Shown here piece after piece: positions 1 through 64,000 of a stretch of DNA of 64,000 nt. Under the pieces are notes generated by a model, which had not been told where the DNA came from, searched no databases, and saw only the letters and a program-made list of their open reading frames with translations. Each line of letters starts with the position of its first letter. Position 1 is the first letter of the stretch. The stretch is from the NCBI RefSeq assembly GCF_000230675.1, contig NZ_AGIK01000002.1:124001-188000 (forward strand), given 5' to 3'. Source of the stretch: Synechococcus sp. WH 8016. GTDB taxonomy: Bacteria; Cyanobacteriota; Cyanobacteriia; PCC-6307; Cyanobiaceae. The translations under genes and the position numbers were made by a program.

Positions 1-698
1 AGGGCTGCCACCTGCGTCTCAGCGCGCAAGTAAGAACCATTCACGATCGGCTCAACCGGAACCATCGCGTGATCCACAGTGCAATAGCGGTGGGTTTGTT
101 TGAGCTGGCGGCGATCACTGATCGACTCATTTCCAACTTTTTTGCGCAGCTTGATCACCGCATCAAATATTGCTTCCGGGCGTGGCGGACATCCGGGTAA
201 ATAAAGATCCACCGGGATCAATTTATCGACGCCACGAACAGCGGTGGTGGAGTCAGCGCTGAACATGCCCCCCGTAATCGTGCAAGCTCCCATCGCGATG
301 ACATATTTCGGTTCCGGCATCTGCTCGTAGAGACGAACCAAGGCGGGACCCATTTTCATCGTGACCGTGCCAGCCACGATCAGAAGATCGGCTTGCCTGG
401 GCGAGCTGCGAGGAACCAGTCCGAAGCGGTCAAAGTCGAAACGCGAACCGAGTAGAGCAGCAAACTCGATAAAGCAACAAGCCGTTCCGTACAGCAGGGG
501 CCAAAGGCTGCTGAGACGAGCCCAATTGTGCAAGTCATCGAGGCTCGTCAGGATGACGTTTTCACTGAGGTCATTGGTGACCGTGGGAGACCCGTCTGCA
601 GCACCACCAACGGGCCCACAACTTGCTTCACGAAGGTCGCGAAGGGACTGAATTGAAGGGCTATCGCCGGTTGAAGTCATGGTGATGGGGTCGGTCAT
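1..698 (-). CDS. ndhK: NAD(P)H-quinone oxidoreductase subunit K (3' end off window)
   Basis: This is a subunit of the thylakoid NDH-1 complex and carries the last 4Fe-4S cluster (N2) before plastoquinone in cyclic and respiratory electron flow. Translating the minus strand from the ATG at 698 gives an open frame to the left edge, about 232 residues. The expected ligands are visible: adjacent Cys74-Cys75 in GTACCFIEF, Cys139 in MGACTITGG and Cys170 in [11 protein letters not shown] second in-frame ATG at 680 is an alternative start. Only three bases separate ndhC's stop from the 698 ATG, so the two are almost certainly co-transcribed. The C-terminus lies outside the window, where ndhJ would be expected from the usual cyanobacterial order (inference). 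Confidence 0.95.
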
Positions 699-701
699 CA
701 A

Positions 702-1064
702 TCAGCTCCACTCGAGGGCGCCTTTGCGCCATGCATAGGCCAAAGCCACGAGCAGGATGGTAATAAAAACGAGGGCTTCAATGAATGCCAACAATCCCAA
801 GCGGTGGAATGCCACAGCCCAGGGATAGAGGAAGACCGTCTCGACATCGAAGATGACGAAAACAAGCGCAAACATGTAGTAGCGGATATTGAACTGAATC
901 CAAGCCCCACCGATCGGCTCCATCCCGGATTCGTAGGTGAGTTCACGCTCTCCGCCCTGGCTGCGTGGAGCCAATAGTTTGTTGGTCACCAGTGCCAAGA
1001 CCGGCACCGCTGCTGCAATCAGCAGGAACCCCAGGAATGCGTCATAACCCGGCAGCACAAACAT
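702..1064 (-). CDS. ndhC: NAD(P)H-quinone oxidoreductase subunit 3
   Basis: NdhC is a small membrane subunit of NDH-1 in the proton-pumping arm next to the quinone site. The 120-residue product has three hydrophobic segments (roughly residues 7-28, 58-80 and 88-110) and the conserved loop [15 protein letters not shown], which is diagnostic of NuoA/NdhC. The frame extends upstream to 1109, but the ATG at 1064 ([10 protein letters not shown]) gives the usual family length and N-terminus, so I chose it. It precedes ndhK with a three-base gap and is divergent from the rubredoxin gene. Confidence 0.95.
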
Positions 1065-1164
1065 CGAGGCAGCCCCTTTGTGGAACTCAGTCTGGCATTC
1101 GCAGACCACCTCTGTCGTTCAACGTCCCAACGCCGATAGAGTCTTGTCACCTGGAAGAGGAGCG

Positions 1165-1611
1165 GTGAGCGACGAGATCAGCCCATCAGCGGAAGTTCCC
1201 GCCGAAGTTGACCCCCCTGCAGAGGTGTCAGTGGCGCCTGAAGCCATGGCGACGGAAGACGAGGCTCCTGCCAGCAAGGAGAGCGAAACAACAGACCCAC
1301 GCACGCACCGGTTCGAATGCCGAAGCTGTGGTTACGTCTACGACCCCAATGAAGGGGTTAAAAAGCTCGGGATCGCTGTCGGCACGGCTTTTGAAGATCT
1401 CGACCCGATCGGCTTCCGATGTCCTGTGTGCCGCAGCAGGGTCGGAGCCTTTACCGATATCGGGCCTCGCTCCAAGGCCAGTGGCTTTGAAGAGAACCTT
1501 AATTTCGGTCTTGGAGTTAACCGCCTCACTCCTGGCCAAAAAAATGTTCTGATTTTTGGCGGGCTAGCCCTCGGCTTTGCATTTTTCCTCTCCCTCTATT
1601 CCCTGCGCTGA
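1165..1611 (+). CDS. rubA: Membrane-anchored rubredoxin
   Basis: This is the rubredoxin that cyanobacteria and plastids use in photosystem II assembly (family knowledge). From the GTG at 1165 the 148-residue protein has a long acidic, Pro/Glu-rich N-terminus (1-45), a rubredoxin domain with two CxxC knuckles (Cys52/Cys55 in CRSCGYVYDP and Cys86/Cys89 in CPVC) binding one iron, and a single C-terminal membrane span (about 127-146). The start is supported by a GAAGAGGAG-type ribosome site just upstream; the upstream ATG at 1078 would run into ndhC's 5' region. It lies 17 bases before ycf48, consistent with an assembly operon leading into psbEFLJ. Confidence 0.93.
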   Translation: MSDEISPSAEVPAEVDPPAEVSVAPEAMATEDEAPASKESETTDPRTHRFECRSCGYVYDPNEGVKKLGIAVGTAFEDLDPIGFRCPVCRSRVGAFTDIGPRSKASGFEENLNFGLGVNRLTPGQKNVLIFGGLALGFAFFLSLYSLR

Positions 1612-1628
1612 GACCACCTCTGATCCCA

Positions 1629-2639
1629 ATGAAGCAACTGCTTACCCCTCTCTTCAACCTTGTCTTGGTGGCCTGCATCGGCCTCGGTCTCGGCGGGTGT
1701 GTCACGACGCGATTACCAATGGCACAGTCCAGCCCCTGGCAAGCCATCGACCTCAACACCCAGGGAAATCCTCTGGATGTGGCCTTCACGAACGCCGATC
1801 ACGGATTTCTGGTTGGCAGCAACAGACTGATTCTTGAAACCAATGATGGCGGCGCCACTTGGAATGAACGCAGTCTGGATCTTCCACAAGAAGAGAATTT
1901 TCGCCTCATCAGCATTGCCTTCGACGGTGACGATGGCTGGATTGCCGGTCAGCCTGGTTTGCTGATGCACACCACCGATGGTGGCAACAATTGGACCAGG
2001 CTCTTCCTTGACACGAAACTTCCCGGCGAGCCCTATTTGATTACGGCGCTTGGACCCAACACAGCCGAATTAGCCACCAATGTTGGCGCTGTTTATCGCA
2101 CCAGTGACGGAGGCGGAAGTTGGGAAGCGGAAGTGAGTGATGCCGCAGGGGCGATTCGCGACCTACGCCGCGGCCCTGAAGGGGGATATGTGAGCGTGAG
2201 CAGCCTGGGCAACTTCTATGCCGGATGGGCCCCTGGGCAAGACGTCTGGCAGGTCCACCAGCGAGTAAGCAGTCAGCGATTGCAAAGCATCGGCTACCAA
2301 CCCGATGGAAAACTGTGGATGGTGGCTCGAGGCGCTCAGATTCGTTTCAACGAAGACGACGTTGACAACGAGAACTGGAGCAAGGCGATCATCCCGATCA
2401 CCAATGGCTACGGCTATATGGACATGGCTTGGTCCGATGACGGTGCGATTTGGGCTGGTGGCGGCAATGGAACCTTGCTGGTGAGTCGTGACAACGGCGA
2501 TAGCTGGGAGCGGGATCCTGAAGCCAATCAGACCCCCACGAATTTCAACCGTTTCGTGTTCGATCACAGCGGCAATCAGTTACATGCCTTCCTTCTCGGC
2601 GAACGCGGCAACCTTCTGCGTTGGTCCGCGACCAGCTGA
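1629..2639 (+). CDS. ycf48: Photosystem II assembly lipoprotein Ycf48/HCF136
   Basis: Ycf48 binds precursor D1 in the lumen and helps assemble the PSII reaction centre. The 336-residue product starts with a lipoprotein signal peptide: a hydrophobic stretch followed by lipobox LGGC, predicting lipidation at Cys24. The rest is a beta-propeller of BNR-like repeats, with recurring signatures such as NDGGATW, TDGGNNW, SDGGGSW and RDNGDSW. Length and repeat pattern match the family. Placement between rubA and psbE is the classic arrangement and ties the three genes to PSII biogenesis. Confidence 0.96.
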   Translation: MKQLLTPLFNLVLVACIGLGLGGCVTTRLPMAQSSPWQAIDLNTQGNPLDVAFTNADHGFLVGSNRLILETNDGGATWNERSLDLPQEENFRLISIAFDGDDGWIAGQPGLLMHTTDGGNNWTRLFLDTKLPGEPYLITALGPNTAELATNVGAVYRTSDGGGSWEAEVSDAAGAIRDLRRGPEGGYVSVSSLGNFYAGWAPGQDVWQVHQRVSSQRLQSIGYQPDGKLWMVARGAQIRFNEDDVDNENWSKAIIPITNGYGYMDMAWSDDGAIWAGGGNGTLLVSRDNGDSWERDPEANQTPTNFNRFVFDHSGNQLHAFLLGERGNLLRWSATS

Positions 2640-2748
2640 TCCACGGAATTCGAGAGCTGCTCTGACAACGCTCTGTAACCAGTGCGGTTTGAGCAGCGCG
2701 AGTTCGGGGCAGCTGCCCTAAGATCAATCAGCTGATACGCCCGACGCT

Positions 2749-2997
2749 ATGGCTGCCGGCTCCACCGGGGAACGCCCGTTTTTTGAAATCATCACCAGTA
2801 TTCGTTACTGGGTGATTCATGCCATCACCTTGCCATCCATTTTCTTGGCAGGTTTCTTATTTGTGTCCACAGGTCTCGCTTACGACGCCTTCGGCACACC
2901 TCGTCCAGATGCTTATTTCCAAGCCTCTGAGAGCAAAGCTCCCGTTGTGAGCCAGCGTTATGAGGGCAAATCTGAACTCGACCTGCGCTTGAAATAA
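2749..2997 (+). CDS. psbE: Cytochrome b559 alpha subunit
   Basis: PsbE pairs with PsbF to bind the cytochrome b559 heme in the PSII reaction centre. The 82-residue protein has one transmembrane segment preceded by RYWVIHAI, with the axial heme ligand at His24, and a lumenal tail containing GTPRPDAYF typical of the family. It is the first gene of the psbEFLJ operon; psbF starts three bases after the stop. No promoter could be assigned with confidence in the 109 bases after ycf48. Confidence 0.98.
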
Positions 2998-3000
2998 GCC

Positions 3001-3138
3001 ATGACACAGACTCCCGCCACCTCAACGCCTCGCAATTACCCCATCTTTACGGTGCGTTGGCTTGCTTTGCACACCTTGGGTGTTCCCACAGTCTTTTTCT
3101 TGGGTGCCCTAGCTGCGATGCAGTTTATTCGCCGCTAA
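3001..3138 (+). CDS. psbF: Cytochrome b559 beta subunit
   Basis: A 45-residue single-span protein found by direct translation from the ATG at 3001. [11 protein letters not shown] contains the second axial heme ligand (His24), and the short C-terminus MQFIRR ends on the lumenal side. Together with PsbE it holds the b559 heme. Length and sequence are typical for the family. Confidence 0.97.
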
Positions 3139-3156
3139 TCACCCAACGAATTTTCC

Positions 3157-3276
3157 ATGGAGCGCAATCCCAACCCAAACAATCTTCCGGTTGAACTCAA
3201 CCGCACCAGCCTTTACTTAGGGCTGTTGATTGTTTTTACGACTGGAATCCTTTTCTCCAGCTACTTCTTCAACTGA
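3157..3276 (+). CDS. psbL: Photosystem II protein L
   Basis: A 39-residue protein from the ATG at 3157 to the TGA at 3276. It starts with [20 protein letters not shown] and then has one membrane span ending in SSYFFN, the near-invariant PsbL pattern. PsbL sits at the PSII monomer interface and supports the acceptor side. It is third in the psbEFLJ operon. Confidence 0.97.
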
Positions 3277-3287
3277 AGGACTGAATC

Positions 3288-3488
3288 ATGAGCGGCAAGA
3301 AATCTAATCTGCCTGACGGTCGTATTCCAGATCGTCTTCCCGATGGCCGACCAGCAGTTGCCTGGAAGTCACGTTGGACTGAAGGCACTCTTCCTCTTTG
3401 GCTCGTTGCCACAGCTGGTGGGATGGCTGTTATTTTCGTTGTAGGTCTTTTCTTTTACGGCTCCTACACAGGAGTGGGTTCCGCCTAA
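3288..3488 (+). CDS. psbJ: Photosystem II protein J
   Basis: A 66-residue product with a hydrophilic N-terminus ([20 protein letters not shown]) and one membrane span, [20 protein letters not shown], ending in [12 protein letters not shown], which is diagnostic for PsbJ. PsbJ affects electron flow at the PSII acceptor side. A GAAGGA ribosome site precedes the ATG. The operon ends 28 bases later at a hairpin terminator. Confidence 0.97.
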
Positions 3489-3516
3489 GCACCATTCAAC
3501 ATTGACTTCATTGCTT

Positions 3517-3546
3517 CCCATTCACTGCTGTGGATGGGATTTTTTT
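3517..3546 (+). terminator. Rho-independent terminator of psbEFLJ
   Basis: The stem CCCATTCAC pairs with GTGGATGGG (nine pairs, one of them T-G) around a TGCT loop and is followed by A and a run of seven T. It lies just after the psbJ stop, so it should end the operon transcript. Confidence 0.85.
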
Positions 3547-3745
3547 ATTGTCATCTATGCATCAAGGAATGTCATCGTCAGGGAAAGACAAAGTGAGGGA
3601 AAGCCGAAGCCAACAACTTTGATGGATGGTTCCGATTCCGATTGTGCAAAAAATGCGCTTTCGATCGAATCCTTGCCCGTTTGGGACCTCTTAGCGACGA
3701 TCGAAATCGTACGCTTGAATCATTCACAGAAGAGGCTGTTACGGC

Positions 3746-4198
3746 ATGTCCTGTTCAGTCGATCACGGGCAGAAAAAGGAGTCCCGTCGCACCAGGCGAC
3801 CGAAAGGCAGGCAACTTGTTTGCCCGGTCCACCAGGATCAAATTCTGCGAGGAAACGGAAAAAAATATTTTTTGCATTTATTGAGCGCAGAAGCCCTTCA
3901 GCAACGGGGGATGGCTGCCAAAACCGCCCGACTCGTAATCAATGCTTATCCAGTTTTTGTGTTGAGCAACGAGTGGCTTGAAGAGCTGTTCTGCGAACAA
4001 TGCGGCAGCAATCATTGGTGCCACATCACCAAACATTCCCCTGATCAATACAGCGTGCGCTGGGCGCCCCAGCATCTATGGGAGCAGGTGGCCCATGTTG
4101 ACCCCAGCGTGGCCAATCCAACCGTGAGCGAATACACCCGCAAGCAAGCCCGCAGGCACCAACAAAAACGGGTGGATGGAAAACGCTTTTACGGTTGA
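3746..4198 (+). CDS. Conserved cyanobacterial protein, zinc-ribbon-like
   Basis: This 150-residue protein has no function I can name. It has a basic N-terminus, a CPVH motif (Cys26, His29), a central stretch AEALQQRGMAAKTAR, a CEQC motif (Cys83, Cys86) followed by CH, and a basic tail with TVSEYTRKQARR. The paired CPxH/CxxC ligands suggest a zinc-binding fold (inference). I recognise the overall pattern from conserved hypothetical proteins in other cyanobacteria, but this rests on memory. It follows the psbEFLJ terminator, so it probably has its own promoter, and its 3' end overlaps the convergent epimerase gene by 10 bases. Confidence 0.75.
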   Translation: MSCSVDHGQKKESRRTRRPKGRQLVCPVHQDQILRGNGKKYFLHLLSAEALQQRGMAAKTARLVINAYPVFVLSNEWLEELFCEQCGSNHWCHITKHSPDQYSVRWAPQHLWEQVAHVDPSVANPTVSEYTRKQARRHQQKRVDGKRFYG

Positions 4199-5241
4199 TA
4201 AAAATGCTGATACCAATCAGCAAACTGTTGGATGCCCTCTTCAATCGGGGTCGAAGGCTTAAATCCCACCCAGGCTTCTAAAGCCTCTGTATTTGCAGCC
4301 GTAGCCACCACATCACCGGGCTGCATGGGCTGAAAATCCTTGATCGCTTCCCTGCCGAAAGCCTGTTCCATCACTTCGATGAAACGGAGCAGTTCTGTGG
4401 GCTGACTGTTGCCGATGTTGAACACGCGATGGGGAGCCGCTGCCGTCGCCGGGTCAGGCTGCATCGGATCAAAATTGGGATTCGGTGTGGCTGGTTTGTC
4501 GCAACAGCGCAACACACCCTCCACGATGTCATCGATGAAAGTGAAATCGCGCTGCATTTTGCCGTGATTAAACACCTTGATCGGTTCACCCGCCAAGATC
4601 GCCTTAGCAAACAACATGGGTGCCATATCCGGTCTTCCCCATGGGCCATAAACCGTGAAAAAGCGCAGGCCAGTGGCTGCCAACCCGTAAAGGTGGCTGT
4701 AGGTGTGCGCCATCAACTCATTCGCTTTCTTGCTGGCTGCGTACAGGCTCACCGGATGATTCACCGCTTGCTGTTCGTGGAACGGCAAATTGCGGTTGCC
4801 GCCATACACCGAGCTGCTCGAGGCGTACACCAAATTCTCAACGCCGTGGTGACGACAACCTTCCAGAATGTGGGCAAAACCCACCAGGTTGCTCTGGATG
4901 TAGGCAGCTGGATTTTCCAGTGAATAGCGAACACCTGCCTGGGCCGCAAGATTCACCACCACACGCGGCTGCTCTGCAGCAAACAGCTTGAGCAAGGCCT
5001 CACCGTCCTCCAGGGCCAGCCGTTGAAAACGCCAAGCTGCCGGCTTTGGCGCAGCCAGCGTCTCGATACGAACCAGGCGTGCCTTCTTCAGGGCTGGGTC
5101 GTAGTAGTCATTGAGATTGTCAATGCCGATCACACGATCACCGCGTTGGAGCAATCGCTCACACAAAGCGGCTCCAATAAATCCGGCAGCACCGGTGACA
5201 AGAATCGGCCGCGAAGACACTTGAGAAGAGAGCTGGCTCAT
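4189..5241 (-). CDS. UDP-glucuronate 4-epimerase-like SDR
   Basis: A 350-residue extended short-chain dehydrogenase/reductase. It has the NAD-binding motif TGAAGFIG near residues 16-23, the active-site SSSSVYG strand, and the YAASK motif (Tyr-x-x-x-Lys). The sequence IDNLNDYYDPALKKARL after the first Rossmann unit is typical of CapI/LpsL-type UDP-glucuronate 4-epimerases. It overlaps the upstream UDP-glucose dehydrogenase by four bases (ATGA), implying coupled translation. Together they would convert UDP-glucose to UDP-glucuronate and then UDP-galacturonate for surface glycans. Confidence 0.9.
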   Translation of the reverse strand: MSQLSSQVSSRPILVTGAAGFIGAALCERLLQRGDRVIGIDNLNDYYDPALKKARLVRIETLAAPKPAAWRFQRLALEDGEALLKLFAAEQPRVVVNLAAQAGVRYSLENPAAYIQSNLVGFAHILEGCRHHGVENLVYASSSSVYGGNRNLPFHEQQAVNHPVSLYAASKKANELMAHTYSHLYGLAATGLRFFTVYGPWGRPDMAPMLFAKAILAGEPIKVFNHGKMQRDFTFIDDIVEGVLRCCDKPATPNPNFDPMQPDPATAAAPHRVFNIGNSQPTELLRFIEVMEQAFGREAIKDFQPMQPGDVVATAANTEALEAWVGFKPSTPIEEGIQQFADWYQHFYQP

Positions 5242-6677
5242 GCGTCGCCCTCTCCAACACGCCAGACATTCAGGCCTCCAGATTCAACTTGTTTCGGGTC
5301 CACAACCCCCCGGGCATCAAACACCCAGGCTGGTTTGCGCATCAGGGGCGCCAAGGTTGACCAATCCAGCTCCCGGTACTGCTGCCACTCCGTGAGGATG
5401 AGCACGGCGTCAGCACCACGGATCGCCGAAGCCACATCGGGGCTCGGCCACCATGTGGCTTCCCCGCTTAAGGCCCCACGCGTTGGCCCGGCATCCTCCT
5501 CCGGAGCTTGGCTTGCGATCAAGTTCAAATCGCGACTGATCTGTTCCGGATCCACTTTCGGGTCATGAATGGCCAACTGGGCCCCTTCTTCCAGCAGGTC
5601 TTTGCAAATGCGGATCGCAGGAGCCTCCCGCGTGTCGTTGGTATCTGCCTTGAAGGCAAAGCCCAAAATGGCCAGGCGCTTGCCTGTGACCGTGCCAAAC
5701 AATTTCTGCACCACCAAGCGAGCGATGCGGTGTTGTTGCCAGGTGTTGAGCAGCACCACACTCTCCCAATAGTCGGCCACATCAGGCAAACCGAAGTGAC
5801 GGCAGAGATACACCAAATTGAGGATGTCTTTCTGAAAACAGCTCCCCCCAAAGCCAGGGCCTGCGTTGAGAAATTTGGGTCCGATGCGGCTATCGGTGCC
5901 GATCGCTTTTGCCACCTCACGCACATCTGCACCGGTGGCCTCGCACAGGGCCGCCACGGAGTTGATCGAGCTAATTCGCTGAGCCAGAAACGCATTGGCG
6001 GTGAGCTTGGACAGCTCGCTGCTCCACAAATTGGTGCGAAGAATCTTCTCCTCGGGCACCCACTGTTGATAAATCTCTGCCAGAGCGTCAATCGCCTCAG
6101 CGTTTTCGCCGCCAATCAAGACGCGATCAGGGTTGGCGAGATCACGAATGGCCGTCCCCTCCGCCAAAAACTCGGGGTTGGAGAGCACCGAAAAGGTTTT
6201 CTGCTCCGATGAAGAATCCACGGACCCCAAAATCGCCTTCACCGCTTCCGCCGTTCGAACCGGAAGCGTGCTTTTCTCCACCACAATCGTGTGGCCAGTC
6301 GCTTCCTTCGCCACCGTGCGGGCGCAGGCTTCTACCCAGCGCAGATCACTGGCCTGACCAGCTCCCAGGCCGCGAGTCTTGGTGGGTGTGTTCACGGAGA
6401 TGAACACCATGTCTGCAGAAGCAATCGTTTCCTCCACCGCCGTGGAGAAAAACAAATTCCGGCCACGGGCTCTCTCCACCACCGCATCCAGACCTGGTTC
6501 ATAGACAGGCAACTTGGAGAGATCGGGATGATTCCAAGCAGCAATTCGATCCTGATTGATGTCCACAACCGTGACCTTCACATCCGGGCAGCGATCGGCG
6601 ATCACGGCCATGGTTGGGCCACCCACGTAGCCGGCGCCGATACAGCAAATCGATCGAATGGTGGAATTGCTGCTCAT
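5238..6677 (-). CDS. ugd: UDP-glucose 6-dehydrogenase
   Basis: Oxidises UDP-glucose to UDP-glucuronate with two NAD+. The 479-residue protein has the N-terminal dinucleotide motif GAGYVGG (14-20), the substrate/cofactor segment ISVNTPTK, and the catalytic cysteine at about residue 280 in GFGGSCFQKD. The N-terminal region (RSICCIGAGYVGGPTMAVIA) and the length resemble the longer, eukaryote-like branch of the family more than short bacterial Ugd; this is an impression, not a tree. It is operonic with the downstream epimerase. Confidence 0.94.
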   Translation of the reverse strand: MSSNSTIRSICCIGAGYVGGPTMAVIADRCPDVKVTVVDINQDRIAAWNHPDLSKLPVYEPGLDAVVERARGRNLFFSTAVEETIASADMVFISVNTPTKTRGLGAGQASDLRWVEACARTVAKEATGHTIVVEKSTLPVRTAEAVKAILGSVDSSSEQKTFSVLSNPEFLAEGTAIRDLANPDRVLIGGENAEAIDALAEIYQQWVPEEKILRTNLWSSELSKLTANAFLAQRISSINSVAALCEATGADVREVAKAIGTDSRIGPKFLNAGPGFGGSCFQKDILNLVYLCRHFGLPDVADYWESVVLLNTWQQHRIARLVVQKLFGTVTGKRLAILGFAFKADTNDTREAPAIRICKDLLEEGAQLAIHDPKVDPEQISRDLNLIASQAPEEDAGPTRGALSGEATWWPSPDVASAIRGADAVLILTEWQQYRELDWSTLAPLMRKPAWVFDARGVVDPKQVESGGLNVWRVGEGDA

Positions 6678-6713
6678 CAGAAAAACTATGGTGCCGTCTT
6701 TGATCCCGGCAGG

Positions 6714-8000
6714 TTATCGCTGATTCATGAGGTAAGACAGAGCCTCTTCCCAAGCGAGCTGCTGTTCCTCACCCTCACCACGCAAGGGCTTCAGCCGCAA
6801 CTGGCCAGCCAACGCCTCGTCATCGCCAAGCACCACAGCCCATGGCGCCCCTGAGCGATCGGCACGCTTGAACTGCTTGCCGAACGACGCGCGCGAGCCA
6901 TCCAACTCCACAGCAAGACCTGCGCCGCGCCATTGCCGGGCCAAGCTCAACGCTTGCGGTTCAGCCTGCTCGCCGCGATTGATCACATACACCAGCGGTG
7001 CTGGCGTTGCTGTGAGCCGGGCCGCAGGGCCTTCGGGATTGGCTTGCGCAGCAGCGGCGATCACCAGCAACAGACGCTCCATCCCCAAGGCCCAGCCGAT
7101 CGCGGGCGTGGCTGGACCGCCCAACTGCTGGATCAAGCCGTCGTAACGACCTCCGCCACACACCGTGGCCTGGGCACCGAGTTGATCGCTGGTGATTTCA
7201 AACGCGGTATGACCGTAATAATCAAGGCCGCGCACCAAGCGGGGATTGAGTTGATAGGGAATCTGCAGCGCGGTCAGCAGGGCACGCACCTGCTCAAACC
7301 GTTCCACACTCTCCTCACTGAGCGCAGCTAACAACGTTGGGGCATCGTTCAGCAGCAGCTGGGTGCCCTTGTCTTTGCTGTCAAGAATGCGCAGGGGGTT
7401 CGTGCTGAGACGCGCCTGGGACTCGGCATCCAACTGCTCAACCCGCTCCTCGAGCCAGCCCACCAGCTGAGAGCGAAAGCGCAGGCGATCGTCAGGGGTG
7501 CCGAGGCTGTTGATTTCAAGCTTGAGGCCTTGGATCCCCAACGCAGACAAAAAATCCCAGGCCAGAGCGATCACCTCAGCATCACTGCGCGGGCTGCTGG
7601 CCCCGAGAAATTCCACACCGATCTGGTGAAACTGACGCTGACGACCAGCCTGAGGCCGTTCATAACGGAACATCGGGCCGCCGTACCACAGCCGCTGAGG
7701 CCCCTGGCTCAGCAAGCCATGCTGCAAGGCTGCTCTCACCACTGAGGCGGTGCCTTCAGGGCGCAGGGTGCACGAGCGGTCGCCACGATCCACAAAGGTG
7801 TACATCTCCTTTCCCACCACATCCGTGCCCTCACCGATGCCCCGGGCAAACAGGTCCGTGAATTCGAGCAAAGGCGTACGAATTTCGTCTATGCCGGCGC
7901 AACGGAAGTGTTCGCGCGCCACCGACTCCACAACCTGCCAACGTCGCGTCTGCTCCGGCAGCAGGTCAACCATGCCGCGCAAAGTCTGCAGCTGACTCAC
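6714..8000 (-). CDS. hisS: Histidyl-tRNA synthetase
   Basis: A class II aminoacyl-tRNA synthetase of 428 residues from the GTG at 8000 ([15 protein letters not shown]). The open frame extends to 8129, but that extension would overlap the divergent galE and does not resemble the family. Motif 2 ([17 protein letters not shown]), the histidine-specific box [13 protein letters not shown] and motif 3 (ALGMERLLL) are all present, followed by a C-terminal anticodon-binding domain. A 36-base gap separates it from ugd. Confidence 0.95.
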
Positions 8001-8091
8001 AGCGCTACCACCATCACCACTGCAGTCTGCCGCCCAATCGTGTGAACGGCTCCAATCTCCCCTCAGAATGCTGGTGGATAACGATCGTTCG

Positions 8092-9213
8092 ATGGCCCAA
8101 CTGCTGATCACGGGCGGAGCCGGCTTCATCGGCAGCCATACCTGCCTCGTGCTGCTGGAAGCGGGGCATCAGTTGTTGGTGCTGGACGATTTCAGCAACA
8201 GCTCAGCGGTCGCCCTTGAGCGGGTCGCCGAACTCGCTGGCACTCGCTTGCAGCAAGCTCAACCAACCCTGGAGGAAGCACCGGACGCCTTCACCCTGGT
8301 GGAGGGAGACATCAGGGACGCCCAATGCCTGGAGGCCCTGTTCGCCAGCGCCAAAGCGTTCGGCCAGCCCATACAAGCAGTGATTCATTTCGCTGGACTC
8401 AAGGCTGTGGGTGAATCCGTTCAACAGCCGTTGCGGTACTGGGATGTGAACCTCGTTGGCTCTCAGCGACTGCTCAGCACGATGGACCGGCACAACTGCC
8501 GCACCATGGTGTTCAGCAGTAGCGCCACCCTCTACGGCTACCCATCCCCCGATCAAGTGCCGATTCCGGAAACGGCCCCGATCCAACCGATCAACCCCTA
8601 CGGCGCCAGCAAACACGCCGTGGAAGCGCTTCTCGCCGATCTAGCCGGCTGCAGCGGTGCAGCGGAACCGATCCAAGCCAGTGGCGGTGGCTGGCGGATC
8701 GCCCGGTTGCGCTATTTCAATCCAGTAGGCGCCCATCCCAGTGGCCGAATTGGCGAAGACCCGAACGGCATCCCCAACAATCTGTTCCCGTTCATCACCC
8801 AGGTGGCCGTTGGCCGCCGGCCGGAACTCACTGTGTTTGGTGATGACTGGCCGACGCCGGATGGGACCGGAGTGCGCGACTACATCCACGTGATGGACCT
8901 CGCCGAAGGTCATCGAGAAGCGCTCCATTCCCTTCTCAGTGCTGATCCCCAATTGCTCACCCTCAATCTGGGGAGCGGGCAGGGAGCGAGCGTGCTGGAT
9001 GTGGTGCAGGCCATGGAAGCGGCGAGTCAGCGAGCAATTCCCTATCGCATCGCGCCCCGGCGTCCTGGCGATGCCGCGATCACCGTGGCCAATCCAAGCC
9101 TGGCCGCCCAACAGCTGCAATGGCAAACGCAACGCACGCTGACGGATATCTGCCGTGATGGCTGGGCTTGGCAACAGGCCAATCCGAATGGCTATGGAGA
9201 TGGATGCCGCTGA
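8092..9213 (+). CDS. galE: UDP-glucose 4-epimerase
   Basis: Interconverts UDP-glucose and UDP-galactose. From the ATG at 8092 the 373-residue protein begins [17 protein letters not shown] with the GGAGFIG NAD-binding loop. It continues with [10 protein letters not shown], the [10 protein letters not shown] strand and NPYGASK (catalytic Tyr and Lys). It is slightly longer than standard GalE (about 340), with an insertion after [19 protein letters not shown]. An ATG at 8068 in frame is an alternative start. Its 3' end overlaps the selD fusion start by 10 bases. Confidence 0.93.
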
Positions 9214-11312
9214 CCAGCCCTCAGCATCTCGTGTTGGCAGGTGGTGGGCACAGCCACGCCCTAGTGCTTCTTCATTGGTGCATGCATCCGCAACGGCGAC
9301 CTACTGGATGGATCACCTTGGTGAATCAGCAGAGCTCAACGCTGTATTCCGGGATGATTCCCGGCCTGATCGCCGGCCATTACGAACGCTCTGAGATCGC
9401 CATTGACCTTCGCCGCCTCTGCGATCGGGCCGGCGTTTCGCTGGTGATCGCCGAGATCACCGGTGTGGATGTAAGGCAGCGGCAGCTGCAATTGCGAGAC
9501 CGGCCCGCCCTGAGCTTCAGCCAACTCAGCATCAACGTCGGAGGGGGTACACGGCCAGGGCCTCTGCTTGCGATCAAGCCCCTGGAACCAGCCCTAGAAA
9601 CGCTGGACGCGGCCCAGGGCCCGGCCTCCCCTCCATTCCAACTCCTGGGGAGCGGCCTGGCCGCCATGGAGGTGGCCATGGCGTTGCGGCAGCGCTGGCC
9701 CAAGCGCAGGCTGCAAGTCCTCCATCGACCGGAATCGGTCCCGAGCCGGCTGCTCTCCAGCCTCAGCCAGCTCAAGATTGACGTGCTGCCGAGCACGGCT
9801 CTCAACCCCTGCGGGCCAGGACTGCGCTGCACGGGAAGCCAAGCTCCTGAATGGCTCAGCTCCAGCGGCTTGCCCTGTTGCCCAGACAGCGGCCGGGTTC
9901 GCACTCAGGCCAGCCTTCAGGTGCTGGGACATCCAACGATTTTTGCAGCCGGGGACTGCGCGGTCATCGAAAACCAACCCTGCCCCCCATCTGGCGTATG
10001 GGCCGTTCGCGCCGCCGCCACCTTGGCGCACAATCTCCGTGCCGCCAGTGAAGGGGATCGATTGCGCCAATGGCGGCCTCAACAACGGGCCTTACAACTG
10101 CTGGGCGGGGTGAATCCAGAGGGCTGCCCCCAAGCCTGGGCCCTGTGGGGCGGGATTCAAATCGGTCCCCACCCCTGGATTTGGCGCTGGAAACAGCGCA
10201 TCGACCGCCAGTTCATGGAGCGGTTTGATCAAGCTCCCGCCATGGAGTCCAAAGCGATGGATTGCCGGGGCTGCGCAGCCAAGCTCCCCGCTGCCCCCTT
10301 GGAAGCAGCCCTGGAAGCAGCGGGGCTGAAATCGCTTGGCACGGCGCCGGAAGATGCCGCCAGCCTTGGCAAGGACTGGCTTCAGAGTGTGGACGGCTTC
10401 CCCGCCTTGATCAGTGATCCATGGCTCAATGGACGGCTCACCGCCTTGCATGCCAGCTCGGATCTCTGGGCCTGCGGCACCAGCGTGGCTTCCGCGATGG
10501 CCGTAATCACCTTGCCCAAGACAGCCGCTGCGCTGCAGCAGGAGCTGCTGAGCCAAACCCTGTCGGGACTGCGTTCCGGCTTCGAGCCCCAAGGGGCCCA
10601 GCTGATTGGGGGGCACACCTTGGAGGCACGCTCAGAGGCTCCCACCCCGCTATCGCTTGGGCTACAAGTCAGCCTGAGCGTGAATGGAAAACGTCCCGCT
10701 CGGCCCTGGACGAAAGGGGCACTGCGGGCAGGGGACCAGCTGATGCTCTCACGCTCACTCGGAACAGGCGTGCTGTTTGCCGCGGCCATGGCCGGTGCCG
10801 CCCAACCAGGGGATCTCGACCATGCCTTACAACAGATGGGGACGAGCCAGCACCCCATCGTTGAGCAGCTGCAGACGCTGATCAGCCCTGAACCCGAGGC
10901 GCTCCTCAGCTGCACCGATGTGACTGGTTTTGGGCTGCTGGGCCATCTCGGTGAAATGATCCAGGCCAGCCACCACCGGTTGCAAGTGGTGCTCGATGCG
11001 AGCGCCATTCCGGCCTTGCCAGGAGCCTTGAAGCTGCTGAAAGCCCAGCATGCGAGCAGCTTGGCGCCCGCCAACCGCAGGTCCTGGTCGTTGCTCGATC
11101 CCACGCAGGACCATCCAGCGAAGGTGATCCTTGCTCGCGCAGGCGGCAGCGGCGCTCCCGAGGACGATCAGGCCATGCTCGAACTGCTCGTTGATCCCCA
11201 AACCTGCGGGCCTCTGCTGCTGGGCTGTACCGAATCCATGGCGAACGCCTTGCTTCAAGCCAACGACACGGCATGGCATCGCATCGGTGTCGTCCAAGCC
11301 ATGCAGGAGTGA
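9204..11312 (+). CDS. selD: Fused FAD/NAD(P)-oxidoreductase - selenide, water dikinase
   Basis: This is a two-domain protein of about 702 residues. The N-terminal half (to about residue 340) looks like an NDH-2-type pyridine nucleotide-disulfide oxidoreductase (HLVLAGGGHSHA dinucleotide loop, ASLQVLGHPTIFAAGDCA near its end). The C-terminal half is SelD, which makes selenophosphate from selenide and ATP; its active-site region reads MDCRGCAAK (Cys354, Cys357, Lys360), the form seen in fused SelDs rather than the GCGCK of E. coli. Later SelD signatures CTDVTGFGLLGHLGEM and DPQTCGPLL are intact. The ATG at 9204 overlaps galE by 10 bases; an earlier start at 9168 is possible. Confidence 0.92.
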   Translation: MPLTSPQHLVLAGGGHSHALVLLHWCMHPQRRPTGWITLVNQQSSTLYSGMIPGLIAGHYERSEIAIDLRRLCDRAGVSLVIAEITGVDVRQRQLQLRDRPALSFSQLSINVGGGTRPGPLLAIKPLEPALETLDAAQGPASPPFQLLGSGLAAMEVAMALRQRWPKRRLQVLHRPESVPSRLLSSLSQLKIDVLPSTALNPCGPGLRCTGSQAPEWLSSSGLPCCPDSGRVRTQASLQVLGHPTIFAAGDCAVIENQPCPPSGVWAVRAAATLAHNLRAASEGDRLRQWRPQQRALQLLGGVNPEGCPQAWALWGGIQIGPHPWIWRWKQRIDRQFMERFDQAPAMESKAMDCRGCAAKLPAAPLEAALEAAGLKSLGTAPEDAASLGKDWLQSVDGFPALISDPWLNGRLTALHASSDLWACGTSVASAMAVITLPKTAAALQQELLSQTLSGLRSGFEPQGAQLIGGHTLEARSEAPTPLSLGLQVSLSVNGKRPARPWTKGALRAGDQLMLSRSLGTGVLFAAAMAGAAQPGDLDHALQQMGTSQHPIVEQLQTLISPEPEALLSCTDVTGFGLLGHLGEMIQASHHRLQVVLDASAIPALPGALKLLKAQHASSLAPANRRSWSLLDPTQDHPAKVILARAGGSGAPEDDQAMLELLVDPQTCGPLLLGCTESMANALLQANDTAWHRIGVVQAMQE

Positions 11313-11327
11313 TCGAACAATCAACGG

Positions 11328-12563
11328 TCAGCGCATCGCGCGCAGACGCTGCCGGCGCAAGCGCTGCAACTCCTGCCCAAGCTCAGGGCCTGGCTGCCAA
11401 CCCTGGGCCAAGAGATCCTTCGCAGTTTGGGGGGATGTGCAATGGCGCCAGCGCCCCCACCAACGCAACAACGGCCTTCGGTAAGGAGGGTTCTGACTCA
11501 CCAGCAAGGCCACCGCTTCCGCTCCCCAGGCCTGCTGTTCCAAAGCATCACACCACTGCTCAGCCGTCCAGCTCTCCCACGCGTCCTGGACTAAACGGGC
11601 GTTAAGCCAAGCGCTGAGAGCCTGCATCTGCTGCAACCAGCGCTGCTGTTGCTGGGGCAATTGCAGCCGGGCCGCAAGTTCCAGCGGGTCAGCGGCTCCG
11701 GCTACAAGCGCTAGCAACAACGGCAGCTGCAGCCGCTGAGCCTGAAGCAAACGCCGAATCAAACGGGAATCAGCCTGGAGGGCAGGGTCCAGCAGCCTCA
11801 GAGCACCCCAGGACTGGAGAGCACGAAGGGCCGCTAGCCATGGTTCTTGGTCAAACAGCAGCTCCAATTCCATCCGCAGCCGCGTAGCGAGGGCGGGGGG
11901 AGCCGCAGCCGGTGGATCCCCATGGGTCCATGACCATGGCCAAGCCTCGAGCGTTTGATCGATCTGCTGCCGCGCCTCTGGTGCCAGGACAAACGCCAAG
12001 CGCGCGGCATACCGGCCAGCACGCACCACGCGCGTGGGGTCATCGGTCACGCTGGAGGCGTGCAAGAAGGCAAGTTCACGACGTGCAAGGTGGACCCGGC
12101 CGCCGTGCGGGTCCAAGAGCCAGGGCTCACCATGCCCTGACAGCGGTAGCTCCAAGGCCATCGCATTCACCGTGAAATCCCGACGCTCCAGATCTCGCTC
12201 CAAGGAGCCGCTCTCGACCAACGGGTTTTCGCCAGGAGCCGGGTAACGCTCTTGCCTCGCCGCAGCGAGATCGATCAGCACGCCATCGAAGGACAGCTCC
12301 GCTGTGCCGTAAGCAGCATGCACACGAACCTCCTCGACCCGCTGATCTCCGTAGTCCTGCTCAAGAGCCGCCGCAAACTCCGAAGCCGACCCCTCGATCA
12401 CCAAATCCAAATCCGGCAACGTTCGCCATGGATCTCCTTGCTGATCGTGCAGCAAGGCATCACGCACAGCGCCGCCAACGAGGGCTAGTCGGGTGACTCC
12501 AGCGGGTGATGCGCTGGCCTGAAGTGCAGGCAAGAGCTGGACAGGAAGGCCTGGACGCTCCAC
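11328..12563 (-). CDS. CCA tRNA nucleotidyltransferase / poly(A) polymerase family
   Basis: A class II nucleotidyltransferase of about 411 residues. The catalytic head has LALVGGAVRDALL and the metal-binding carboxylates in PDLDLVIEG, followed by RRDFTVNAMA and the RAGRYAARL helix. The role is either adding CCA to tRNA 3' ends or an A-adding variant; I cannot separate these by eye. The GTG at 12563 is favoured because GGAGG sits eight bases upstream and the GTG lies four bases after the uvrD stop. The frame also opens at 12632, inside uvrD. The C-terminal half is leucine/glutamine/tryptophan-rich and divergent. Confidence 0.85.
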   Translation of the reverse strand: MERPGLPVQLLPALQASASPAGVTRLALVGGAVRDALLHDQQGDPWRTLPDLDLVIEGSASEFAAALEQDYGDQRVEEVRVHAAYGTAELSFDGVLIDLAAARQERYPAPGENPLVESGSLERDLERRDFTVNAMALELPLSGHGEPWLLDPHGGRVHLARRELAFLHASSVTDDPTRVVRAGRYAARLAFVLAPEARQQIDQTLEAWPWSWTHGDPPAAAPPALATRLRMELELLFDQEPWLAALRALQSWGALRLLDPALQADSRLIRRLLQAQRLQLPLLLALVAGAADPLELAARLQLPQQQQRWLQQMQALSAWLNARLVQDAWESWTAEQWCDALEQQAWGAEAVALLVSQNPPYRRPLLRWWGRWRHCTSPQTAKDLLAQGWQPGPELGQELQRLRRQRLRAMR

Positions 12564-12567
12564 CCGC

Positions 12568-14979
12568 TCAGCCTCCAGCAGGCTCGATAGGTGCCAAGCG
12601 CGGGTCGAGAATTTTGGGCCCCATGCCCGCAAATTTCACGGCAATCGACACCTTTTCACCACTGCCAAAGGTGTGGGTGATCTCCCCGACACCGAAGCTG
12701 GCATGGACCACCTGATCGCCCACACTCCAGCTTTTTCCAGGGGCCGGTCCGGCCTGGCGGCGACGCACGGCATTGGCGGGCGCTCCGGATGCTCCGCCAG
12801 AAGCCACCCGTTGGGAATCTTGGCGGTCAACACGTGTGAGTCGCTCCAAGCGCTGCTCACGGCGCAGCGCCGCTCCCCCGCTTTGAGGGACATCGCCCTG
12901 CACGAGACCTTCCGGCAATTCAGAAAGAAACACGCTGGGCATGGCTGGCTCGCGCATGCCGCCCCACAAGCGCCTCTCACTGGCGTGGGAGATGAATAAA
13001 CGCTCTTTGGCCCGGGTGATGCCGACATAGCAAAGCCGGCGCTCCTCTTCGAGCGACGCAGGATCATCGAGGGAGCGATAGCTCGGGAACAAGCCCTGCT
13101 CCAAGCCAACCAGACAAACCACTGGAAATTCAAGTCCCTTGCTGCTGTGCAACGTCATCAAAGTGACCCTGTCGGCCGCCGTGTCCTTGCTGTCGGCATC
13201 ACTGGCGAGCGCGGCGGAGGCCAGAAACCCCTCTAGATCGCCTTCATCATTTTCTTCCTGGTATTGAAGGCCTGCATTCACCAGCTCCTGCAGGTTGCGG
13301 CGGCGCTCCTCGGCCTCATCGGAACCGTCTGCGATCAACTCACTGACATAGCCGCTCTTCTCCATCACCTCTTGAATCAGTTCGGATGGAGTTGCCGCAT
13401 GAGTGCGTTCCTTCAGGCTGTTGATCAATTCACAAAACTGCAGTAGCCCCCTGGCAGAACGACCGCCTAAGGAGCGCACCGCCTCGGGATCGCTCACCAC
13501 GTCCCACAGCGGAATCCCCAGTTGATTGGCGGCGTCGGTCAAGCGCTGAATGGTGGTTTTACCAATCCCGCGCTTGGGCACATTGATCACGCGCAGCAGG
13601 CTGACGGTGTCGGCTGGATTAATGAGCAGGCGTAGGTAGCCCAAGAGGTCTTTGATCTCGCGACGGTCGTAGAAACGCAAGCCCCCAACCACCACATAAG
13701 GAATGCGCCAGCGCACCAGGGATTCTTCGATCGCTCGCGACTGGGCATTGGTGCGATACAGCACCGCCATGTCTTTCCAGCTGAGATCTGGATTGGCCGC
13801 CTCCATCATCCGCATCCGATGCACCACCGCTTCCGCTTCAGCGATTTCGTCATCACAGCGGGTGAGTGAAATCAATTCACCTTCACCACGCGTGGGACGA
13901 AGCACCTTATCGATCCGCTCGCTGTTATTGGAAATCAGGGCATTCGCAGCTTCTAAAATGGTGGCAGTGGAGCGATAATTCTCTTCTAATTTCACCATTG
14001 TGCGGGTGACATCGTCAGGAGCTTTGTCACCAAAATCGTCCTGAAACCCCATCAAAATGGTGAAATCTGCGGCACGAAAGCTGTAAATACTCTGATCCGC
14101 ATCACCCACCACAAACACCGATCGGCCTGACCAATCTTCCACTGTTTGCGGCTCTTTTCCATCCGTTACCAGCAGCTTGATCAACTCATACTGAGTGCGA
14201 TTTGTATCTTGATATTCATCAACTAGCACATGCCGAAACCGGCGATACCAATACCCGCGCACTTGCTCATTCTGCTGAAGCAACTGCACAGGAAGAAGCA
14301 GAAGATCATCAAAATCCAGGGCATTGTTCGCAGCCAAAGCCTTGCGATAGCGCCTATACACATCAGCGCTGAGCTTGCCCCGCTGCCCTTCAGCGTTGGC
14401 CTCTAAATCGTCAGGTGACCAGCCTTGATTTTTGGCATTACTAATCGCCCAACGTACTTTTTTGGGCTCAAAACGTTTTGGATCAAGCTGCAACTCTTGA
14501 GTCACAATCTCCTTTACCAAACTCTGAGCATCTGCCTCGTCATAAATGGAGAATTGCTTCGTCCAAGTGAGGCCTTCTGGATCCTTAAATTTATCAATAT
14601 CGAAGCGCAACATCCGTGCAAACAAGGCATGGAAGGTGCCAATCCATAATTCTTTCGTGACCTCGCGATAAATCCGCGTGCGCAACTGACGCTGCTCCAC
14701 GGGAGGGAGCGTGCTCCAGGGCTGACCGAATTGACTTTGAGCCAATCGCTGCGCGAGTAGCAGTTCCAACCGCTCTTTCATCTCTCTGGCGGCCTTATTG
14801 GTGAAGGTCACCGCCAAGATCTGAGCAGGATCGGCACCATGCTCACCGATCAAATGGGCAATCCGGTGGGTCAGCGCCCGGGTCTTGCCGCTCCCCGCTC
14901 CAGCAACCACCAGAAGAGGGCCTTCATGGTGATCAACAGCCCGCTTTTGGGCGTCATTCAGACCGGCAAGAAAACTCAT
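12568..14979 (-). CDS. pcrA: UvrD/PcrA/Rep-type DNA helicase
   Basis: A superfamily 1A 3'-5' DNA helicase of about 803 residues, acting in nucleotide-excision and recombination-linked repair. Visible motifs are Walker A AGAGSGKT, motif II LVDEYQDTN, GDADQSIYSFRAAD, motif IV-VI segments ending VGITRAKERLF, and a C-terminal KOW/Tudor-like domain (WSVGDQVVHASFGVG) as in PcrA. The ATG at 14979 (MSFLAGLNDAQKRAV) matches the family start better than the longer frame from 15033. It overlaps the upstream membrane protein gene by four bases (ATGA). Confidence 0.95.
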   Translation of the reverse strand: MSFLAGLNDAQKRAVDHHEGPLLVVAGAGSGKTRALTHRIAHLIGEHGADPAQILAVTFTNKAAREMKERLELLLAQRLAQSQFGQPWSTLPPVEQRQLRTRIYREVTKELWIGTFHALFARMLRFDIDKFKDPEGLTWTKQFSIYDEADAQSLVKEIVTQELQLDPKRFEPKKVRWAISNAKNQGWSPDDLEANAEGQRGKLSADVYRRYRKALAANNALDFDDLLLLPVQLLQQNEQVRGYWYRRFRHVLVDEYQDTNRTQYELIKLLVTDGKEPQTVEDWSGRSVFVVGDADQSIYSFRAADFTILMGFQDDFGDKAPDDVTRTMVKLEENYRSTATILEAANALISNNSERIDKVLRPTRGEGELISLTRCDDEIAEAEAVVHRMRMMEAANPDLSWKDMAVLYRTNAQSRAIEESLVRWRIPYVVVGGLRFYDRREIKDLLGYLRLLINPADTVSLLRVINVPKRGIGKTTIQRLTDAANQLGIPLWDVVSDPEAVRSLGGRSARGLLQFCELINSLKERTHAATPSELIQEVMEKSGYVSELIADGSDEAEERRRNLQELVNAGLQYQEENDEGDLEGFLASAALASDADSKDTAADRVTLMTLHSSKGLEFPVVCLVGLEQGLFPSYRSLDDPASLEEERRLCYVGITRAKERLFISHASERRLWGGMREPAMPSVFLSELPEGLVQGDVPQSGGAALRREQRLERLTRVDRQDSQRVASGGASGAPANAVRRRQAGPAPGKSWSVGDQVVHASFGVGEITHTFGSGEKVSIAVKFAGMGPKILDPRLAPIEPAGG

Positions 14980-16205
14980 CCGCTGATGGTATGCGAGCGA
15001 TCTGACGAACTGGGAGCAGACGCCACCCACCAAGGAATCGCCAAAAGATATCCAGACACCACTTGTTGCAACACCGTCTTCAGCAAAGTTGATTCAACCA
15101 AAGCCGCCGCCAGCATGAACAACCAGCAACTCAACCCAACAAAGGACAGAACAGGGGCAGCCTGGCCAAATCTGGAGAAAAGACGCGTAAACCCCAGCCA
15201 CAGCGCCCAAACCATCAGCAGAAAAGCGACAACGCCTTGATCCGCCAACACATGAAGAAAAGCGTTGTGAGCGTGGGGTATGCCACGTGGTGGATCCGGG
15301 AGGAACACCTGCTGAACGCACCGATCAGAGACACGGTCGTATCCATGCCCACCCAAAAAATCTTGCCATGAACGGGCCGACTCCGCGAGAAAACATCGCG
15401 CCACCTCAGCCCGACCGACATCACTGGGATCGCCCTTAGCGATAGGGCCTGATGGCCAGTACAACAACACGTTGAAGCACAGACCTCCCATCAGGAGAGC
15501 GGTCGCAAACGAGCGGGCATAGCGCACCACAACATCGCGGTGCCGCCAAGCCGCTTCGGTGAGGATCACAACCAAAAGGGGATAAGCAAAGGCTGCTCTC
15601 GAACCAGTAGCGAAAGCCATCACTAAACTAAGGATCCCTGAGATTGCAGCCAGCCAACGCAACAAGATGCGCCGCTCAAACCGCCAAAGGGAGTAACCAA
15701 TCAGGCTGAATAAGCCAAATAAGTAGGCTGATCGATTAATGGTGATCCGCTGAATCCGAAGCGCCTCTTGAGGGAGCCAGTCGCGCAGTTGAGCCAAAGG
15801 GATCAGCTGAAGATTGCCGTTCAAGCGGTCCCATTCCACAAAAGGAAGACAAACCAGAACGACCGCAAGCAGACACCAAAAGGCAATGTTCCATTGCCGA
15901 GGGGTTTGCTGAAGCCCCGCAGCGCAGGCGAGCAACACCAAAACCAGATCCGTTGGCGCCGAAACCGTGAGTGGGTGGAACAGGGCACTCAAGCTGACCA
16001 GCAACACACCGATCAAAACTCCATACAACGGTGTCTTGGCAAGACGGCTGACCAATTTGAGCCCGCACCACAGGGCCAGAAGCCAGACCGTGACGGAGGG
16101 ATCAGCGCTGCGTTCCCAAACAAACCCCAGAAGCGATAGGGGGATCAGGGCATCCAGCCAGGGCACGGCAACCCTTAAGCGCTCAACCAACACAGAACCA
16201 ATCAC
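14976..16205 (-). CDS. O-antigen ligase/polymerase-like membrane protein
   Basis: A 409-residue multi-pass membrane protein with about 10-12 hydrophobic segments. A large loop after residue 270 carries GGHGYDRVSDRCVQQVFLP and then PHAHNAFLHVLADQG; the H-x-HN-x-x-L pattern is the hallmark of the O-antigen ligase (Wzy_C/WaaL) superfamily. The likely role is joining or polymerising lipid-linked oligosaccharides at the periplasmic face of the membrane. It starts the polysaccharide region and shares an ATGA overlap with the helicase gene, which may be chance packing rather than functional linkage. Confidence 0.82.
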   Translation of the reverse strand: MIGSVLVERLRVAVPWLDALIPLSLLGFVWERSADPSVTVWLLALWCGLKLVSRLAKTPLYGVLIGVLLVSLSALFHPLTVSAPTDLVLVLLACAAGLQQTPRQWNIAFWCLLAVVLVCLPFVEWDRLNGNLQLIPLAQLRDWLPQEALRIQRITINRSAYLFGLFSLIGYSLWRFERRILLRWLAAISGILSLVMAFATGSRAAFAYPLLVVILTEAAWRHRDVVVRYARSFATALLMGGLCFNVLLYWPSGPIAKGDPSDVGRAEVARCFLAESARSWQDFLGGHGYDRVSDRCVQQVFLPDPPRGIPHAHNAFLHVLADQGVVAFLLMVWALWLGFTRLFSRFGQAAPVLSFVGLSCWLFMLAAALVESTLLKTVLQQVVSGYLLAIPWWVASAPSSSDRSHTISG

Positions 16206-16541
16206 TCTCCAATTGAACCAAGCCTGACAGATCCCTGTATGAACAAGAATGGTGACTTCTGAGCCTGAAATGGCTGTCCGCGCTCACCCACTGCTCGCAA
16301 AAGAAACAAGAAGCCAATCAGAGTCTGTGGAAAACACCAAGCATGCACATCACGACCATTCGTCAAAATCACTCTGACAAGAAAGCGATAAAAGGACGAC
16401 TCAGGACGAACATTTTATAGTGCTTGAACGCCAGGAATCAAAAATCGTCTTACCCAATTGCCATATTTTCGAAAATGTTTTCGAAAATAAACGACTTCAA
16501 TACATGCAATGGTCAAACAATAAATGCATTATCATAAACTT
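16206..16541. other. Noncoding AT-rich gap with short palindromes
   Basis: No convincing gene. The stretch between the O-antigen ligase-like gene and the next membrane protein is AT-rich. At 16465-16487 it carries two near-identical palindromes, ATTTTCGAAAAT and TTTTCGAAAA, separated by one base. These could be a regulator site or remnants; nothing else was recognised. Confidence 0.5.
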
Positions 16542-18113
16542 TCAACTATTAAAAACAGTAAGCAATCGAAAACGGATCCACACCACCATACCAATAACTA
16601 AATCCAAGGCAACACCCGCAAAGATCACCCCTAACCATTCGACTGGCTGAAGATAACGAGAAACAGCATCTCCAACTGCATACGTACCAGCCAAATACAA
16701 GAAAAAAGGAATGAACAGAATCAAGATCTTTAAACGCTTATTAGAGAAAGTGATTCCGCCAATCACCCCGAAAACTGCCGAAAAACCCATAGGTTTCAGA
16801 TACAAAGAAGGAAAGAGATCTTTGGCGCCGCCAGAACTCGTGACCTGATCGCGTCCCATCCACCCAAAATATTGATTCATTTTGACCATTAAGGGGTATG
16901 CGGCATATTCATGTTTACGACCATTCTCATACAGAACCCTAAAAGAATGCATGTCCTTAACTCCAAAAAGACGCTTGAAATAATAAAATTTTCGCTCCAT
17001 GCGCTCTTGAGTATTTGAGAGTTGCTCAGGCCAAAAAACTTGCGGATCTAAGCGTGGCTTATTAATGGAGGAAGACAACGCTATGCCAAATGTTTTCAGA
17101 GTAAACCATCCGAAACGAATTGGGTTGTGAAAAACAGCATCAGTCCAAAAAGCTCGTGAGACTTTAGAAAACTCCTTCTTATTCCCAACCAATTCCGCCC
17201 ATTGAGGGCTAAAAGAAAGCGATTTACGCTTCTGTCTCAAACGCTTTTTATAAACTTTCACTTTCCAAGGATAATTATCACCATATGCTCGTGACTCAAT
17301 GATTTGATCGCGCAAGAAAGATCGATAATGGGGATAGGGGTTACCTTCAAGACGAACCAATGGAAGTGATGAGCTCAAAGCCAACCAATCACCCTGAGAA
17401 TTCTTGCCAACGGTAGAGAACAGCAAAAAAGAAAATGCCGCCAGAAAAGCAGAAATTTTTGTCCACATCCATCTGCGTGGATCATGATGCGTAAGGAAAA
17501 GACCGATGACACATCCCAACCAGATAAAGCGACTCGAACCCTTCATCCCTGCAAGAAGTGAAAAAGCAATCATTAGTGCTACCAATCCATGACGGCTTCT
17601 CACAATTGAAGGAGTCAGCAGCAACGCTACAACAAGAATAAAAGATGTAAGCTGCAACGACTCAGCAATAAATTCATGTTCATACCAAATCGTCCTGGGC
17701 CATAAGCTACAAATTAGGCCAACAAATGGAACTACTAACCTGGGCCGTTTGACTACTTGAGCACAACTCCATCCAATCCCCAAAATCGACAAAAGGCCAA
17801 GACAATGCTGAATCAATGGGACTGAATACCATGGAGGGATAGGCAAGACAGAAGTAAAGAACAAGAAAATTGGGTAAAACCATCTGCGCTTTTCATTTAA
17901 ATCAAAAAGAACATTATTATTCCAAAACAGGCTCGTGAATTCATAATAAGAACCACTATCGGCTCCAAAATATCCTTGAGGGATCGCTGCAATTAACAAG
18001 GCTCTCACTAAAAAGCCAACGACTATTGCAGGTGCAACTAAAAGCAGAAGCTGCTTAAATGATACCGGCCTTACAGAGAAGAACCACGCCCACATCTTCA
18101 TTGGAAAATACAA
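16542..18113 (-). CDS. Predicted GT-C-type membrane glycosyltransferase
   Basis: A 523-residue membrane protein with about 10 spans. After the first span it has PQGYFGADSGSYYEF, an acidic motif in the first external loop that matches the GT-C fold (PMT/ArnT-like enzymes using polyprenyl-phosphate sugars). The soluble central and C-terminal loop (about 270-430) is Lys/Arg-rich. The donor and acceptor are unknown. Codons and base composition are more AT-rich than flanking core genes, consistent with an exchangeable surface-glycan locus. The start could also be Met5. It is divergent from a GT2 gene of the DPM1 type, which could provide its lipid-linked sugar donor (inference). Confidence 0.65.
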   Translation of the reverse strand: MYFPMKMWAWFFSVRPVSFKQLLLLVAPAIVVGFLVRALLIAAIPQGYFGADSGSYYEFTSLFWNNNVLFDLNEKRRWFYPIFLFFTSVLPIPPWYSVPLIQHCLGLLSILGIGWSCAQVVKRPRLVVPFVGLICSLWPRTIWYEHEFIAESLQLTSFILVVALLLTPSIVRSRHGLVALMIAFSLLAGMKGSSRFIWLGCVIGLFLTHHDPRRWMWTKISAFLAAFSFLLFSTVGKNSQGDWLALSSSLPLVRLEGNPYPHYRSFLRDQIIESRAYGDNYPWKVKVYKKRLRQKRKSLSFSPQWAELVGNKKEFSKVSRAFWTDAVFHNPIRFGWFTLKTFGIALSSSINKPRLDPQVFWPEQLSNTQERMERKFYYFKRLFGVKDMHSFRVLYENGRKHEYAAYPLMVKMNQYFGWMGRDQVTSSGGAKDLFPSLYLKPMGFSAVFGVIGGITFSNKRLKILILFIPFFLYLAGTYAVGDAVSRYLQPVEWLGVIFAGVALDLVIGMVVWIRFRLLTVFNS

Positions 18114-18154
18114 AGGCTGCGGTCGTACAATAGACGTATCAGCTGATCAACGAC

Positions 18155-19033
18155 ATGAAAGCTTCTATCGTTATCCCTTGTTACAACGAAAAAGACGCCA
18201 TAAGAGGCACGTTAGAAGAAATATTTCACAGTCTTGACAAATCACAGGCGAGCGATATCGATGTAATTGTTGTCAATGATGGGTCATCAGATGGCTCCGA
18301 ACATGTATTAAATTCCATACAACAAGAGTTCAAAACCTACCCTCTCACAATCGTTCACCACAAGCGAAACCGCGGATACGGTGCTTCACTAAAAACTGGC
18401 ATTCGAAAAAGCCATAGCGAATATATTTGCATCACTGATGCTGATGGCACATATCCCAATAACAGGATTTTAGAGCTAATAAACAAAACCCTGGAAAAGG
18501 AACTTGATATGCTAGTTGGCGCTCGAATAGGAGCAGATGTTAGCTACTCCAAAGTTCGCTCTATCCCCAAAATGATACTTGTGCCATGGGTATCATTTCT
18601 ATGTGGCTCTGATGTGCCCGACATGAATTCAGGGCTAAGGGTTTTTCGGCGCGAGCTTGCACTTGAATTCCTTAAGCTGCTTCCAGACGGATTTAGCTTT
18701 ACAACAACAATCACTATTTGCCTTTTCAGGAATAAATACATGGTGGAGTATGTACCTATTAGCTATACAAGACGTATAGGGAAGAGCCACATTAAGCCAA
18801 TTAAGGACACCCTACGTTTCACTCAACTAATACTTAGAACAGGCATGTATTTTGCCCCCTTGAGACTTCTTTCTCCACTCTTCATAGGCCTAGCGATTTT
18901 ATTCGTTTTGAGCGGGATTTACGACATTGCAGTCCTTAGCAACTTAACCGAAAAAACATTACTTTTCGGATTTACAAGCCTCAACATATTAATGTTTGCG
19001 TTATTAGCTGACATGATAGACAAACGGAATTGA
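18155..19033 (+). CDS. GT2 glycosyltransferase, polyprenyl-phosphate sugar synthase-like
   Basis: A 292-residue family 2 glycosyltransferase. It begins MKASIVIPCYNEKDAI, then has VIVVNDGSSDGS and the DXD-type ITDADGTYP motif, followed by MNSGLRVFRRE and two C-terminal membrane helices (about 232-285). This layout matches dolichol/undecaprenyl-phosphate mannose or glucose synthases, which load a sugar on the lipid for GT-C enzymes. Two GT-C-like genes flank it on the opposite strand, which fits. It is the only plus-strand gene in this island. Confidence 0.85.
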   Translation: MKASIVIPCYNEKDAIRGTLEEIFHSLDKSQASDIDVIVVNDGSSDGSEHVLNSIQQEFKTYPLTIVHHKRNRGYGASLKTGIRKSHSEYICITDADGTYPNNRILELINKTLEKELDMLVGARIGADVSYSKVRSIPKMILVPWVSFLCGSDVPDMNSGLRVFRRELALEFLKLLPDGFSFTTTITICLFRNKYMVEYVPISYTRRIGKSHIKPIKDTLRFTQLILRTGMYFAPLRLLSPLFIGLAILFVLSGIYDIAVLSNLTEKTLLFGFTSLNILMFALLADMIDKRN

Positions 19034-19125
19034 ATCCTTAAAATTTCTATCTTCGCTTAAAACTGCTGCAAACACTTCACACTGTCCCTTCCATTGGCTT
19101 GCGACAAAGAATCAAAAACTGATTA

Positions 19126-20610
19126 TTAATAATCCCTCAGCCTGACAACAAAAGGAGGCAACATTTTCGAAGCGATATCAACTACTACCATCATGAAACA
19201 TATGAAGGCTAATGGCACTAATGGCTGAGAATAGCGTGGTATAAAATGACTAAACAGTGCATAAAACAGGAAATACCCAATTGGAACAATTGAAACGATC
19301 AACCAAGACTTACGCTTCTCCAAAAAGTACAACAATGGAGAAGCTAGTAAAGCTAAAAATGATAAAATATTCAAAATAACGTCACCCCAACCTTCGGGAC
19401 GAACAGCCCAGATTCCTCTCCACGCCAAAGGGAAAGATATGATCAGATGCTGAAGAGGGTTAGCCAATATTCTTGATAAAGCCTCCCGCTTTCGCAGTGA
19501 GTTTGATAAGTTCATGGACAGGGGCTCGGCTCGCTTTCCACGTATATAAAAAGACCTTACATCCTGATATCGACCTTCATCTAAGGCTTGAGAATCACAA
19601 AGTAATTTTCGATTAAAAACATCAAGAATCTTTCCACATGAATGATCTTGGCTTTCGAGACCCATTATTGGCCCTAACAGATCATCACGAATGGGTTTAG
19701 GAGAAAATGAATAAAAAGCATTTCTAAACTGCAAAGGTGACATCTGATTAAAAACTGAGCGTATCAATAACACATCTCCCCCGCCTCTGGAAATCACAGA
19801 ACGCCCGAATTCAATTCGATTCCGAATAACCCAAGGAGAAACGACAACTGCGAAACCCAAAGAAAACAAAAACAGATTCATGAAAAATTTAGTTCGAGCA
19901 GAAGGCAATAATGTTAGAACAACTGGGATACAAATAACTGCAACATAAGCTCCACTTTGCTTAGTCATCACTAAAAGTCCAAATGAAATCCCTGACATAA
20001 GGATCCAACCTAAACGTAGATTTTTCACCATTACCAGCGCTACAAGAGCTAGAAGTACCATGAAAAAAGCAGCTGGTAGCTCAGTATCTAAAGTATTCAT
20101 CTCACCAGCAATAAACTGCTCATTCACAAGAGCAATTAAAGGGAAAGATATAGTATTTGCCATCCAAGCTGGAGCAACAAGCATTAAAGTCAAAACCCAT
20201 AAACTAATCATTAGTCCCAATGCATAAATTATATTAACCTGCTTAGCGACCAGAAGAAGCTCAGATGGAAACTCATCTTTTCCCGAATAATTCAATAAGT
20301 CAGCATTAAACAAAGAAGCATACTTTAGCTGGAAAGCAAGAATAAAATTGGGAATAGGCTCCCGTCTAAACCCAGCTATAACATCATTTGTGACTCCCTT
20401 CTCACTATAAACACCATGCTTGACTAGATTTAAGCCAGTACGTAAGTTCTGTGAAGCATCATCGCCGATCCCTGATGGATCAATGATCTGAAAGTCTAGA
20501 TGAGCGCAATAAACAATAAAAGAAATAATTAAAAAAAATAAAATCAGATTTAATCTCTTTTTCATCGGCATAATAAAATCTTTAGGACTTGCATCGTCGA
20601 GCCATTTCAT
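19126..20610 (-). CDS. Predicted GT-C-type membrane glycosyltransferase
   Basis: A 494-residue protein with about 11 hydrophobic segments. The first external loop contains IDPSGIGDDASQNLRTG, an acidic pair in the position expected for GT-C enzymes (dolichyl-phosphate-mannose mannosyltransferase/PMT_2 type). The mid part reads GEMNTLDTELPAAFFMVLLALVAL and FGLLVMTKQSGAY, resembling the second half of the PMT_2 domain. The substrate is unknown. It is convergent with the GT2 gene and composition is AT-rich as for its neighbours. Confidence 0.65.
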   Translation of the reverse strand: MKWLDDASPKDFIMPMKKRLNLILFFLIISFIVYCAHLDFQIIDPSGIGDDASQNLRTGLNLVKHGVYSEKGVTNDVIAGFRREPIPNFILAFQLKYASLFNADLLNYSGKDEFPSELLLVAKQVNIIYALGLMISLWVLTLMLVAPAWMANTISFPLIALVNEQFIAGEMNTLDTELPAAFFMVLLALVALVMVKNLRLGWILMSGISFGLLVMTKQSGAYVAVICIPVVLTLLPSARTKFFMNLFLFSLGFAVVVSPWVIRNRIEFGRSVISRGGGDVLLIRSVFNQMSPLQFRNAFYSFSPKPIRDDLLGPIMGLESQDHSCGKILDVFNRKLLCDSQALDEGRYQDVRSFYIRGKRAEPLSMNLSNSLRKREALSRILANPLQHLIISFPLAWRGIWAVRPEGWGDVILNILSFLALLASPLLYFLEKRKSWLIVSIVPIGYFLFYALFSHFIPRYSQPLVPLAFICFMMVVVDIASKMLPPFVVRLRDY

Positions 20611-21511
20611 TATACATTCAGCTGGCTACTGCTAAGACAATCCAGGTAAAAATAAGGCGAGTGCTTCACAAGCTACAGCATCGATCGAGGAAGTATTCGG
20701 TTGGAACTTGAAATTACAAACCAAAACTCAGAAGACTTTTACGAAAAGCAAGAAGCGGTTACAAATAAATAGACCAGAAAACTTATCCCTTCTTCCTAAA
20801 GTTTTTTTTGCCATTGAACCAACCAATTAGTTTACATCAAAACCAAATTCGTTGTACAGGAAGTTAGCCAATGGCTTACATCGAAACTTTCAATTAAGTC
20901 GTCTCTGCGCTGTAGTTGAAGATATATTTTAGACTCCTACCTTATTGAGGGATAGATTGATCCCGCCCAACACCATGCTCGAATAAAGAGCCCAGAAATC
21001 AAAAGACTGAAATAAACATCTGTCATATAAATCCTTTATTTTCTGCTACAACCGATCGCATACACGGCAATATCACCTCGCCCAAAGATCTATCATTGAA
21101 TTAAAACAGGCATCTACCATGACAGCTATCTGCTTCTCCCTGATCATCTGTTCTCTCTATTCATTCAATACAACAGGACATTTAAGAAGCCTTTATAGTG
21201 CCTATTTTTAAATTTCGAACTACATATGTAATCGACAAATTCCCTACAAAATCTTATGTCAAGGCGCTGCTTTCACCATCGCTTTTGAAGGTATAGTCTT
21301 CTTCGCCGAATCCATGAATCACTTGATGGCACTTGGCCTTTATTGGGCTGTTGCAATGAATCCAATTAAATCCCCCCGGGCAGATGCATATCTAAAACGA
21401 GAATGCACTTCGAATCTCCACTGACACTCAAGACTTTACTCTGTTAAATGAAATATTTGCTTATGAATGAGTCCAATTGAAATCATTAAACACTCTTTCT
21501 CTTGGATTTGT
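20611..21511. other. Noncoding AT-rich region with a broken small ORF
   Basis: About 900 bases without an intact gene of normal size. The only structured element I could find is a small membrane-protein-like reading frame at 21119-21424 interrupted by one stop (listed separately). The rest looks like decayed or spacer DNA inside the polysaccharide island. Confidence 0.6.
21119..21424 (+). pseudogene. Possible disrupted small membrane protein
   Basis: Reading from the ATG at 21119 gives 30 residues (MTAICFSLIICSLYSF...), then TAA at 21209-21211, then the same frame stays open to the TGA at 21424. The second part includes AAFTIAFEGIVFFAESMNHL and LYWAVAMNPIKSPRADAYL, so there is a hydrophobic segment on each side of the stop. 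A single-base change could have split a roughly 100-residue protein. It could equally be chance in AT-rich DNA; no family is recognised. Confidence 0.25.
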
Positions 21512-22660
21512 TTAGCGAGAAGTCTCAATCACCTGCCTCAATAAATCTGATACTTGATGTAAATGATGGTCAATGGTGAAGCACTCCTGAACTCTTCTGC
21601 GACCACAACTTCCTAGCCGTGCCGCCAGCTCCGGATCCTCAATCAACCGAGTAATCGCCCTAGCCATAGCAGCCACATCTCCCTCATCCACAAGGAAGCC
21701 GCTCTCGCCCTCTAACACCACCTCTGGAATCCCCGCATGACGAGTCGCAACCACAGGCAAACCACTCAGCTGGGCCTCCATCACGGCCACAGGACTCCCT
21801 TCGCTGTCGCCATCAGATGCCACCAAAGAATGCTGCACAAATCCACGCACATCGCGCATCAGCATTGCAATCTCTTCCTGCGTTCGCAGACCCAAAAAGT
21901 GAACATATTCTTGCAACGCGAGAGACTGAACCAAAGACTTGGCTTCTCCCAGCAAAGGGCCTTCCCCCACCATCCAAAGATGCGGCTGCTCCTCCACAGA
22001 CACTCCGGCAGAGTGGATGAGTGAAAAAGCGCGGATCGTATGGAGCGGACCCTTCTTTTCAACGAAACGACCCACGGCAAGGAAGACCGGCGGAGTGTTC
22101 TCCGGAGCACTGCCCTTGAACAAGGCAGTATTTGCTCCAGACGGACTAATGAGCAGACGATCTTGTCGAGCCCCAAGGGTCTCTAGCGTTTGGGCCATTG
22201 GCTTCGACTTCACCACCACACCAGCAGCAATACAAAGCAAACGGCGATACCTGTCACGCAGCAGGCCCAAACGAGCGTGGGCGGAAGCATCCGATCCTCG
22301 GAAATGCACCACCAAAGGCACACCTGTCCAGGAACACGCCTCCATCACTCTTACAGCTTCAAACCCAAACTCCACCATCACCGCTTTGGGGCGATGCTGA
22401 CGAATCAAACCCAAGGTCACGATGGCTGCGGGCCAGCTTGCAAGACGGAACCATCTCAGGCGTGTCAACACCTTACTGATCAAAATCGCCAATCCGTAAG
22501 CCAATCGCCAAGGACTTTTAAGGGGGCGCTCATCACCAAAAAAAGCCGTCAGTTCAAACGGCAAACCCTGAAGATTGGCACGAACAAATGTTTCACTAGC
22601 GGCGCGACGGGTCGGCGCCAAAACCAGCAGCTTGTGCTGAGATGCCGTGGGAGCTGTCAT
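21512..22660 (-). CDS. GT4 glycosyltransferase
   Basis: A 382-residue retaining glycosyltransferase of the GT-B fold. It begins MTAPTASQHKLLVLAPTRR; the C-terminal nucleotide-sugar domain has AVGRFVEKKGPLHTIRAF and the E-x7-E region SEGSPVAVMEA followed by GLPVVATRHAGIPEVV. It would transfer a sugar from a nucleotide donor to a lipid-linked glycan. The ATG at 22660 overlaps the upstream gene's stop by one base (TGATG), so translation is coupled; a longer frame to 22714 exists. It is last in a run of three GT4 genes. Confidence 0.87.
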   Translation of the reverse strand: MTAPTASQHKLLVLAPTRRAASETFVRANLQGLPFELTAFFGDERPLKSPWRLAYGLAILISKVLTRLRWFRLASWPAAIVTLGLIRQHRPKAVMVEFGFEAVRVMEACSWTGVPLVVHFRGSDASAHARLGLLRDRYRRLLCIAAGVVVKSKPMAQTLETLGARQDRLLISPSGANTALFKGSAPENTPPVFLAVGRFVEKKGPLHTIRAFSLIHSAGVSVEEQPHLWMVGEGPLLGEAKSLVQSLALQEYVHFLGLRTQEEIAMLMRDVRGFVQHSLVASDGDSEGSPVAVMEAQLSGLPVVATRHAGIPEVVLEGESGFLVDEGDVAAMARAITRLIEDPELAARLGSCGRRRVQECFTIDHHLHQVSDLLRQVIETSR

Positions 22661-23928
22661 CAGGGGTTGGGTAGTGCTAAAACCGAACGCCAGAGGGGCT
22701 CCACCACACTCCAATCAAGCGAACACAACTTCTCCTTTGAGGCAGCACCTTGACGCTCGCGCAGAGGCAAATCCAACATCAGCTTCTCGAGCGCCTTAGA
22801 AAAAGCGCGCCAGTCATCCCGTGGGACCACAAAGCCGTGCTCTCCATGGGTCACCATTTCCAGGGGGCCTGGCGACGCGTCACTCACCACCGAAGGCAGA
22901 CCAGCCGCCATCGCCTCAAGCAGCGCATTAGGCATACCTTCAAACCGTGATGGAAGGGCGAAAATCGCAGCTTGCTGCATAAACGTAAGTGGATCGGTGC
23001 GGAAGCCAGCAAAGCTGACCACCTCAGCAATACCCAGAGAGAGAGCCTGATTCTCCAAGGCTGTTCGTTCTGGGCCATCGCCCACCAATGTGATGCTCCA
23101 TCCGTTGCGGCAGTGCAAGGGCAAGGCGGCAAACGCCTGCAAAAGCACATCCAATCCTTTCTGAGGAACCAAACGAGCAACTGCCAAAATCTGGAGTGTT
23201 CGTTCTGGTGTTGGCCCATCACTAGATCGAGATAACGATGCGGGCAGAGGATTGGGGAGCAATTCCAGGCGTTGCCAGTCGCCCATGGAGCGAAGAGCCT
23301 CAATCACTCCCTTGGTATTGGCCGTCACCACATCAGCTCGCCGGTAGTACACCTTGCGAAAGCGACTCCAAAGACGCTCAAGGGTCTGCCTATGTGGATC
23401 ATTGCGCTCAGAAACCACCAAATGCACGGGCTGATCCCAAACAGCAGCGCAACAAAGAATATTAGTTTTAGTGAGCAGAGCTAAGACCCGTTTTGGACGC
23501 TTCTCCACAATCTCCTGGCGCAAACGCTTGGAGCGATATCCCGCCAGCCATGGCATCCCTAGACGCAGCAATTGGCTTGCCCAATTATCACTATCCGGAT
23601 GCATTTGATGCTCAATCAACGGCCACGATGCTGCAATCGCTAAAAGGAAAAAGATCCTTAGAAGCTTGAGAACTTGGGCCAAAACAAATCTTCGACTGCG
23701 CGCTTTCAACGATCGATTCGAGACGTCGCGAAACCAAGGATGAATATCTGGTTCAAGATCAAACACCTCCACACCTGAGGGGATTTTCTGCTTGATGGGA
23801 TGGCTATGTCGAAGGGACAACACACGAACGCGAAACCCCTGAGAAACAAAATGCTCAGCAGCTAGCAGACCAACCTTCTGTGCACCTCCGGCGCCGAGAT
23901 GAGGAAGTACAACCCAGAGATCATCCAT
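22660..23928 (-). CDS. GT4 glycosyltransferase
   Basis: A 422-residue GT-B enzyme starting MDDLWVVLPHLGAGGAQKV, the glycine-rich N-terminal loop typical of group 1 transferases. The donor domain shows AVARLVPQKGLDVLLQAF and the E-x7-E signature FEGMPNALLEAMAAGLPSVV. The sugar specificity cannot be read from sequence. It overlaps the upstream GT4 gene by eight bases and the downstream one by one base, so the three are one transcription unit. Confidence 0.88.
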   Translation of the reverse strand: MDDLWVVLPHLGAGGAQKVGLLAAEHFVSQGFRVRVLSLRHSHPIKQKIPSGVEVFDLEPDIHPWFRDVSNRSLKARSRRFVLAQVLKLLRIFFLLAIAASWPLIEHQMHPDSDNWASQLLRLGMPWLAGYRSKRLRQEIVEKRPKRVLALLTKTNILCCAAVWDQPVHLVVSERNDPHRQTLERLWSRFRKVYYRRADVVTANTKGVIEALRSMGDWQRLELLPNPLPASLSRSSDGPTPERTLQILAVARLVPQKGLDVLLQAFAALPLHCRNGWSITLVGDGPERTALENQALSLGIAEVVSFAGFRTDPLTFMQQAAIFALPSRFEGMPNALLEAMAAGLPSVVSDASPGPLEMVTHGEHGFVVPRDDWRAFSKALEKLMLDLPLRERQGAASKEKLCSLDWSVVEPLWRSVLALPNP

Positions 23929-25069
23929 GGCTCAGCGGTCGCAGAGCCTCTAGAAAATCATGCCGGAGACGTTCAGAGGAAAACCTTTCACGCACCGCTA
24001 TTGCTTCACGACCCAGTGCCATGCACCGCCGAGGATCATTCAGTAGTTCTCGGATAGCCATGACCCAATCGTCGCTGGTTGCATCTTCGGGCAACAACAG
24101 ACCATTAACCTCGTGTTGGATTAATTCAGCAGGACCCGTCAAGCAGTCGCTAGCGACACAAGCACACCCTGCAGCCATCGCCTCAAGCAGCACGTTTGGG
24201 AAACCTTCAAAACGAGATGGCAGAACAAACACAGTGGTCCGTGAATACCAGCGTGACATGTTTCCAACTGTTCCCGGGAGCAAGAAGCGTTGCTGAAGGT
24301 TCGGATCGTCTCCCAACAGCCCCCGCAACCAGCCTTGCTGATCGCGACCGTGATAGATCCCTTGGGATACACCAGGCAGAGCCAAGTGAAGGGTGGGGTG
24401 TTCTCCAGCCAACGTCTTGAAGACGGGCATCAGCTTGTCAAAACCTTTCTGCATCGCTTTGGTGCCAACTCCCATAAGTAAGGGAGCATCGGCATCAATC
24501 CAGTGATCAGGATCGACACGAGGCTCACGATCAGGGAAAGGCCAAGCTACGGGGTTCGGCAGAAGCAGCTGACGACGCACACCACAGTGATCACGCAACC
24601 ACAAGCCGGTGATCTTTGTTTGCACTAAATGAAGGTCTGCCCAGGGGTAGGTCAGACGCCGCAACCAGCGCCACGGCAAAAGCGGTGGTTTAGCGGGGGG
24701 ATAATTCCGTTCAGACACAATGCAACGAATCTGCAAGCCGAAACAGGCCAAAAGCAGCTTCACCGACGGAAGCGTGGTCACACCAACCGCTAGATGACAT
24801 CTCTGTTGCCGTAGAAGCTGGCGTAGCTGATAAACCCTCAGGGGAAAAGCAACCCACCCAAGCCGATCCAATGCAGCAGGCAAAAGAGGCTCAAAACAAC
24901 GGCGCACTCCTTGAGGTAATGGATAGACATCAAGATCAGCCGTCTGACGTGTAATCACTACCACGTCCCACCCAGCTTCCCTGCACCAAGCTGCCCAACG
25001 CAAAAGGACTCTTTCCGCCCCTCCCAGCTTGAGCGAGTCGATGCTAAAAGCGATTCGAATCGATTCCAT
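23921..25069 (-). CDS. GT4 glycosyltransferase
   Basis: A 382-residue group 1 glycosyltransferase. The N-terminus IAFSIDSLKLGGAERVLL has the GGAE loop common to this family. The donor domain has LPSRFEGFPNVLLEAMAAG with the E-x7-E pair and then GCACVASDCLTGPAELI. It resembles its downstream neighbour in several motifs (RFEG-PN-LLEAMAAG; V-SD-GP-E), so the two may be old paralogues (inference). First gene of the three-gene GT4 operon. Confidence 0.88.
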   Translation of the reverse strand: MESIRIAFSIDSLKLGGAERVLLRWAAWCREAGWDVVVITRQTADLDVYPLPQGVRRCFEPLLPAALDRLGWVAFPLRVYQLRQLLRQQRCHLAVGVTTLPSVKLLLACFGLQIRCIVSERNYPPAKPPLLPWRWLRRLTYPWADLHLVQTKITGLWLRDHCGVRRQLLLPNPVAWPFPDREPRVDPDHWIDADAPLLMGVGTKAMQKGFDKLMPVFKTLAGEHPTLHLALPGVSQGIYHGRDQQGWLRGLLGDDPNLQQRFLLPGTVGNMSRWYSRTTVFVLPSRFEGFPNVLLEAMAAGCACVASDCLTGPAELIQHEVNGLLLPEDATSDDWVMAIRELLNDPRRCMALGREAIAVRERFSSERLRHDFLEALRPLSHG

Positions 25070-25529
25070 TAGTAGAACTCTAATGGGCGAAGTAAACTAA
25101 AATACAATTTTTATTTAAAAGCTGTCTAGACAATCCAGCGGCAAAGGAAAATCATGCAGACCAAACAGTTGCTCTAACCCTAGGCTACACAAAAGCATCA
25201 AGCAATCATCTCATTTCCTTGAGACTCCTTGACAAAAGCAAAATTTTTTAATTTTTTTGGCGAAAAAAATAGTTTGAACACCCTTGTCTAACAAATCTTC
25301 GCAGAAATGAATGCAACAATTTCCCTACCGTGACTCACCTCTTGAAGGGAGTCGCTCTTCGTCAACGCACAAAAAATGAAACCCGTTGATCATGGTAACG
25401 CCCGAATTATTATTCAAATTGATTAAAAATCAGAGAAAGTTAATTTCCTAGATAGTATCAGTTAGAAGATTAACACCCACTGATACAATTTATGATCAAT
25501 GTACAGGCAGCAACCACTCCCATCTCGCC
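25070..25529. other. Noncoding AT-rich gap
   Basis: No gene recognised between the GT4 operon and the next glycosyltransferase. It includes a T- and A-rich stretch around 25245-25275. Presumably it holds the promoter of the operon starting at 25069, but no clear elements were found. Confidence 0.5.
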
Positions 25530-26711
25530 TCAAATCCCCTCAGATCCCTTCAGATCCCTTAATACCCTGAGCATCCTTCGGGTCCGAGCAGGATAAGTAT
25601 ATTCAGCAGCCAAAGCCAGACGTAAAGCCAAATCAGGCCCTTTATTCAGCAAGGAGAACGACAAGGCCTTAGAAAAATCTTTTTCATTGGGCTGACATAA
25701 AAATGCAACGTGACCGAATTGCCCAAGCGCATCGATATCAGTAGCAACGACTGGAAGGCCTGCAGACAAATACTCAAAAAATTTCATTGGAAACATAGCT
25801 TGGGTATAAGGATTGAGCTTTAACGGCAACCAGCCACAAGAAAAGCCTGCACAATAATTAGGAAGATCACCGTATGGACGCTGCCCAAGTAAATGAACAT
25901 TTGGCTCGATATCCAAAAGTGTTGTATCCGTATATGGTTCGCCCTCACCTGTCGGACCGATAAACACAAACTGCCATGAACGATGAGCACGAGCGACAGC
26001 AGCAATCAAAGCAAAGTCCAGCTTATAGTTGCTTACAGCACCAATAAAACCAATCCGTGGCTCTGGAATTGATGCAATATCTGCTGGAATAGAGCTCAGC
26101 GACAAAGACATTGCTTTAGAAAAGTGAGCCTGGTCAGCAACATTAGGGTCAAAGCGAATATGCCGCGAATAGGGAGCCAACTTTCTCTTCAATGCGGGAG
26201 AGGTTACAAAAACCTGGTCAACTTCTCCGCAAAGTCGGCGCTCCTGCGATTCAATCAATTCGCGAGGCATACATGGCTGTTCCTGAACAGCATCCACAGC
26301 ATGATAGATCTTGAGAGAGAATGATCGAAGATTAAGGAAGGATGCCGTTAAGGGGTTGTAAGTCCACAGCCAAGGCTTACGAAATCTGAGAAAGCGCAAA
26401 GCAAGCCAAAGACCAAAAGTTAAACTTAATTTATTAATCAAAATCACAAAGCTTCCGGATCCACCAGGAATAACCAATGGCGACCAAACCCAAAGGTTTT
26501 GCCTGACGCGCCGAGGAGGGCACAACCCACGCCACAAACGTTTAATAATGCGTTTTAAATCACGTCCCGTGGCCCTAGCCGGCCTTAATCCCAATGAATC
26601 CAAATAAAGAACACGAAATCCAGTATCCGCAATTGAAATAGCAACATGTTGCTTATTCGTCCAAATAGGGTGCTCCCAATCTGCAGTAGCCAGTACAACA
26701 ACGTCAGCCAT
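25530..26711 (-). CDS. Glycosyltransferase, GT-B/group 1-like
   Basis: A 393-residue protein with a GT-B layout. The N-terminus (DVVVLATADWEHPIWTNKQH) resembles TuaH-like sugar transferases; the donor half has IGFIGAVSNYKLDFALIAAV, FIGPTGEGEP and FEYLSAGLPVVATDIDALG. It likely adds a sugar to a cell-surface glycan. The last codons and following bases form a 10-base tandem repeat (CAGATCCCTT-like on the plus strand), so the C-terminus may vary between strains. It lies eight bases downstream of the ABC exporter gene, so the two are probably co-transcribed. Confidence 0.8.
   Translation of the reverse strand: MADVVVLATADWEHPIWTNKQHVAISIADTGFRVLYLDSLGLRPARATGRDLKRIIKRLWRGLCPPRRVRQNLWVWSPLVIPGGSGSFVILINKLSLTFGLWLALRFLRFRKPWLWTYNPLTASFLNLRSFSLKIYHAVDAVQEQPCMPRELIESQERRLCGEVDQVFVTSPALKRKLAPYSRHIRFDPNVADQAHFSKAMSLSLSSIPADIASIPEPRIGFIGAVSNYKLDFALIAAVARAHRSWQFVFIGPTGEGEPYTDTTLLDIEPNVHLLGQRPYGDLPNYCAGFSCGWLPLKLNPYTQAMFPMKFFEYLSAGLPVVATDIDALGQFGHVAFLCQPNEKDFSKALSFSLLNKGPDLALRLALAAEYTYPARTRRMLRVLRDLKGSEGI
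25531..25560. repeat. Short tandem repeat, about 10-base unit
   Basis: Three consecutive units (CAAATCCCCT, CAGATCCCTT, CAGATCCCTT) cover the end of the glycosyltransferase coding sequence. The two right-hand copies are identical and the left one differs at two positions. A 10-base unit change would shift the frame of the C-terminus. Confidence 0.6.
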
Positions 26712-26719
26712 AACTAAAT

Positions 26720-28609
26720 TTAAAGATCCTGCAGCTCAACCAATTCTCGAAAACTAGATGAACGGTTTTGCAGCTGTTCATAATTACCATAAGCAACTAC
26801 CTTTCCATGATTAAACTCATAAATACGATCACAATAACGAATAGTAGAAAGACGATGTGCAATGACAATTGTTGTACAACGTCGGCCAATAAGCTCGAGG
26901 GCTTCCATTACCTCACTCTCCGTTTTATTGTCTAAGGCACTAGTCGCTTCGTCTAATACAAGCACCTGAGCTTGCTTATAAAAAGCTCTCGCCAATGACA
27001 AGCGCTGACGCTGACCACCAGAAAGGAGCATTCCATCTTCTCCAATTTTGGTGAAAGCGCCATACGGAAGCTCCGAAACAAACTCTGCAAGCTGAGCCAT
27101 CTCTAAACATTCCCAAAGCCGATCCTCATTAATATCGTCATCGTCAACACCAAATGCAACATTTCCACGCACACTTGCATCAAGCAGCTTTATGTTTTGA
27201 GGGACAAAAGCACAACATTTCTGCCATGCTTGCAGTTCGTTTCTTTGCAAAGAAACTCCATCGAGAAGTAATTCACCTTCCACTGGAGTTAACAATCCAA
27301 GCATAATATGAGCCGCTGTTGTTTTCCCCCCTCCCGTACTACCTACCAATGCAACCCGGGCACCCACTGGAACAGTGACGTCAACATCACTTAATGCCAT
27401 GCCCGAAGATTCATTATAGCTGTACGATACATTGCTAAGCTTAATTGTATGGCGAGGCATGATTCCCGCAGGCGTTACTGGTAGTTCTGACTGAAAGGCA
27501 TAACGGACAGGCGCTAATTCCAACAAACTCAATGCATCTTCAAGGTCTGGAAGAGATCCTCGTAATTTATTAACTGATTTCGAAACAGATTGCATTGGAG
27601 CAGCAAGTCTCAAGGACGCAAATACAACACCAATTAAAGCCGGCAAAGCATCGCGAACAGAGTCAGTTCCACCCCCGCTAAGCAAAGGCGGCAATAAACC
27701 CAAACCAAATAGAACAGTTACACCAGCAGGTTCAATGACAAATCGTGGAATGTCAGGAAGTAACTTTAATAATCTATCGTAACGTTTTCCCTGAGTCCCA
27801 ATCGCACCAAAACGATTTATAAAATAATTTTCAGCACCGTGTAAATGAATATCGCGAATTGAGCGCGTTGATTCAATCAATATTTGATTAACTTTACTTT
27901 TGTAAATGTATTGCTGACTTGTCAAAAACCGGAGACGGGGGGAAATAAAGTGTGAAGCTAAAACATACGATATAGTCAAAAGACCAAATACAGCTATCGC
28001 GATCCAACCAAATGCTACAACAACTCCTAAAGCAAGAATACCCGAAGACAGGATATTGCTAACAATGGACAGCATTGGAATAACTATATTATCCGATACT
28101 TTGCTTAGCACGCGATTCAATCTCGTTAACAGTGTAATTGAACTAGTATCCTTATAATAATCATAGCCTTGAAGAATCAGATTACTGTAAACACGATTGC
28201 CAAAAACAGCCCATATATCTGCACTAACTCGAACCTCTATTAATTTAGAGGCAAATTTTAGTGCGGTAGAAATCCAAATCAATGCCAATAAAATTGCAAC
28301 AATCCAAAGCCCACGGTTTAAGGCATCACCCCCAAAAACCCTAATAAATGGAACATTATTGGCCAAGTCTGAACCACTAAAAGAGCCAACAAGCTTTGCC
28401 ACTAAACCTACAAAAACCAAATCTCCAATACCAACAACTATTGAGATCAATAGCAATAGACCTAAAACTCTATGTTGCTGCGAAGGCAGGTAAGCAATAA
28501 GAGCCCTCAACAGGCGAAGCGTTTGACTGCGCCGTAAAGAGGTCCGCTCAAGAAAGGGTCGTTTCAACAAGAGCCCTCTGAGCATCTGTATTAAAGAATA
28601 TAAATCCAT
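26720..28609 (-). CDS. ABC exporter, fused permease-ATPase (MsbA-like)
   Basis: A 629-residue half-transporter. The first 340 residues hold about six membrane helices (ABC type 1 exporter domain). The ATPase domain follows with Walker A GSTGGGKTT, Q-loop FVPQNIKLLD, signature LSGGQRQRLS, Walker B VLVLDEATSALD and the H-loop VIAHRLSTI. It would work as a homodimer to flip or export a lipid-linked oligosaccharide or similar substrate across the inner membrane. Its position among glycosyltransferases suggests glycan export (inference); substrate cannot be told from sequence. Confidence 0.9.
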   Translation of the reverse strand: MDLYSLIQMLRGLLLKRPFLERTSLRRSQTLRLLRALIAYLPSQQHRVLGLLLLISIVVGIGDLVFVGLVAKLVGSFSGSDLANNVPFIRVFGGDALNRGLWIVAILLALIWISTALKFASKLIEVRVSADIWAVFGNRVYSNLILQGYDYYKDTSSITLLTRLNRVLSKVSDNIVIPMLSIVSNILSSGILALGVVVAFGWIAIAVFGLLTISYVLASHFISPRLRFLTSQQYIYKSKVNQILIESTRSIRDIHLHGAENYFINRFGAIGTQGKRYDRLLKLLPDIPRFVIEPAGVTVLFGLGLLPPLLSGGGTDSVRDALPALIGVVFASLRLAAPMQSVSKSVNKLRGSLPDLEDALSLLELAPVRYAFQSELPVTPAGIMPRHTIKLSNVSYSYNESSGMALSDVDVTVPVGARVALVGSTGGGKTTAAHIMLGLLTPVEGELLLDGVSLQRNELQAWQKCCAFVPQNIKLLDASVRGNVAFGVDDDDINEDRLWECLEMAQLAEFVSELPYGAFTKIGEDGMLLSGGQRQRLSLARAFYKQAQVLVLDEATSALDNKTESEVMEALELIGRRCTTIVIAHRLSTIRYCDRIYEFNHGKVVAYGNYEQLQNRSSSFRELVELQDL

Positions 28610-29117
28610 TAGCCCTCCGCCACATCCCGAGGATGTGTCAGCCGGACAACCGATTGACCACCAAAATCAAAAATTCTTTGTCAACCATCTCAAGTTTGAG
28701 AAGACCCGATAACAACCTCAACCAGAAAAATCGTAGATTAAACGAATGCCGTCAATCTTTACTGCCAAAAAACACTCCTCTCCATCAATAAACCAGCTTT
28801 CCCGGCTAAAACAAAAGATATTTACACATAGCATGAGCAGCATTCAGCCATTAATCTGTTAGCATTACCCAATAAAAAAGCTTGCCAAAACCGAGGGGAA
28901 ACCTATCAAAACTTGCGGCATCTTCTGCCTGTAACTGCATACTTTAGTGTTTTAGTCTAAGACAGAAGCAGGACAGGCTTAATTAGAGTGCGACATCTGC
29001 CCATCCATTGCAAATCTTTCGGAAATCAATTATCAACTCATATCTAGACCAAGCCCACTAATGGATCCCTCATTTATCATTCAAGCCAAAATCTAACATC
29101 AGTATTTATTTAAATCT
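28610..29117. other. Noncoding gap with one short hairpin
   Basis: About 500 AT-rich bases with no recognisable gene. A perfect seven-base inverted repeat, CACATCC...GGATGTG, lies near 28621-28638, just upstream of the ABC exporter start; it has no T-run, so a regulatory role is as likely as termination. Confidence 0.45.
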
Positions 29118-30218
29118 TTAATGGCTAGCAAGCAATCTACTAGCCTTAGCCAACACAAGTCTTATCCTCTTTTCCCACTTCAAGCGCCACGTAGATTTTG
29201 ACATTAGAAGTTGATCTGATGGGCTCATTCCCCCTGCATCAGCACATGATTGCAACTGATTGAGCACGTTTTTCCATCGCTTCTGCATAACAGCTTCCGA
29301 GCTCAAGTCCATCAGAACCGCCAGCTCTCGAATTGGGGCTTGCCATCTCTGCGGATTCGCCACGGCCTTTTCAATCCGTTGCACGTCATAGCGAAGGCTG
29401 CCGCAGCCAATCTGATGGGCCGTTACACCTGGAGTCAACGTATCAACGAGAGCATGATTCAGGCTGCTAAACACCACGCAACCACATGCCAGAGCCTCTA
29501 AGGGTGGAAGCCCAAAACCCTCACTAACACCGCTGCCACGCCAGTACTCAGCAGAGTCATAGACATAGACGGTGGCGCTGTTGAACAAGCTCACAAGATC
29601 GTCCACCCAACCGCTTTGCACTTCCACACGCAATCCATTCTTCCTCAGCGCAGGCACTAATTGATGAAGCACATAGGGGCTGCTTTTTCGCTGCTGTACC
29701 AAAACATCGATAGAGCGTTTTGATGCCAAGTCAGCAGTTTGGTTTGGTCTGGGACGTGCACCATTTTCCAGCCATTTCTGTTCCAATCCGTTGGGGATCA
29801 AAAACAGCGGATTCCGCGGTACACGATCTCCCCAATAACCAAGAGTATTGCGGCTGACTGCGATAACTGGAACACCTGGCGGGAGGTCGAAACCATATCC
29901 ACTGCTGTGAGCTTGATAAGCAACAGGTCTTCCCTTCAATTTGTGAATCAACTGGGGAACATCAAACCCCCAGCTCACCAGCCAAAGCGCTTCCCCTGGT
30001 GCAGTTTCGCGCCTCAATACATCTTCTAGAAATGGATAACCAAGTTCACGCTCGCGGTAAGTCACAACCTGCGTGGAACGCAACTCCGATAGGAGTCGAG
30101 CCGTTTGCAAGGCAACGCTCAATCCACCACAGCGAAAACGGGGCCCGGTGCCAGGCACCAGAACCCGAATTGGAGTCAACAATCTTGAGGAGTCTTGAAT
30201 ATCTTCCTCGCTGAACAT
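29118..30218 (-). CDS. Glycosyltransferase, GT4-like
   Basis: A 366-residue protein with a group 1-like C-terminal domain: YWRGSGVSEGFGLPPLEALACGCVV includes the E-x7-E region and the GC-V turn. The N-terminal part has VLVPGTGPRFRCGGLSVALQTARLL, the glycine-rich acceptor-side loop. The donor is unknown. Its ATG at 30218 follows the heme oxygenase TAG with no intervening base, so it is probably translated from the heme oxygenase mRNA although its function is unrelated. It marks the right border of the first polysaccharide island. Confidence 0.8.
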   Translation of the reverse strand: MFSEEDIQDSSRLLTPIRVLVPGTGPRFRCGGLSVALQTARLLSELRSTQVVTYRERELGYPFLEDVLRRETAPGEALWLVSWGFDVPQLIHKLKGRPVAYQAHSSGYGFDLPPGVPVIAVSRNTLGYWGDRVPRNPLFLIPNGLEQKWLENGARPRPNQTADLASKRSIDVLVQQRKSSPYVLHQLVPALRKNGLRVEVQSGWVDDLVSLFNSATVYVYDSAEYWRGSGVSEGFGLPPLEALACGCVVFSSLNHALVDTLTPGVTAHQIGCGSLRYDVQRIEKAVANPQRWQAPIRELAVLMDLSSEAVMQKRWKNVLNQLQSCADAGGMSPSDQLLMSKSTWRLKWEKRIRLVLAKASRLLASH

Positions 30219-30932
30219 CTAAGCCACAACAGCCTCAGTGCTTCCAGTTCGCTGACGGCGCGTAAGGAAACCAAACAGGACTTTGCCGATGGCAGCAACA
30301 AGATTGCCTTCAAGCTCCTGGAACATTTTCATGTTCAGGTGGAAAGCCTGATTGGCCTCCTCGACGATGCGATCAGCCATGGCCTGATCAATCGGCAAGG
30401 CATCCATCGCGGAGCGATAGTTGGTCTTGAAAGCTTTTTCGTCCGCGATTTCAGGGAACACATAAAAGTGCAATCCATCATCGGTGGGGTTGTTCATCGC
30501 CTTCTGAGCAATGTTCTTCAAGATCTGCCCACCGGAGAGATCGCCCAGGTAGCGAGTGTAGTGATGACCCACCAGCAACTCAGGCGCCGTCTGAGCTACT
30601 TCACGAATCCGAGCGACATACTCCGTTGCGGCAGGAGAGGCTTCAATCTGTTGACGCCACTCAGGGCCGAAATAGAACGCGAGGTCTTCCTCGAGGGCTG
30701 TGACGCGATCGAGCTGTTCAAAGGCAATCGGGGCCAACACGGGGTGATCCTTGAGTCGATGCATCTCCTCTTCCATGGCTTCATAGACAAAGAAGAGATC
30801 TGCTACCAACTTGCGATAGCTCAGCTTGTCCACTACACCCTTGAGGAAGCAGCTCACGAAGCCAGTGTTCTCGGCCATGGTGTGTGACTTTTTCGTCCCT
30901 TCCCGGAGCTGGGTAGCCAGAGCGACGGACAT
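30219..30932 (-). CDS. ho1: Heme oxygenase (biliverdin-producing)
   Basis: Cleaves heme to biliverdin IX-alpha, iron and CO using ferredoxin, the first committed step to phycobilins. The 237-residue protein has the proximal heme ligand His17 in EGTKKSHTMAEN and the distal helix motif YLGDLSGGQ that contacts heme. Length and sequence match cyanobacterial HO1. A small unknown gene lies 73 bases upstream on the same strand and a glycosyltransferase abuts the stop codon. Confidence 0.96.
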   Translation of the reverse strand: MSVALATQLREGTKKSHTMAENTGFVSCFLKGVVDKLSYRKLVADLFFVYEAMEEEMHRLKDHPVLAPIAFEQLDRVTALEEDLAFYFGPEWRQQIEASPAATEYVARIREVAQTAPELLVGHHYTRYLGDLSGGQILKNIAQKAMNNPTDDGLHFYVFPEIADEKAFKTNYRSAMDALPIDQAMADRIVEEANQAFHLNMKMFQELEGNLVAAIGKVLFGFLTRRQRTGSTEAVVA

Positions 30933-31005
30933 ACGAGTTAAAGACGAAGCAATTCAATGACCTTAAATTCAGTTTGCGATGATGGCTCTGATCAGTTGCG
31001 AAGGG

Positions 31006-31467
31006 TTAAGAACAGGTGCGATCGGTCACACCATGTTCGAACACCTCAAACAACTCTCGACAAATCACTTGCAACCGCTCCACCTGATCCCGTTGAGGTA
31101 GATGGGGACCAACCGGCAACCAATCGCCCACCGTTGCTAAACGCCAGCGTTCGCCGTCAAAGGTCATGCCACGCATGACCACGCCAAGGAGGGATGGACA
31201 AGACGAGGACATCTCTCCCTCCTCCGGCTTCAGCCGTAATTGCAGCAACAAGCTGCGACACTGCAGCCGCGGGCTCCAACCTGGGAAATCAAAGGCCAAA
31301 TCCAAGGTTGTGGCCTCGTCCCAATGGCGGGTGCATGGGTCATCACGCCAGGGGCTCAAATTCGGCTGAGCCGCAGGGAACTGCCTCCGAACCAGCGTGA
31401 TGCCGGAGGCCAAGGACTGGGCCAATGCCACGCTATGGACCGCCATCGCCGCATTCACTGGGTTCAT
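31006..31467 (-). CDS. Conserved hypothetical protein
   Basis: A 153-residue soluble protein, not recognised. It has no signal peptide or membrane span. Features include PAAQPNLSPWRDDPCTRHWDEATTLD (split here by family-unknown boundaries), a hydrophobic strand RSLLLQLRLKPEE and a C-terminal helix QVERLQVICRELFEVFE. The codon use fits the chromosome. It lies 73 bases upstream of ho1 in the same direction and could be in its transcript, but no functional link can be claimed. Confidence 0.6.
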   Translation of the reverse strand: MNPVNAAMAVHSVALAQSLASGITLVRRQFPAAQPNLSPWRDDPCTRHWDEATTLDLAFDFPGWSPRLQCRSLLLQLRLKPEEGEMSSSCPSLLGVVMRGMTFDGERWRLATVGDWLPVGPHLPQRDQVERLQVICRELFEVFEHGVTDRTCS

Positions 31468-31674
31468 CTCCGCTGAACCCAGAGTGAAGGGTCACCAAAG
31501 CTTGCGCCAGCTGCCGTTACGGTTCATCCACAGCAGCAATAACCCCCTGGTAACTCCACATCGATGTTGAGGTTCACCATCGATCGTGCGTGAAGGCTTA
31601 CGGAGAGCCTTAGGCAGCACCTCCCGAGTCATAAGCTCTCCAAATCCAAAATACCGCCAGGCAGCGACCCCTCC

Positions 31675-33099
31675 ATGGCCCAGTTCGAGAAGCTCACAGC
31701 CCCCAGCCAGGGCACCCCAATCCGCTTCGAGAACGGCCAACCCGTGGTGGCCAACGATCCGATTATCCCGTTCATTCGCGGTGACGGAACAGGCGTTGAT
31801 ATCTGGCCCGCCACTCAGAAGGTGCTCGACGCAGCTGTCGCGCAGGCTTACAAGGGAGACAAAAAAATCGAGTGGTTCAAGGTTTACGCCGGTGATGAAG
31901 CCTGCGACCTTTACGGCACCTATCAATACCTTCCTGAAGACACCCTCGAAGCGATCCGCAGCTTCGGTGTAGCGATCAAGGGGCCCCTCACCACTCCAGT
32001 GGGTGGCGGCATCCGCTCGCTGAATGTGGCCCTGCGCCAGATCTTTGATCTGTATTCCTGCGTTCGTCCGTGCCGCTACTACGAAGGCACGCCCAGCCCG
32101 CACAAACGCCCGCAGGATCTAGACGTGATTGTGTACCGGGAAAACACAGAAGACATCTACATGGGGGTGGAGTGGGAAGCCGATGATCCGATCGGCCAAG
32201 AGCTGCGCAAGCATCTCAATGAGGTGGTCATTCCCGCCAACGGCAAGCTCGGCAAACGGCAAATCCCGGAAGGATCCGGCATCGGTATTAAGCCGGTGAG
32301 CAAGCACGGCAGCCAGCGCCACATCCGTAAAGCCATCCAACACGCCCTGCGCTTGGAAGGGAACAAGCGGCACGTGACGCTGGTGCACAAAGGCAACATC
32401 ATGAAATTCACGGAAGGGGCCTTCCGTGACTGGGGCTACGAGCTAGCCACCACCGAATTCCGCGACGTTTGCATCACGGAACGAGAAAGTTGGATTCTCG
32501 ACAATCTCGACCGGGATCACTCCCTCAGCGCCCAGGACAACGCGCGGATGATTGAGCCCGGCTACGACAGCCTCACGCCCGAGAAAAAAGAGGCGATTGA
32601 TTCAGAAGTGCGCGATGTGCTCGCCGCGATTGGCGAAAGCCACGGCTACGGCAAATGGAAAAGCATGGTGCTCGTGGATGACCGCATCGCCGACAGCATC
32701 TTCCAGCAGATCCAGACCCGGCCTCAGGAATATTCGATCCTGGCCACCCTCAACCTCAATGGCGACTACATCTCCGATGCCGCCGCCGCGATGGTAGGAG
32801 GCCTTGGCATGGCTCCAGGAGCCAATATCGGCGAAACGGCCGCCATCTTTGAGGCCACCCATGGCACCGCCCCCAAGCACGCCGGATTGGATCGAATCAA
32901 CCCCGGGTCCGTAATCCTGAGCGGGGTGATGATGCTGGAATTCCTCGGCTGGCAAGAGGCGGCCGACCTGATCACCAAGGGCCTCAGCGCTGCCATTAAA
33001 GACAAGCAGGTCACCTACGACCTCGCCCGCTTGATGGAACCCAAAGTGGATCCGGTGAGTTGTAGTGGCTTTGCAGACGCCATCATCAAGCGTTTTTAA
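31675..33099 (+). CDS. icd: Isocitrate dehydrogenase (NADP+)
   Basis: Decarboxylates isocitrate to 2-oxoglutarate, the carbon skeleton for ammonium assimilation and the main nitrogen-status signal in cyanobacteria. The 474-residue protein contains FIRGDGTGVDIW near the N-terminus, VYRENTEDIYMGVEW, KGNIMKFTEGAFRDWGYE and the cofactor-binding segment EATHGTAPKHAG. Length and motifs fit the cyanobacterial NADP-dependent enzyme. It is followed 49 bases later by glcF. No clear NtcA site could be confirmed by eye in the region before the start. Confidence 0.96.
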   Translation: MAQFEKLTAPSQGTPIRFENGQPVVANDPIIPFIRGDGTGVDIWPATQKVLDAAVAQAYKGDKKIEWFKVYAGDEACDLYGTYQYLPEDTLEAIRSFGVAIKGPLTTPVGGGIRSLNVALRQIFDLYSCVRPCRYYEGTPSPHKRPQDLDVIVYRENTEDIYMGVEWEADDPIGQELRKHLNEVVIPANGKLGKRQIPEGSGIGIKPVSKHGSQRHIRKAIQHALRLEGNKRHVTLVHKGNIMKFTEGAFRDWGYELATTEFRDVCITERESWILDNLDRDHSLSAQDNARMIEPGYDSLTPEKKEAIDSEVRDVLAAIGESHGYGKWKSMVLVDDRIADSIFQQIQTRPQEYSILATLNLNGDYISDAAAAMVGGLGMAPGANIGETAAIFEATHGTAPKHAGLDRINPGSVILSGVMMLEFLGWQEAADLITKGLSAAIKDKQVTYDLARLMEPKVDPVSCSGFADAIIKRF

Positions 33100-33148
33100 A
33101 CGGAGCGCTTTTGAGCAACAACAGGCCGATTCAAGCCAGAATCGGCCT

Positions 33149-34423
33149 ATGGCTTTTGTCGACCCAAGCGACCCCTGCGTTCACTGCGGATTTTGTTTGC
33201 CCACCTGCGCCAGTTATCGGGTGCTGGGCACAGAGATGGATTCCCCGCGCGGGCGCATCCACACCCTTAAGGCGATCGAAGCTGGAGAGCTGGAGATGGA
33301 TGCCACGGTGGCCAGCCATTTCGATAGCTGCTTGGGCTGCTTCGCCTGCGTCACCGCCTGTCCATCCGGCGTGCGCTACGACCAGCTCATTGAAGCGACC
33401 CGCCCAAAACTCAACCAACCTGAATTCCGCAGCAGCTGGCAAACCAGTTTCCGGCAGTTGTTGCTCCTGGTGCTGCCCTACCCCAAACGCCTACGCGCGC
33501 TCCTGCAACCCTTGCGCGCCTATGCCGGGACGGAGCTACAGCGGTTTACTCGCAGAACAGGGCTACTCCAGCTGCTGGGCCCGCAACTGGAAGCGATGGA
33601 AGCACTCCTGCCTCCTTTATCTCCCGAGGGGTTTGCCGATCGGTTCCCCAGGGTGAATCCGGCACATGGCGAACAGCGCGGCCGGGTGGGCTTGGTGCTT
33701 GGTTGCGTTCAACGCTGCTTTGATCCAGGGGTGAACGCAGCCACCGTGGCCGTCCTGCAAGCCAATGGCTTCGAGGTGGTAATTCCAGCCAATCAAGGCT
33801 GCTGCGGGGCGGTGAGCCACCACCAAGGCCAACTCCAACAAACCCAGGAGCTGGCAAGGGCGTTGGTGCAGAGCTTTCAAGAGGACGCCCTGGATGCCGT
33901 TCTGGTGGCCGCCTCCGGTTGCGGGCACACCATGAAGGCCTATGGGGAACTGCTCGATGGTGCAGACACCTTCAATGCGCCGGTGTTGGACGTGCATGAA
34001 TTCTTGGCCAATCGGGGGCTTTCGGAGTCGTTTCGACAAGCGCTCACACCGCTGCCCTGCAAGGTGGCCTATCACGACGCCTGCCACATGATCCATGGCC
34101 AGGGGATTGCCGCCCAGCCCAGGGACTTGCTGCGTGCCATTCCCGAACTCCAGCTCAAAGAAGCCACGGAAGCCGGGGTGTGTTGCGGCAGTGCCGGTAT
34201 CTACAACCTGGTGCAACCAGACGAGGCAGCTGAACTCGGCCAACTCAAGGCCGACGACCTCAGCAGCACGGGAGCCGAGATTGTGGCCAGCGCCAACATC
34301 GGCTGCAGCCTGCAACTAAGGCGTTACCTCAGCCAAGACGGTCCCAAGGTGGAGCACCCCATGGAACTGCTCGCCCGCTCCGCTGGGGTGGGACCGTTCA
34401 GCCCAACGCCAAGCAAGGCCTAA
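33149..34423 (+). CDS. glcF: Glycolate oxidase/dehydrogenase iron-sulfur subunit
   Basis: GlcF passes electrons from the flavin subunits of glycolate dehydrogenase. From the ATG at 33149 it has 424 residues with two 4Fe-4S motifs: Cys10/13/16/20 in CVHCGFCLPTC and Cys61/64/67/71 in CLGCFACVTAC. The C-terminal half has cysteine-rich CCG-type domains: NQGCCGAVSHHQG, YHDACHMIHGQG and AGVCCGSAG. The frame opens inside icd at 33065, but the 33149 start gives the usual N-terminus. The 3' end overlaps the convergent kinase gene by four bases. It acts in photorespiratory glycolate oxidation with GlcE and GlcD. Confidence 0.92.
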   Translation: MAFVDPSDPCVHCGFCLPTCASYRVLGTEMDSPRGRIHTLKAIEAGELEMDATVASHFDSCLGCFACVTACPSGVRYDQLIEATRPKLNQPEFRSSWQTSFRQLLLLVLPYPKRLRALLQPLRAYAGTELQRFTRRTGLLQLLGPQLEAMEALLPPLSPEGFADRFPRVNPAHGEQRGRVGLVLGCVQRCFDPGVNAATVAVLQANGFEVVIPANQGCCGAVSHHQGQLQQTQELARALVQSFQEDALDAVLVAASGCGHTMKAYGELLDGADTFNAPVLDVHEFLANRGLSESFRQALTPLPCKVAYHDACHMIHGQGIAAQPRDLLRAIPELQLKEATEAGVCCGSAGIYNLVQPDEAAELGQLKADDLSSTGAEIVASANIGCSLQLRRYLSQDGPKVEHPMELLARSAGVGPFSPTPSKA

Positions 34424-35838
34424 AGCCCTTCACCCCTCAAGCATTCGAGCCAACGCCATGCCTCGGTGAGGGTGTCTGGCTCACCAAGATTTCCCGGAAA
34501 GGTGAGCACCGGCAATGGGTCGCTGGGTTCCTGCTCCCGAAGCCCCTGATCCAAGGGAGACATGGATCGCACCAGTGAAAGGCCTGGCAAAAGCTGACCC
34601 TCCAGCTGAACAGCCTCGAGGCCAAGCCCCTCCACCAGCAGGGTGCCGGTGGTGATGCCTCCCTTGCTGATCAGGTAGCCAAGCCGCGCTGCCACGCCGG
34701 CCAGCAAACGGGCCATCAGGGATGCCAGCTCCATCCCAAAGCGCAGCCGCCCCGCAGCCGCTGCCGCCCCTGATCCAAACAGCAACTCACCACGACTGGA
34801 AAACAGCACCGGCGTGTGCCCCTCATCCAGGGCTCGCTCCAGTTGACTCCGCCATTCCGCCTCCAGATCCGGCAAGAGCAGATCAGCAGATCCCCCCTCC
34901 AGCACCCGGGCGATGCGAGCCACCGGCAGCTCAATGCCGCGGCAACGCACGTTGGCCAAGAGAGATTTCAACTGTTGATCCGCCAAAGGAACGTGGGAGC
35001 CCACCACCACCAAACCAGGGAGCGGCTGGCCGTGGAGATCACTGCGACGCAAGCCCGCCAGGCCATGGGCATCAAGGGGCTGGGGTCCTAAGGGCGTCGG
35101 ACCGGAATTCACGAGTCCATTGAGAAGGCTTGCGGCAGAACGAAACAAGAAGCGCTTGCGCCCCTGCAAACTGCGGATGGCGACTCCGAGCGCCTGCAGC
35201 TGCTCGGGACGGGTCGCATCCACGACAACGGGACTGTTGTCTTCGAGGCTCTCAAGACAAGCCAAGAGATCCGCAGATCGCTCTGCTTCCAGCAGCGTCA
35301 GCGGGATGCGAACCACGGCGTTGGCAGCGATCCGGCCAGCGCTCTTTTCCTCGAGCCACTGCGCCAAATTACTGGTGCCATAACCAAACAGGCGATCCTG
35401 GGCAAACGCTGTGGTGTGCACCGGCTCTCCATGCAAACGATGCACCCCATCCACGGTGGTGCGCCCTCCCTCAAAAAAGGCGGGCACGTGCAAGGTGGCA
35501 TCCACCGCTCCGAAGTGCGCCTCCCAGACCTGCGCCAGCACCTCTGGTTCGAGCACGCCGTGGCCGCGCAAGGTGGAATCACCACGGCTCACGAGCAGCA
35601 GTTCATGCTCCTGAATGCCTTCAGCGGCCATGGCCAGCGCCAGAGCGTCCACAATCTCGCGGTTGCGGCTGGCCGCGGCCTCAGGCGGGAGCGCCCGCGT
35701 ATTTGCCAACACAAACAGCAACGGCGAGGGGTGCCTCAACCCTCGACGCAATGCCCCTTCATCCCAACGCAACAACAGCGGGCAGCTGTGCACCGTCTGA
35801 GAACCGGTGGGATCGTCGTCGATTACGACAATCTTCAT
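34420..35838 (-). CDS. Four-carbon acid sugar kinase family protein (DUF1537)
   Basis: A 472-residue member of the family that includes 3-oxo-tetronate kinases (OtnK/YgbK). The N-terminus MKIVVIDDDPTGSQTVH has the D-D-x-T-G motif; LLLVSRGDSTLRGHG and the C-terminal SKGGITTGTLLVEGL match the N- and C-terminal family domains. It would phosphorylate a small sugar acid. Its substrate is unknown; its position between glcF and glcE, antisense to both, hints at glycolate-related or C4-acid salvage metabolism (inference). The longer frame to 35919 would overlap glcE, so the ATG at 35838 was chosen. Confidence 0.85.
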   Translation of the reverse strand: MKIVVIDDDPTGSQTVHSCPLLLRWDEGALRRGLRHPSPLLFVLANTRALPPEAAASRNREIVDALALAMAAEGIQEHELLLVSRGDSTLRGHGVLEPEVLAQVWEAHFGAVDATLHVPAFFEGGRTTVDGVHRLHGEPVHTTAFAQDRLFGYGTSNLAQWLEEKSAGRIAANAVVRIPLTLLEAERSADLLACLESLEDNSPVVVDATRPEQLQALGVAIRSLQGRKRFLFRSAASLLNGLVNSGPTPLGPQPLDAHGLAGLRRSDLHGQPLPGLVVVGSHVPLADQQLKSLLANVRCRGIELPVARIARVLEGGSADLLLPDLEAEWRSQLERALDEGHTPVLFSSRGELLFGSGAAAAAGRLRFGMELASLMARLLAGVAARLGYLISKGGITTGTLLVEGLGLEAVQLEGQLLPGLSLVRSMSPLDQGLREQEPSDPLPVLTFPGNLGEPDTLTEAWRWLECLRGEGL

Positions 35839-35879
35839 GGCACGATCGATGGGTTTACTGAACTGGCCTGTTCGCTCAC

Positions 35880-37118
35880 GTGCCTGAACAAGGGTTGTCC
35901 TCCACTGCGGTCCTAGCACCCAATTCTCTTGAGGAGCTTGGCCAACTCATCGCCGCCATGCATGCCGATGGGACGCCCTGGGTTCCCTCTGGCTTAGGCA
36001 GCCGTCTGCACTGGGGCCCTCCTCTTGCCGCTGATGCGGGGCCGCTGCTGAGCATGCGCCACCTTTCGCGGATTGTTGACCACGCCGTGGATGACCTCAC
36101 GATCACCGTGGATGCGGGCATGCCCATGGCGGACCTGCAAACAGCCCTGACAGACCATCAGCAATGGCTTCCGCTGAACTGGCCCTGGGGCAGCAGCATG
36201 GCCTCGCCTTTATCGGCGGGCACGATCGGCGGGCTGGTGGCTCGGGGGTTGTCCGGAGGCCTGCGCCAACGGCACCTCGGCGTGCGCGACCAGATCATTG
36301 GCATCAGCTTGATCCGCAGCGATGGGGTGAGCGCCCGAGCCGGCGGCAGGGTGGTGAAAAACGTGGCCGGCTATGACCTGATGCGCCTGCTCTGCGGCAG
36401 CTGGGGCAGTGTCGCCTTGATCTCCGGGGTCACGTTGCGCGTGCAACCGCTGCGTGAACCACGCGGGCAGCTTGTTCTAGAGGGTGAGCTCAGCCAGCTC
36501 GAAGCATTCAGAGCCGAGGTGGTGGGCAGCAGCTTCACACCTGAGTGGATTGATTGGGAGCTCCGCCCAGACCAGGGGCCAAGGATCCTTCTTGGCGTAG
36601 CCAGCATCAGTGATGCTGCGGTCGTCGACCAGCTCAACCGGCTCGAGACGCTCGCTGCCCAGGCGGGGGTAAGCGCAGAGCGACAGCCGTGGGACCACCC
36701 GATCCCCGAACAATCTGGCCTAAGCACAGATCCGCCCTGGCTGCTGCGCCTCTGCCTCCCCCCCGCCGAGCTCCAAGCCTTGCTGAGCTCGCGTGAATGC
36801 ACGGCGCTCTCGGGCTGGCATTGGAGGCTGGCCGCTGGAGCCGGAAGCGGTGAGGGCTGGCAGACCAGCGGTCACCCCACACCGCCGTACCAAATCGAAG
36901 CGCTGAGGCGACGGGTGATGGCGTTAGGGGGGCAGCTCAGCGTGCTGATCCAACCAGGGCCAGGGACCCAGCCCGGGGCTCTACCGGCCTGGCTGGATGC
37001 CCCATCCCGCCCCCTGATTGAGGCCGTGAAGCGTCAGTTTGACCCCAAACAACAACTCTCAAGAGGGCGACTGCCTGGGGTCGCAACGCCTCTCAACTCA
37101 GCGCGTAGCGACAACTGA
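35880..37118 (+). CDS. glcE: Glycolate oxidase FAD-binding subunit
   Basis: A 412-residue PCMH-type FAD protein starting at GTG 35880. The FAD-binding domain has VPSGLGSRLHWG, LTITVDAGMPMADLQ, SAGTIGGLVARGLSGGLRQRHLGVRDQ and GRVVKNVAGYDLMRLLCGS, the diagnostic GlcE stretch. It pairs with GlcF (and GlcD, not in this window) to oxidise glycolate to glyoxylate. It is separated from glcF by the antisense kinase gene rather than being directly adjacent. The 3' end overlaps the convergent mutarotase-like gene by 26 bases. Confidence 0.9.
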   Translation: MPEQGLSSTAVLAPNSLEELGQLIAAMHADGTPWVPSGLGSRLHWGPPLAADAGPLLSMRHLSRIVDHAVDDLTITVDAGMPMADLQTALTDHQQWLPLNWPWGSSMASPLSAGTIGGLVARGLSGGLRQRHLGVRDQIIGISLIRSDGVSARAGGRVVKNVAGYDLMRLLCGSWGSVALISGVTLRVQPLREPRGQLVLEGELSQLEAFRAEVVGSSFTPEWIDWELRPDQGPRILLGVASISDAAVVDQLNRLETLAAQAGVSAERQPWDHPIPEQSGLSTDPPWLLRLCLPPAELQALLSSRECTALSGWHWRLAAGAGSGEGWQTSGHPTPPYQIEALRRRVMALGGQLSVLIQPGPGTQPGALPAWLDAPSRPLIEAVKRQFDPKQQLSRGRLPGVATPLNSARSDN

Positions 37119-37953
37119 GCTGGATGCTCTCGCCCGCAGCGAGCTCTAGCTTGCCGTCCCCACTAATCAGGGACTGGCGCGGTCCCGTCCAGGGCTCGAG
37201 GCACACCATCGGACGCGGAGGCTCTGTCCAGACCACCGTGAGATCCATCGGCGCTTGATGCTGAAGCTGCAAGCGCGTCCCCGCAGCCTCATCCACCAGG
37301 GTGACCGGTCCAGCCGGGCGGGTGAGAAAGTCCACTCCCTCTGGCAGTCGGCTCAATTGATCTCCGGTTTCAGCCTCTGCCATCACGAGGTGGTTCAGGC
37401 ACTGGGGTGCCAAGCCCTCGATGCTCGTGCGGCTGAGGTCCGTCACATTGAAATAGGGGTGAAGACCAAAACTGAACGGCATCAACTCTCCTCCCTTATT
37501 GAGATTCGCAATCGTGGTGGTGATCTCCAACGCACCACTCACCGGACGCACCGCCATCTCCAGGCGAAAACGGAACGGATAGTGCGCAAAGGTCTCGTCC
37601 GTATCGGTCAAACGCAAACGCACGCCGCTCTGGTCATCCAGCAGCTCCAGCTGCCAGGGCAAGCCACGGGCAAACCCATGCTGCTTGAGAGTGGCTTCCC
37701 CACTTTTCAAGGGAAGCCGGTCGCCGGGAAGGTTGCCGCAGATGGGAAACAACACGGGAATTCCCCCCCGGATGCTCTGCGCCGGGTCGGCATAGCGCAG
37801 CTGGTCGAAATAGAGAATCTCCCGCCCATTGCAGAGCCATTCCGTGACGATGCCGCCCCGTTCGGGCACAAGCCGTAGGCGATCACCACTTTGGGGATGC
37901 ACATATTCCCAATGGGGATACGGCGTCGACAGTTGACGAAGGGTCATGGCCAT
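37093..37953 (-). CDS. Aldose 1-epimerase/hexose-6-phosphate mutarotase-like
   Basis: A 286-residue galactose mutarotase-like beta-sandwich protein. It has RGGIPVLFPICGNLPGD, the substrate histidine region KQHGFARGLPW, and FSFGLHPYFNV with the second conserved histidine. The likely role is interconverting alpha and beta anomers of a hexose or hexose phosphate. The ATG at 37953 (or 37947) is preferred to the frame opening at 38064 because the latter would run into the hydrolase gene. It lies 32 bases downstream of the hydrolase gene on the same strand. Confidence 0.85.
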   Translation of the reverse strand: MAMTLRQLSTPYPHWEYVHPQSGDRLRLVPERGGIVTEWLCNGREILYFDQLRYADPAQSIRGGIPVLFPICGNLPGDRLPLKSGEATLKQHGFARGLPWQLELLDDQSGVRLRLTDTDETFAHYPFRFRLEMAVRPVSGALEITTTIANLNKGGELMPFSFGLHPYFNVTDLSRTSIEGLAPQCLNHLVMAEAETGDQLSRLPEGVDFLTRPAGPVTLVDEAAGTRLQLQHQAPMDLTVVWTEPPRPMVCLEPWTGPRQSLISGDGKLELAAGESIQLSCRYALS

Positions 37954-37985
37954 GAAACCCAGAGCCTCTTCAGTGTGACCACAGT

Positions 37986-38942
37986 TCAGCCATCCGCGCT
38001 GCGGGTGTGACTCGATCCAGCCGCCGCTGGTTTGGTTTGTGAGCTTTGTAAGGAGCCGAGCCAATCGAGCAGAGCCTTGTTCACCTGATCAGGAACCTCG
38101 TCATGGGGGCAGTGACCGGCCTCCAACACCACCTCATGGGTGTTCTCCGGAGCATGGCGTTGAAAGCTGGCGCGACGTCCAGCGGCATTGATCCAGGGAT
38201 CGCGGATCCCCCAGAGCAGAAACAGGGGGGATTGCAGCTGATCAAACAATTCATCCAGGGGTTGGCCACTGGGAATATCGAACACGGTGCGAAACACGCC
38301 AAACGCCCCCGGATCCAGCGACGGAAGGCGAATGGATTCCACGAGGGCCTCGTCCACATTGGTGCGGTCGACGTACACCTGATTCAAGGTGCGGCGGATC
38401 GTGGCCGGGCGGCGCAAATTCTCAAACAACACCCGTTGCAGCACCGGGCTTTTGAGCAGGGCCGAAGCAATGGTGCGACGGGCGATCGCACCCCAGCCCC
38501 CGGGTGATGAACGCTGCTCATCACTAAAGGGGCCTGCCGCATTCAGGAGCACCACCCCCGCCGACTGGTCCTTCAAAGCAGCACCAGCCGCTAAGGCCGC
38601 AAACCCCCCAAGCGAATTTCCGGCGATCACGGTGGGGCGGCCGATCCGTTCCTGGACATAGGCCACCAACTGGTCTCGCCAAAGCGCACCGCCGTAGGTG
38701 AGCCCGGCTGGTTTGGCGCTGCGGCCGAAACCAAGGAGATCGAGGGCATGCACCTCGTACTCACTTGCCAGCACTGGAATGTTGTAGCGCCAGTGGTCGG
38801 TCGAAGCGCCAAAGCCATGCACCAGCAACACGGCGGGTCGCTTTTTGGCCTGGGCCGCGGCCTCAGGCTGTTCAGGCATCTGGCAAAGACCATGCACCGC
38901 ATGGTTCTCAAACTGCCACCAGGTCTCACCCACCACGCACAT
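37986..38942 (-). CDS. Alpha/beta-fold hydrolase
   Basis: A 318-residue serine hydrolase. It contains [16 protein letters not shown] (oxyanion-hole HG), [14 protein letters not shown] (nucleophile Ser in GNSLGG), [10 protein letters not shown] (catalytic Asp region) and [14 protein letters not shown] (catalytic His). The pattern fits the large cyanobacterial/plastid family of haloalkane dehalogenase- or epoxide-hydrolase-like proteins of unknown substrate. It shares a transcription direction and short spacing with the mutarotase-like gene. Confidence 0.88.
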
Positions 38943-39005
38943 CCCGTCGGGCGGCGATGCTAGGCATCCAGTTCATTCCTCCGCAGCGCCGGGCAATTGC
39001 CAACG

Positions 39006-39320
39006 ATGGACACATACGACATGGGGCCCCTGCTGCAAAGCAGCACCCTCAGCGGAGGCCTGTTTTGGGCGCTTGCCCTCTACCTACCACTTAGTGGCCC
39101 ACTACAACGACTGGAGGCCAGCTTGGAGGAGGGGCCCCTCAGTGGAGCTTGGCGTCAGGCCGCATTGGTGATCAGCAGTCTGCTGCTCGCCCTCGCTGTG
39201 GGGGTGATCACCCAACTCATCCTGGCCTGGGCCCTCGGACCAGGCTGGGCCTCCAGCCTGGCCTTAATCACCATTGGCTGGAGTTTGTTTCTCGTGGTCG
39301 CCCGCGGGCAAGGGGAGTAG
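39006..39320 (+). CDS. Small hypothetical membrane protein
   Basis: A 104-residue protein with about three hydrophobic stretches (near residues 13-30, 50-72 and 76-96) and an acidic loop LEASLEEGPLSG. No family was recognised. The ATG at 39006 is chosen over a TTG at 38997. It is divergent from the hydrolase gene and convergent with the antiporter; codon use looks like that of the neighbours. Confidence 0.6.
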   Translation: MDTYDMGPLLQSSTLSGGLFWALALYLPLSGPLQRLEASLEEGPLSGAWRQAALVISSLLLALAVGVITQLILAWALGPGWASSLALITIGWSLFLVVARGQGE

Positions 39321-39339
39321 GGCCTCAAAGCTCTAGCGG

Positions 39340-40746
39340 TTAGATCAAACCCACCGGATCAGCCGCCACCTCGCTGTCGACCTTGTCGTCGTCATCGGGT
39401 TTGTCACCACCAATCACCAACCTGAGCAGCACCGGCGCCAGGAAGGTGGTGCCGATCACCATCAACAGGATGGCTGCTTCGAGAGACGGTGAAAGCAGCT
39501 TGGCGCTGGTGCCAAGGCCCAGGAAAATCAAACCCACTTCTCCGCGCGGCATCATTCCCAGCCCAACGACAAGACGACGGGTGGGTTGCTTGCTCACAAA
39601 GGCCCAACCAGCCGCAATCTTGCCGATCACCGCCACCACAAACAGGAAAGCGGCGATCACCAAAGCGGTACGGCTCGCAGGGTCCGAAGGATTGATCACC
39701 GACAGATCCATGCCCGCACCCACGAGCACGAAGAAGATCGTGGCAAAGAGGGTCACGATCGGCAGCACGGCCTGTTGGATGGCGTGATTGTGCTTCGAAC
39801 TGCTGAGAATCAACCCTGCCGCGAAGGCACCAAGGGCCGCTTCCAAGCCAATCGCCGTAGCGGTAAAGCAGCTCAGCGCCAGGATCACGAAGGACGCCAC
39901 CAGCACCTCACCCGGGGCCTTGAGCTTGTCGATCAACCAATCGAAGGCAGGCGCTGCCGTACGACTCAAACCAATCGCCGCCACAACAAACACAGCCGCT
40001 GCAGCCACCAACTTGAGGATTGGACCAATCTCCAGGGTTCCGCCCGAAGCTAAGGCGATCACCACGGCCAAGATCACAATCCCGAGGATGTCATCGAGAA
40101 CGGCCGCACCAATCACGATCTGCCCCTCGCGGGTTTTTAGATATCCGAGTTCTCCGAACACACTCGCGGTAATGCCAATGCTGGTGGCGGTCATCGACGC
40201 GCCGGCAAAGATCGCTGGGATCGCGCCCACGTGGAAGATGGCCATCAGCCCCCAGGTCCCCAGGGCAAAGGGCAACACCACCCCGGCCACAGCCACGGTG
40301 AAGGCCTGGGTGCCCACCGCGATCAGCTCATCGAGTTCACTCTCCAAACCGGTGAGGAACAGCAGGGCAAACAGACCCAGCTGGGCCACAGCCTCCAAGG
40401 CTGGGAAGCTCTCGTTGTAGAGCTCCGTGACCGATTCAGGCGGCACATTGCCCAGAGAGCTCAGCAGGGTGATTAAGCCATTGCTCAGCTCTACTTGGGT
40501 TTCTGGCGGCACCAAGAGATGCAAACCGGACGCGCCGATCAACACACCAGCCAGAAGCTCTCCCAAGATTGTGGGGAGCTGAAGACGAACCAAAACCTCG
40601 GCCAGCGCTCGCGCTGCCACGAAGATCAACATGAAGCGGCCAACCCCAATCAAGGTGGCAGCCATCTCGAGATCGTGGGCTGACAGTTCAGCCAGCAGCG
40701 GCGTGAGAAGGGGCGGAATCGCAGCAGCAAGCATTGAAATCTGCAT
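39340..40746 (-). CDS. CPA2-family cation/proton antiporter (NapA/KefB-like)
   Basis: A 468-residue membrane protein with about 12-13 spans. It begins with a helix pair containing LQLPTILGELLAGVLIGASGL, the fold-typical motif of Na+/H+ exchangers, and later SMTATSIGITASVFGE and GLEAALGAFAAGLILS. No C-terminal nucleotide-binding (TrkA-N) domain is visible; the end is a short acidic tail (KPDDDDKVDSE). Likely role is Na+ or K+/H+ exchange, important in a marine organism. Ion specificity cannot be read from sequence. Confidence 0.9.
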   Translation of the reverse strand: MQISMLAAAIPPLLTPLLAELSAHDLEMAATLIGVGRFMLIFVAARALAEVLVRLQLPTILGELLAGVLIGASGLHLLVPPETQVELSNGLITLLSSLGNVPPESVTELYNESFPALEAVAQLGLFALLFLTGLESELDELIAVGTQAFTVAVAGVVLPFALGTWGLMAIFHVGAIPAIFAGASMTATSIGITASVFGELGYLKTREGQIVIGAAVLDDILGIVILAVVIALASGGTLEIGPILKLVAAAAVFVVAAIGLSRTAAPAFDWLIDKLKAPGEVLVASFVILALSCFTATAIGLEAALGAFAAGLILSSSKHNHAIQQAVLPIVTLFATIFFVLVGAGMDLSVINPSDPASRTALVIAAFLFVVAVIGKIAAGWAFVSKQPTRRLVVGLGMMPRGEVGLIFLGLGTSAKLLSPSLEAAILLMVIGTTFLAPVLLRLVIGGDKPDDDDKVDSEVAADPVGLI

Positions 40747-41009
40747 GTTTTCTCAGCGGGACCTTAAGGGCAAAAGGGATCGAAGGCCGTGCATTGCATA
40801 AGCCTGCTAGCTAATGGCAACAAAGAGGGAAGCCCTGCGAACCGCGCATTGAGGCTGGAGCAGGGAAAGGAAGGCCACCACTCACAACCCTGTGGCCATC
40901 CGCTTAACGAGAAGACTGGGTCACAGTTCCTGCACCATTTCAAGCTTTCTTGGCCAAATACCAGCACACTTAACGCACAACAAAACGTAAACGCCATATT
41001 TCTCCCTCC

Positions 41010-43532
41010 ATGAGCAGCTCCGAACCCCTCGATCTTCGCCTTCCAACTCCTGGTTGCTATGCCGACCCAGAACGGGCGGGATTGGATGCTGATGCCGTGT
41101 TTGACGGCATGACAGAGCATCTGTTCTTCACGCTGGGCAAGCTGGCTCCATCCGCCAGCCGCCATGACCTCTACATGGCCCTTAGCTATGCCGTGCGCGA
41201 TCGGCTGATGACCCGTTATCTGGCCAGCTTGGAGGCAATTCGAGCTCGACCGCAAAAAACGGTGGCCTATCTGTCTGCGGAGTTCCTGATTGGACCGCAA
41301 CTGGCCAACAATCTGCTCAATCTGGGAATCCAGAACGAAGCGGAAGAGGCCGTAAAGCGCTTCGGGATTGAATCCCTGCAACAGATCATCGAGGTGGAGG
41401 AGGAGCCTGGCCTCGGCAATGGCGGTTTGGGGCGCCTTGCCGCTTGCTACATGGAGTCGCTGGCAAGCTTGCAAATCCCAGCCACGGGCTATGGCATCCG
41501 CTACGAGTTCGGGATTTTTGACCAACTGATCCGCGATGGCTGGCAGGTGGAGGTCACCGATAAATGGCTGAAGGGAGGCTGGCCTTGGGAGCTTCCGCAA
41601 CCCGATCAGGCCTGTTTCGTGGGCTTTGGTGGCCGCACGGAGAGCTATCTCGACGACAAAGGCCACTACCGCTCGCGCTGGATCCCCTCGGATCACGCCA
41701 TTGGTGTTCCCCACGATGTGCCGGTGCTCGGCTATCGCGTGAACACCTGCGACCGGCTGCGTCTCTGGCGGGCCGATGCCACGGAAAGCTTCGATTTTTA
41801 TGCCTTCAACATCGGCGATTACTACGGCGCCGTGGAAGAGAAAGTGGGGAGCGAAACCCTCTCCAAAGTGCTGTATCCCAACGACGGCACCGATGAGGGC
41901 CGGCGCCTACGCCTGAAGCAGCAACACTTCTTTGTGAGCTGCTCGCTTCAGGACATGTTGCGCAGCCTCGATAACCGTGGTCTTTCCGTCGACGACTTCC
42001 CCGAGTACTGGACCGTTCAGCTCAACGACACTCACCCGGCCATCGCGGTTGCAGAACTGATGCGTCTGTTGATCGATGATCGCCATATGGAGTGGGACAA
42101 GGCTTGGGACATCACCCGGCGTTCTGTGGCCTACACGAACCACACCTTGCTTCCCGAGGCCCTTGAGAAATGGGATCTCAACCTGTTTGGAAGCCTGCTG
42201 CCCAGGCATTTAGAGCTGATTTACGAAATCAACCGCCGCTTCCTGCAGCAGGTGCGCTTGCGCTATCCCGGAAACGAGGCGATTCAACGCAAGCTCTCGA
42301 TCATTGATGAAGAGGGTGGGAAGTCCATCCGCATGGCCCACCTCGCCACCATTGGCGCCCATCACGTGAATGGCGTCGCAGCCCTCCACTCCGATTTGGT
42401 GCGCGAGCAGCTGATGCCTGAATTCGCCGAGCTCTGGCCCGAAAAATTCACCAATGTGACCAACGGCGTCACCCCAAGGCGTTGGGTGGCCCTGTCCAAT
42501 CCAGGACTCTCCACCCTGCTTGATGAGCATGTGGGCCCCGATTGGGTCACCAACATGGAGATCCTGCGCAAACTTGAGGATCGCCAGAACGACACGGGCT
42601 TCCTGACGCATTGGGAAGACACCAAGCTCTCCGTGAAGCGCAAGCTATCGACCTACATCCACCGCAACACCGGAGTGTTGGTGGATCCTTCTAGCTTGTT
42701 TGATGTGCAGGTGAAGCGCATCCATGAGTACAAACGCCAGCATCTCAATGCTCTGCAGGTGATTACCCAGTACCTGAGGATCAAAAACGGCAAGGCCGAT
42801 GGCATGGCACCACGCACGGTGATCTTTGGAGGCAAAGCGGCACCTGGCTATTACATGGCCAAATTGATCATCCGCTTTATCAATGGCATCGCCGAAACGA
42901 TCAACGCGGATCCCGACATGGACGGACGGCTGCGGGTGGTGTTCCTGGCTGATTACAACGTGAAGCTCGGCGAACAGGTGTATCCAGCCTCTGATCTTTC
43001 CGAACAGATCTCAACGGCTGGCAAGGAAGCCTCCGGCACCGGCAACATGAAATTCGCGATGAATGGAGCGCTCACGATTGGCACCCTTGATGGCGCCAAC
43101 GTGGAAATCCGTGAGCACGTGGGCACGGAGAATTTCTTCCTATTCGGCAAGACCGTGGAAGAAATTGCTGCCCTCAAGCAAAGCGGTTACAGGCCTTGGG
43201 AAGTGGTGGAGTCTGTTCCTGAGCTCGCTGAGGCCATCCGCTTGGTGGAGATGGGTCACTTCAGCAATGGCGATGGTGAGCTGTTCCGTCCTCTGATCGA
43301 CAACCTCACGGGGAATGATCCCTTCTTCGTGATGGCTGATTTTGCCGATTACTTGCGCGCTCAAGATGCGGTGAGCCTGGCCTGGACCGATCGCCATCAT
43401 TGGAACCGGATGTCGGTGTTGAACAGCGCCAGAAGCGGCTTCTTCTCATCGGATCGTTCGATCCGTGACTACTGCCGTGACATCTGGAAAGTGGAGCCCA
43501 TGCCGGTTGAGATCACCTGTGACGTGCGCTGA
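41010..43532 (+). CDS. glgP: Glycogen phosphorylase
   Basis: Releases glucose-1-phosphate from glycogen, feeding night-time catabolism. The 840-residue enzyme has VAYLSAEFLIGPQL and EPGLGNGGLGRLAACYMES near the N-terminus, the VQLNDTHPAIAVAEL segment, and the pyridoxal phosphate lysine in EASGTGNMKFAMNGALTIG. Length matches maltodextrin/glycogen phosphorylases. A strong terminator follows the stop. A 316-codon antisense frame over its 5' half is treated as a shadow. Confidence 0.97.
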   Translation: MSSSEPLDLRLPTPGCYADPERAGLDADAVFDGMTEHLFFTLGKLAPSASRHDLYMALSYAVRDRLMTRYLASLEAIRARPQKTVAYLSAEFLIGPQLANNLLNLGIQNEAEEAVKRFGIESLQQIIEVEEEPGLGNGGLGRLAACYMESLASLQIPATGYGIRYEFGIFDQLIRDGWQVEVTDKWLKGGWPWELPQPDQACFVGFGGRTESYLDDKGHYRSRWIPSDHAIGVPHDVPVLGYRVNTCDRLRLWRADATESFDFYAFNIGDYYGAVEEKVGSETLSKVLYPNDGTDEGRRLRLKQQHFFVSCSLQDMLRSLDNRGLSVDDFPEYWTVQLNDTHPAIAVAELMRLLIDDRHMEWDKAWDITRRSVAYTNHTLLPEALEKWDLNLFGSLLPRHLELIYEINRRFLQQVRLRYPGNEAIQRKLSIIDEEGGKSIRMAHLATIGAHHVNGVAALHSDLVREQLMPEFAELWPEKFTNVTNGVTPRRWVALSNPGLSTLLDEHVGPDWVTNMEILRKLEDRQNDTGFLTHWEDTKLSVKRKLSTYIHRNTGVLVDPSSLFDVQVKRIHEYKRQHLNALQVITQYLRIKNGKADGMAPRTVIFGGKAAPGYYMAKLIIRFINGIAETINADPDMDGRLRVVFLADYNVKLGEQVYPASDLSEQISTAGKEASGTGNMKFAMNGALTIGTLDGANVEIREHVGTENFFLFGKTVEEIAALKQSGYRPWEVVESVPELAEAIRLVEMGHFSNGDGELFRPLIDNLTGNDPFFVMADFADYLRAQDAVSLAWTDRHHWNRMSVLNSARSGFFSSDRSIRDYCRDIWKVEPMPVEITCDVR

Positions 43533-43560
43533 TTAAGGGCACAGCCATTGAACTTGCATT

Positions 43561-43594
43561 AAAAAAGCCCTCGCACAACGCGAGGGCTTTTTTT
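43561..43594. terminator. Bidirectional terminator after glgP
   Basis: A perfect stem (AAAAAAGCCCTCGC paired with GCGAGGGCTTTTTT) with loop ACAAC. The T-run on the plus strand ends glgP; the A-run gives the matching T-run on the minus strand for the convergent gene ending at 43618. Confidence 0.93.
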
Positions 43595-43617
43595 GAGCGG
43601 GATTGATCTCAGCTGGT

Positions 43618-44073
43618 TCAGCTGCGATCAGGAAGATCAGGGGTTTGGTGCAACAGGCGATTCAAACGCAAGCGATCAGCATTAAGAGGGTCGGGGGCGA
43701 GCTCACCGGCCAGCTCCCTGAATTTCTGTTCAATATCGTCGGGCACACGCACATCAAAGATGCGCTCCATCAACGCTTCGATGGAAAACAAATGAGCATT
43801 GATATTTTCAAGATCAGCCATTGCTTGATGGATGGCATCAGCAGGCTCTTCTCCACCACCCATCGGGGTGGCATGGGTTTGGGCGTCAGCGCCCGGAGTG
43901 CCGTGTTGCTTTTGGAGATCCTCCAGCACGCGACCAGACAGGGTTCTAAAGGCTTGAAGCGCCGCCCAACTCAGCTCCTGCTGCTGACGCAACGTTGGTG
44001 ACTCTCTGATCAGACGGTCGTGCTCTCGATAGAAGCGTTGACAGTCAGGACATTGACAGGGCTCTTCAGGCAA
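43618..44073 (-). CDS. Conserved hypothetical protein with N-terminal CxCxxC
   Basis: A 151-residue acidic protein. The N-terminus MPEEPCQCPDCQRFYREHDRLI has a metal-binding-type C-x-C-x-x-C cluster followed by a long helical region (LRQQQELSWAALQAFRTLSGRVLEDLQKQHG). The C-terminal part has predicted helices rich in Glu and Leu. No family recognised. It shares direction with the next small gene upstream and the glgP terminator ends its transcript. Confidence 0.6.
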   Translation of the reverse strand: MPEEPCQCPDCQRFYREHDRLIRESPTLRQQQELSWAALQAFRTLSGRVLEDLQKQHGTPGADAQTHATPMGGGEEPADAIHQAMADLENINAHLFSIEALMERIFDVRVPDDIEQKFRELAGELAPDPLNADRLRLNRLLHQTPDLPDRS

Positions 44074-44109
44074 AGCAGACCCTCAGTTATGTCCCATCAT
44101 CGCACCTGA

Positions 44110-44463
44110 TCAGGCCGTTAGCGGTGGATCCTGATCGAACCCAGACCGATCACCAAGCTGATCACCGAACGGATCTCCATCCCTGTCCACAACTCCTGGA
44201 AGCGGAATCTCGATCGAGCTCACCACATTGAGCGCATCGCGCAAACGCATGGAGTCGGCAAACCAACCCATCGCTTGTTCAGTGTCTCCACGACTCTCAG
44301 CATCACTGGCCTGATCTTCATGGGCTTCCGCCAAGAGGGCGAGCCAGCAGAGGCAGCGCGCTTGTACCACAGACAAATCAAGGTCTGTTGGCTGGCTGGC
44401 AGCGATGCGCTCGCTTTCCTGCTGAACCAAAAGCCGCAGCCGAAGCTCGTGAAGCTGGGTCAT
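44110..44463 (-). CDS. Conserved hypothetical protein
   Basis: A 117-residue, mostly helical acidic protein: MTQLHELRLRLLVQQESERI starts a helix, a middle segment reads RCLCWLALLAEAHEDQASD, and the C-terminus is a short Asp/Pro-rich tail (DRDGDPFGDQLGD). The helix-turn pattern with MGWFADSMRLRDAL could be a TPR-like pair (inference, weak). Function unknown. It lies 36 bases upstream of the CxCxxC protein in the same direction, probably one operon. Confidence 0.55.
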   Translation of the reverse strand: MTQLHELRLRLLVQQESERIAASQPTDLDLSVVQARCLCWLALLAEAHEDQASDAESRGDTEQAMGWFADSMRLRDALNVVSSIEIPLPGVVDRDGDPFGDQLGDRSGFDQDPPLTA

Positions 44464-44608
44464 GGAACCGGTTCACACCCTCGAAAATAGCGGGACTAAA
44501 GCATCTGGCTAGCCCATCGCGTCAAGACACCGAATCAATCAATTCGTATCAATTGGCGGGAAAGCGCACTCTGAATGACTACTTAATAGATATCCAATTC
44601 ACGCATTC

Positions 44609-44992
44609 ATGACACGCAAAGCGGGTTTGATCTCAGACTTCAAAGCTTTCATCAACAAAGGCAATGTGGTTGATCTCGCCATTGCCGTTGTGATTGCTGG
44701 CGCATTCGGCAAGGTTGTTGGCTCCGTCGTGACCTTGATCATGACCAATGCGCTTGAGCCGGCCTTGAAGGCCGCCAATGTGGACTCGATCAATGCCTGG
44801 CCTGCAGGCAGCGTGATTGTGGCGATCATCAACTTCCTCGTGATCGCCTTTGTGTGCTTCTTGATTGTGAAATCAATTGAGGCCTCAAAGCGGAAGCAAG
44901 AGGTCATTGAGGAAACGAAGCCTGACCCCCAAGCTCAACTAGCTTCCGCCATCACTCGCCTCACTGACGCTTTAGAGCGCAAGGGGTTCTGA
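44609..44992 (+). CDS. mscL: Large-conductance mechanosensitive channel
   Basis: Opens under membrane tension to release solutes on hypo-osmotic shock. The 127-residue protein has the amphipathic N-terminal helix and pore helix (about residues 10-46) with FKAFINKGNVVDLAIAVVI, a short periplasmic loop (about 47-66), a second span (about 67-88) and a charged C-terminal helix. The loop is shorter than in E. coli MscL. Its last 21 bases overlap the convergent Fic gene. Confidence 0.92.
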   Translation: MTRKAGLISDFKAFINKGNVVDLAIAVVIAGAFGKVVGSVVTLIMTNALEPALKAANVDSINAWPAGSVIVAIINFLVIAFVCFLIVKSIEASKRKQEVIEETKPDPQAQLASAITRLTDALERKGF

Positions 44993-46132
44993 AGCGCTTG
45001 GCCAATGGATCCGATAGGCGCGGCTGCGGCCCTCCCCGATCGGCTCGATCGCCTGCTGTTCCACGAGTTCGCTCAGGTCTCGCCAGGCCGTAGCGCGGCT
45101 CACTTTGGTGAGGCTGATGGCCTTGCGCAGGGTCATGCCGCCCGTGAAGCCCTCCGGTTCGGCATCCAGCAACCGATTGAGCAGTTTCTGCTGGCGGTTG
45201 TTGAAGCCGCTGTAACGATGGCTCCACCAGAAAGCCGCCTTGCGCCGCACCGCATCAATCACGGCGCCATTGGTGACCGCCTCTGCCGTGAGCTGCTCCA
45301 AGAACCAGCTCAGCCAGCCCGTGACATCGAGATCTCCTCGCTGGCAGCGCTCCAAAACCGTGTAATACGCCTCGCGCTCGCGCGAGATCTGAGCAGAGAT
45401 GCCGAGGGCGCGGGCAGATAACCCCTGCTGAACGCTGGCTCTGCAGTCCTGTGCCAGAAGCCGATCAGTGATGGCACGGGCTAGGCGGCCGTTGCCGTCT
45501 TCATAGGGGTGGAGGGTGAGGAACCAGAGGTGGGCCAGGCCGGCCCGGAGCAGCCCGTCGAGCTCAGCTGGCGGGGAGGCGATCCAATCCAGGAAAACCT
45601 CCAGCTGCCGCTCGAGCTGGTTTCGGGGTGGCGCTTCAAAGTGCAGGCGCTCGCGGCCGATCACTCCAGAGAGCACCTGCATTGGGGCCTCATCCCGCAG
45701 CTCACCAATACGAATGGCGCGCAGGCCATCGGGGCCAGCGGCAAACAAGCGCTGGTGCCAGTGGTTCAACGTGGCCAGGGAAAGGGGAGCTTCAAGGCTG
45801 CTGGTGGCTTCCATCAAGACATCCAGCAGGCCCTCCACCTGGGCGCTGGCGGTCGGGTGACCTTCGGTTAGAGGGAGGCGCAGCCGCTGCGCGATTGAAG
45901 AGCGCACCTGGACGGGATCCAGCAGCTCCCCTTCAATGGCCGCCGTGCCCAAGCTCTCGCGGCCCAACAAGGCAGAGATCGCCTCGCGATCAAGCGGGGG
46001 CTCTAGCGATTCCAGCCTGCTCAGCAGCTCATGACGTGCCAAACGGGCCTGTTCAAGCAGAGGCTCCAGAGAGGAGCTCTTCCAACGGAACTGGGGCCAG
46101 TCCGGCTGCTGCCAGATCCAAGATGAAGCCAT
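44972..46132 (-). CDS. Fic-domain protein with C-terminal winged helix (AMPylator-type)
   Basis: A 386-residue Fic protein, predicted to transfer AMP to target hydroxyls. The core motif HPYEDGNGRLAR (208-219) has the catalytic His and the phosphate-binding GNGR. An N-terminal inhibitory motif, T63-x-x-x-E67-G68 (TAAIEGE), is intact, as in class II self-inhibited Fics. The C-terminus (about 325-386; MTLRKAISLTKVSRATAWRDLSEL) looks like a winged helix-turn-helix, so the protein may also repress itself. Candidate operator repeats lie just upstream of the start. The target is unknown. Confidence 0.9.
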   Translation of the reverse strand: MASSWIWQQPDWPQFRWKSSSLEPLLEQARLARHELLSRLESLEPPLDREAISALLGRESLGTAAIEGELLDPVQVRSSIAQRLRLPLTEGHPTASAQVEGLLDVLMEATSSLEAPLSLATLNHWHQRLFAAGPDGLRAIRIGELRDEAPMQVLSGVIGRERLHFEAPPRNQLERQLEVFLDWIASPPAELDGLLRAGLAHLWFLTLHPYEDGNGRLARAITDRLLAQDCRASVQQGLSARALGISAQISREREAYYTVLERCQRGDLDVTGWLSWFLEQLTAEAVTNGAVIDAVRRKAAFWWSHRYSGFNNRQQKLLNRLLDAEPEGFTGGMTLRKAISLTKVSRATAWRDLSELVEQQAIEPIGEGRSRAYRIHWPSASEPLAL

Positions 46133-46143
46133 TGGCTCAGCTT

Positions 46144-46187
46144 AATCGCTTCATCTGGCGAAGCGATTCATGACAAGGAATCGCTTC
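46144..46187. promoter_or_regulatory. Candidate autoregulatory operator of the Fic gene
   Basis: Three copies of one nine-base word: AATCGCTTC at 46144-46152, its inverse GAAGCGATT at 46160-46168, and AATCGCTTC again at 46179-46187. The first pair forms a palindrome with a seven-base spacer. They start 12 bases upstream of the Fic ATG, overlapping the expected ribosome site and promoter, and the Fic protein ends in a winged helix. A further near match (GAAGCGATCC) lies at about 46283. Confidence 0.7.
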
Positions 46188-46357
46188 ATTGAGCCAGTCT
46201 CTGGCCTTGAGACTCCATGAAAAGCTCTGCAACCAATAAGGATTTAAAAACGGGCTGTTGGGACTAATCCGGCCAGCCATCTGAAGCGATCCGGCTCTGA
46301 TCGATTATCAGCCGATCTGCATCGCTGGGGGCCGCACTCCCCTTTTCAGATGAGCGC

Positions 46358-46374
46358 CGTACAGTGTCCGTACG
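46358..46374. promoter_or_regulatory. Candidate operator of the DUF1778-GNAT module
   Basis: The inverted repeat CGTAC-AGTGTCC-GTACG lies about 20 bases upstream of the GTG start of the antitoxin gene. RHH antitoxins of this type commonly bind such palindromes to repress their own operon. Its location argues for the GTG at 46395 rather than the ATG at 46350 as start. Confidence 0.5.
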
Positions 46375-46394
46375 TTCCTGGTGGGTTTCTCGAC

Positions 46395-46715
46395 GTGACC
46401 AGCACAAAGCCGCCCGGCTACCGGCCGGCCAAGACGAGCCGAATCGAGCTGCGGGCCACAGAGGACGACCGCGACCTGCTGGATCGGGCCGCTGCTGCCC
46501 TCGGCACCGACCGCAGTTCCTTCCTTCTCTCCCAGGGGCGGCTAGCCGCACAGCGGGTGCTGGCTGATCGGCAGCACGTTCTGCTCGATGCAGACGCCCA
46601 GCAGGAATGGGAGCGGATCAACAGCCGCCCGGCCCGCAGCCTGCCCGGCCTGACGCGCCTGCTGGAGCGTCCCTCACCCTTTGCCAAGCCCGCGGCGGAT
46701 CAACCCCAGCCGTGA
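46395..46715 (+). CDS. DUF1778 (TacA-like) antitoxin
   Basis: A 106-residue antitoxin from the GTG at 46395. TSRIELRATEDDRDLLDRAAAALGTDRSSFLL is the ribbon-helix-helix DNA-binding domain of the DUF1778/TacA family; the C-terminal half (DADAQQEWERINSRPAR..., ending LLERPSPF) is the toxin-neutralising tail. The stop overlaps the toxin GTG by four bases (GTGA). An in-frame ATG at 46350 would place a palindrome inside the coding region. Expected to neutralise the GNAT toxin next to it and repress the operon. Confidence 0.9.
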   Translation: MTSTKPPGYRPAKTSRIELRATEDDRDLLDRAAAALGTDRSSFLLSQGRLAAQRVLADRQHVLLDADAQQEWERINSRPARSLPGLTRLLERPSPFAKPAADQPQP

Positions 46716-47185
46716 GCCGCTACAGCCCCCCGGAGCTGCTGGCGGCCCGTCACCAACTCGCAGGCTTCCTCTGCCGCTCCAAGGAGCAGACCACCTGGCT
46801 TGTGGAGTTCGCCAAGCAAGCCCATGGAACTGGCACCACCCGCGTGTTTGTGGTTAAAGAGATCGATCAATCAGCCGTCGTTGCCTACTACGCCTGGTGC
46901 ATGGCGAGCGTGGGAATCACGCAGCCCGTCGCTCTGCTGGCCCGCCTGGGGGTGGACGAACGTCATGAAGGCCAGGGCCTCGGTGCAGCTCTGCTGCTGG
47001 ATGTGATCTCAAGGGTCGCGAGCCTCAGCGACGCCATCGGCTGCCGCGGCTTGCTGGTGCATGCCGAATCCGGGCAAGCCCGAGGCTTCTATGAACATCT
47101 GATCCCTGAGTTCGAGCGATCACCCACTGATCCCCTGCACTTGTTGCTGCTGCTCAAGGACATCCGCCTCACAATGAGTCGCTGA
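46712..47185 (+). CDS. GNAT acetyltransferase toxin (TacT-like)
   Basis: A 157-residue GNAT-fold protein from the GTG at 46712, overlapping the antitoxin by four bases. The acetyl-CoA-binding motif is in RLGVDERHEGQGLGAALL, and GLLVHAESGQARGFYEHLIPEF carries the conserved tyrosine seen in TacT-type toxins, which acetylate the amino group of aminoacyl-tRNAs (family knowledge). Preceded by a DUF1778 antitoxin, so a type II toxin-antitoxin module. The module sits 120 bases from a tRNA-Arg gene. Confidence 0.9.
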   Translation: MSRYSPPELLAARHQLAGFLCRSKEQTTWLVEFAKQAHGTGTTRVFVVKEIDQSAVVAYYAWCMASVGITQPVALLARLGVDERHEGQGLGAALLLDVISRVASLSDAIGCRGLLVHAESGQARGFYEHLIPEFERSPTDPLHLLLLLKDIRLTMSR

Positions 47186-47308
47186 AGCAGGCTTCACGCC
47201 GGTGGGATCGCCCCCAACAGCATTGACCTCAACAGCAACTGCTGGCTAGAGCCTCTTTTCGGTCCTTGACATCCATCAAAGTTATGGAGTCAACGGGGTT
47301 TCACAAAA

Positions 47309-47382
<74 letters not shown>

Positions 47383-47400
47383 TCACAGGCCATTATGGGG

Positions 47401-47796
47401 GTTGAAAGTAGGCGAGGTGATCGCAATGGATGGGTGTTGCCTTCGGGCTGCAGTCATCGGTTGAGGAAAGTCCGGGCTCCCCGATGGCCAGGCTTGCTGG
47501 GTAATGCCCAGTGCGGGTGACCGTGAGGAGAGTGCCACAGAAACACACCGCCGATGGCCGGTTCTGCCGGCACAGGCAAGGGTGCAAAGGTGCGGTAAGA
47601 GCGCACCAGCAGCATCGAGAGGTGCTGGCTCGGTAAACCCCGGCTGGGAGCAAGGCCTAGGAACGACGGGTGGCCATCTTCCCCGTTCCGCCATAGTGCG
47701 CCGCTCGAGGTCGTCGGTAACGGCGATCCCAGATAGATGATCACCCCCCTTCCTTGGAAGGGTGAACAGAACCCGGCTTATGTCCTGCTTTCACCC
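47401..47796 (+). ncRNA. rnpB: RNase P RNA
   Basis: The ribozyme component that trims tRNA 5' leaders. Diagnostic segments are GAGGAAAGTCCGGGCTCC near the 5' end, the GGTAATGCCCAGTGCGGG region, CCACAGAAACA, and AGATAGATGATCACC with the 3' GAACAGAACCCGGCTTATG. The ends pair as helix P1 (GAAAGTAGG at 47404 with CCTGCTTTC at 47784-47792). Boundaries are accurate to a few bases. It lies between tRNA-Arg and rnc, so three RNA-processing genes are neighbours. Confidence 0.96.
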
Positions 47797-47875
47797 CTTT
47801 TATTGATGGTCCCTCGGGCTGCGTCAACGGGAACGTGCCGCTAAAACCAAGGCATTCGCATCCGAAGGAGTTGCT

Positions 47876-48640
47876 GTGATCACTCCCCAGCGTGAACAGC
47901 AACTGCAAGCGCTCTGGCGCCAGCTGGTTGCAGGCTCAAGCGGTACCAAAGAGAAAGAGCTGAACCTGGAGCAGTTGGAGCATCTCGACGAAGCGCTCAC
48001 CCACACCTCCACAGGGCTCGCCCGCCATCACGAACAGCTGGAGTTTCTTGGTGATGCGGTGTTGCGGCTGGCGGCTTCGGATTTCATTGAATCCGAACAC
48101 CCCCAAATGCCTGTAGGCGAACGTTCTGCTCTGCGCGCCCAATTAGTTAGCGACCGCTGGTTGGCGGAGCTCGGCAGCAAAATCGGCATCGAAGCGCTCA
48201 TCAAGCTGGGAGCCAAAGCCAGCGGTGACACAGCAGCACGCGCCACCCTCCGCGCCGAGCACTGCGAAGCTCTGATCGGCGCGATCTACCGAATCACTGG
48301 CAAGGTGTCTCCTGTCCAAATTTGGCTCGCCCCTTACTGGCAGGAAACAAGCCGCGAAGTGCTCGCCGATCCCCACCGCGGTAACAGCAAATCGGCGCTG
48401 CAGGAATGGACCCAAGCGCAGGGGCTAGGGCTACCGACCTACACCTGCCAGGAAATCAGCCGGCGCCATGGCGATCCGCGGCGCTTTCATTGCCAAGTGT
48501 TCATTCAGGACCAAAACCACCCAAGGGCAGAAGCCTGGGGTGGGTCGCGGCGCCAAGCAGAGCAGCAGGCGGCTAAAGCGGCGATGCAACAAACAACACT
48601 TGCAAGCCTTCCATCAAGCTCTCAAACTCAAACCAGCTGA
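47876..48640 (+). CDS. rnc: Ribonuclease III
   Basis: A 254-residue double-stranded-RNA endonuclease. The catalytic signature HEQLEFLGDAVLRLAASD contains the acidic metal ligands; a second acidic residue set follows in RAEHCEALIGAIYRITG. The C-terminal dsRBD (about 175-240) has KSALQEWTQAQGL and GGSRRQAEQQAAKAAMQ. It starts at GTG 47876 preceded by GAAGGAG. Roles: rRNA precursor and mRNA processing. A short TTG-started ORF follows the stop closely. Confidence 0.95.
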   Translation: MITPQREQQLQALWRQLVAGSSGTKEKELNLEQLEHLDEALTHTSTGLARHHEQLEFLGDAVLRLAASDFIESEHPQMPVGERSALRAQLVSDRWLAELGSKIGIEALIKLGAKASGDTAARATLRAEHCEALIGAIYRITGKVSPVQIWLAPYWQETSREVLADPHRGNSKSALQEWTQAQGLGLPTYTCQEISRRHGDPRRFHCQVFIQDQNHPRAEAWGGSRRQAEQQAAKAAMQQTTLASLPSSSQTQTS

Positions 48641-48649
48641 GGCAAAGAG

Positions 48650-48823
48650 TTGAACAAGAACCCCCCTGAAGGCAAAGCTGAGCTGAAGTTGGTTCCCTGC
48701 GCTGCGGCTGCCGGCTTGAAGGATCCTGGAAGTCTCTCTGCTCTTTCCCTTCAGGCCTCCCAAGTTGATGAAGCGTTTGGGGAGGCCGTGGAGCAGCACA
48801 TTGCCGATTTGTTCAACAGTTGA
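48650..48823 (+). CDS. Possible small protein after rnc
   Basis: A 57-residue frame from a TTG at 48650 to the TGA at 48823, nine bases after rnc. It has GAGG upstream (six-base spacing) and codons with the GC-rich third-position bias of neighbouring genes. The product starts with NKNPPEGKAELKLVP and has an acidic helical end (VDEAFGEAVEQHIADLFNS). No ATG is available and no family is recognised, so this is a candidate only. It overlaps no known gene. Confidence 0.4.
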   Translation: MNKNPPEGKAELKLVPCAAAAGLKDPGSLSALSLQASQVDEAFGEAVEQHIADLFNS

Positions 48824-48967
48824 TGCGCTGTCTGGCTGTTACCCAGGTGATGCTGTGGTGGCTCTTCGGCATCTGAAGGTTTCACCCCTGATCTTTCGCG
48901 ATCAGAGCATCGCAGCGGACGCGGATCTTCTCCCGATGCTGGATTCGGCAGTGAACGCCATCACGCT

Positions 48968-49777
48968 TCACGCCGATAGGGGCGGCAAGACCTCTCCGCA
49001 CTGATCGCAATGCAACGCTTCCGAGCGATGGCTCTGTGCTCCACAACTCAGGCAGGTGCGGCCACTGCGGCGCACCTGCTGCATCGTTTCCACGGTGATG
49101 ATCCCCGTGGGAATGGCGATGATTCCGAAGCCCAATAGCATAACCACCGCAGCAAGCAACTGGCCGAGCACGGTTTGGGGAACGATGTCTCCGTAACCCA
49201 CGGTGGTCATCGTGACGATCGCCCAATACACCCCTTGGCCAACGGTCTGGAACTGGGTTTCGGGATGGCTGCTTTCCACCAGCACCATCAAGTAGCCCAG
49301 CACCACTTGGGCCATCACTACAAAAAACAAAAACACGCCAATGCGGCGAGCACTGGCCTTTAGGGCATTGCCAAGCTGCTGGGCTTCATCGAGGAAGCGC
49401 AGCAGCTTGAACACGCGCAGCACCCGCCCGAACTTGAAGATCCAGAGGATCAGGCCACTGCTGATCTGGGGAACGAAAAAGAACAGAACGGCTGACACAT
49501 CAATCAGGCCGTAAAAGCTGAACAGGTACTGGCGCGGCCTGGGCGACACCCACAGGTGCAACAGGAAGTCGGCGATGAACACCAACAAACAACCATGCTC
49601 GAGTTGCCCCACCCAACTGGGCACTTCCCCCGGGGCGGCCAACCTCAAGGGATGGGGCTGAACCAACAATCCAGCCACACTGAGCAGAATCGTGCCGAAA
49701 ATGATCAGGTTGTAGACACGGCCGGCCCGTGTGTCTGCCTCAAGAACAATCTTCCGCAATCGCAGACGCAGGGTCAT
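48968..49777 (-). CDS. Voltage-gated-type K+ channel with C-terminal zinc ribbon
   Basis: A 269-residue six-helix channel. The S4-like segment ([18 protein letters not shown], Arg118/Arg121/Lys124/Arg127) is a voltage-sensor pattern; the pore filter TMTTVGYGD lies at 189-197. The inner helix is followed by a short cytoplasmic tail with two CxxC pairs (Cys242/Cys245 and Cys257/Cys260) as a zinc-ribbon-like module instead of an RCK domain. Likely conducts K+ across the plasma membrane. The zinc ribbon could sense metal or redox state or aid assembly (inference). Confidence 0.88.
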
Positions 49778-49781
49778 CGCG

Positions 49782-49964
49782 TCAGGCAGCGCTGAGATCG
49801 CTCAGGCGCATCGTCACGAGCTTGTCCCAGTTGCCGCCTTCAAACAGCACGGCTGCGCGATCGCCACTGATGCGCTGCACAAAGCCTGTGTAGCCGGCAT
49901 AGATCGAACGGGCATCCACCACGGTGACCGTGGCGCCAGGCAGGATCGGTGCAGCGGAGGCCAT
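49782..49964 (-). CDS. ndhS: NDH-1 subunit NdhS
   Basis: A 60-residue SH3-like protein with [42 protein letters not shown], matching the conserved core of NdhS, the subunit that provides the ferredoxin-docking site of cyanobacterial/plastid NDH-1. A longer frame starts at 49991, but the ATG at 49964 better fits the family start. It lies four bases upstream of the K+ channel gene and close to divergent rimM. It is far from ndhC/K in this window, as is common for this subunit. Confidence 0.85.
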
Positions 49965-49997
49965 ACGAGAAATGGGCAGTCGTGGATCCATTATCGA

Positions 49998-50564
49998 ATG
50001 ATGACTTCCTCTCCGTCACCCAGTTCAGCTGAACCAAACAGCGCAGACGAATGGCTGCCGGTGGGGCAGCTCGTGGGCGCTCAAGGATTACGGGGCGAGC
50101 TACGCCTCAACCCGGCCAGTGACTTCCCGGAGCGCTTCACGGAACCGGGGCCTCGCTGGCTGCAAGCCAAGGGATCAGCGCCCAAGGAAGTGGAGCTGCT
50201 CGAAGGCCGGCAGCTGCCGGGCAAAAGCCTTTACGTGGTGCGTCTCAAGGGGGTAAACAACCGGGCCAGCGCCGAAGCACTCGTTGGCCACACCGTGCTC
50301 GTGCCCGCCGAGGACCGGCCCGAGCTGGCCGATGGTGAGTTTCACCTGCTCGATCTGGTGGGCTTAGAGGCGCGCTTGGCCGGAAGTGATGAACCGATCG
50401 GCACGGTGAGCAACCTGATCAGCGGCGGCAATGACCTGCTGGAGATCAAGCTGCAAAGCGGAAAAACGGTGTTGGTTCCCTTTGTGGAGGCGATCGTGCC
50501 GGAGGTGCAGCTGGAGGAGGGCTGGTTGCTGCTCACCCCGCCGCCTGGACTACTGGAGCTCTAA
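49998..50564 (+). CDS. rimM: Ribosome maturation factor RimM
   Basis: Helps 30S subunit assembly and 16S rRNA maturation. The 188-residue protein has a short low-complexity start ([15 protein letters not shown]), then the RimM N-domain [18 protein letters not shown], and the PRC-barrel C-domain ending [19 protein letters not shown]-like (here [14 protein letters not shown]). A long upstream extension of the frame to 49731 is rejected. Either of two adjacent ATGs (49998, 50001) could be the start. Its 3' end overlaps the convergent transporter gene by four bases. Confidence 0.93.
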
Positions 50565-52315
50565 GCCAGCCAAAGCAACAGCAGCGGCACCATCAGGGTG
50601 TAGGCCAGCGAGAGCGGCCAACCAAAGCGGAAAAAATCCAGAAAGCGGTAGCGCCCAGGGGCATAGACCATCAGGTTGGTTTGGTAGCCAATCGGCGAGA
50701 GGAAGCTCTGGCTAGCCGCAAACACCACAGCGGTGGCAAACAACATCGGCGGCTGCCCCAAGCCGGTGGCCACAGCAGCGGCGATCGGCAACACCAGGGC
50801 CACGGCGGCCGCATTGCTGAGCAGTTCGGTGGCCACCAAGGTGATTGCATAGATCACCAACAACGACACGTAGGCGGAACTGTGCTGCAAGAGCGTGAGC
50901 AAACTTGAGGCCGCCTGATCGGCCAGTCCCGTTTTCTGCAAAGCCACGCTGAAGCTGTACAGGCCACCCAGCAGCAGATAGAGATCCCAGCGAATCGAGC
51001 GCAGCGCCGTTCCGGCATCGAGACATTTGCCGATCACCAGCACCCCCACGCCCACGAGCACCGCCGCCACCAGGGGCATCACTTGGAAGCCGGCAAGCAG
51101 CAACACAGCCAGCATCACACTGATCGCCAAACCCTTGCGGTGGGTCGAGGGCAGATCGTCGTCGAGCTGATCGAGCACCACCAAGTCGCTGGATTGCTGC
51201 AGTCCTCGCAGAGCATCAAGCGGAGCTTGCAGCAGCAGCATGTCTCCCTCGCGCAGCACCACCCGTCCTAGGCGATCGCGCAGGGTGCTGTTGGCACGGT
51301 TCACCGCGAGCACCGTGGCATTGAAACGCTGGCGAAAGCGCAGCTCACGCAGCGTGGCACCGGCCAGCAAAGAGCCGGCCGGCACCAACACTTCGGCATG
51401 GCGGATGTGGGGAAGCTCTTCGGCGAGAAGGGTGCCGGCTAAATCCACCATCCGGTCTTGCTGCAAGCGCAACAGCTCCTGGCGGCTGCAGCGCAACAGC
51501 AAGCGATCAGATGCTTGCAAGCGCAATTGAGCCAGAGGGGGCTGGAGGCGTTGGCCGTCGCGGTGCACATCGAGCACATCCACATCAAAGCGGCGCTGCA
51601 GCCTGCTCTCATGCAGGGTGACCTCACAAAGAGGAGAGCGCTGCGGAATCACCACCTCCGTGAGGTAGCCATCACGGCTCAGCGCTTGGAGGTTGTCGTC
51701 GCTTTGATCGCCGCGATCGGGCAAGAAGCGCCCTGCTAGCACCAGATAACAGGCACCAATCAGCCACACGGGAATACCGATGGCGGTGAAGGAAAACAGC
51801 TCAAAGGAGCCATAGCCCAACCGTGACACCAAATCACTGGCCAGCAAGCTGGTGGAGGTGCCAATCAGGGTGATCGTGCCACCGATCAAGGTGGCAAACG
51901 AAAGAGGCATAAGAACCCGCGACGGGCTGATCCCGCGGCGCCGGCACCAGCCCTGCACCACCGGCAGCAAGATCGCCACGATCGGAGTGTTGGGAATGAA
52001 GCCGGAAATCGGCGCCACCACAAAACCAAACACCAGCATCAACTGGCTGGGATTACGGATGCGCGGCGATGCCAACAATTCGCGCAAACGATCCAATGCT
52101 CCGCTGTGCAGCAAGCCATTGGAGAGCACGAACAAACCCACCAGGGTGATCAGAGCAGGGCTACCAAAACCAGCCAAGGCCTCATTTGGTGTGAGCACCC
52201 CTGTGGCCATCAGCAGGCCTGCAGCCAATAAGGCCACCAGCTCAGGCGCCAGCCAACCACCGATGAAGCAGGCAATCGCCAATCCCAAGAGCAGCAAGGT
52301 AATCAGGGCGCTCAA
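50561..52315 (-). CDS. SLC13-type anion transporter with two RCK_C (TrkA-C) domains
   Basis: A 584-residue membrane protein. Eleven or so hydrophobic segments surround a cytoplasmic middle part (about 210-380) containing two RCK_C-like domains ([19 protein letters not shown] and [21 protein letters not shown]). The C-terminal half contains [15 protein letters not shown] with the S-N-A-A motif of SLC13/ArsB-type carriers. In cyanobacteria such proteins carry sulfate or other anions (family knowledge); the substrate here is not determined. Convergent with rimM, overlapping by four bases. Confidence 0.88.
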
Positions 52316-52433
52316 GACGGCCTCACTGGGATCAGCAGTACAAGTACAACTTCAGCATCGGGCATTGAGCTACTGGCTGAGGCGAGCAGAGTGGGGAGGC
52401 TTGATAACGGAATCCATGCCCTTCTAAAGATCA

Positions 52434-52883
52434 TCAGCCTGGATCAATCAAATGCAGCGCTTCTTCTCCTCCGCGTACAGCACGAGGGCTCAGACGCCTG
52501 TCAAAGCTGACAAGCCTTCCTCGGTGATGCACGGCGAGAGCTAGCAGGTAGGTGTCCGTGATCTGCCCGTGGTGAAGCAGTGCTTCTGCCTCAAAGACTC
52601 CAGCGGCCTCCCAGGACAACGCATCAGGCCAAAAAACATGGGTCGGGTGGGCAAGCAGTTCTTGGAGTAATGGCATCACAACGAGAGGCCCGCCAGGGCT
52701 GTTGGGATAACGCGGGTTCCCGAGAATCCGCAACAGCGCGTTTTGAGTGAGGGGGCACGTCGCCCAGCCATGGCGGCCATGGGCCTGAAACCAGCGGTGG
52801 GATGGCTCGTGGTGCACGTGCCTGGGATCGATCAAAGCGATCAGCACATTCACATCCAGCAAAGCAATCCGATCGGCCATCAA
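52434..52883 (-). CDS. PIN-domain ribonuclease toxin (VapC-like)
   Basis: A 149-residue PIN protein. LLDVNVLIALIDP carries the first catalytic Asp, TDTYLLALAV a second acidic cluster, and LVSFDRRL the third. Such toxins cleave tRNA or rRNA. It overlaps its upstream antitoxin by four bases (ATGA). It is the distal gene of the leftward module of a head-to-head toxin-antitoxin pair. Confidence 0.88.
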   Translation of the reverse strand: MMADRIALLDVNVLIALIDPRHVHHEPSHRWFQAHGRHGWATCPLTQNALLRILGNPRYPNSPGGPLVVMPLLQELLAHPTHVFWPDALSWEAAGVFEAEALLHHGQITDTYLLALAVHHRGRLVSFDRRLSPRAVRGGEEALHLIDPG

Positions 52884-53125
52884 GCCTCTTCATCGCGCAA
52901 CTGATTCACACGCTCCAGATCAACAACGCCACCAGAAGCTTTCACGGGCAATTGCGGCAATCCAGAGCGTTGCTCCAAAACGACCTGCAACCCTCCGTCT
53001 GCTGACCTGGATAGGGCCTGCCTGGCTAAGTCGCTAATGACATCACCAACAGAACGGCGACGCTGGCGAGCTAATACACGCGCTGCGGCGAGCACATCGT
53101 CATCAAGCTGGAGAGTGGTGCGCAT
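52880..53125 (-). CDS. VapB-like antitoxin (ribbon-helix-helix)
   Basis: An 81-residue antitoxin from the ATG at 53125 (a TTG at 53128 is in the same frame). The N-terminus MRTTLQLDDDVLAAARVLARQRRRSVGDVISDLARQAL is a ribbon-helix-helix DNA-binding domain; the C-terminus wraps the toxin. GCATC half-sites are repeated in the 25 bases upstream of the start (53122, 53136, 53143), plausible operator half-sites. Convincing partner of the downstream PIN gene. Confidence 0.85.
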   Translation of the reverse strand: MRTTLQLDDDVLAAARVLARQRRRSVGDVISDLARQALSRSADGGLQVVLEQRSGLPQLPVKASGGVVDLERVNQLRDEEA

Positions 53126-53385
53126 CAAACATCACGCATCTAGCATCATTTTAAGTGAAGCAGCAAGACGAAGTCATCCAACGCTCCTCAAGCGAGACGA
53201 ATACTGCTTCATCCTCGCCACATCCCGACTCCGCGAGACCAGCCTGAACAGAGACACCACCCTCAGGCGAACCAACATCAGCGAACACCTTCACAGGCCA
53301 ACTGCAGCAGTCTTGAAAATCAATCAAGCCGATCAGAGATCGAAAAAAAGAGAGCCAATAGGCATGCAAATAACAACACAACTAG

Positions 53386-53409
53386 TGATGCGCATTAATA
53401 TGCGCATCA
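53386..53409. promoter_or_regulatory. Palindromic operator candidate of the right PIN module
   Basis: Perfect ten-base arms TGATGCGCAT and ATGCGCATCA with a TAAT spacer. It ends 15 bases before the antitoxin ATG at 53425, where an autorepressing antitoxin would bind. The half-site shares GATGC with repeats before the divergent module. Confidence 0.75.
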
Positions 53410-53424
53410 AGATCTCAAAGAGCG

Positions 53425-53667
53425 ATGCGGACCACCCTGGAGTTACCCGACCCTCTCTTTGCGCGGCTCAAAGCCAGGGCCGCCAGTGAACAGATCTCAC
53501 TCAAGCAGCTGTTGCAGAGCTACGTGGAACAAGGGCTCATGGCACCAACCCACAGCGCGAGACCAACAACGCGCTCTGCCAGCCAGCTCCCAAAGGTTGA
53601 GGGCTGGCTTGCTTTTGATTCCAACACCACTAGCAACGCAGACCTCTTTGATCTGCTCGAGCCATGA
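53425..53667 (+). CDS. VapB-like antitoxin
   Basis: An 80-residue protein. MRTTLELPDPLFARLKARAASEQISLKQLLQSYVEQGLM is a ribbon-helix-helix DNA-binding domain; the tail (WLAFDSNTTSNADLFDLLEP) binds the toxin. Its start MRTTLEL resembles that of the left module (MRTTLQL), suggesting related origins. Stop and toxin start overlap by four bases (ATGA). A 24-base palindrome sits just upstream. Confidence 0.87.
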   Translation: MRTTLELPDPLFARLKARAASEQISLKQLLQSYVEQGLMAPTHSARPTTRSASQLPKVEGWLAFDSNTTSNADLFDLLEP

Positions 53668-54107
53668 GCAGCAACGCAGATCTCCCGGATCTCAACGTAT
53701 GGCTCGCACTCGTAACCCCGAATCATTTCCATCATCAGCCAGCTCTGAACTACTGGGAGCAACAGGCTGCTGAGCAAGTGCACTTCTGCACGGTCACGGC
53801 CTTAGGCCTGGTGCGCCTGTTGAGCCAACCCAAGCTGATGGGCCCAGCCGTTAAAACCACGCATGAGGCTTCTGCCCTCCTTCAAGCCTTGTGCCAACAA
53901 CCAGGGGTGAGCTTCGCGACACCAGCCAGCGATGGCTGGGATGTGTTCCACCAACTGATGCGCGAGGGCAATCTCCAGGCCCGCCTTTGCACCGATGCCT
54001 ACCTTGCAGCGCTGGCCATCAGCAACGGCTGGCGCTTGGTGAGCTTTGATCGCGACTTCGAACGCTTCGGCGATCTGCAGCGGCTCTCACTCAGTTCAGG
54101 TGGGTAA
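53664..54107 (+). CDS. PIN-domain ribonuclease toxin (VapC-like)
   Basis: A 147-residue PIN protein: LPDLNVWLALV (first catalytic Asp), CTDAYLAALAI and LVSFDRDFERF carry the acidic residues. Forms a type II module with the antitoxin upstream. The overall pattern (NVW-LAL, HFHHQPALNYW) matches the subgroup found in cyanobacteria and other bacteria. It ends in the same reading frame as the hipA remnant that follows. Confidence 0.88.
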   Translation: MSSNADLPDLNVWLALVTPNHFHHQPALNYWEQQAAEQVHFCTVTALGLVRLLSQPKLMGPAVKTTHEASALLQALCQQPGVSFATPASDGWDVFHQLMREGNLQARLCTDAYLAALAISNGWRLVSFDRDFERFGDLQRLSLSSGG

Positions 54108-54161
54108 TCAAGCCAACCAACCCTGATCCAACTCAGTGATGGCCTCAAACTCCGGATCCTG

Positions 54162-54776
54162 ATGGCGGCTGATCAACGGATCCTGCTGGTGCGCCGTTAC
54201 GACCGCTGCCGAGCTGACGATGGCGCCTGGAGACGCCTGCATCAGGAGGACTTCTGCCAGGCTCTGGCGGTGCCACCCGATCTCAAATATCAGAATGAGG
54301 GTGGACCTGATCTGCAGGCCTGCTTCTCACTGCTGCGCCGAGCCACCAGGCCCAGCGCTCCGGAAGTGATCCGTCTTTTGGATGCAGTGATCTTCAATGC
54401 CTTAATTGGTAATCACGACGCCCACGCCAAGAATTTCTCGATCCTTTATCAACAGCAGAGAGGAATCCTGGCTCCGCTTTACGACCTGCTTTGCACAGCG
54501 GTGTATCCCACGCTCACCGACAAAATGGCCATGAAAGTGGGCAGCAAATACTGCTTCTCCGAGGTGCAGGTGCGTCACTGGGAGCAATTGGCCAAGGCAG
54601 CAGGATTGTCTGGAGCTCAGACGAAAAAGCGCGTTGCGGGGATCGCCAAGCAATTGCCAAGCTGTGCCCACGGTTTGCAAACGGAAGCCCTGTATTCGGA
54701 TCAACCACTGGTGGAGCGCATCATCTCGCTGATCGAACAGCGTTGCGCACTCACTCTGAAGCGTTTGACCACCTGA
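54162..54776 (+). pseudogene. hipA remnant (C-terminal kinase lobe)
   Basis: A 204-residue fragment matching the C-terminal half of HipA-type serine/threonine kinases. It keeps the catalytic loop LIGNHDAHAKNFS (Asp86, Asn91) and LYDLLCT with the metal-binding Asp108. A normal HipA is over 400 residues and starts with an N-terminal domain and ATP-binding loop, absent here. The frame runs on from the PIN toxin's stop codon (TAA at 54105) and is open from there, without a HipB gene. Most likely a deletion product next to the toxin-antitoxin pair; expression is not excluded. Confidence 0.75.
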
Positions 54777-54888
54777 CAGCCGCCGGCCGCGCTGGCAGCA
54801 GATCGCGCCATGCCCCCACGGGAACGGAGAAGCGCTTTGGCAATCCTTTTATTGCTATAAACGCATCATTCACCCGCAAAAAATCGGC

Positions 54889-56103
54889 TCACGGCTGTCT
54901 TGTCCCATCCCCCCGCTGCCACTCGGGAACCAGCTCAGCCAGCAGAGCAAGGGCACCGTCCACATCCTGGGCGGAGATCGCGGCGTCGAGCGCATCGAGG
55001 CGAGGCCAGAGCACGTCTGGCGGAATGGCCTGTTCCTGGGCGCGAAAGATCAGGGGGTGTTGGGTGGATTCAGACTCAGCATCAATGAGAAGTTCTTCAT
55101 AAAGCTTCTCGCCGGGGCGCAGACCAGTGCAGACAATCTCGATGTCGCCGCTGGGATTCTGAGCATCACGAAGCGACAAACCTCCGAGGCGCACCATCTG
55201 TTCGGCCAGGTCTTTAATGCGCACCGGTTCACCCATCTCCAGCAGGAACAGATCACCGCCTCGGGCGAGGGTGGCGGCCTGGAGCACCAGCTGAGCCGCC
55301 TCCGGAATCGTCATGAAGTAGCGGATGATCTCGGGATGGGTGAGCGTGATCGGCCCACCGGCAGCGATCTGCTTGCGGAACAGAGGCACCACAGAACCCG
55401 ACGAACCCAGCACATTGCCAAAGCGCACCATCGCCAAACGGGTGCGGGGCTCGCCCGCTGCCCTGGCACTCTCAAGCAGCTCCAATGCCGACGCCTGAAC
55501 TACCAGCTCAGCCAGGCGCTTGCTGGCGCCCATCACATTGGTGGGTCGCACCGCCTTATCGGTGGAGATCAGCACCACTTCGCTAACGCCAGTCACCACC
55601 GCGGCCTGACACACCACCCGGGTGCAGCCCACGTTGTTGGCGAGGCCCGCCAACGGGTTCACTTCCACCAGGGGCACGTGTTTGTAGGCGGCGGCATGGA
55701 ACACGGTCTGAACGCCAAGGTCTGCAAACAGCCGTTGCACCAGCGCTGGATCGGCGGCGCTGCCGAGAACCGGCACCAACTCCACCGAAGAGGGCAGAAG
55801 CTGGCGCAGCTCCTGCTCTAGGGCATAGAGCGACGGTTCGCTGCTCTCAAGCAGGATCAAAGCCCTAGGGCTCAGCTGCAAAATGTGGCGGCAAAGCTCC
55901 GCACCGATCGAGCCTCCTGCGCCAGTGACGCACACCACCGAATCGCGGAGACCAGGACCGAGCAGCTCTTGTATTGGAGGCACGGGATCGCGTCCGAGCA
56001 GATCTTCAATGGCGACGGGGCGGAGCGCATCGATTCGAGCCAGACCTGAGGTGAGGTCATCAACCGAGGGAATCTGCAACACCGGGATCGCCTTGTGCTG
56101 CAA
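54889..56103 (-). pseudogene. FlaA1/CapD-type nucleotide-sugar dehydratase, C-terminal part (frame-shifted)
   Basis: Carries the catalytic SDR domain of a membrane nucleotide-sugar 4,6-dehydratase/epimerase: NAD motif VTGAGGSIG (59-67), LISTDKAVRPTNVMGASKR with Ser180-Thr181-Asp182-Lys183 and Met191/Lys195 (Met in place of the usual Tyr, as in WbpM-type enzymes), and the C-terminal YFMTIPEAAQLVLQA. It has no ATG; the first start codon in frame is a TTG at 56103. Joined to the next ORF it makes one normal family member of about 635 residues, so the pair is most simply one gene with a frameshift near 56105-56125. Confidence 0.8.
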
Positions 56104-56104
56104 C

Positions 56105-56800
56105 TCAGCAACGATGCGTCGGCGCTATCTGCGGGGGCATTGAGGGGATTGCCAGCAACACCTGATCAAGCTGATCCTGGATCTCAATTAGCGCCTGAGG
56201 CGGCTGGATTGAAATGCCATTGATCGTGCGCCGCCAGAGCACTGGCGCATCATCGAGAAAGGTCACGATCTCGTGGTTGCCAGCTAGGCGGAGGGCAGCC
56301 GCGAGCTGGGCGCCTGCCTCACCTGCGCCGTAGATAGCGACACGCACCATCTGCTTTTGGCCCACCGAACGCAACGACAAGAGCAGATCACGCAAGGCAA
56401 AGCGCACCGCTCCTGTGATGCCGGTGAGCAATAACCAAAGCAGAATCCAGCTGCTGCGCGGCGGCATCGGCAAGCGCAACGTAACGCCAGTCATTGCCAG
56501 AAGAAGCACAAGCACCCCGTTGCGACCAGCTAAGCGATAGAGAGCATGGCTGCCGACGTAGCGCGTTAGGCCTTTGTATTGACCAGTGAAGGCGTACAAG
56601 GGCAGGCCGAACAGCAATATCGCTGGCAGCAGCCAGAGGCTGGCAGCCTGAAAACTGGGATGGAATGGCTGAGCTAGACGCAGCCAGAAGCTGAGCCACA
56701 CCGCCAAAGGTAATAAAAGAGCGTCAATGGCTGTTAGCAGCAGCCGACGGAGTAATGGCGGCAAATCCACTATTACTTTTTTTGAGAATGAAGAATCCAT
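56105..56800 (-). pseudogene. FlaA1/CapD-type dehydratase, N-terminal membrane part (frame-shifted)
   Basis: A 231-residue frame with four hydrophobic segments (about 15-120) and a Rossmann-like CoA-binding-type domain (VRVAIYGAGEAGAQLAAALR). This is the N-terminal half of the same enzyme as the following ORF. It reads normally to VLLAIPSMPPQIA, then PTHRC and a TGA, whereas in the other frame the expected RRRIVAEL-like helix continues into the C-terminal part. Restoring two bases (for example GC) near 56120 would fuse the frames. It overlaps the WecA-like gene by one base (TGATG). Confidence 0.78.
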
Positions 56801-57789
56801 CAGCTTTTAGACGCCATAGAAAATGGCACCGCTACCCGCTGATCAAGCCAGATCCCAACCAACAGCTCAAAAACAGCCAGGCCGAAAACCAAGATCCAGT
56901 CTCCGACGAGAAGGGCAAACGCCAAAAATGCAGTAGCGGATATATATGTGAGAGAGACGCGGGCATGAGGCCAGCCAGCCTGGTGGAGGCGTTGATAAAG
57001 ATGGAGACGGTGTGCTTGGAACACGCGCTGACCAGCTAGCGAACGCCTGAGTACGCAGATGCAAGCATCTCCCAGCAGTGGAGTTGCCACCAGTAGGTAA
57101 CCAAGCGCCTCAGGCCAGGTGGAGGCCTGGAGCACCAGGCCAGCGAACACCGCGCCGAGAAAGGTGCTGCCCACATCCCCCATGAATACCTTGGAGGGGC
57201 TCCAGTTCCAAAACAGGAAGCCAAGCAGCGATCCCACCAGGGCCCATAACGGCCAGGGCGCATCTAACACAGAAGACAGCGTGGCAATGGTCACTGCCAT
57301 GCATCCGGCTACCAGGCCATCAAGGCCGTCAGCGAAGTTGGTGAAGTTGATCACTGCAGTAATGGTGATTACCAGAAGCGTGAGTGCCTGTAATGACAAG
57401 AACCAGCTCGGGACAGCTGCAGGCAAGGCTGTGGCCAAAGGGCTGAGCAGCATCAACGGCAGAGCTGTGGCCAACTGGACGCCAAAACGCACAGAGGAAC
57501 CCAAATTGTGACGATCGTCGAGGAAACCCAGAGCAGCCAAGGGCAAGGCGCACATCACCACACCACTGATGGCAGAACCGGACGGCACGCCCCTGAACAA
57601 AGCCAAAGCATTAGCGAGCGCGGCCACGATCACAAAGACCAGCCCACCTCCGCGAGGTGTGGGGCGCTGGTGGGAGCTGCGGGCGTTGGGTTTATCAATA
57701 AGGCGCCCATGCAGCTGCGGAATCAAAACCCATAGGAGCACTCCACTAATTATGGCCGAAAACAGCAGCACAAATGAAGACGTGATCAC
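56800..57789 (-). CDS. WecA/MraY-family undecaprenyl-phosphate sugar-phosphate transferase
   Basis: A 329-residue membrane protein of about 10-11 spans. It has SHQRPTPRGGGLVF, LGFLDDRHNLG, the catalytic NFADGLDGL and FMGDVGSTFLG motifs, and HRLHLYQRLH near the C-terminal end (position of WecA's HIHH-type motif). It would transfer a sugar-1-phosphate to undecaprenyl phosphate to start polysaccharide synthesis. The sugar is unknown. It overlaps the dehydratase gene by one base, so the chain-initiation and sugar-modification steps are linked. Confidence 0.9.
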   Translation of the reverse strand: MITSSFVLLFSAIISGVLLWVLIPQLHGRLIDKPNARSSHQRPTPRGGGLVFVIVAALANALALFRGVPSGSAISGVVMCALPLAALGFLDDRHNLGSSVRFGVQLATALPLMLLSPLATALPAAVPSWFLSLQALTLLVITITAVINFTNFADGLDGLVAGCMAVTIATLSSVLDAPWPLWALVGSLLGFLFWNWSPSKVFMGDVGSTFLGAVFAGLVLQASTWPEALGYLLVATPLLGDACICVLRRSLAGQRVFQAHRLHLYQRLHQAGWPHARVSLTYISATAFLAFALLVGDWILVFGLAVFELLVGIWLDQRVAVPFSMASKS

Positions 57790-58378
57790 GAAATAAATAG
57801 ATGCAAGATCTCAACAGAATTCAATGGAGTCACAGACGCAACCACAGAACAAGCTCACAGGCTTCAAAATTAGCTAATTCTCCAGAGCTGCATGCGCAAA
57901 AAATCTTCAGATCACTACTCAGCAGACATATAAGATGTCAAGAAGAATCCCCGAAGCAATGAAGCCTCTATCATAATTGCATGAGACCTAAAGAGACCGG
58001 CAGACGATTAAAAGTAGGCCAGTGCAACGGACTTGACCTTTAAAAGGTTCACTCACATTGCCCAAACTATTAGGGCAAGCGACTATTAAGTGATGTTATC
58101 CATTGAAATTATAGTTTATACCAATAAGCCGCTTAACCATAGGCCAGAGATATTAAACCTTCTCCCATATCTGACTGACGGTCAGCCGCAGAAGTACGGC
58201 TTTATTTATCTACAACTCCTGATCGGGTTACTTCTATTGGAATTCCTTAGCGGTATGGATGCGGTGAAGATTCCCCACGGGCACCACGGTCGCTATGGCC
58301 GGGGTCCGCAGGGTTATTGAGGGCTGATCTGACAATAATCAGAGCAACCGAGATATGAGCCATTGAATGAGAGCCGGC
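57790..58378. other. Gap with a candidate small ORF
   Basis: About 590 bases between the WecA-like gene and the next minus-strand gene. It contains a short hairpin (TTGCCC...GGGCAA) at roughly 58059-58080 and one small plus-strand ORF, listed separately. No other gene was found. Confidence 0.5.
58090..58320 (+). CDS. Candidate small membrane protein with Gly/His-rich tail
   Basis: A 76-residue frame from the ATG at 58090 to the TGA at 58320, in the opposite direction to its neighbours. The first two thirds include a hydrophobic helix (FIYLQLLIGLLLLEF), and the tail reads SGMDAVKIPHGHHGRYGRGP. GC content and codon use change abruptly inside the ORF: the tail is GC-rich, the first part AT-rich. 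There is no clear ribosome site. It may be real or may join a remnant to a random frame. Confidence 0.3.
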   Translation: MMLSIEIIVYTNKPLNHRPEILNLLPYLTDGQPQKYGFIYLQLLIGLLLLEFLSGMDAVKIPHGHHGRYGRGPQGY

Positions 58379-59272
58379 TCAAGGCAGATCGGGCAGCGGA
58401 AACGGCTGAGGGGGCTCAGCCAGCAGCTGATGGCTGGGGATGAAACCAGCGAGGTCAGCGCCTATTCGCAGCACAGCTTCAAAGGCTTTGGGGGAGTACA
58501 GCAGCAGCGGCGCCATCAGCAGATAAAACAGGCGGCTGGGGATAGGGAGCAGGTAGCACCGACGGGCCGGATCCCCGCTGGGCTGGGCCTGCTGCAAAGC
58601 CTGGAGCATGGCGCGGTAGCTGAGCGGCACGTCTCCACCGAGAGGAATCCGCTCCGACAGCGCAGGATCACAATCGCGGCGACTGAGCTGCTGAGCCATA
58701 CGGAAGGCCACCGCCGCCAACTGACGGGCATGGATCGGCTGGCGAAGACCGGTGGAGGAGGGCAGGGGGAGCAGCGGCAGACGGCGAAGAAGCTGCAGCA
58801 GACGGCTCAGATTGCGGTCGCTATATCTGCCGACCTGGCCATAGATGAGGGTGGGCTGGAGGATTCGGCAGGGAATCTCCAGGCGGCGGCAGGTGCTGAG
58901 CAACTGCTCTTCAGAGCTGGTGAGGCTGCTAACCAGATGTCGGTCAAAGGGGTTAGCGGCGTAGCGTTTGGTGAGAGCAGAGGAAGAGGAACAGGCGATT
59001 AGGCCACGCAGCCCACTAACTCGCTCCGGGTGGGAGCGGGCCTGCTGTTCGAGGAAAGGAGCAAGCAACCAGATTGGCCCAAAGCTGATCCAGATCGCCG
59101 ACGCTCCCAATTCGCCGGCTGGGCGGAAGGCGACGGGATCACGGAAATCGGCACGATGGATGAATGACCGACGAGAATATACATATAGCTTCCAGCTCGG
59201 CTCAACAAGGGCAGCGCAGTGGCCAAAGGCTTCACCTGTGGGAGTAGCAGCGCCAAAGAGATGAAGCTGCAT
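58379..59272 (-). CDS. Atypical NAD-dependent epimerase/dehydratase-family protein
   Basis: A 297-residue extended SDR-like protein from the ATG at 59272. The N-terminal loop is FGAATPTGEAFG instead of GxxGxxG, and in place of the usual Tyr-x-x-x-Lys it has SSSSALTKRYAANPFDRHLVS, so the canonical catalytic pair is not visible. RILQPTLIYGQVGRYSD matches the family's later substrate-side segment. It may be a degenerate or structural SDR or use another chemistry. It overlaps the upstream GT2 gene by one base (TGATG). Confidence 0.75.
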   Translation of the reverse strand: MQLHLFGAATPTGEAFGHCAALVEPSWKLYVYSRRSFIHRADFRDPVAFRPAGELGASAIWISFGPIWLLAPFLEQQARSHPERVSGLRGLIACSSSSALTKRYAANPFDRHLVSSLTSSEEQLLSTCRRLEIPCRILQPTLIYGQVGRYSDRNLSRLLQLLRRLPLLPLPSSTGLRQPIHARQLAAVAFRMAQQLSRRDCDPALSERIPLGGDVPLSYRAMLQALQQAQPSGDPARRCYLLPIPSRLFYLLMAPLLLYSPKAFEAVLRIGADLAGFIPSHQLLAEPPQPFPLPDLP

Positions 59273-60102
59273 CAGCAGTGGCGCTCCAACAGACTCACCA
59301 GCCGACGTACATAGCGCAGAAGAAACGGGAAGAACCAACACCAACCGAAAGCGCGGCGATAGGCGCAACGCACCTCTTGGAGGCGGCGATGCGTCTGCTG
59401 GCCGCTGATACCACCGGCAGACATGTGCACCAGCTCTAGATCGAGACACTGCACAACCAGTTCAACCGAGCGACTCAGCTGCAAGAAGTAATCGAGGTCG
59501 GCCGAGAGGCGAAAGCCAGGGGCGTAGCGCGGCATGCGGCGGCGGGCACCCGGACCGAAGAGGGTGGCCTGATGTGGGGGAGTAGCCCCAAGCAGCAGGG
59601 CCCGTCGATAGCCAGACGCATTGAGCCAGCCAGCGGACTTAAACGCCGTAGGGCGGGTCAGACTATCGCTTGCGGCATCGACATAACGACCACGGCATAC
59701 CAACAGATCGGCTGTAACGCCCTGGGCTGCCGCCTGCTGCAGAGAAGCCGCCACGCGGGCCAGCACCGTGGGGGCGGCGGCCCAGTCGTCAGAGCCCCAG
59801 AACAGCAACCAATCGCCAGGAGAGGCTTCGGCAAAACCCTGGTTCATCGCTCCGAAGATTCCAGGCTCATCTGAGTTCTGCTCCAACCATCGGCAACGTG
59901 GGTCTCCTGCGCAGCACTGCATCAGCCACTGGCGGTGCTCAACGCCAGAGGGGCCATCGATAAAAAGCAACTGCCAGTGTGGCCAGCTCTGCTGCTGCAA
60001 AGAATGCAGCAAACGCGGGAGTAGGGCGTGAGAGTTGAGCGTCGGAACGGCGATCAACAGCGAGGGATCCTGCCTATTAGTGTTCAAACGAAAGGGCATC
60101 AA
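59272..60102 (-). CDS. GT2 glycosyltransferase
   Basis: A 276-residue family 2 glycosyltransferase: LLIAVPTLNSHALLPRLLHSLQQQSWPHWQLLFIDGPS is the N-terminal GT-A core, and GDWLLFWGSDDWAAA carries the D-D motif that coordinates the nucleotide sugar. No membrane span is visible. It probably extends a lipid-linked oligosaccharide. The stop overlaps the start of the downstream SDR by one base (TGATG). Upstream is a 600-base gap. Confidence 0.85.
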   Translation of the reverse strand: MMPFRLNTNRQDPSLLIAVPTLNSHALLPRLLHSLQQQSWPHWQLLFIDGPSGVEHRQWLMQCCAGDPRCRWLEQNSDEPGIFGAMNQGFAEASPGDWLLFWGSDDWAAAPTVLARVAASLQQAAAQGVTADLLVCRGRYVDAASDSLTRPTAFKSAGWLNASGYRRALLLGATPPHQATLFGPGARRRMPRYAPGFRLSADLDYFLQLSRSVELVVQCLDLELVHMSAGGISGQQTHRRLQEVRCAYRRAFGWCWFFPFLLRYVRRLVSLLERHC

Positions 60103-60704
60103 CGGTGTTAAGAGATGTGCGCGACTCCTTTAGGCCCTGAAAATCGAAATACATGGTGTGAAGCCGGACCGAATGCATTTGCGATATAGCAAGAATAATG
60201 CTGTCAACCATCGGCGAACACAGGCGTTAAACAAACTAAGCAACAGCAAGGGGCAGTCTATTACTCAGTTCTACAACCTGCCCTGTCTGCATAGCTACTA
60301 AAACCTGTAAATCCTGAGATTCACAGCGCACTCGCAGCAACCACTCGAACCCCTTGAGGAGTTGCTCCCTGAATCAAGAAAAGTCTATTAATAACTATAT
60401 TTTTTAGCAGATGAAAAGATCGGGGCCAGTAAAAATCACTTCGATTCAGCCCGTAGTCGGCAATTGCTTTCTAAGCAGTTACTGGGAATCTTGCCCCCAG
60501 CCAAAGAAATTTTCCAAACATAAAAACCCTGCTATTTTGACAGAATCTGGCAGGCATCAATACAAATTTTTTTGATAAAAATACATGCAGCCAGACGCCG
60601 AAGCAATAATCAATCAATTAAAAATTATTGATTATCGCAAACTAGTTCTTCATAAAAATGAATGCAATACCTGAAAATTGACTTGATTTTTAATCCTTAA
60701 TTGA
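60103..60704. other. Noncoding AT-rich gap
   Basis: No gene recognised between the GT2 gene and the acetyltransferase. AT-rich tracts around 60560-60660 and no convincing repeat or hairpin. Confidence 0.5.
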
Positions 60705-61283
60705 TCAAACAGAGCGAGAGATCCTCTCACCCACCACCACAGACGGATTGCCGCGCACGATCGCGCCAGCAGGCACGATACCACTGACGACGGCGCCAAG
60801 GGCCACCACTGCACCAGGGCCGACATCGGTGCCGGGCGCAAGCACAGCACAGGCTGCGATCCAGGCATCACTGCCAATGGTGATCGGACCAAGGCGCAGC
60901 TCAAAGCTAGGGGAGTGGAAATTGTGATTGCCGGTGCAAAGATAAGCACTCTGAGAAAGGCAGACGCGATCACCGAGAGTTATAGTGGCGAGGTTATCAA
61001 GCCAGGCGTCTTCGGCCAGCCAGCAGGCCTCACCCACAACAAGGCGCCAAGGGAACTTTACCCGGAGTCCGGGCTTGATTCGGCAGCCCGCGCCAATCCG
61101 AGCTCTAAAGGCTCGCAGTAACAGCACACGCCATGCGGAGCCGGGCAGCCAACGGGCACTGAGCAAGGGCGACCCGACGCAGAACCACAGGATTTGCCGT
61201 GAAATGGGGGCACCAGGATGCCAGCCAGACGGTGTGCGATAGTTACGGAGATCTTGTATTAATTGATCCATTTCTGTAGCCAT
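60705..61283 (-). CDS. WcaF-like hexapeptide-repeat acetyltransferase
   Basis: A 192-residue left-handed beta-helix transferase. It starts MATEMDQLIQDLRNYRTPSGW and shows hexapeptide turns from about residue 70 on, including the acetyl-CoA/His site TGNHNFHSPSF and the end GAIVRGNPSVVVGERI. This pattern matches the colanic-acid acetyltransferase WcaF subgroup. It would O-acetylate a surface polysaccharide sugar. Met5 is an alternative start. Confidence 0.9.
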   Translation of the reverse strand: MATEMDQLIQDLRNYRTPSGWHPGAPISRQILWFCVGSPLLSARWLPGSAWRVLLLRAFRARIGAGCRIKPGLRVKFPWRLVVGEACWLAEDAWLDNLATITLGDRVCLSQSAYLCTGNHNFHSPSFELRLGPITIGSDAWIAACAVLAPGTDVGPGAVVALGAVVSGIVPAGAIVRGNPSVVVGERISRSV

Positions 61284-61449
61284 AATAACAGATTAATTCA
61301 ACCGAAGAAATCGCCTTCAAAAATAGTTAAGCCAAATGGACAATTATCAAAATCCCTGAGGATTTTGCATATTATGCTTCATAGACAAAAGCAACATCAA
61401 AAATCACAGAATGCGGAAGCTATAAAAATTCAAAAGAAATATTTTACTT

Positions 61450-62580
61450 TTAATTTCTTACGAATGATGGTCTCTCTCCTCCACCCAGAACCCATGAATA
61501 GAGCTCATGAGTATCAGCAGCAGCCTGACTCCAACTGAAACTAATACGAACAAGAGATTGACCTGCATGCCCCATCGCAGCAAGCTCAGTTGAACTCAAT
61601 TTAAAACAACGCTCAAGAACCGCTGCTAAATCAGAAGGACTGGACTCGGCACGTAGCGCGGCACCAACTTGGAACGCCTCGGGCAGGTTGCAGGCCTCGG
61701 TAAGTATGCACGGTCGCTGATATGCCATGGCCTCCAGAGCCGCCATAGGCAAACCTTCAGAAAAAGAAGGGAGCACAAAGGTTGTGGCGGCTGAAAGAGC
61801 GGCTGCCTTCTGTGCACGGAATACCGGACCAAAGACATGTAAACGCTCTAACTCGCCGCGCTGCTGTGCCTCTGCTACGCGACGGGCCAAGGCACCATCG
61901 TCGCCATATCCCACAAGGGCCAGCCAGTAACGATGTCGCTTGGCAGCAGGGATCACGGCCTGCCAAGCTTTGAGCAAGGGATCTAAGCCCTTTTTGGGGT
62001 GAAAGCGACCGAGAAAAAGCATCACTGACTCCCCGGCAGGTATCACTCCATCCCAAGGTGGCAAACATTTCGCTACTGCATCCGATGCATTCGGCAGTTC
62101 CACGCCATTAGGAATAACGGCGATAGGCACTCGAGGCAAGAGCACACGTATTGCAGCGGCTTCTGCCGAGCAAAGTGCATGCAAACAACGAGATGACTCC
62201 AATGCTCTCTTCTCCCAAAGGTGCCAAACAAGTTGCTTTTTGTAACGGGAGATAGCGAGAGCCCCTGAGTCAAGCATTCCATGAGGAGCGATCACCAGCG
62301 GCAGAGGCAAACCAGCTGTGCGGGATGCGACACGTGTGGGGCTACGCCAAAGGCCGTGGAGATGAACCAATTGCGGAGAAGCAGCCAGCACGGCACGGCT
62401 TATTGCTCGATCTCGCTGGCGTGGTTCAAAACGATCTGCAGTGAGCCATGTGGAATTAAGCCCAATCGAATGCTGAGCAGCGCTTAGGGATTGCACCGCA
62501 GTAGCGATACCGCCATCGCTGGAATTAGCCGCGTGGGAGAGATGAATGATCACTAAGCACTGAAGAAACTGCAATAACAT
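61450..62580 (-). CDS. GT4 glycosyltransferase
   Basis: A 376-residue group 1 enzyme. The acceptor side includes HLSHAANSSDGGIATAVQSL and HLHGLWRSPTRVASR; the donor side has FLGRFHPKKGLDPLLKAW and FSEGLPMAALEAMAYQRPCIL with the E-x7-E pair. The start overlaps the polymerase gene by 56 bases from its ATG at 62580; a GTG at 62553 would reduce the overlap to 29. No sugar specificity can be assigned. Confidence 0.88.
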   Translation of the reverse strand: MLLQFLQCLVIIHLSHAANSSDGGIATAVQSLSAAQHSIGLNSTWLTADRFEPRQRDRAISRAVLAASPQLVHLHGLWRSPTRVASRTAGLPLPLVIAPHGMLDSGALAISRYKKQLVWHLWEKRALESSRCLHALCSAEAAAIRVLLPRVPIAVIPNGVELPNASDAVAKCLPPWDGVIPAGESVMLFLGRFHPKKGLDPLLKAWQAVIPAAKRHRYWLALVGYGDDGALARRVAEAQQRGELERLHVFGPVFRAQKAAALSAATTFVLPSFSEGLPMAALEAMAYQRPCILTEACNLPEAFQVGAALRAESSPSDLAAVLERCFKLSSTELAAMGHAGQSLVRISFSWSQAAADTHELYSWVLGGGERPSFVRN

Positions 62581-63910
62581 TTACAGGCTTGGAGTTTATG
62601 CGATACAACCAAAACAAAGGAAAAACCGAAAAAACAAATAAAAACAATACCTGCGGGAAATATCCTCTTGAAACCACTACATACAGATACGAAGCTGTTA
62701 ACAAATAAACACACTGTGCCAACGGTTCCCCAGATCGAACTAAAAACCAATTCCAAAGCTTACGCAGCATCAAGCCGAGAAAAAAACTAATTAGAATTAA
62801 TGACGGAAATCCTGCTACAAGGTAATATTCTGCATAATTAATAATAACAGCACCTTGAATATACACTCTTCCACCATAAAATGAATGCAAAGCATTTTGA
62901 TAATAACTTGCATCAGGTTTTGAGGGGAATATTGCCCTAGGAATTGGGAAAAGAACAGCCGCAACTAAAGGTTGCAACCCAACAAATGGAGAGCCAGGAC
63001 CGGGAGTCTCTGCCATCACCCCAGACGAAGCAAGAAAAACTCCAGTTTCACTGACGCCAGTATTTGTTAAACTGAACAAGTTTAGTTGTTGATCAAGCCT
63101 CGAAAAATCGAGACCTTTTCCATAGGTGCGGGTCAGACCTATAAACCCATTAAAAAGAATGAAACCAACCAAAAAGATTGCTAGAATAGAAATATTAGGT
63201 CGTTTCAAGCGAGCCAAATACCACAAAAGAAAAATAGGCACGATTAACAGGACAATGCGATAGCGGAAGCCAAGAGAGATATATACACTTGACGCTATAA
63301 ATAGCCAGCTAATAACAGACCAAAAATGCTTGCGTTGCTTCACCAACGCAGCAACCTGCAACAAAATTCCAGGTATAAGAAGATTGATTGAATAAAGAAA
63401 ATAGTTGGATAGACCACCCACATCTATACCAGTCTCACTAGACCTGCTCTCAAAATACTGATTTGCAAAAAAAGGATTTAGAAGAGCCAAAACACGCCAG
63501 CCCGTTACTAGGACAAACATCAACAGACCAATCTGACAAAGGCGATTACCCAACCTATATATTCGCTCAGAAGAAACATGAACTGTCGCCCGCCTTTGGC
63601 GTGGCAATCCCGTCTTGAAGTAGAAGCCAAGGAGTAGAAAACCATAAAAGAGAAGCGCTCCAAGCCAACCCCAAATGACTACATCGCGATGATCTAAACC
63701 GCGGTAAAACAATCCCTCACCAAGCGCCAAAGATTGCAATGGAGCAAACAAAACATAGTATGACAAAATTACGGCAACAAATATAGTTGGTCGATAAACT
63801 TGCAGGAAAGATCGCGAACGGAAGGCCTGCAAAATCTCCATAGCAAAGAGCCCCACAAGTGCAAAAACCAGTAAAAACTCACTGAAATCTAGAAGTTCAA
63901 AACCAAGCAT
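62525..63910 (-). CDS. Wzy-type oligosaccharide repeat-unit polymerase
   Basis: A 461-residue membrane protein of about 11 spans. It contains RSSETGIDVGGLSNYFLYS, GFRYRIVLLIVPIFLLW (the Wzy-type R-x-x motif region) and QNALHSFYGGRVYIQGAVIINYAEYYL, typical of oligosaccharide repeat-unit polymerases. It would join lipid-linked repeats in the periplasm. The ATG at 63910 is chosen because it forms a TGATG overlap with the end of the gene at the window edge; a longer frame starts at 63952. Confidence 0.78.
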   Translation of the reverse strand: MLGFELLDFSEFLLVFALVGLFAMEILQAFRSRSFLQVYRPTIFVAVILSYYVLFAPLQSLALGEGLFYRGLDHRDVVIWGWLGALLFYGFLLLGFYFKTGLPRQRRATVHVSSERIYRLGNRLCQIGLLMFVLVTGWRVLALLNPFFANQYFESRSSETGIDVGGLSNYFLYSINLLIPGILLQVAALVKQRKHFWSVISWLFIASSVYISLGFRYRIVLLIVPIFLLWYLARLKRPNISILAIFLVGFILFNGFIGLTRTYGKGLDFSRLDQQLNLFSLTNTGVSETGVFLASSGVMAETPGPGSPFVGLQPLVAAVLFPIPRAIFPSKPDASYYQNALHSFYGGRVYIQGAVIINYAEYYLVAGFPSLILISFFLGLMLRKLWNWFLVRSGEPLAQCVYLLTASYLYVVVSRGYFPQVLFLFVFSVFPLFWLYRINSKPVNVIAVSSVLSDHSSLPRG

Positions 63911-64000
63911 CAGACATGAGAAAGAAAATCGGCCAACAAGGCGGCTCGCCATGACCAGCGAGGATTATCGCAGGAATATTGCAACAACAATTGAATACCC
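63910..64000 (-). CDS. C-terminal end of an upstream gene (partial)
   Basis: The minus strand is open from the right edge to the TGA at 63912-63910, ending QYSCDNPRWSWRAALLADFL then SHV. The last residues look like the helical end of a GT4-type glycosyltransferase, but only about 29 codons are visible. The one-base TGATG overlap with the polymerase ATG is the same junction used three other times in these clusters (22660, 56800, 59272), which supports it as a real gene end. Confidence 0.5.
   Translation of the reverse strand, partial: GIQLLLQYSCDNPRWSWRAALLADFLSHV

What the first reader, a model, noticed from the sequence alone, without database searches (positions are those of the whole stretch)
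46144..46187. Triple nine-base repeat upstream of a Fic-winged-helix gene
AATCGCTTC, its inverse and a third copy lie directly before the gene, whose protein ends in a probable winged helix. This looks like an autoregulated Fic switch with DNA-binding and AMPylation in one polypeptide.
Basis: partly seen in the sequence, partly recalled or inferred. Interest (0 to 1): 0.6.

Follow-up and report, generated by a model that had tools for sequence, protein, structure and literature searches.

The report
Fic enzyme with self-recognised operator repeats
A protein-modifying Fic enzyme in a cyanobacterium has copies of a short DNA sequence in front of its own gene, and the same layout of copies, with letters that track the enzyme's DNA-reading helix, sits in front of related genes in several bacterial phyla, which suggests that the enzyme switches off its own gene.

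Summary
In detail: three exact copies of AATCGCTTC (right, left, right) lie at 46144-46187, upstream of a minus-strand fic gene (46132-44972). No other 9-mer triple of this kind exists in the 64 kb, and none in 40 shuffles. The protein is DUF4172-Fic-winged helix with intact class II motifs, 41% identical to Coxiella CbFic2. The array reaches far beyond this genome: head-to-head 11-bp half-sites stand upstream of 168 of 235 relatives from several phyla, against 25 of 4976 control windows, with fixed helical spacing. The half-site letters differ by clade, and in a tree-aware scan of about 352 protein columns the three that change with them most are residues 346, 347 and 350, on the recognition helix. 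This is good computational evidence that the winged helix binds its own promoter as an autorepressor. Self-repression was shown before for one distant Fic protein, CccR; my searches of open-licence papers found no report of this family's operator, and CbFic2's authors leave its specific site open. Coupling of operator binding to AMPylation/deAMPylation is inferred. No binding data exist.

The parts
44972..46132 (-). fic gene, 386 aa, DUF4172 (5-86) + Fic (116-226) + C-terminal winged helix (about 312-375)
   Evidence: Pfam, AlphaFold model pLDDT 93.6, Foldseek to 8cil_A TM 0.88/0.93
46179..46187 (-). operator half-site 1, GAAGCGATT read on the gene strand
   Evidence: exact copy; conserved in orthologues
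46160..46168 (+). operator half-site 2, inverted (AATCGCTTC on the gene strand)
   Evidence: exact copy; pair with site 1 unique in the genome
46144..46152 (-). operator half-site 3, GAAGCGATT on the gene strand, 11 nt from the start codon
   Evidence: exact copy; pair with site 2 unique in the genome
46125..46133 (+). possible degenerate fourth half-site over the start codon (AATGGCTTC on the gene strand)
   Evidence: 1 mismatch; spacing fits, not kept in all orthologues
45059..45097 (-). recognition helix of the winged helix, residues 346-358 (RATAWRDLSELVE); 346, 347, 350 co-change with operator letters
   Evidence: model; covariation
45476..45511 (-). catalytic Fic motif HPYEDGNGRLAR, residues 208-219, intact
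45929..45946 (-). N-terminal inhibitory motif TAAIEG, residues 63-68 (class II Fic)

Best explanation
The repeats are the operator of the fic gene and the Fic protein's own C-terminal winged helix is the repressor. Each 11-bp half-site (here TGAAGCGATTA) is read by one recognition helix; two head-to-head half-sites, starts 18-19 bp apart, are bound by a dimer, and further half-sites 16 or 26 bp on (one helical turn apart) give cooperative occupancy over the promoter, shutting transcription down when the protein accumulates. Shown by computation: existence, conservation, regular spacing, overlap with a -10 box in part of the relatives, uniqueness of the strict pair in the genomes scanned, and co-change of operator letters with the recognition helix. 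Inferred: actual binding, repression, cooperativity, and (from CbFic2) that operator binding also favours the dimeric deAMPylating state, so that mainly unbound monomer AMPylates.
For: Two or more copies (up to 1 mismatch) in 14 of 14 other full-length picocyanobacterial orthologues of the set. TG-register pair at 9 or more of 11 in 168 of 235 relatives against 25 of 4976 control windows. Consensus-free test: 130 of 196 upstreams beat all 50 of their shuffles. Same-direction copies, sought without preset spacing, peak at 33-35 bp (about 109 of 170 loci) and 43-45 bp (about 31); sites pointing apart are 16 bp apart in 145 cases and 26-27 bp in 38. Exact TATAAT across the edge of the left-pointing arm in 37 of 207 loci against 2 at the mirror-image place. 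Tree-aware scan: residues 346, 347, 350 are the top three of about 352 columns, all on the recognition helix. Strict palindrome in 16 of 22 further genomes; all 21 places match the fic position (against the coordinates).
Against: No binding, footprint or expression data. The strongest raw link (residue 347 with operator position 3) rests on one A/C change on the tree. Tree-aware p-values are nominal: multiplied by 352 columns, 346 and 347 with operator 6 give about 0.013 and 0.024, 345 with operator 4 and 346 with operator 5 about 0.09 and 0.13, before allowing for several operator positions. For operator 7 the helix does not stand out (346 is rank 56), and columns far from the helix (23, 130, 128, 47, 52, 248) are also in the combined top ten. 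In 28 of 235 relatives no pair passed the looser threshold. The 18-bp spacing count was helped by how pairs were picked (17-20 bp). In the window itself no -10 is recognisable at the expected place (3 of 6 letters, read), no sigma-70 promoter was found, and its second half-site has lost the outer T.
Confidence: 0.86

Rival explanations
1. The repeats are bound by another regulator, for example the TacA-type antitoxin encoded divergently next to fic, and the Fic winged helix binds DNA non-specifically.
For: A tacA-like/GNAT pair lies divergently beside fic here, and CbFic2 binds random DNA at nanomolar affinity (PMC10628234, discussion part 1 and passages).
Against: The array goes with fic across phyla, while in 66 loci with flanks clustered the only flanking families shared widely are the housekeeping block of 14 Pseudomonas loci and one family in 9 loci at scattered places. 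Operator letters change with fic's own recognition helix. tacA has a different palindrome near its start, 46358-46374.
Confidence: 0.06
2. The array is the operator of Fic, but Fic acts as an activator or a dual regulator rather than a repressor.
For: By eye, right-pointing half-sites often lie between -35-like and -10-like boxes or further upstream, where activators can also act.
Against: The left-pointing arm overlaps an exact -10 hexamer in 37 of 207 loci against 2 at the mirror place, a usual repressor position; the one tested Fic-HTH protein, CccR, represses itself from sites near -35 and -10 (PMC9755527, passages).
Confidence: 0.07
3. The repeats are a chance or structural DNA element (attenuator, dispersed repeat) without protein recognition.
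For: The 9-mer itself is common in the genome (71 copies).
Against: Each pairing occurs once in the genome; 0 of 40 shuffled windows have a triple; conservation and covariation as above; the peaks at 34 and 44 bp suggest helical phasing, which an RNA element would not need.
Confidence: 0.01

Closest known systems
CbFic2 (CBU_0822, PDB 8cil), DUF4172-Fic-winged helix of Coxiella burnetii (PMC10628234)
   Same: Same three domains over full length, 41% identity, TM 0.88/0.93; class II inhibitory motif; dimer through the DUF4172 helix. In that paper 20-bp DNA induces dimerisation, which suits half-sites 18 bp apart.
   Different: It was studied with random DNA and as a candidate effector on histones; a specific site is left to future studies. 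No operator is described in the parts read. Its promoter was not examined here.
CccR of Yersinia pseudotuberculosis (PMC9755527)
   Same: Class II Fic with C-terminal HTH that represses its own gene through inverted repeats near -35 and -10; footprint, EMSA and reporter done there.
   Different: Operator is AGATAATCAT-N26-ATGATAATCT, one wide pair; here the half-sites differ in sequence, stand 18 and 16 or 26 bp apart and come mostly in threes and fours. CccR is a T6SS toxin, and its authors report that its regulatory and toxic activities are independent.
SoFic / Sofic (PDB 3eqx; anti-phage system, PMC12249575)
   Same: Fic protein with a C-terminal domain (a winged helix in SoFic, PMC2686095 passages); PADLOC model SoFic matches P0001 (1.6e-41).
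   Different: NCBIfam SoFic cut-off not reached (36.7 of 550 bits); EcSofic has a small downstream antitoxin AS1 (abstract); a word search of that paper for HTH, DNA-binding, upstream and promoter found no operator.
Type II toxin-antitoxin autoregulation (Phd/Doc type; recalled)
   Same: A toxin-like Fido enzyme kept low by autorepression at palindromes.
   Different: Here enzyme, inhibitory motif and DNA-binding domain are one polypeptide; no widely shared partner gene was found.

Membership tests
Class II Fic enzyme | HxFx(D/E)GN(G/K)R catalytic motif (F or Y allowed) | tested here: met
   HPYEDGNGRLAR at 208-219; motif in 227 of 235 relatives
Class II Fic enzyme | (S/T)xxxE(G/N) inhibitory motif N-terminal to the Fic core | tested here: met
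   TAAIEG 63-68; motif (with Ile before Glu) in 232 of 235
Class II Fic enzyme | AMPylation / deAMPylation activity | not testable with these tools
   no assay
CbFic2-type DUF4172-Fic-wHTH family | DUF4172, Fic and C-terminal wHTH in one chain of about 380 aa | tested here: met
CbFic2-type DUF4172-Fic-wHTH family | DNA binding through the wHTH | tested here: inconclusive
   covariation with the operator supports it; no binding data
SoFic equivalog (NF046030) | score above the curated cut-off of 550 bits | tested here: not met
   36.7 bits
CccR-type operator | one pair of 10-bp inverted repeats with a 26-bp spacer | tested here: not met
   half-site starts are 19 and 16 bp apart here, mostly 18 and 16 or 26 in relatives
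Type II toxin-antitoxin module | separate cognate antitoxin gene next to the toxin | tested here: inconclusive
   no flanking family shared by most of 66 loci; a very small antitoxin under 60 codons would be missed
Autorepressor with self-operator | repeat array at its own promoter, in the gene's relatives too | tested here: met
Autorepressor with self-operator | measured repression | not testable with these tools
   no expression data

The most novel reading that the evidence does not exclude
The promoter array is both gene switch and enzyme switch: copies of the protein that sit as dimers on their half-sites repress fic and are held in the deAMPylating state, and only molecules without operator DNA become AMPylating monomers, so the chromosome itself acts as the antitoxin of a one-gene Fic system. 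Loss or saturation of the operator (phage degradation of host DNA, copy number) would release the AMPylase. The recognition helix and operator have co-evolved into at least five specificities with one geometry. Against it: CccR's two activities were reported independent, and DNA also raised AMPylation by a CbFic2 mutant lacking the inhibitory Glu.
Probability: 0.22. Interest if true: 0.85.

Novelty: new variant of a known kind. Interest (0 to 1): 0.63.

Why it matters
It predicts a specific DNA site for a widespread family of DNA-binding AMPylases whose studied member was characterised with random DNA, turns an open question into a simple binding test with a defined sequence, and suggests a readable code between three residues of a winged helix and its operator. 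If binding also sets AMPylation against deAMPylation, it would be a one-gene toxin controlled by its own promoter DNA.

Tried and rejected
Raw mutual information between protein columns and operator letters gave residue 347 as an outlier, but the tree showed a single A/C change at operator position 3 (2 changes in all with T). I do not count it as independent evidence and rely on the tree-aware scan. Independent-pairs tests had too few pairs to be significant (1 pair, and 3 or 4).

The -10 overlap was first counted with one mismatch allowed: 96 of 207 loci at one offset, next best 22. Four of the six letters belong to the half-site itself in the TGAAGCGATTA clade, so that count is inflated: the mirror-image place gives 40 of 207. 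The fair figures are exact TATAAT 37 against 2, and the two letters outside the arm 59 against 15.

A wider regulon was sought with strict pair patterns and not found; weaker or single sites were not assessed. A conserved partner gene was sought and not found among 66 loci. The half-site words were searched in the paper library: 26 papers, of which the 20 listed are unrelated by title.

Rows dropped: one search kept 80 of 407 relatives. Of the places, 30 came as loci, 47 more were taken and 15 were not fetched, most of them short or partial (three had frames over 360 aa). Three fragments and five places were not fetched. Chains up to 330 aa or with under 100 nt upstream were left out. For covariation 191 loci in clean register, with the window put in by hand, were used of 235; arms that disagree at a position were left out there. 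Exceptions to the code: one A347 gene with C at operator 3 (RAIR row), one D347 gene with T in one arm (PDLR row), and L239, which keeps G at operator 2 despite Asn351.

Full report
What is there. On the minus strand, ATG at 46132 opens a 386-aa Fic protein with DUF4172, Fic and a C-terminal winged helix (Pfam E 7.4e-23, 7.1e-13, 7.9e-7). The catalytic motif HPYEDGNGRLAR and the inhibitory motif TAAIEG are intact. AlphaFold gives mean pLDDT 93.6, with helices 312-323, 335-342 and 346-358 followed by strands 362-365 and 372-375; the best solved match is CbFic2, 8cil (chain A TM 0.88/0.93, 41% identity). Read towards the gene, the upstream DNA is TGAAGCGATTC, 19 bp on an inverted copy, 16 bp further a third copy, whose 9-mer ends 11 nt before the start codon. 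A fourth, degenerate copy overlaps the start codon.

Is it chance? No other 9-mer in the window has three non-overlapping copies within 60 nt, and none appears in 40 dinucleotide shuffles. In the whole genome each of the two pairings occurs once, although the bare 9-mer occurs 71 times.

Orthologues. In the family of the window's genome 25 of 400 genomes have a match at E 1e-30 or better, fragments included: the gene is patchy. All 14 other full-length picocyanobacterial genes in the set have at least two copies within 1 mismatch and 12 have three or more (sequences). Relatives of other phyla show the same arrangement. Of 84 upstreams, 81 have two or more half-sites within 2 mismatches of TGAAGCGATTA or TGAGCCGAATA and 68 have three or more, against 7 of 2855 control windows with two or more (these words were taken from the data). 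Of the 220 non-picocyanobacterial genes, 160 have no copy of the window's own 9-mer within 1 mismatch, because their clades use other letters. Members from wider searches (DUF4172 in 86 of 398 genomes; 38 of 386; 29 of 247; 22 of 198; 1 of 6) brought the set to 235 distinct full-length genes. A pair of head-to-head 11-mers beginning TG, 17-19 bp apart, matching at 9 or more positions, is found in 168 of 235, and in 25 of 4976 control windows of the same loci. Without any consensus, 130 of the first 196 upstreams beat all 50 of their own shuffles.

Geometry. Same-direction copies (170 of 196 loci with 9 or more of 11 matches, spacing 11-45 allowed) peak at 33-35 bp (about 109 loci) and 43-45 bp (about 31). 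In the 191 clean-register loci, neighbouring sites pointing apart are 16 bp apart in 145 cases and 26-27 in 38; sites pointing at each other are 18 bp apart in 247 cases, 17 in 32 and 19 in 20, but here the reference pair was picked at 17-20 bp, so this count is partly built in. The extra 10 bp is one helical turn. The commonest layout is right-left-right-left (69 loci). An exact TATAAT straddles the edge of the left-pointing arm in 37 of 207 loci, against 2 at the mirror-image place, so in part of the family binding would cover the -10. In the window no -10 is recognisable.

Which protein reads it? The half-site letters differ by clade within a frame near TGnnnnnAwwA (the register was set on TG). 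R346 A347 F/W350 goes with TGAAGCGATTA, K A T with TGAGCCGAATA, P/Q/T D L with TGCGGnGA, H D N with TGCGTnGATAA, I A T with TGATTAATAAA. Position 3 is A for Ala347 in 235 of 236 arms, C for Asp347 in 76 of 76, T for Arg347 in 4 of 4 (160 loci); but the A/C change happened once on a tree of residues 1-300, so this is one event. In the tree-aware co-change scan, residue 346 ranks first of 352 for operator positions 5 and 6, residue 347 second for position 6 and third for position 4, residue 345 first for position 4; for position 7 the helix does not stand out. Summed over positions 3-7 the three best columns of the whole protein are 346, 347 and 350; with 345, four of the top ten lie in 343-355 (nominal p 2e-4), the other six do not. 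The model places 346-350 on the first turns of the recognition helix. Arg351 is invariant in the 191 clean-register loci; in 13 hold-out genes from the phylum-level cyanobacterial search it is Leu, Asn or Ile, and there operator position 2 is T in the right-pointing copies and A in the left-pointing one, not G (read by eye); L239 is an exception.

Specificity. The strict palindrome was found in 16 of 22 further genomes, at 21 places, and every place lies within about 150 bp of the fic start when coordinates are compared with the loci (contig identity inferred from matching coordinates). In the 6 others the arms carry mismatches. No second strict target was seen.

Mechanism. I take the winged helix to be the repressor of its own gene, by dimers on 29-bp pairs, two pairs per promoter in the complete form. 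CbFic2 work (PMC10628234: abstract, section 12, first part of the discussion, passages) reports that 20-bp random DNA induces dimers and that the dimer deAMPylates while the monomer AMPylates; the authors leave a specific site open. It also reports that DNA raises AMPylation by the E66G mutant. Joining this to the operator is inference.

What is known. CccR (PMC9755527: abstract, outline, passages) is a distant Fic-HTH protein shown to repress itself through a different, single, wide palindrome, with regulatory and toxic activities reported independent. The Fido paper (PMC2686095, passages) suggested that HTH domains fused to Fic may regulate fic. Searches for CccR with FtsZ, DUF4172, Fic with operator or autoregulation words, SoFic with DNA binding, Fic with inverted repeat and own promoter, and the half-site words showed no report of this operator in their listings; only open-licence papers are held.

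Biological role is open. PADLOC's SoFic model matches the protein and Sofic is an anti-phage protein (PMC12249575, abstract and passages); a defence role is possible but untested, and the protein fails the NCBIfam SoFic cut-off.

Noticed in passing
46350-47185: A TacA-like antitoxin and GNAT acetyltransferase pair lies divergently beside fic; a palindrome CGTAC-N7-GTACG at 46358-46374, near its start, may be its own operator.
   Followed up: partly
L310-L324 (upstream of SoFic-like genes): SoFic-like fic genes, another family (below the NCBIfam cut-off), also carry repeats upstream, in several of the form TGTATAGAAAA / TTTTCTATACA: 11 of 14 upstreams have an inverted 11-mer pair (11-45 bp apart) at 10 or more of 11; 60 of 757 windows of the same loci do. 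Self-operators may be general among Fic-winged-helix proteins.
   Followed up: partly
47405-47795 and 47309-47382: RNase P RNA (class A, +) and a tRNA (-) lie beyond the TacA/GNAT pair.
   Followed up: no
L023, L031 (genome G075); G034, G123: Three genomes of the same genus hold only pieces of this gene or of its DUF4172 domain; the G075 stretches have no exact half-site.
   Followed up: partly
44972-44992: The fic reading frame overlaps the end of the convergent mscL frame by 21 bp.
   Followed up: no
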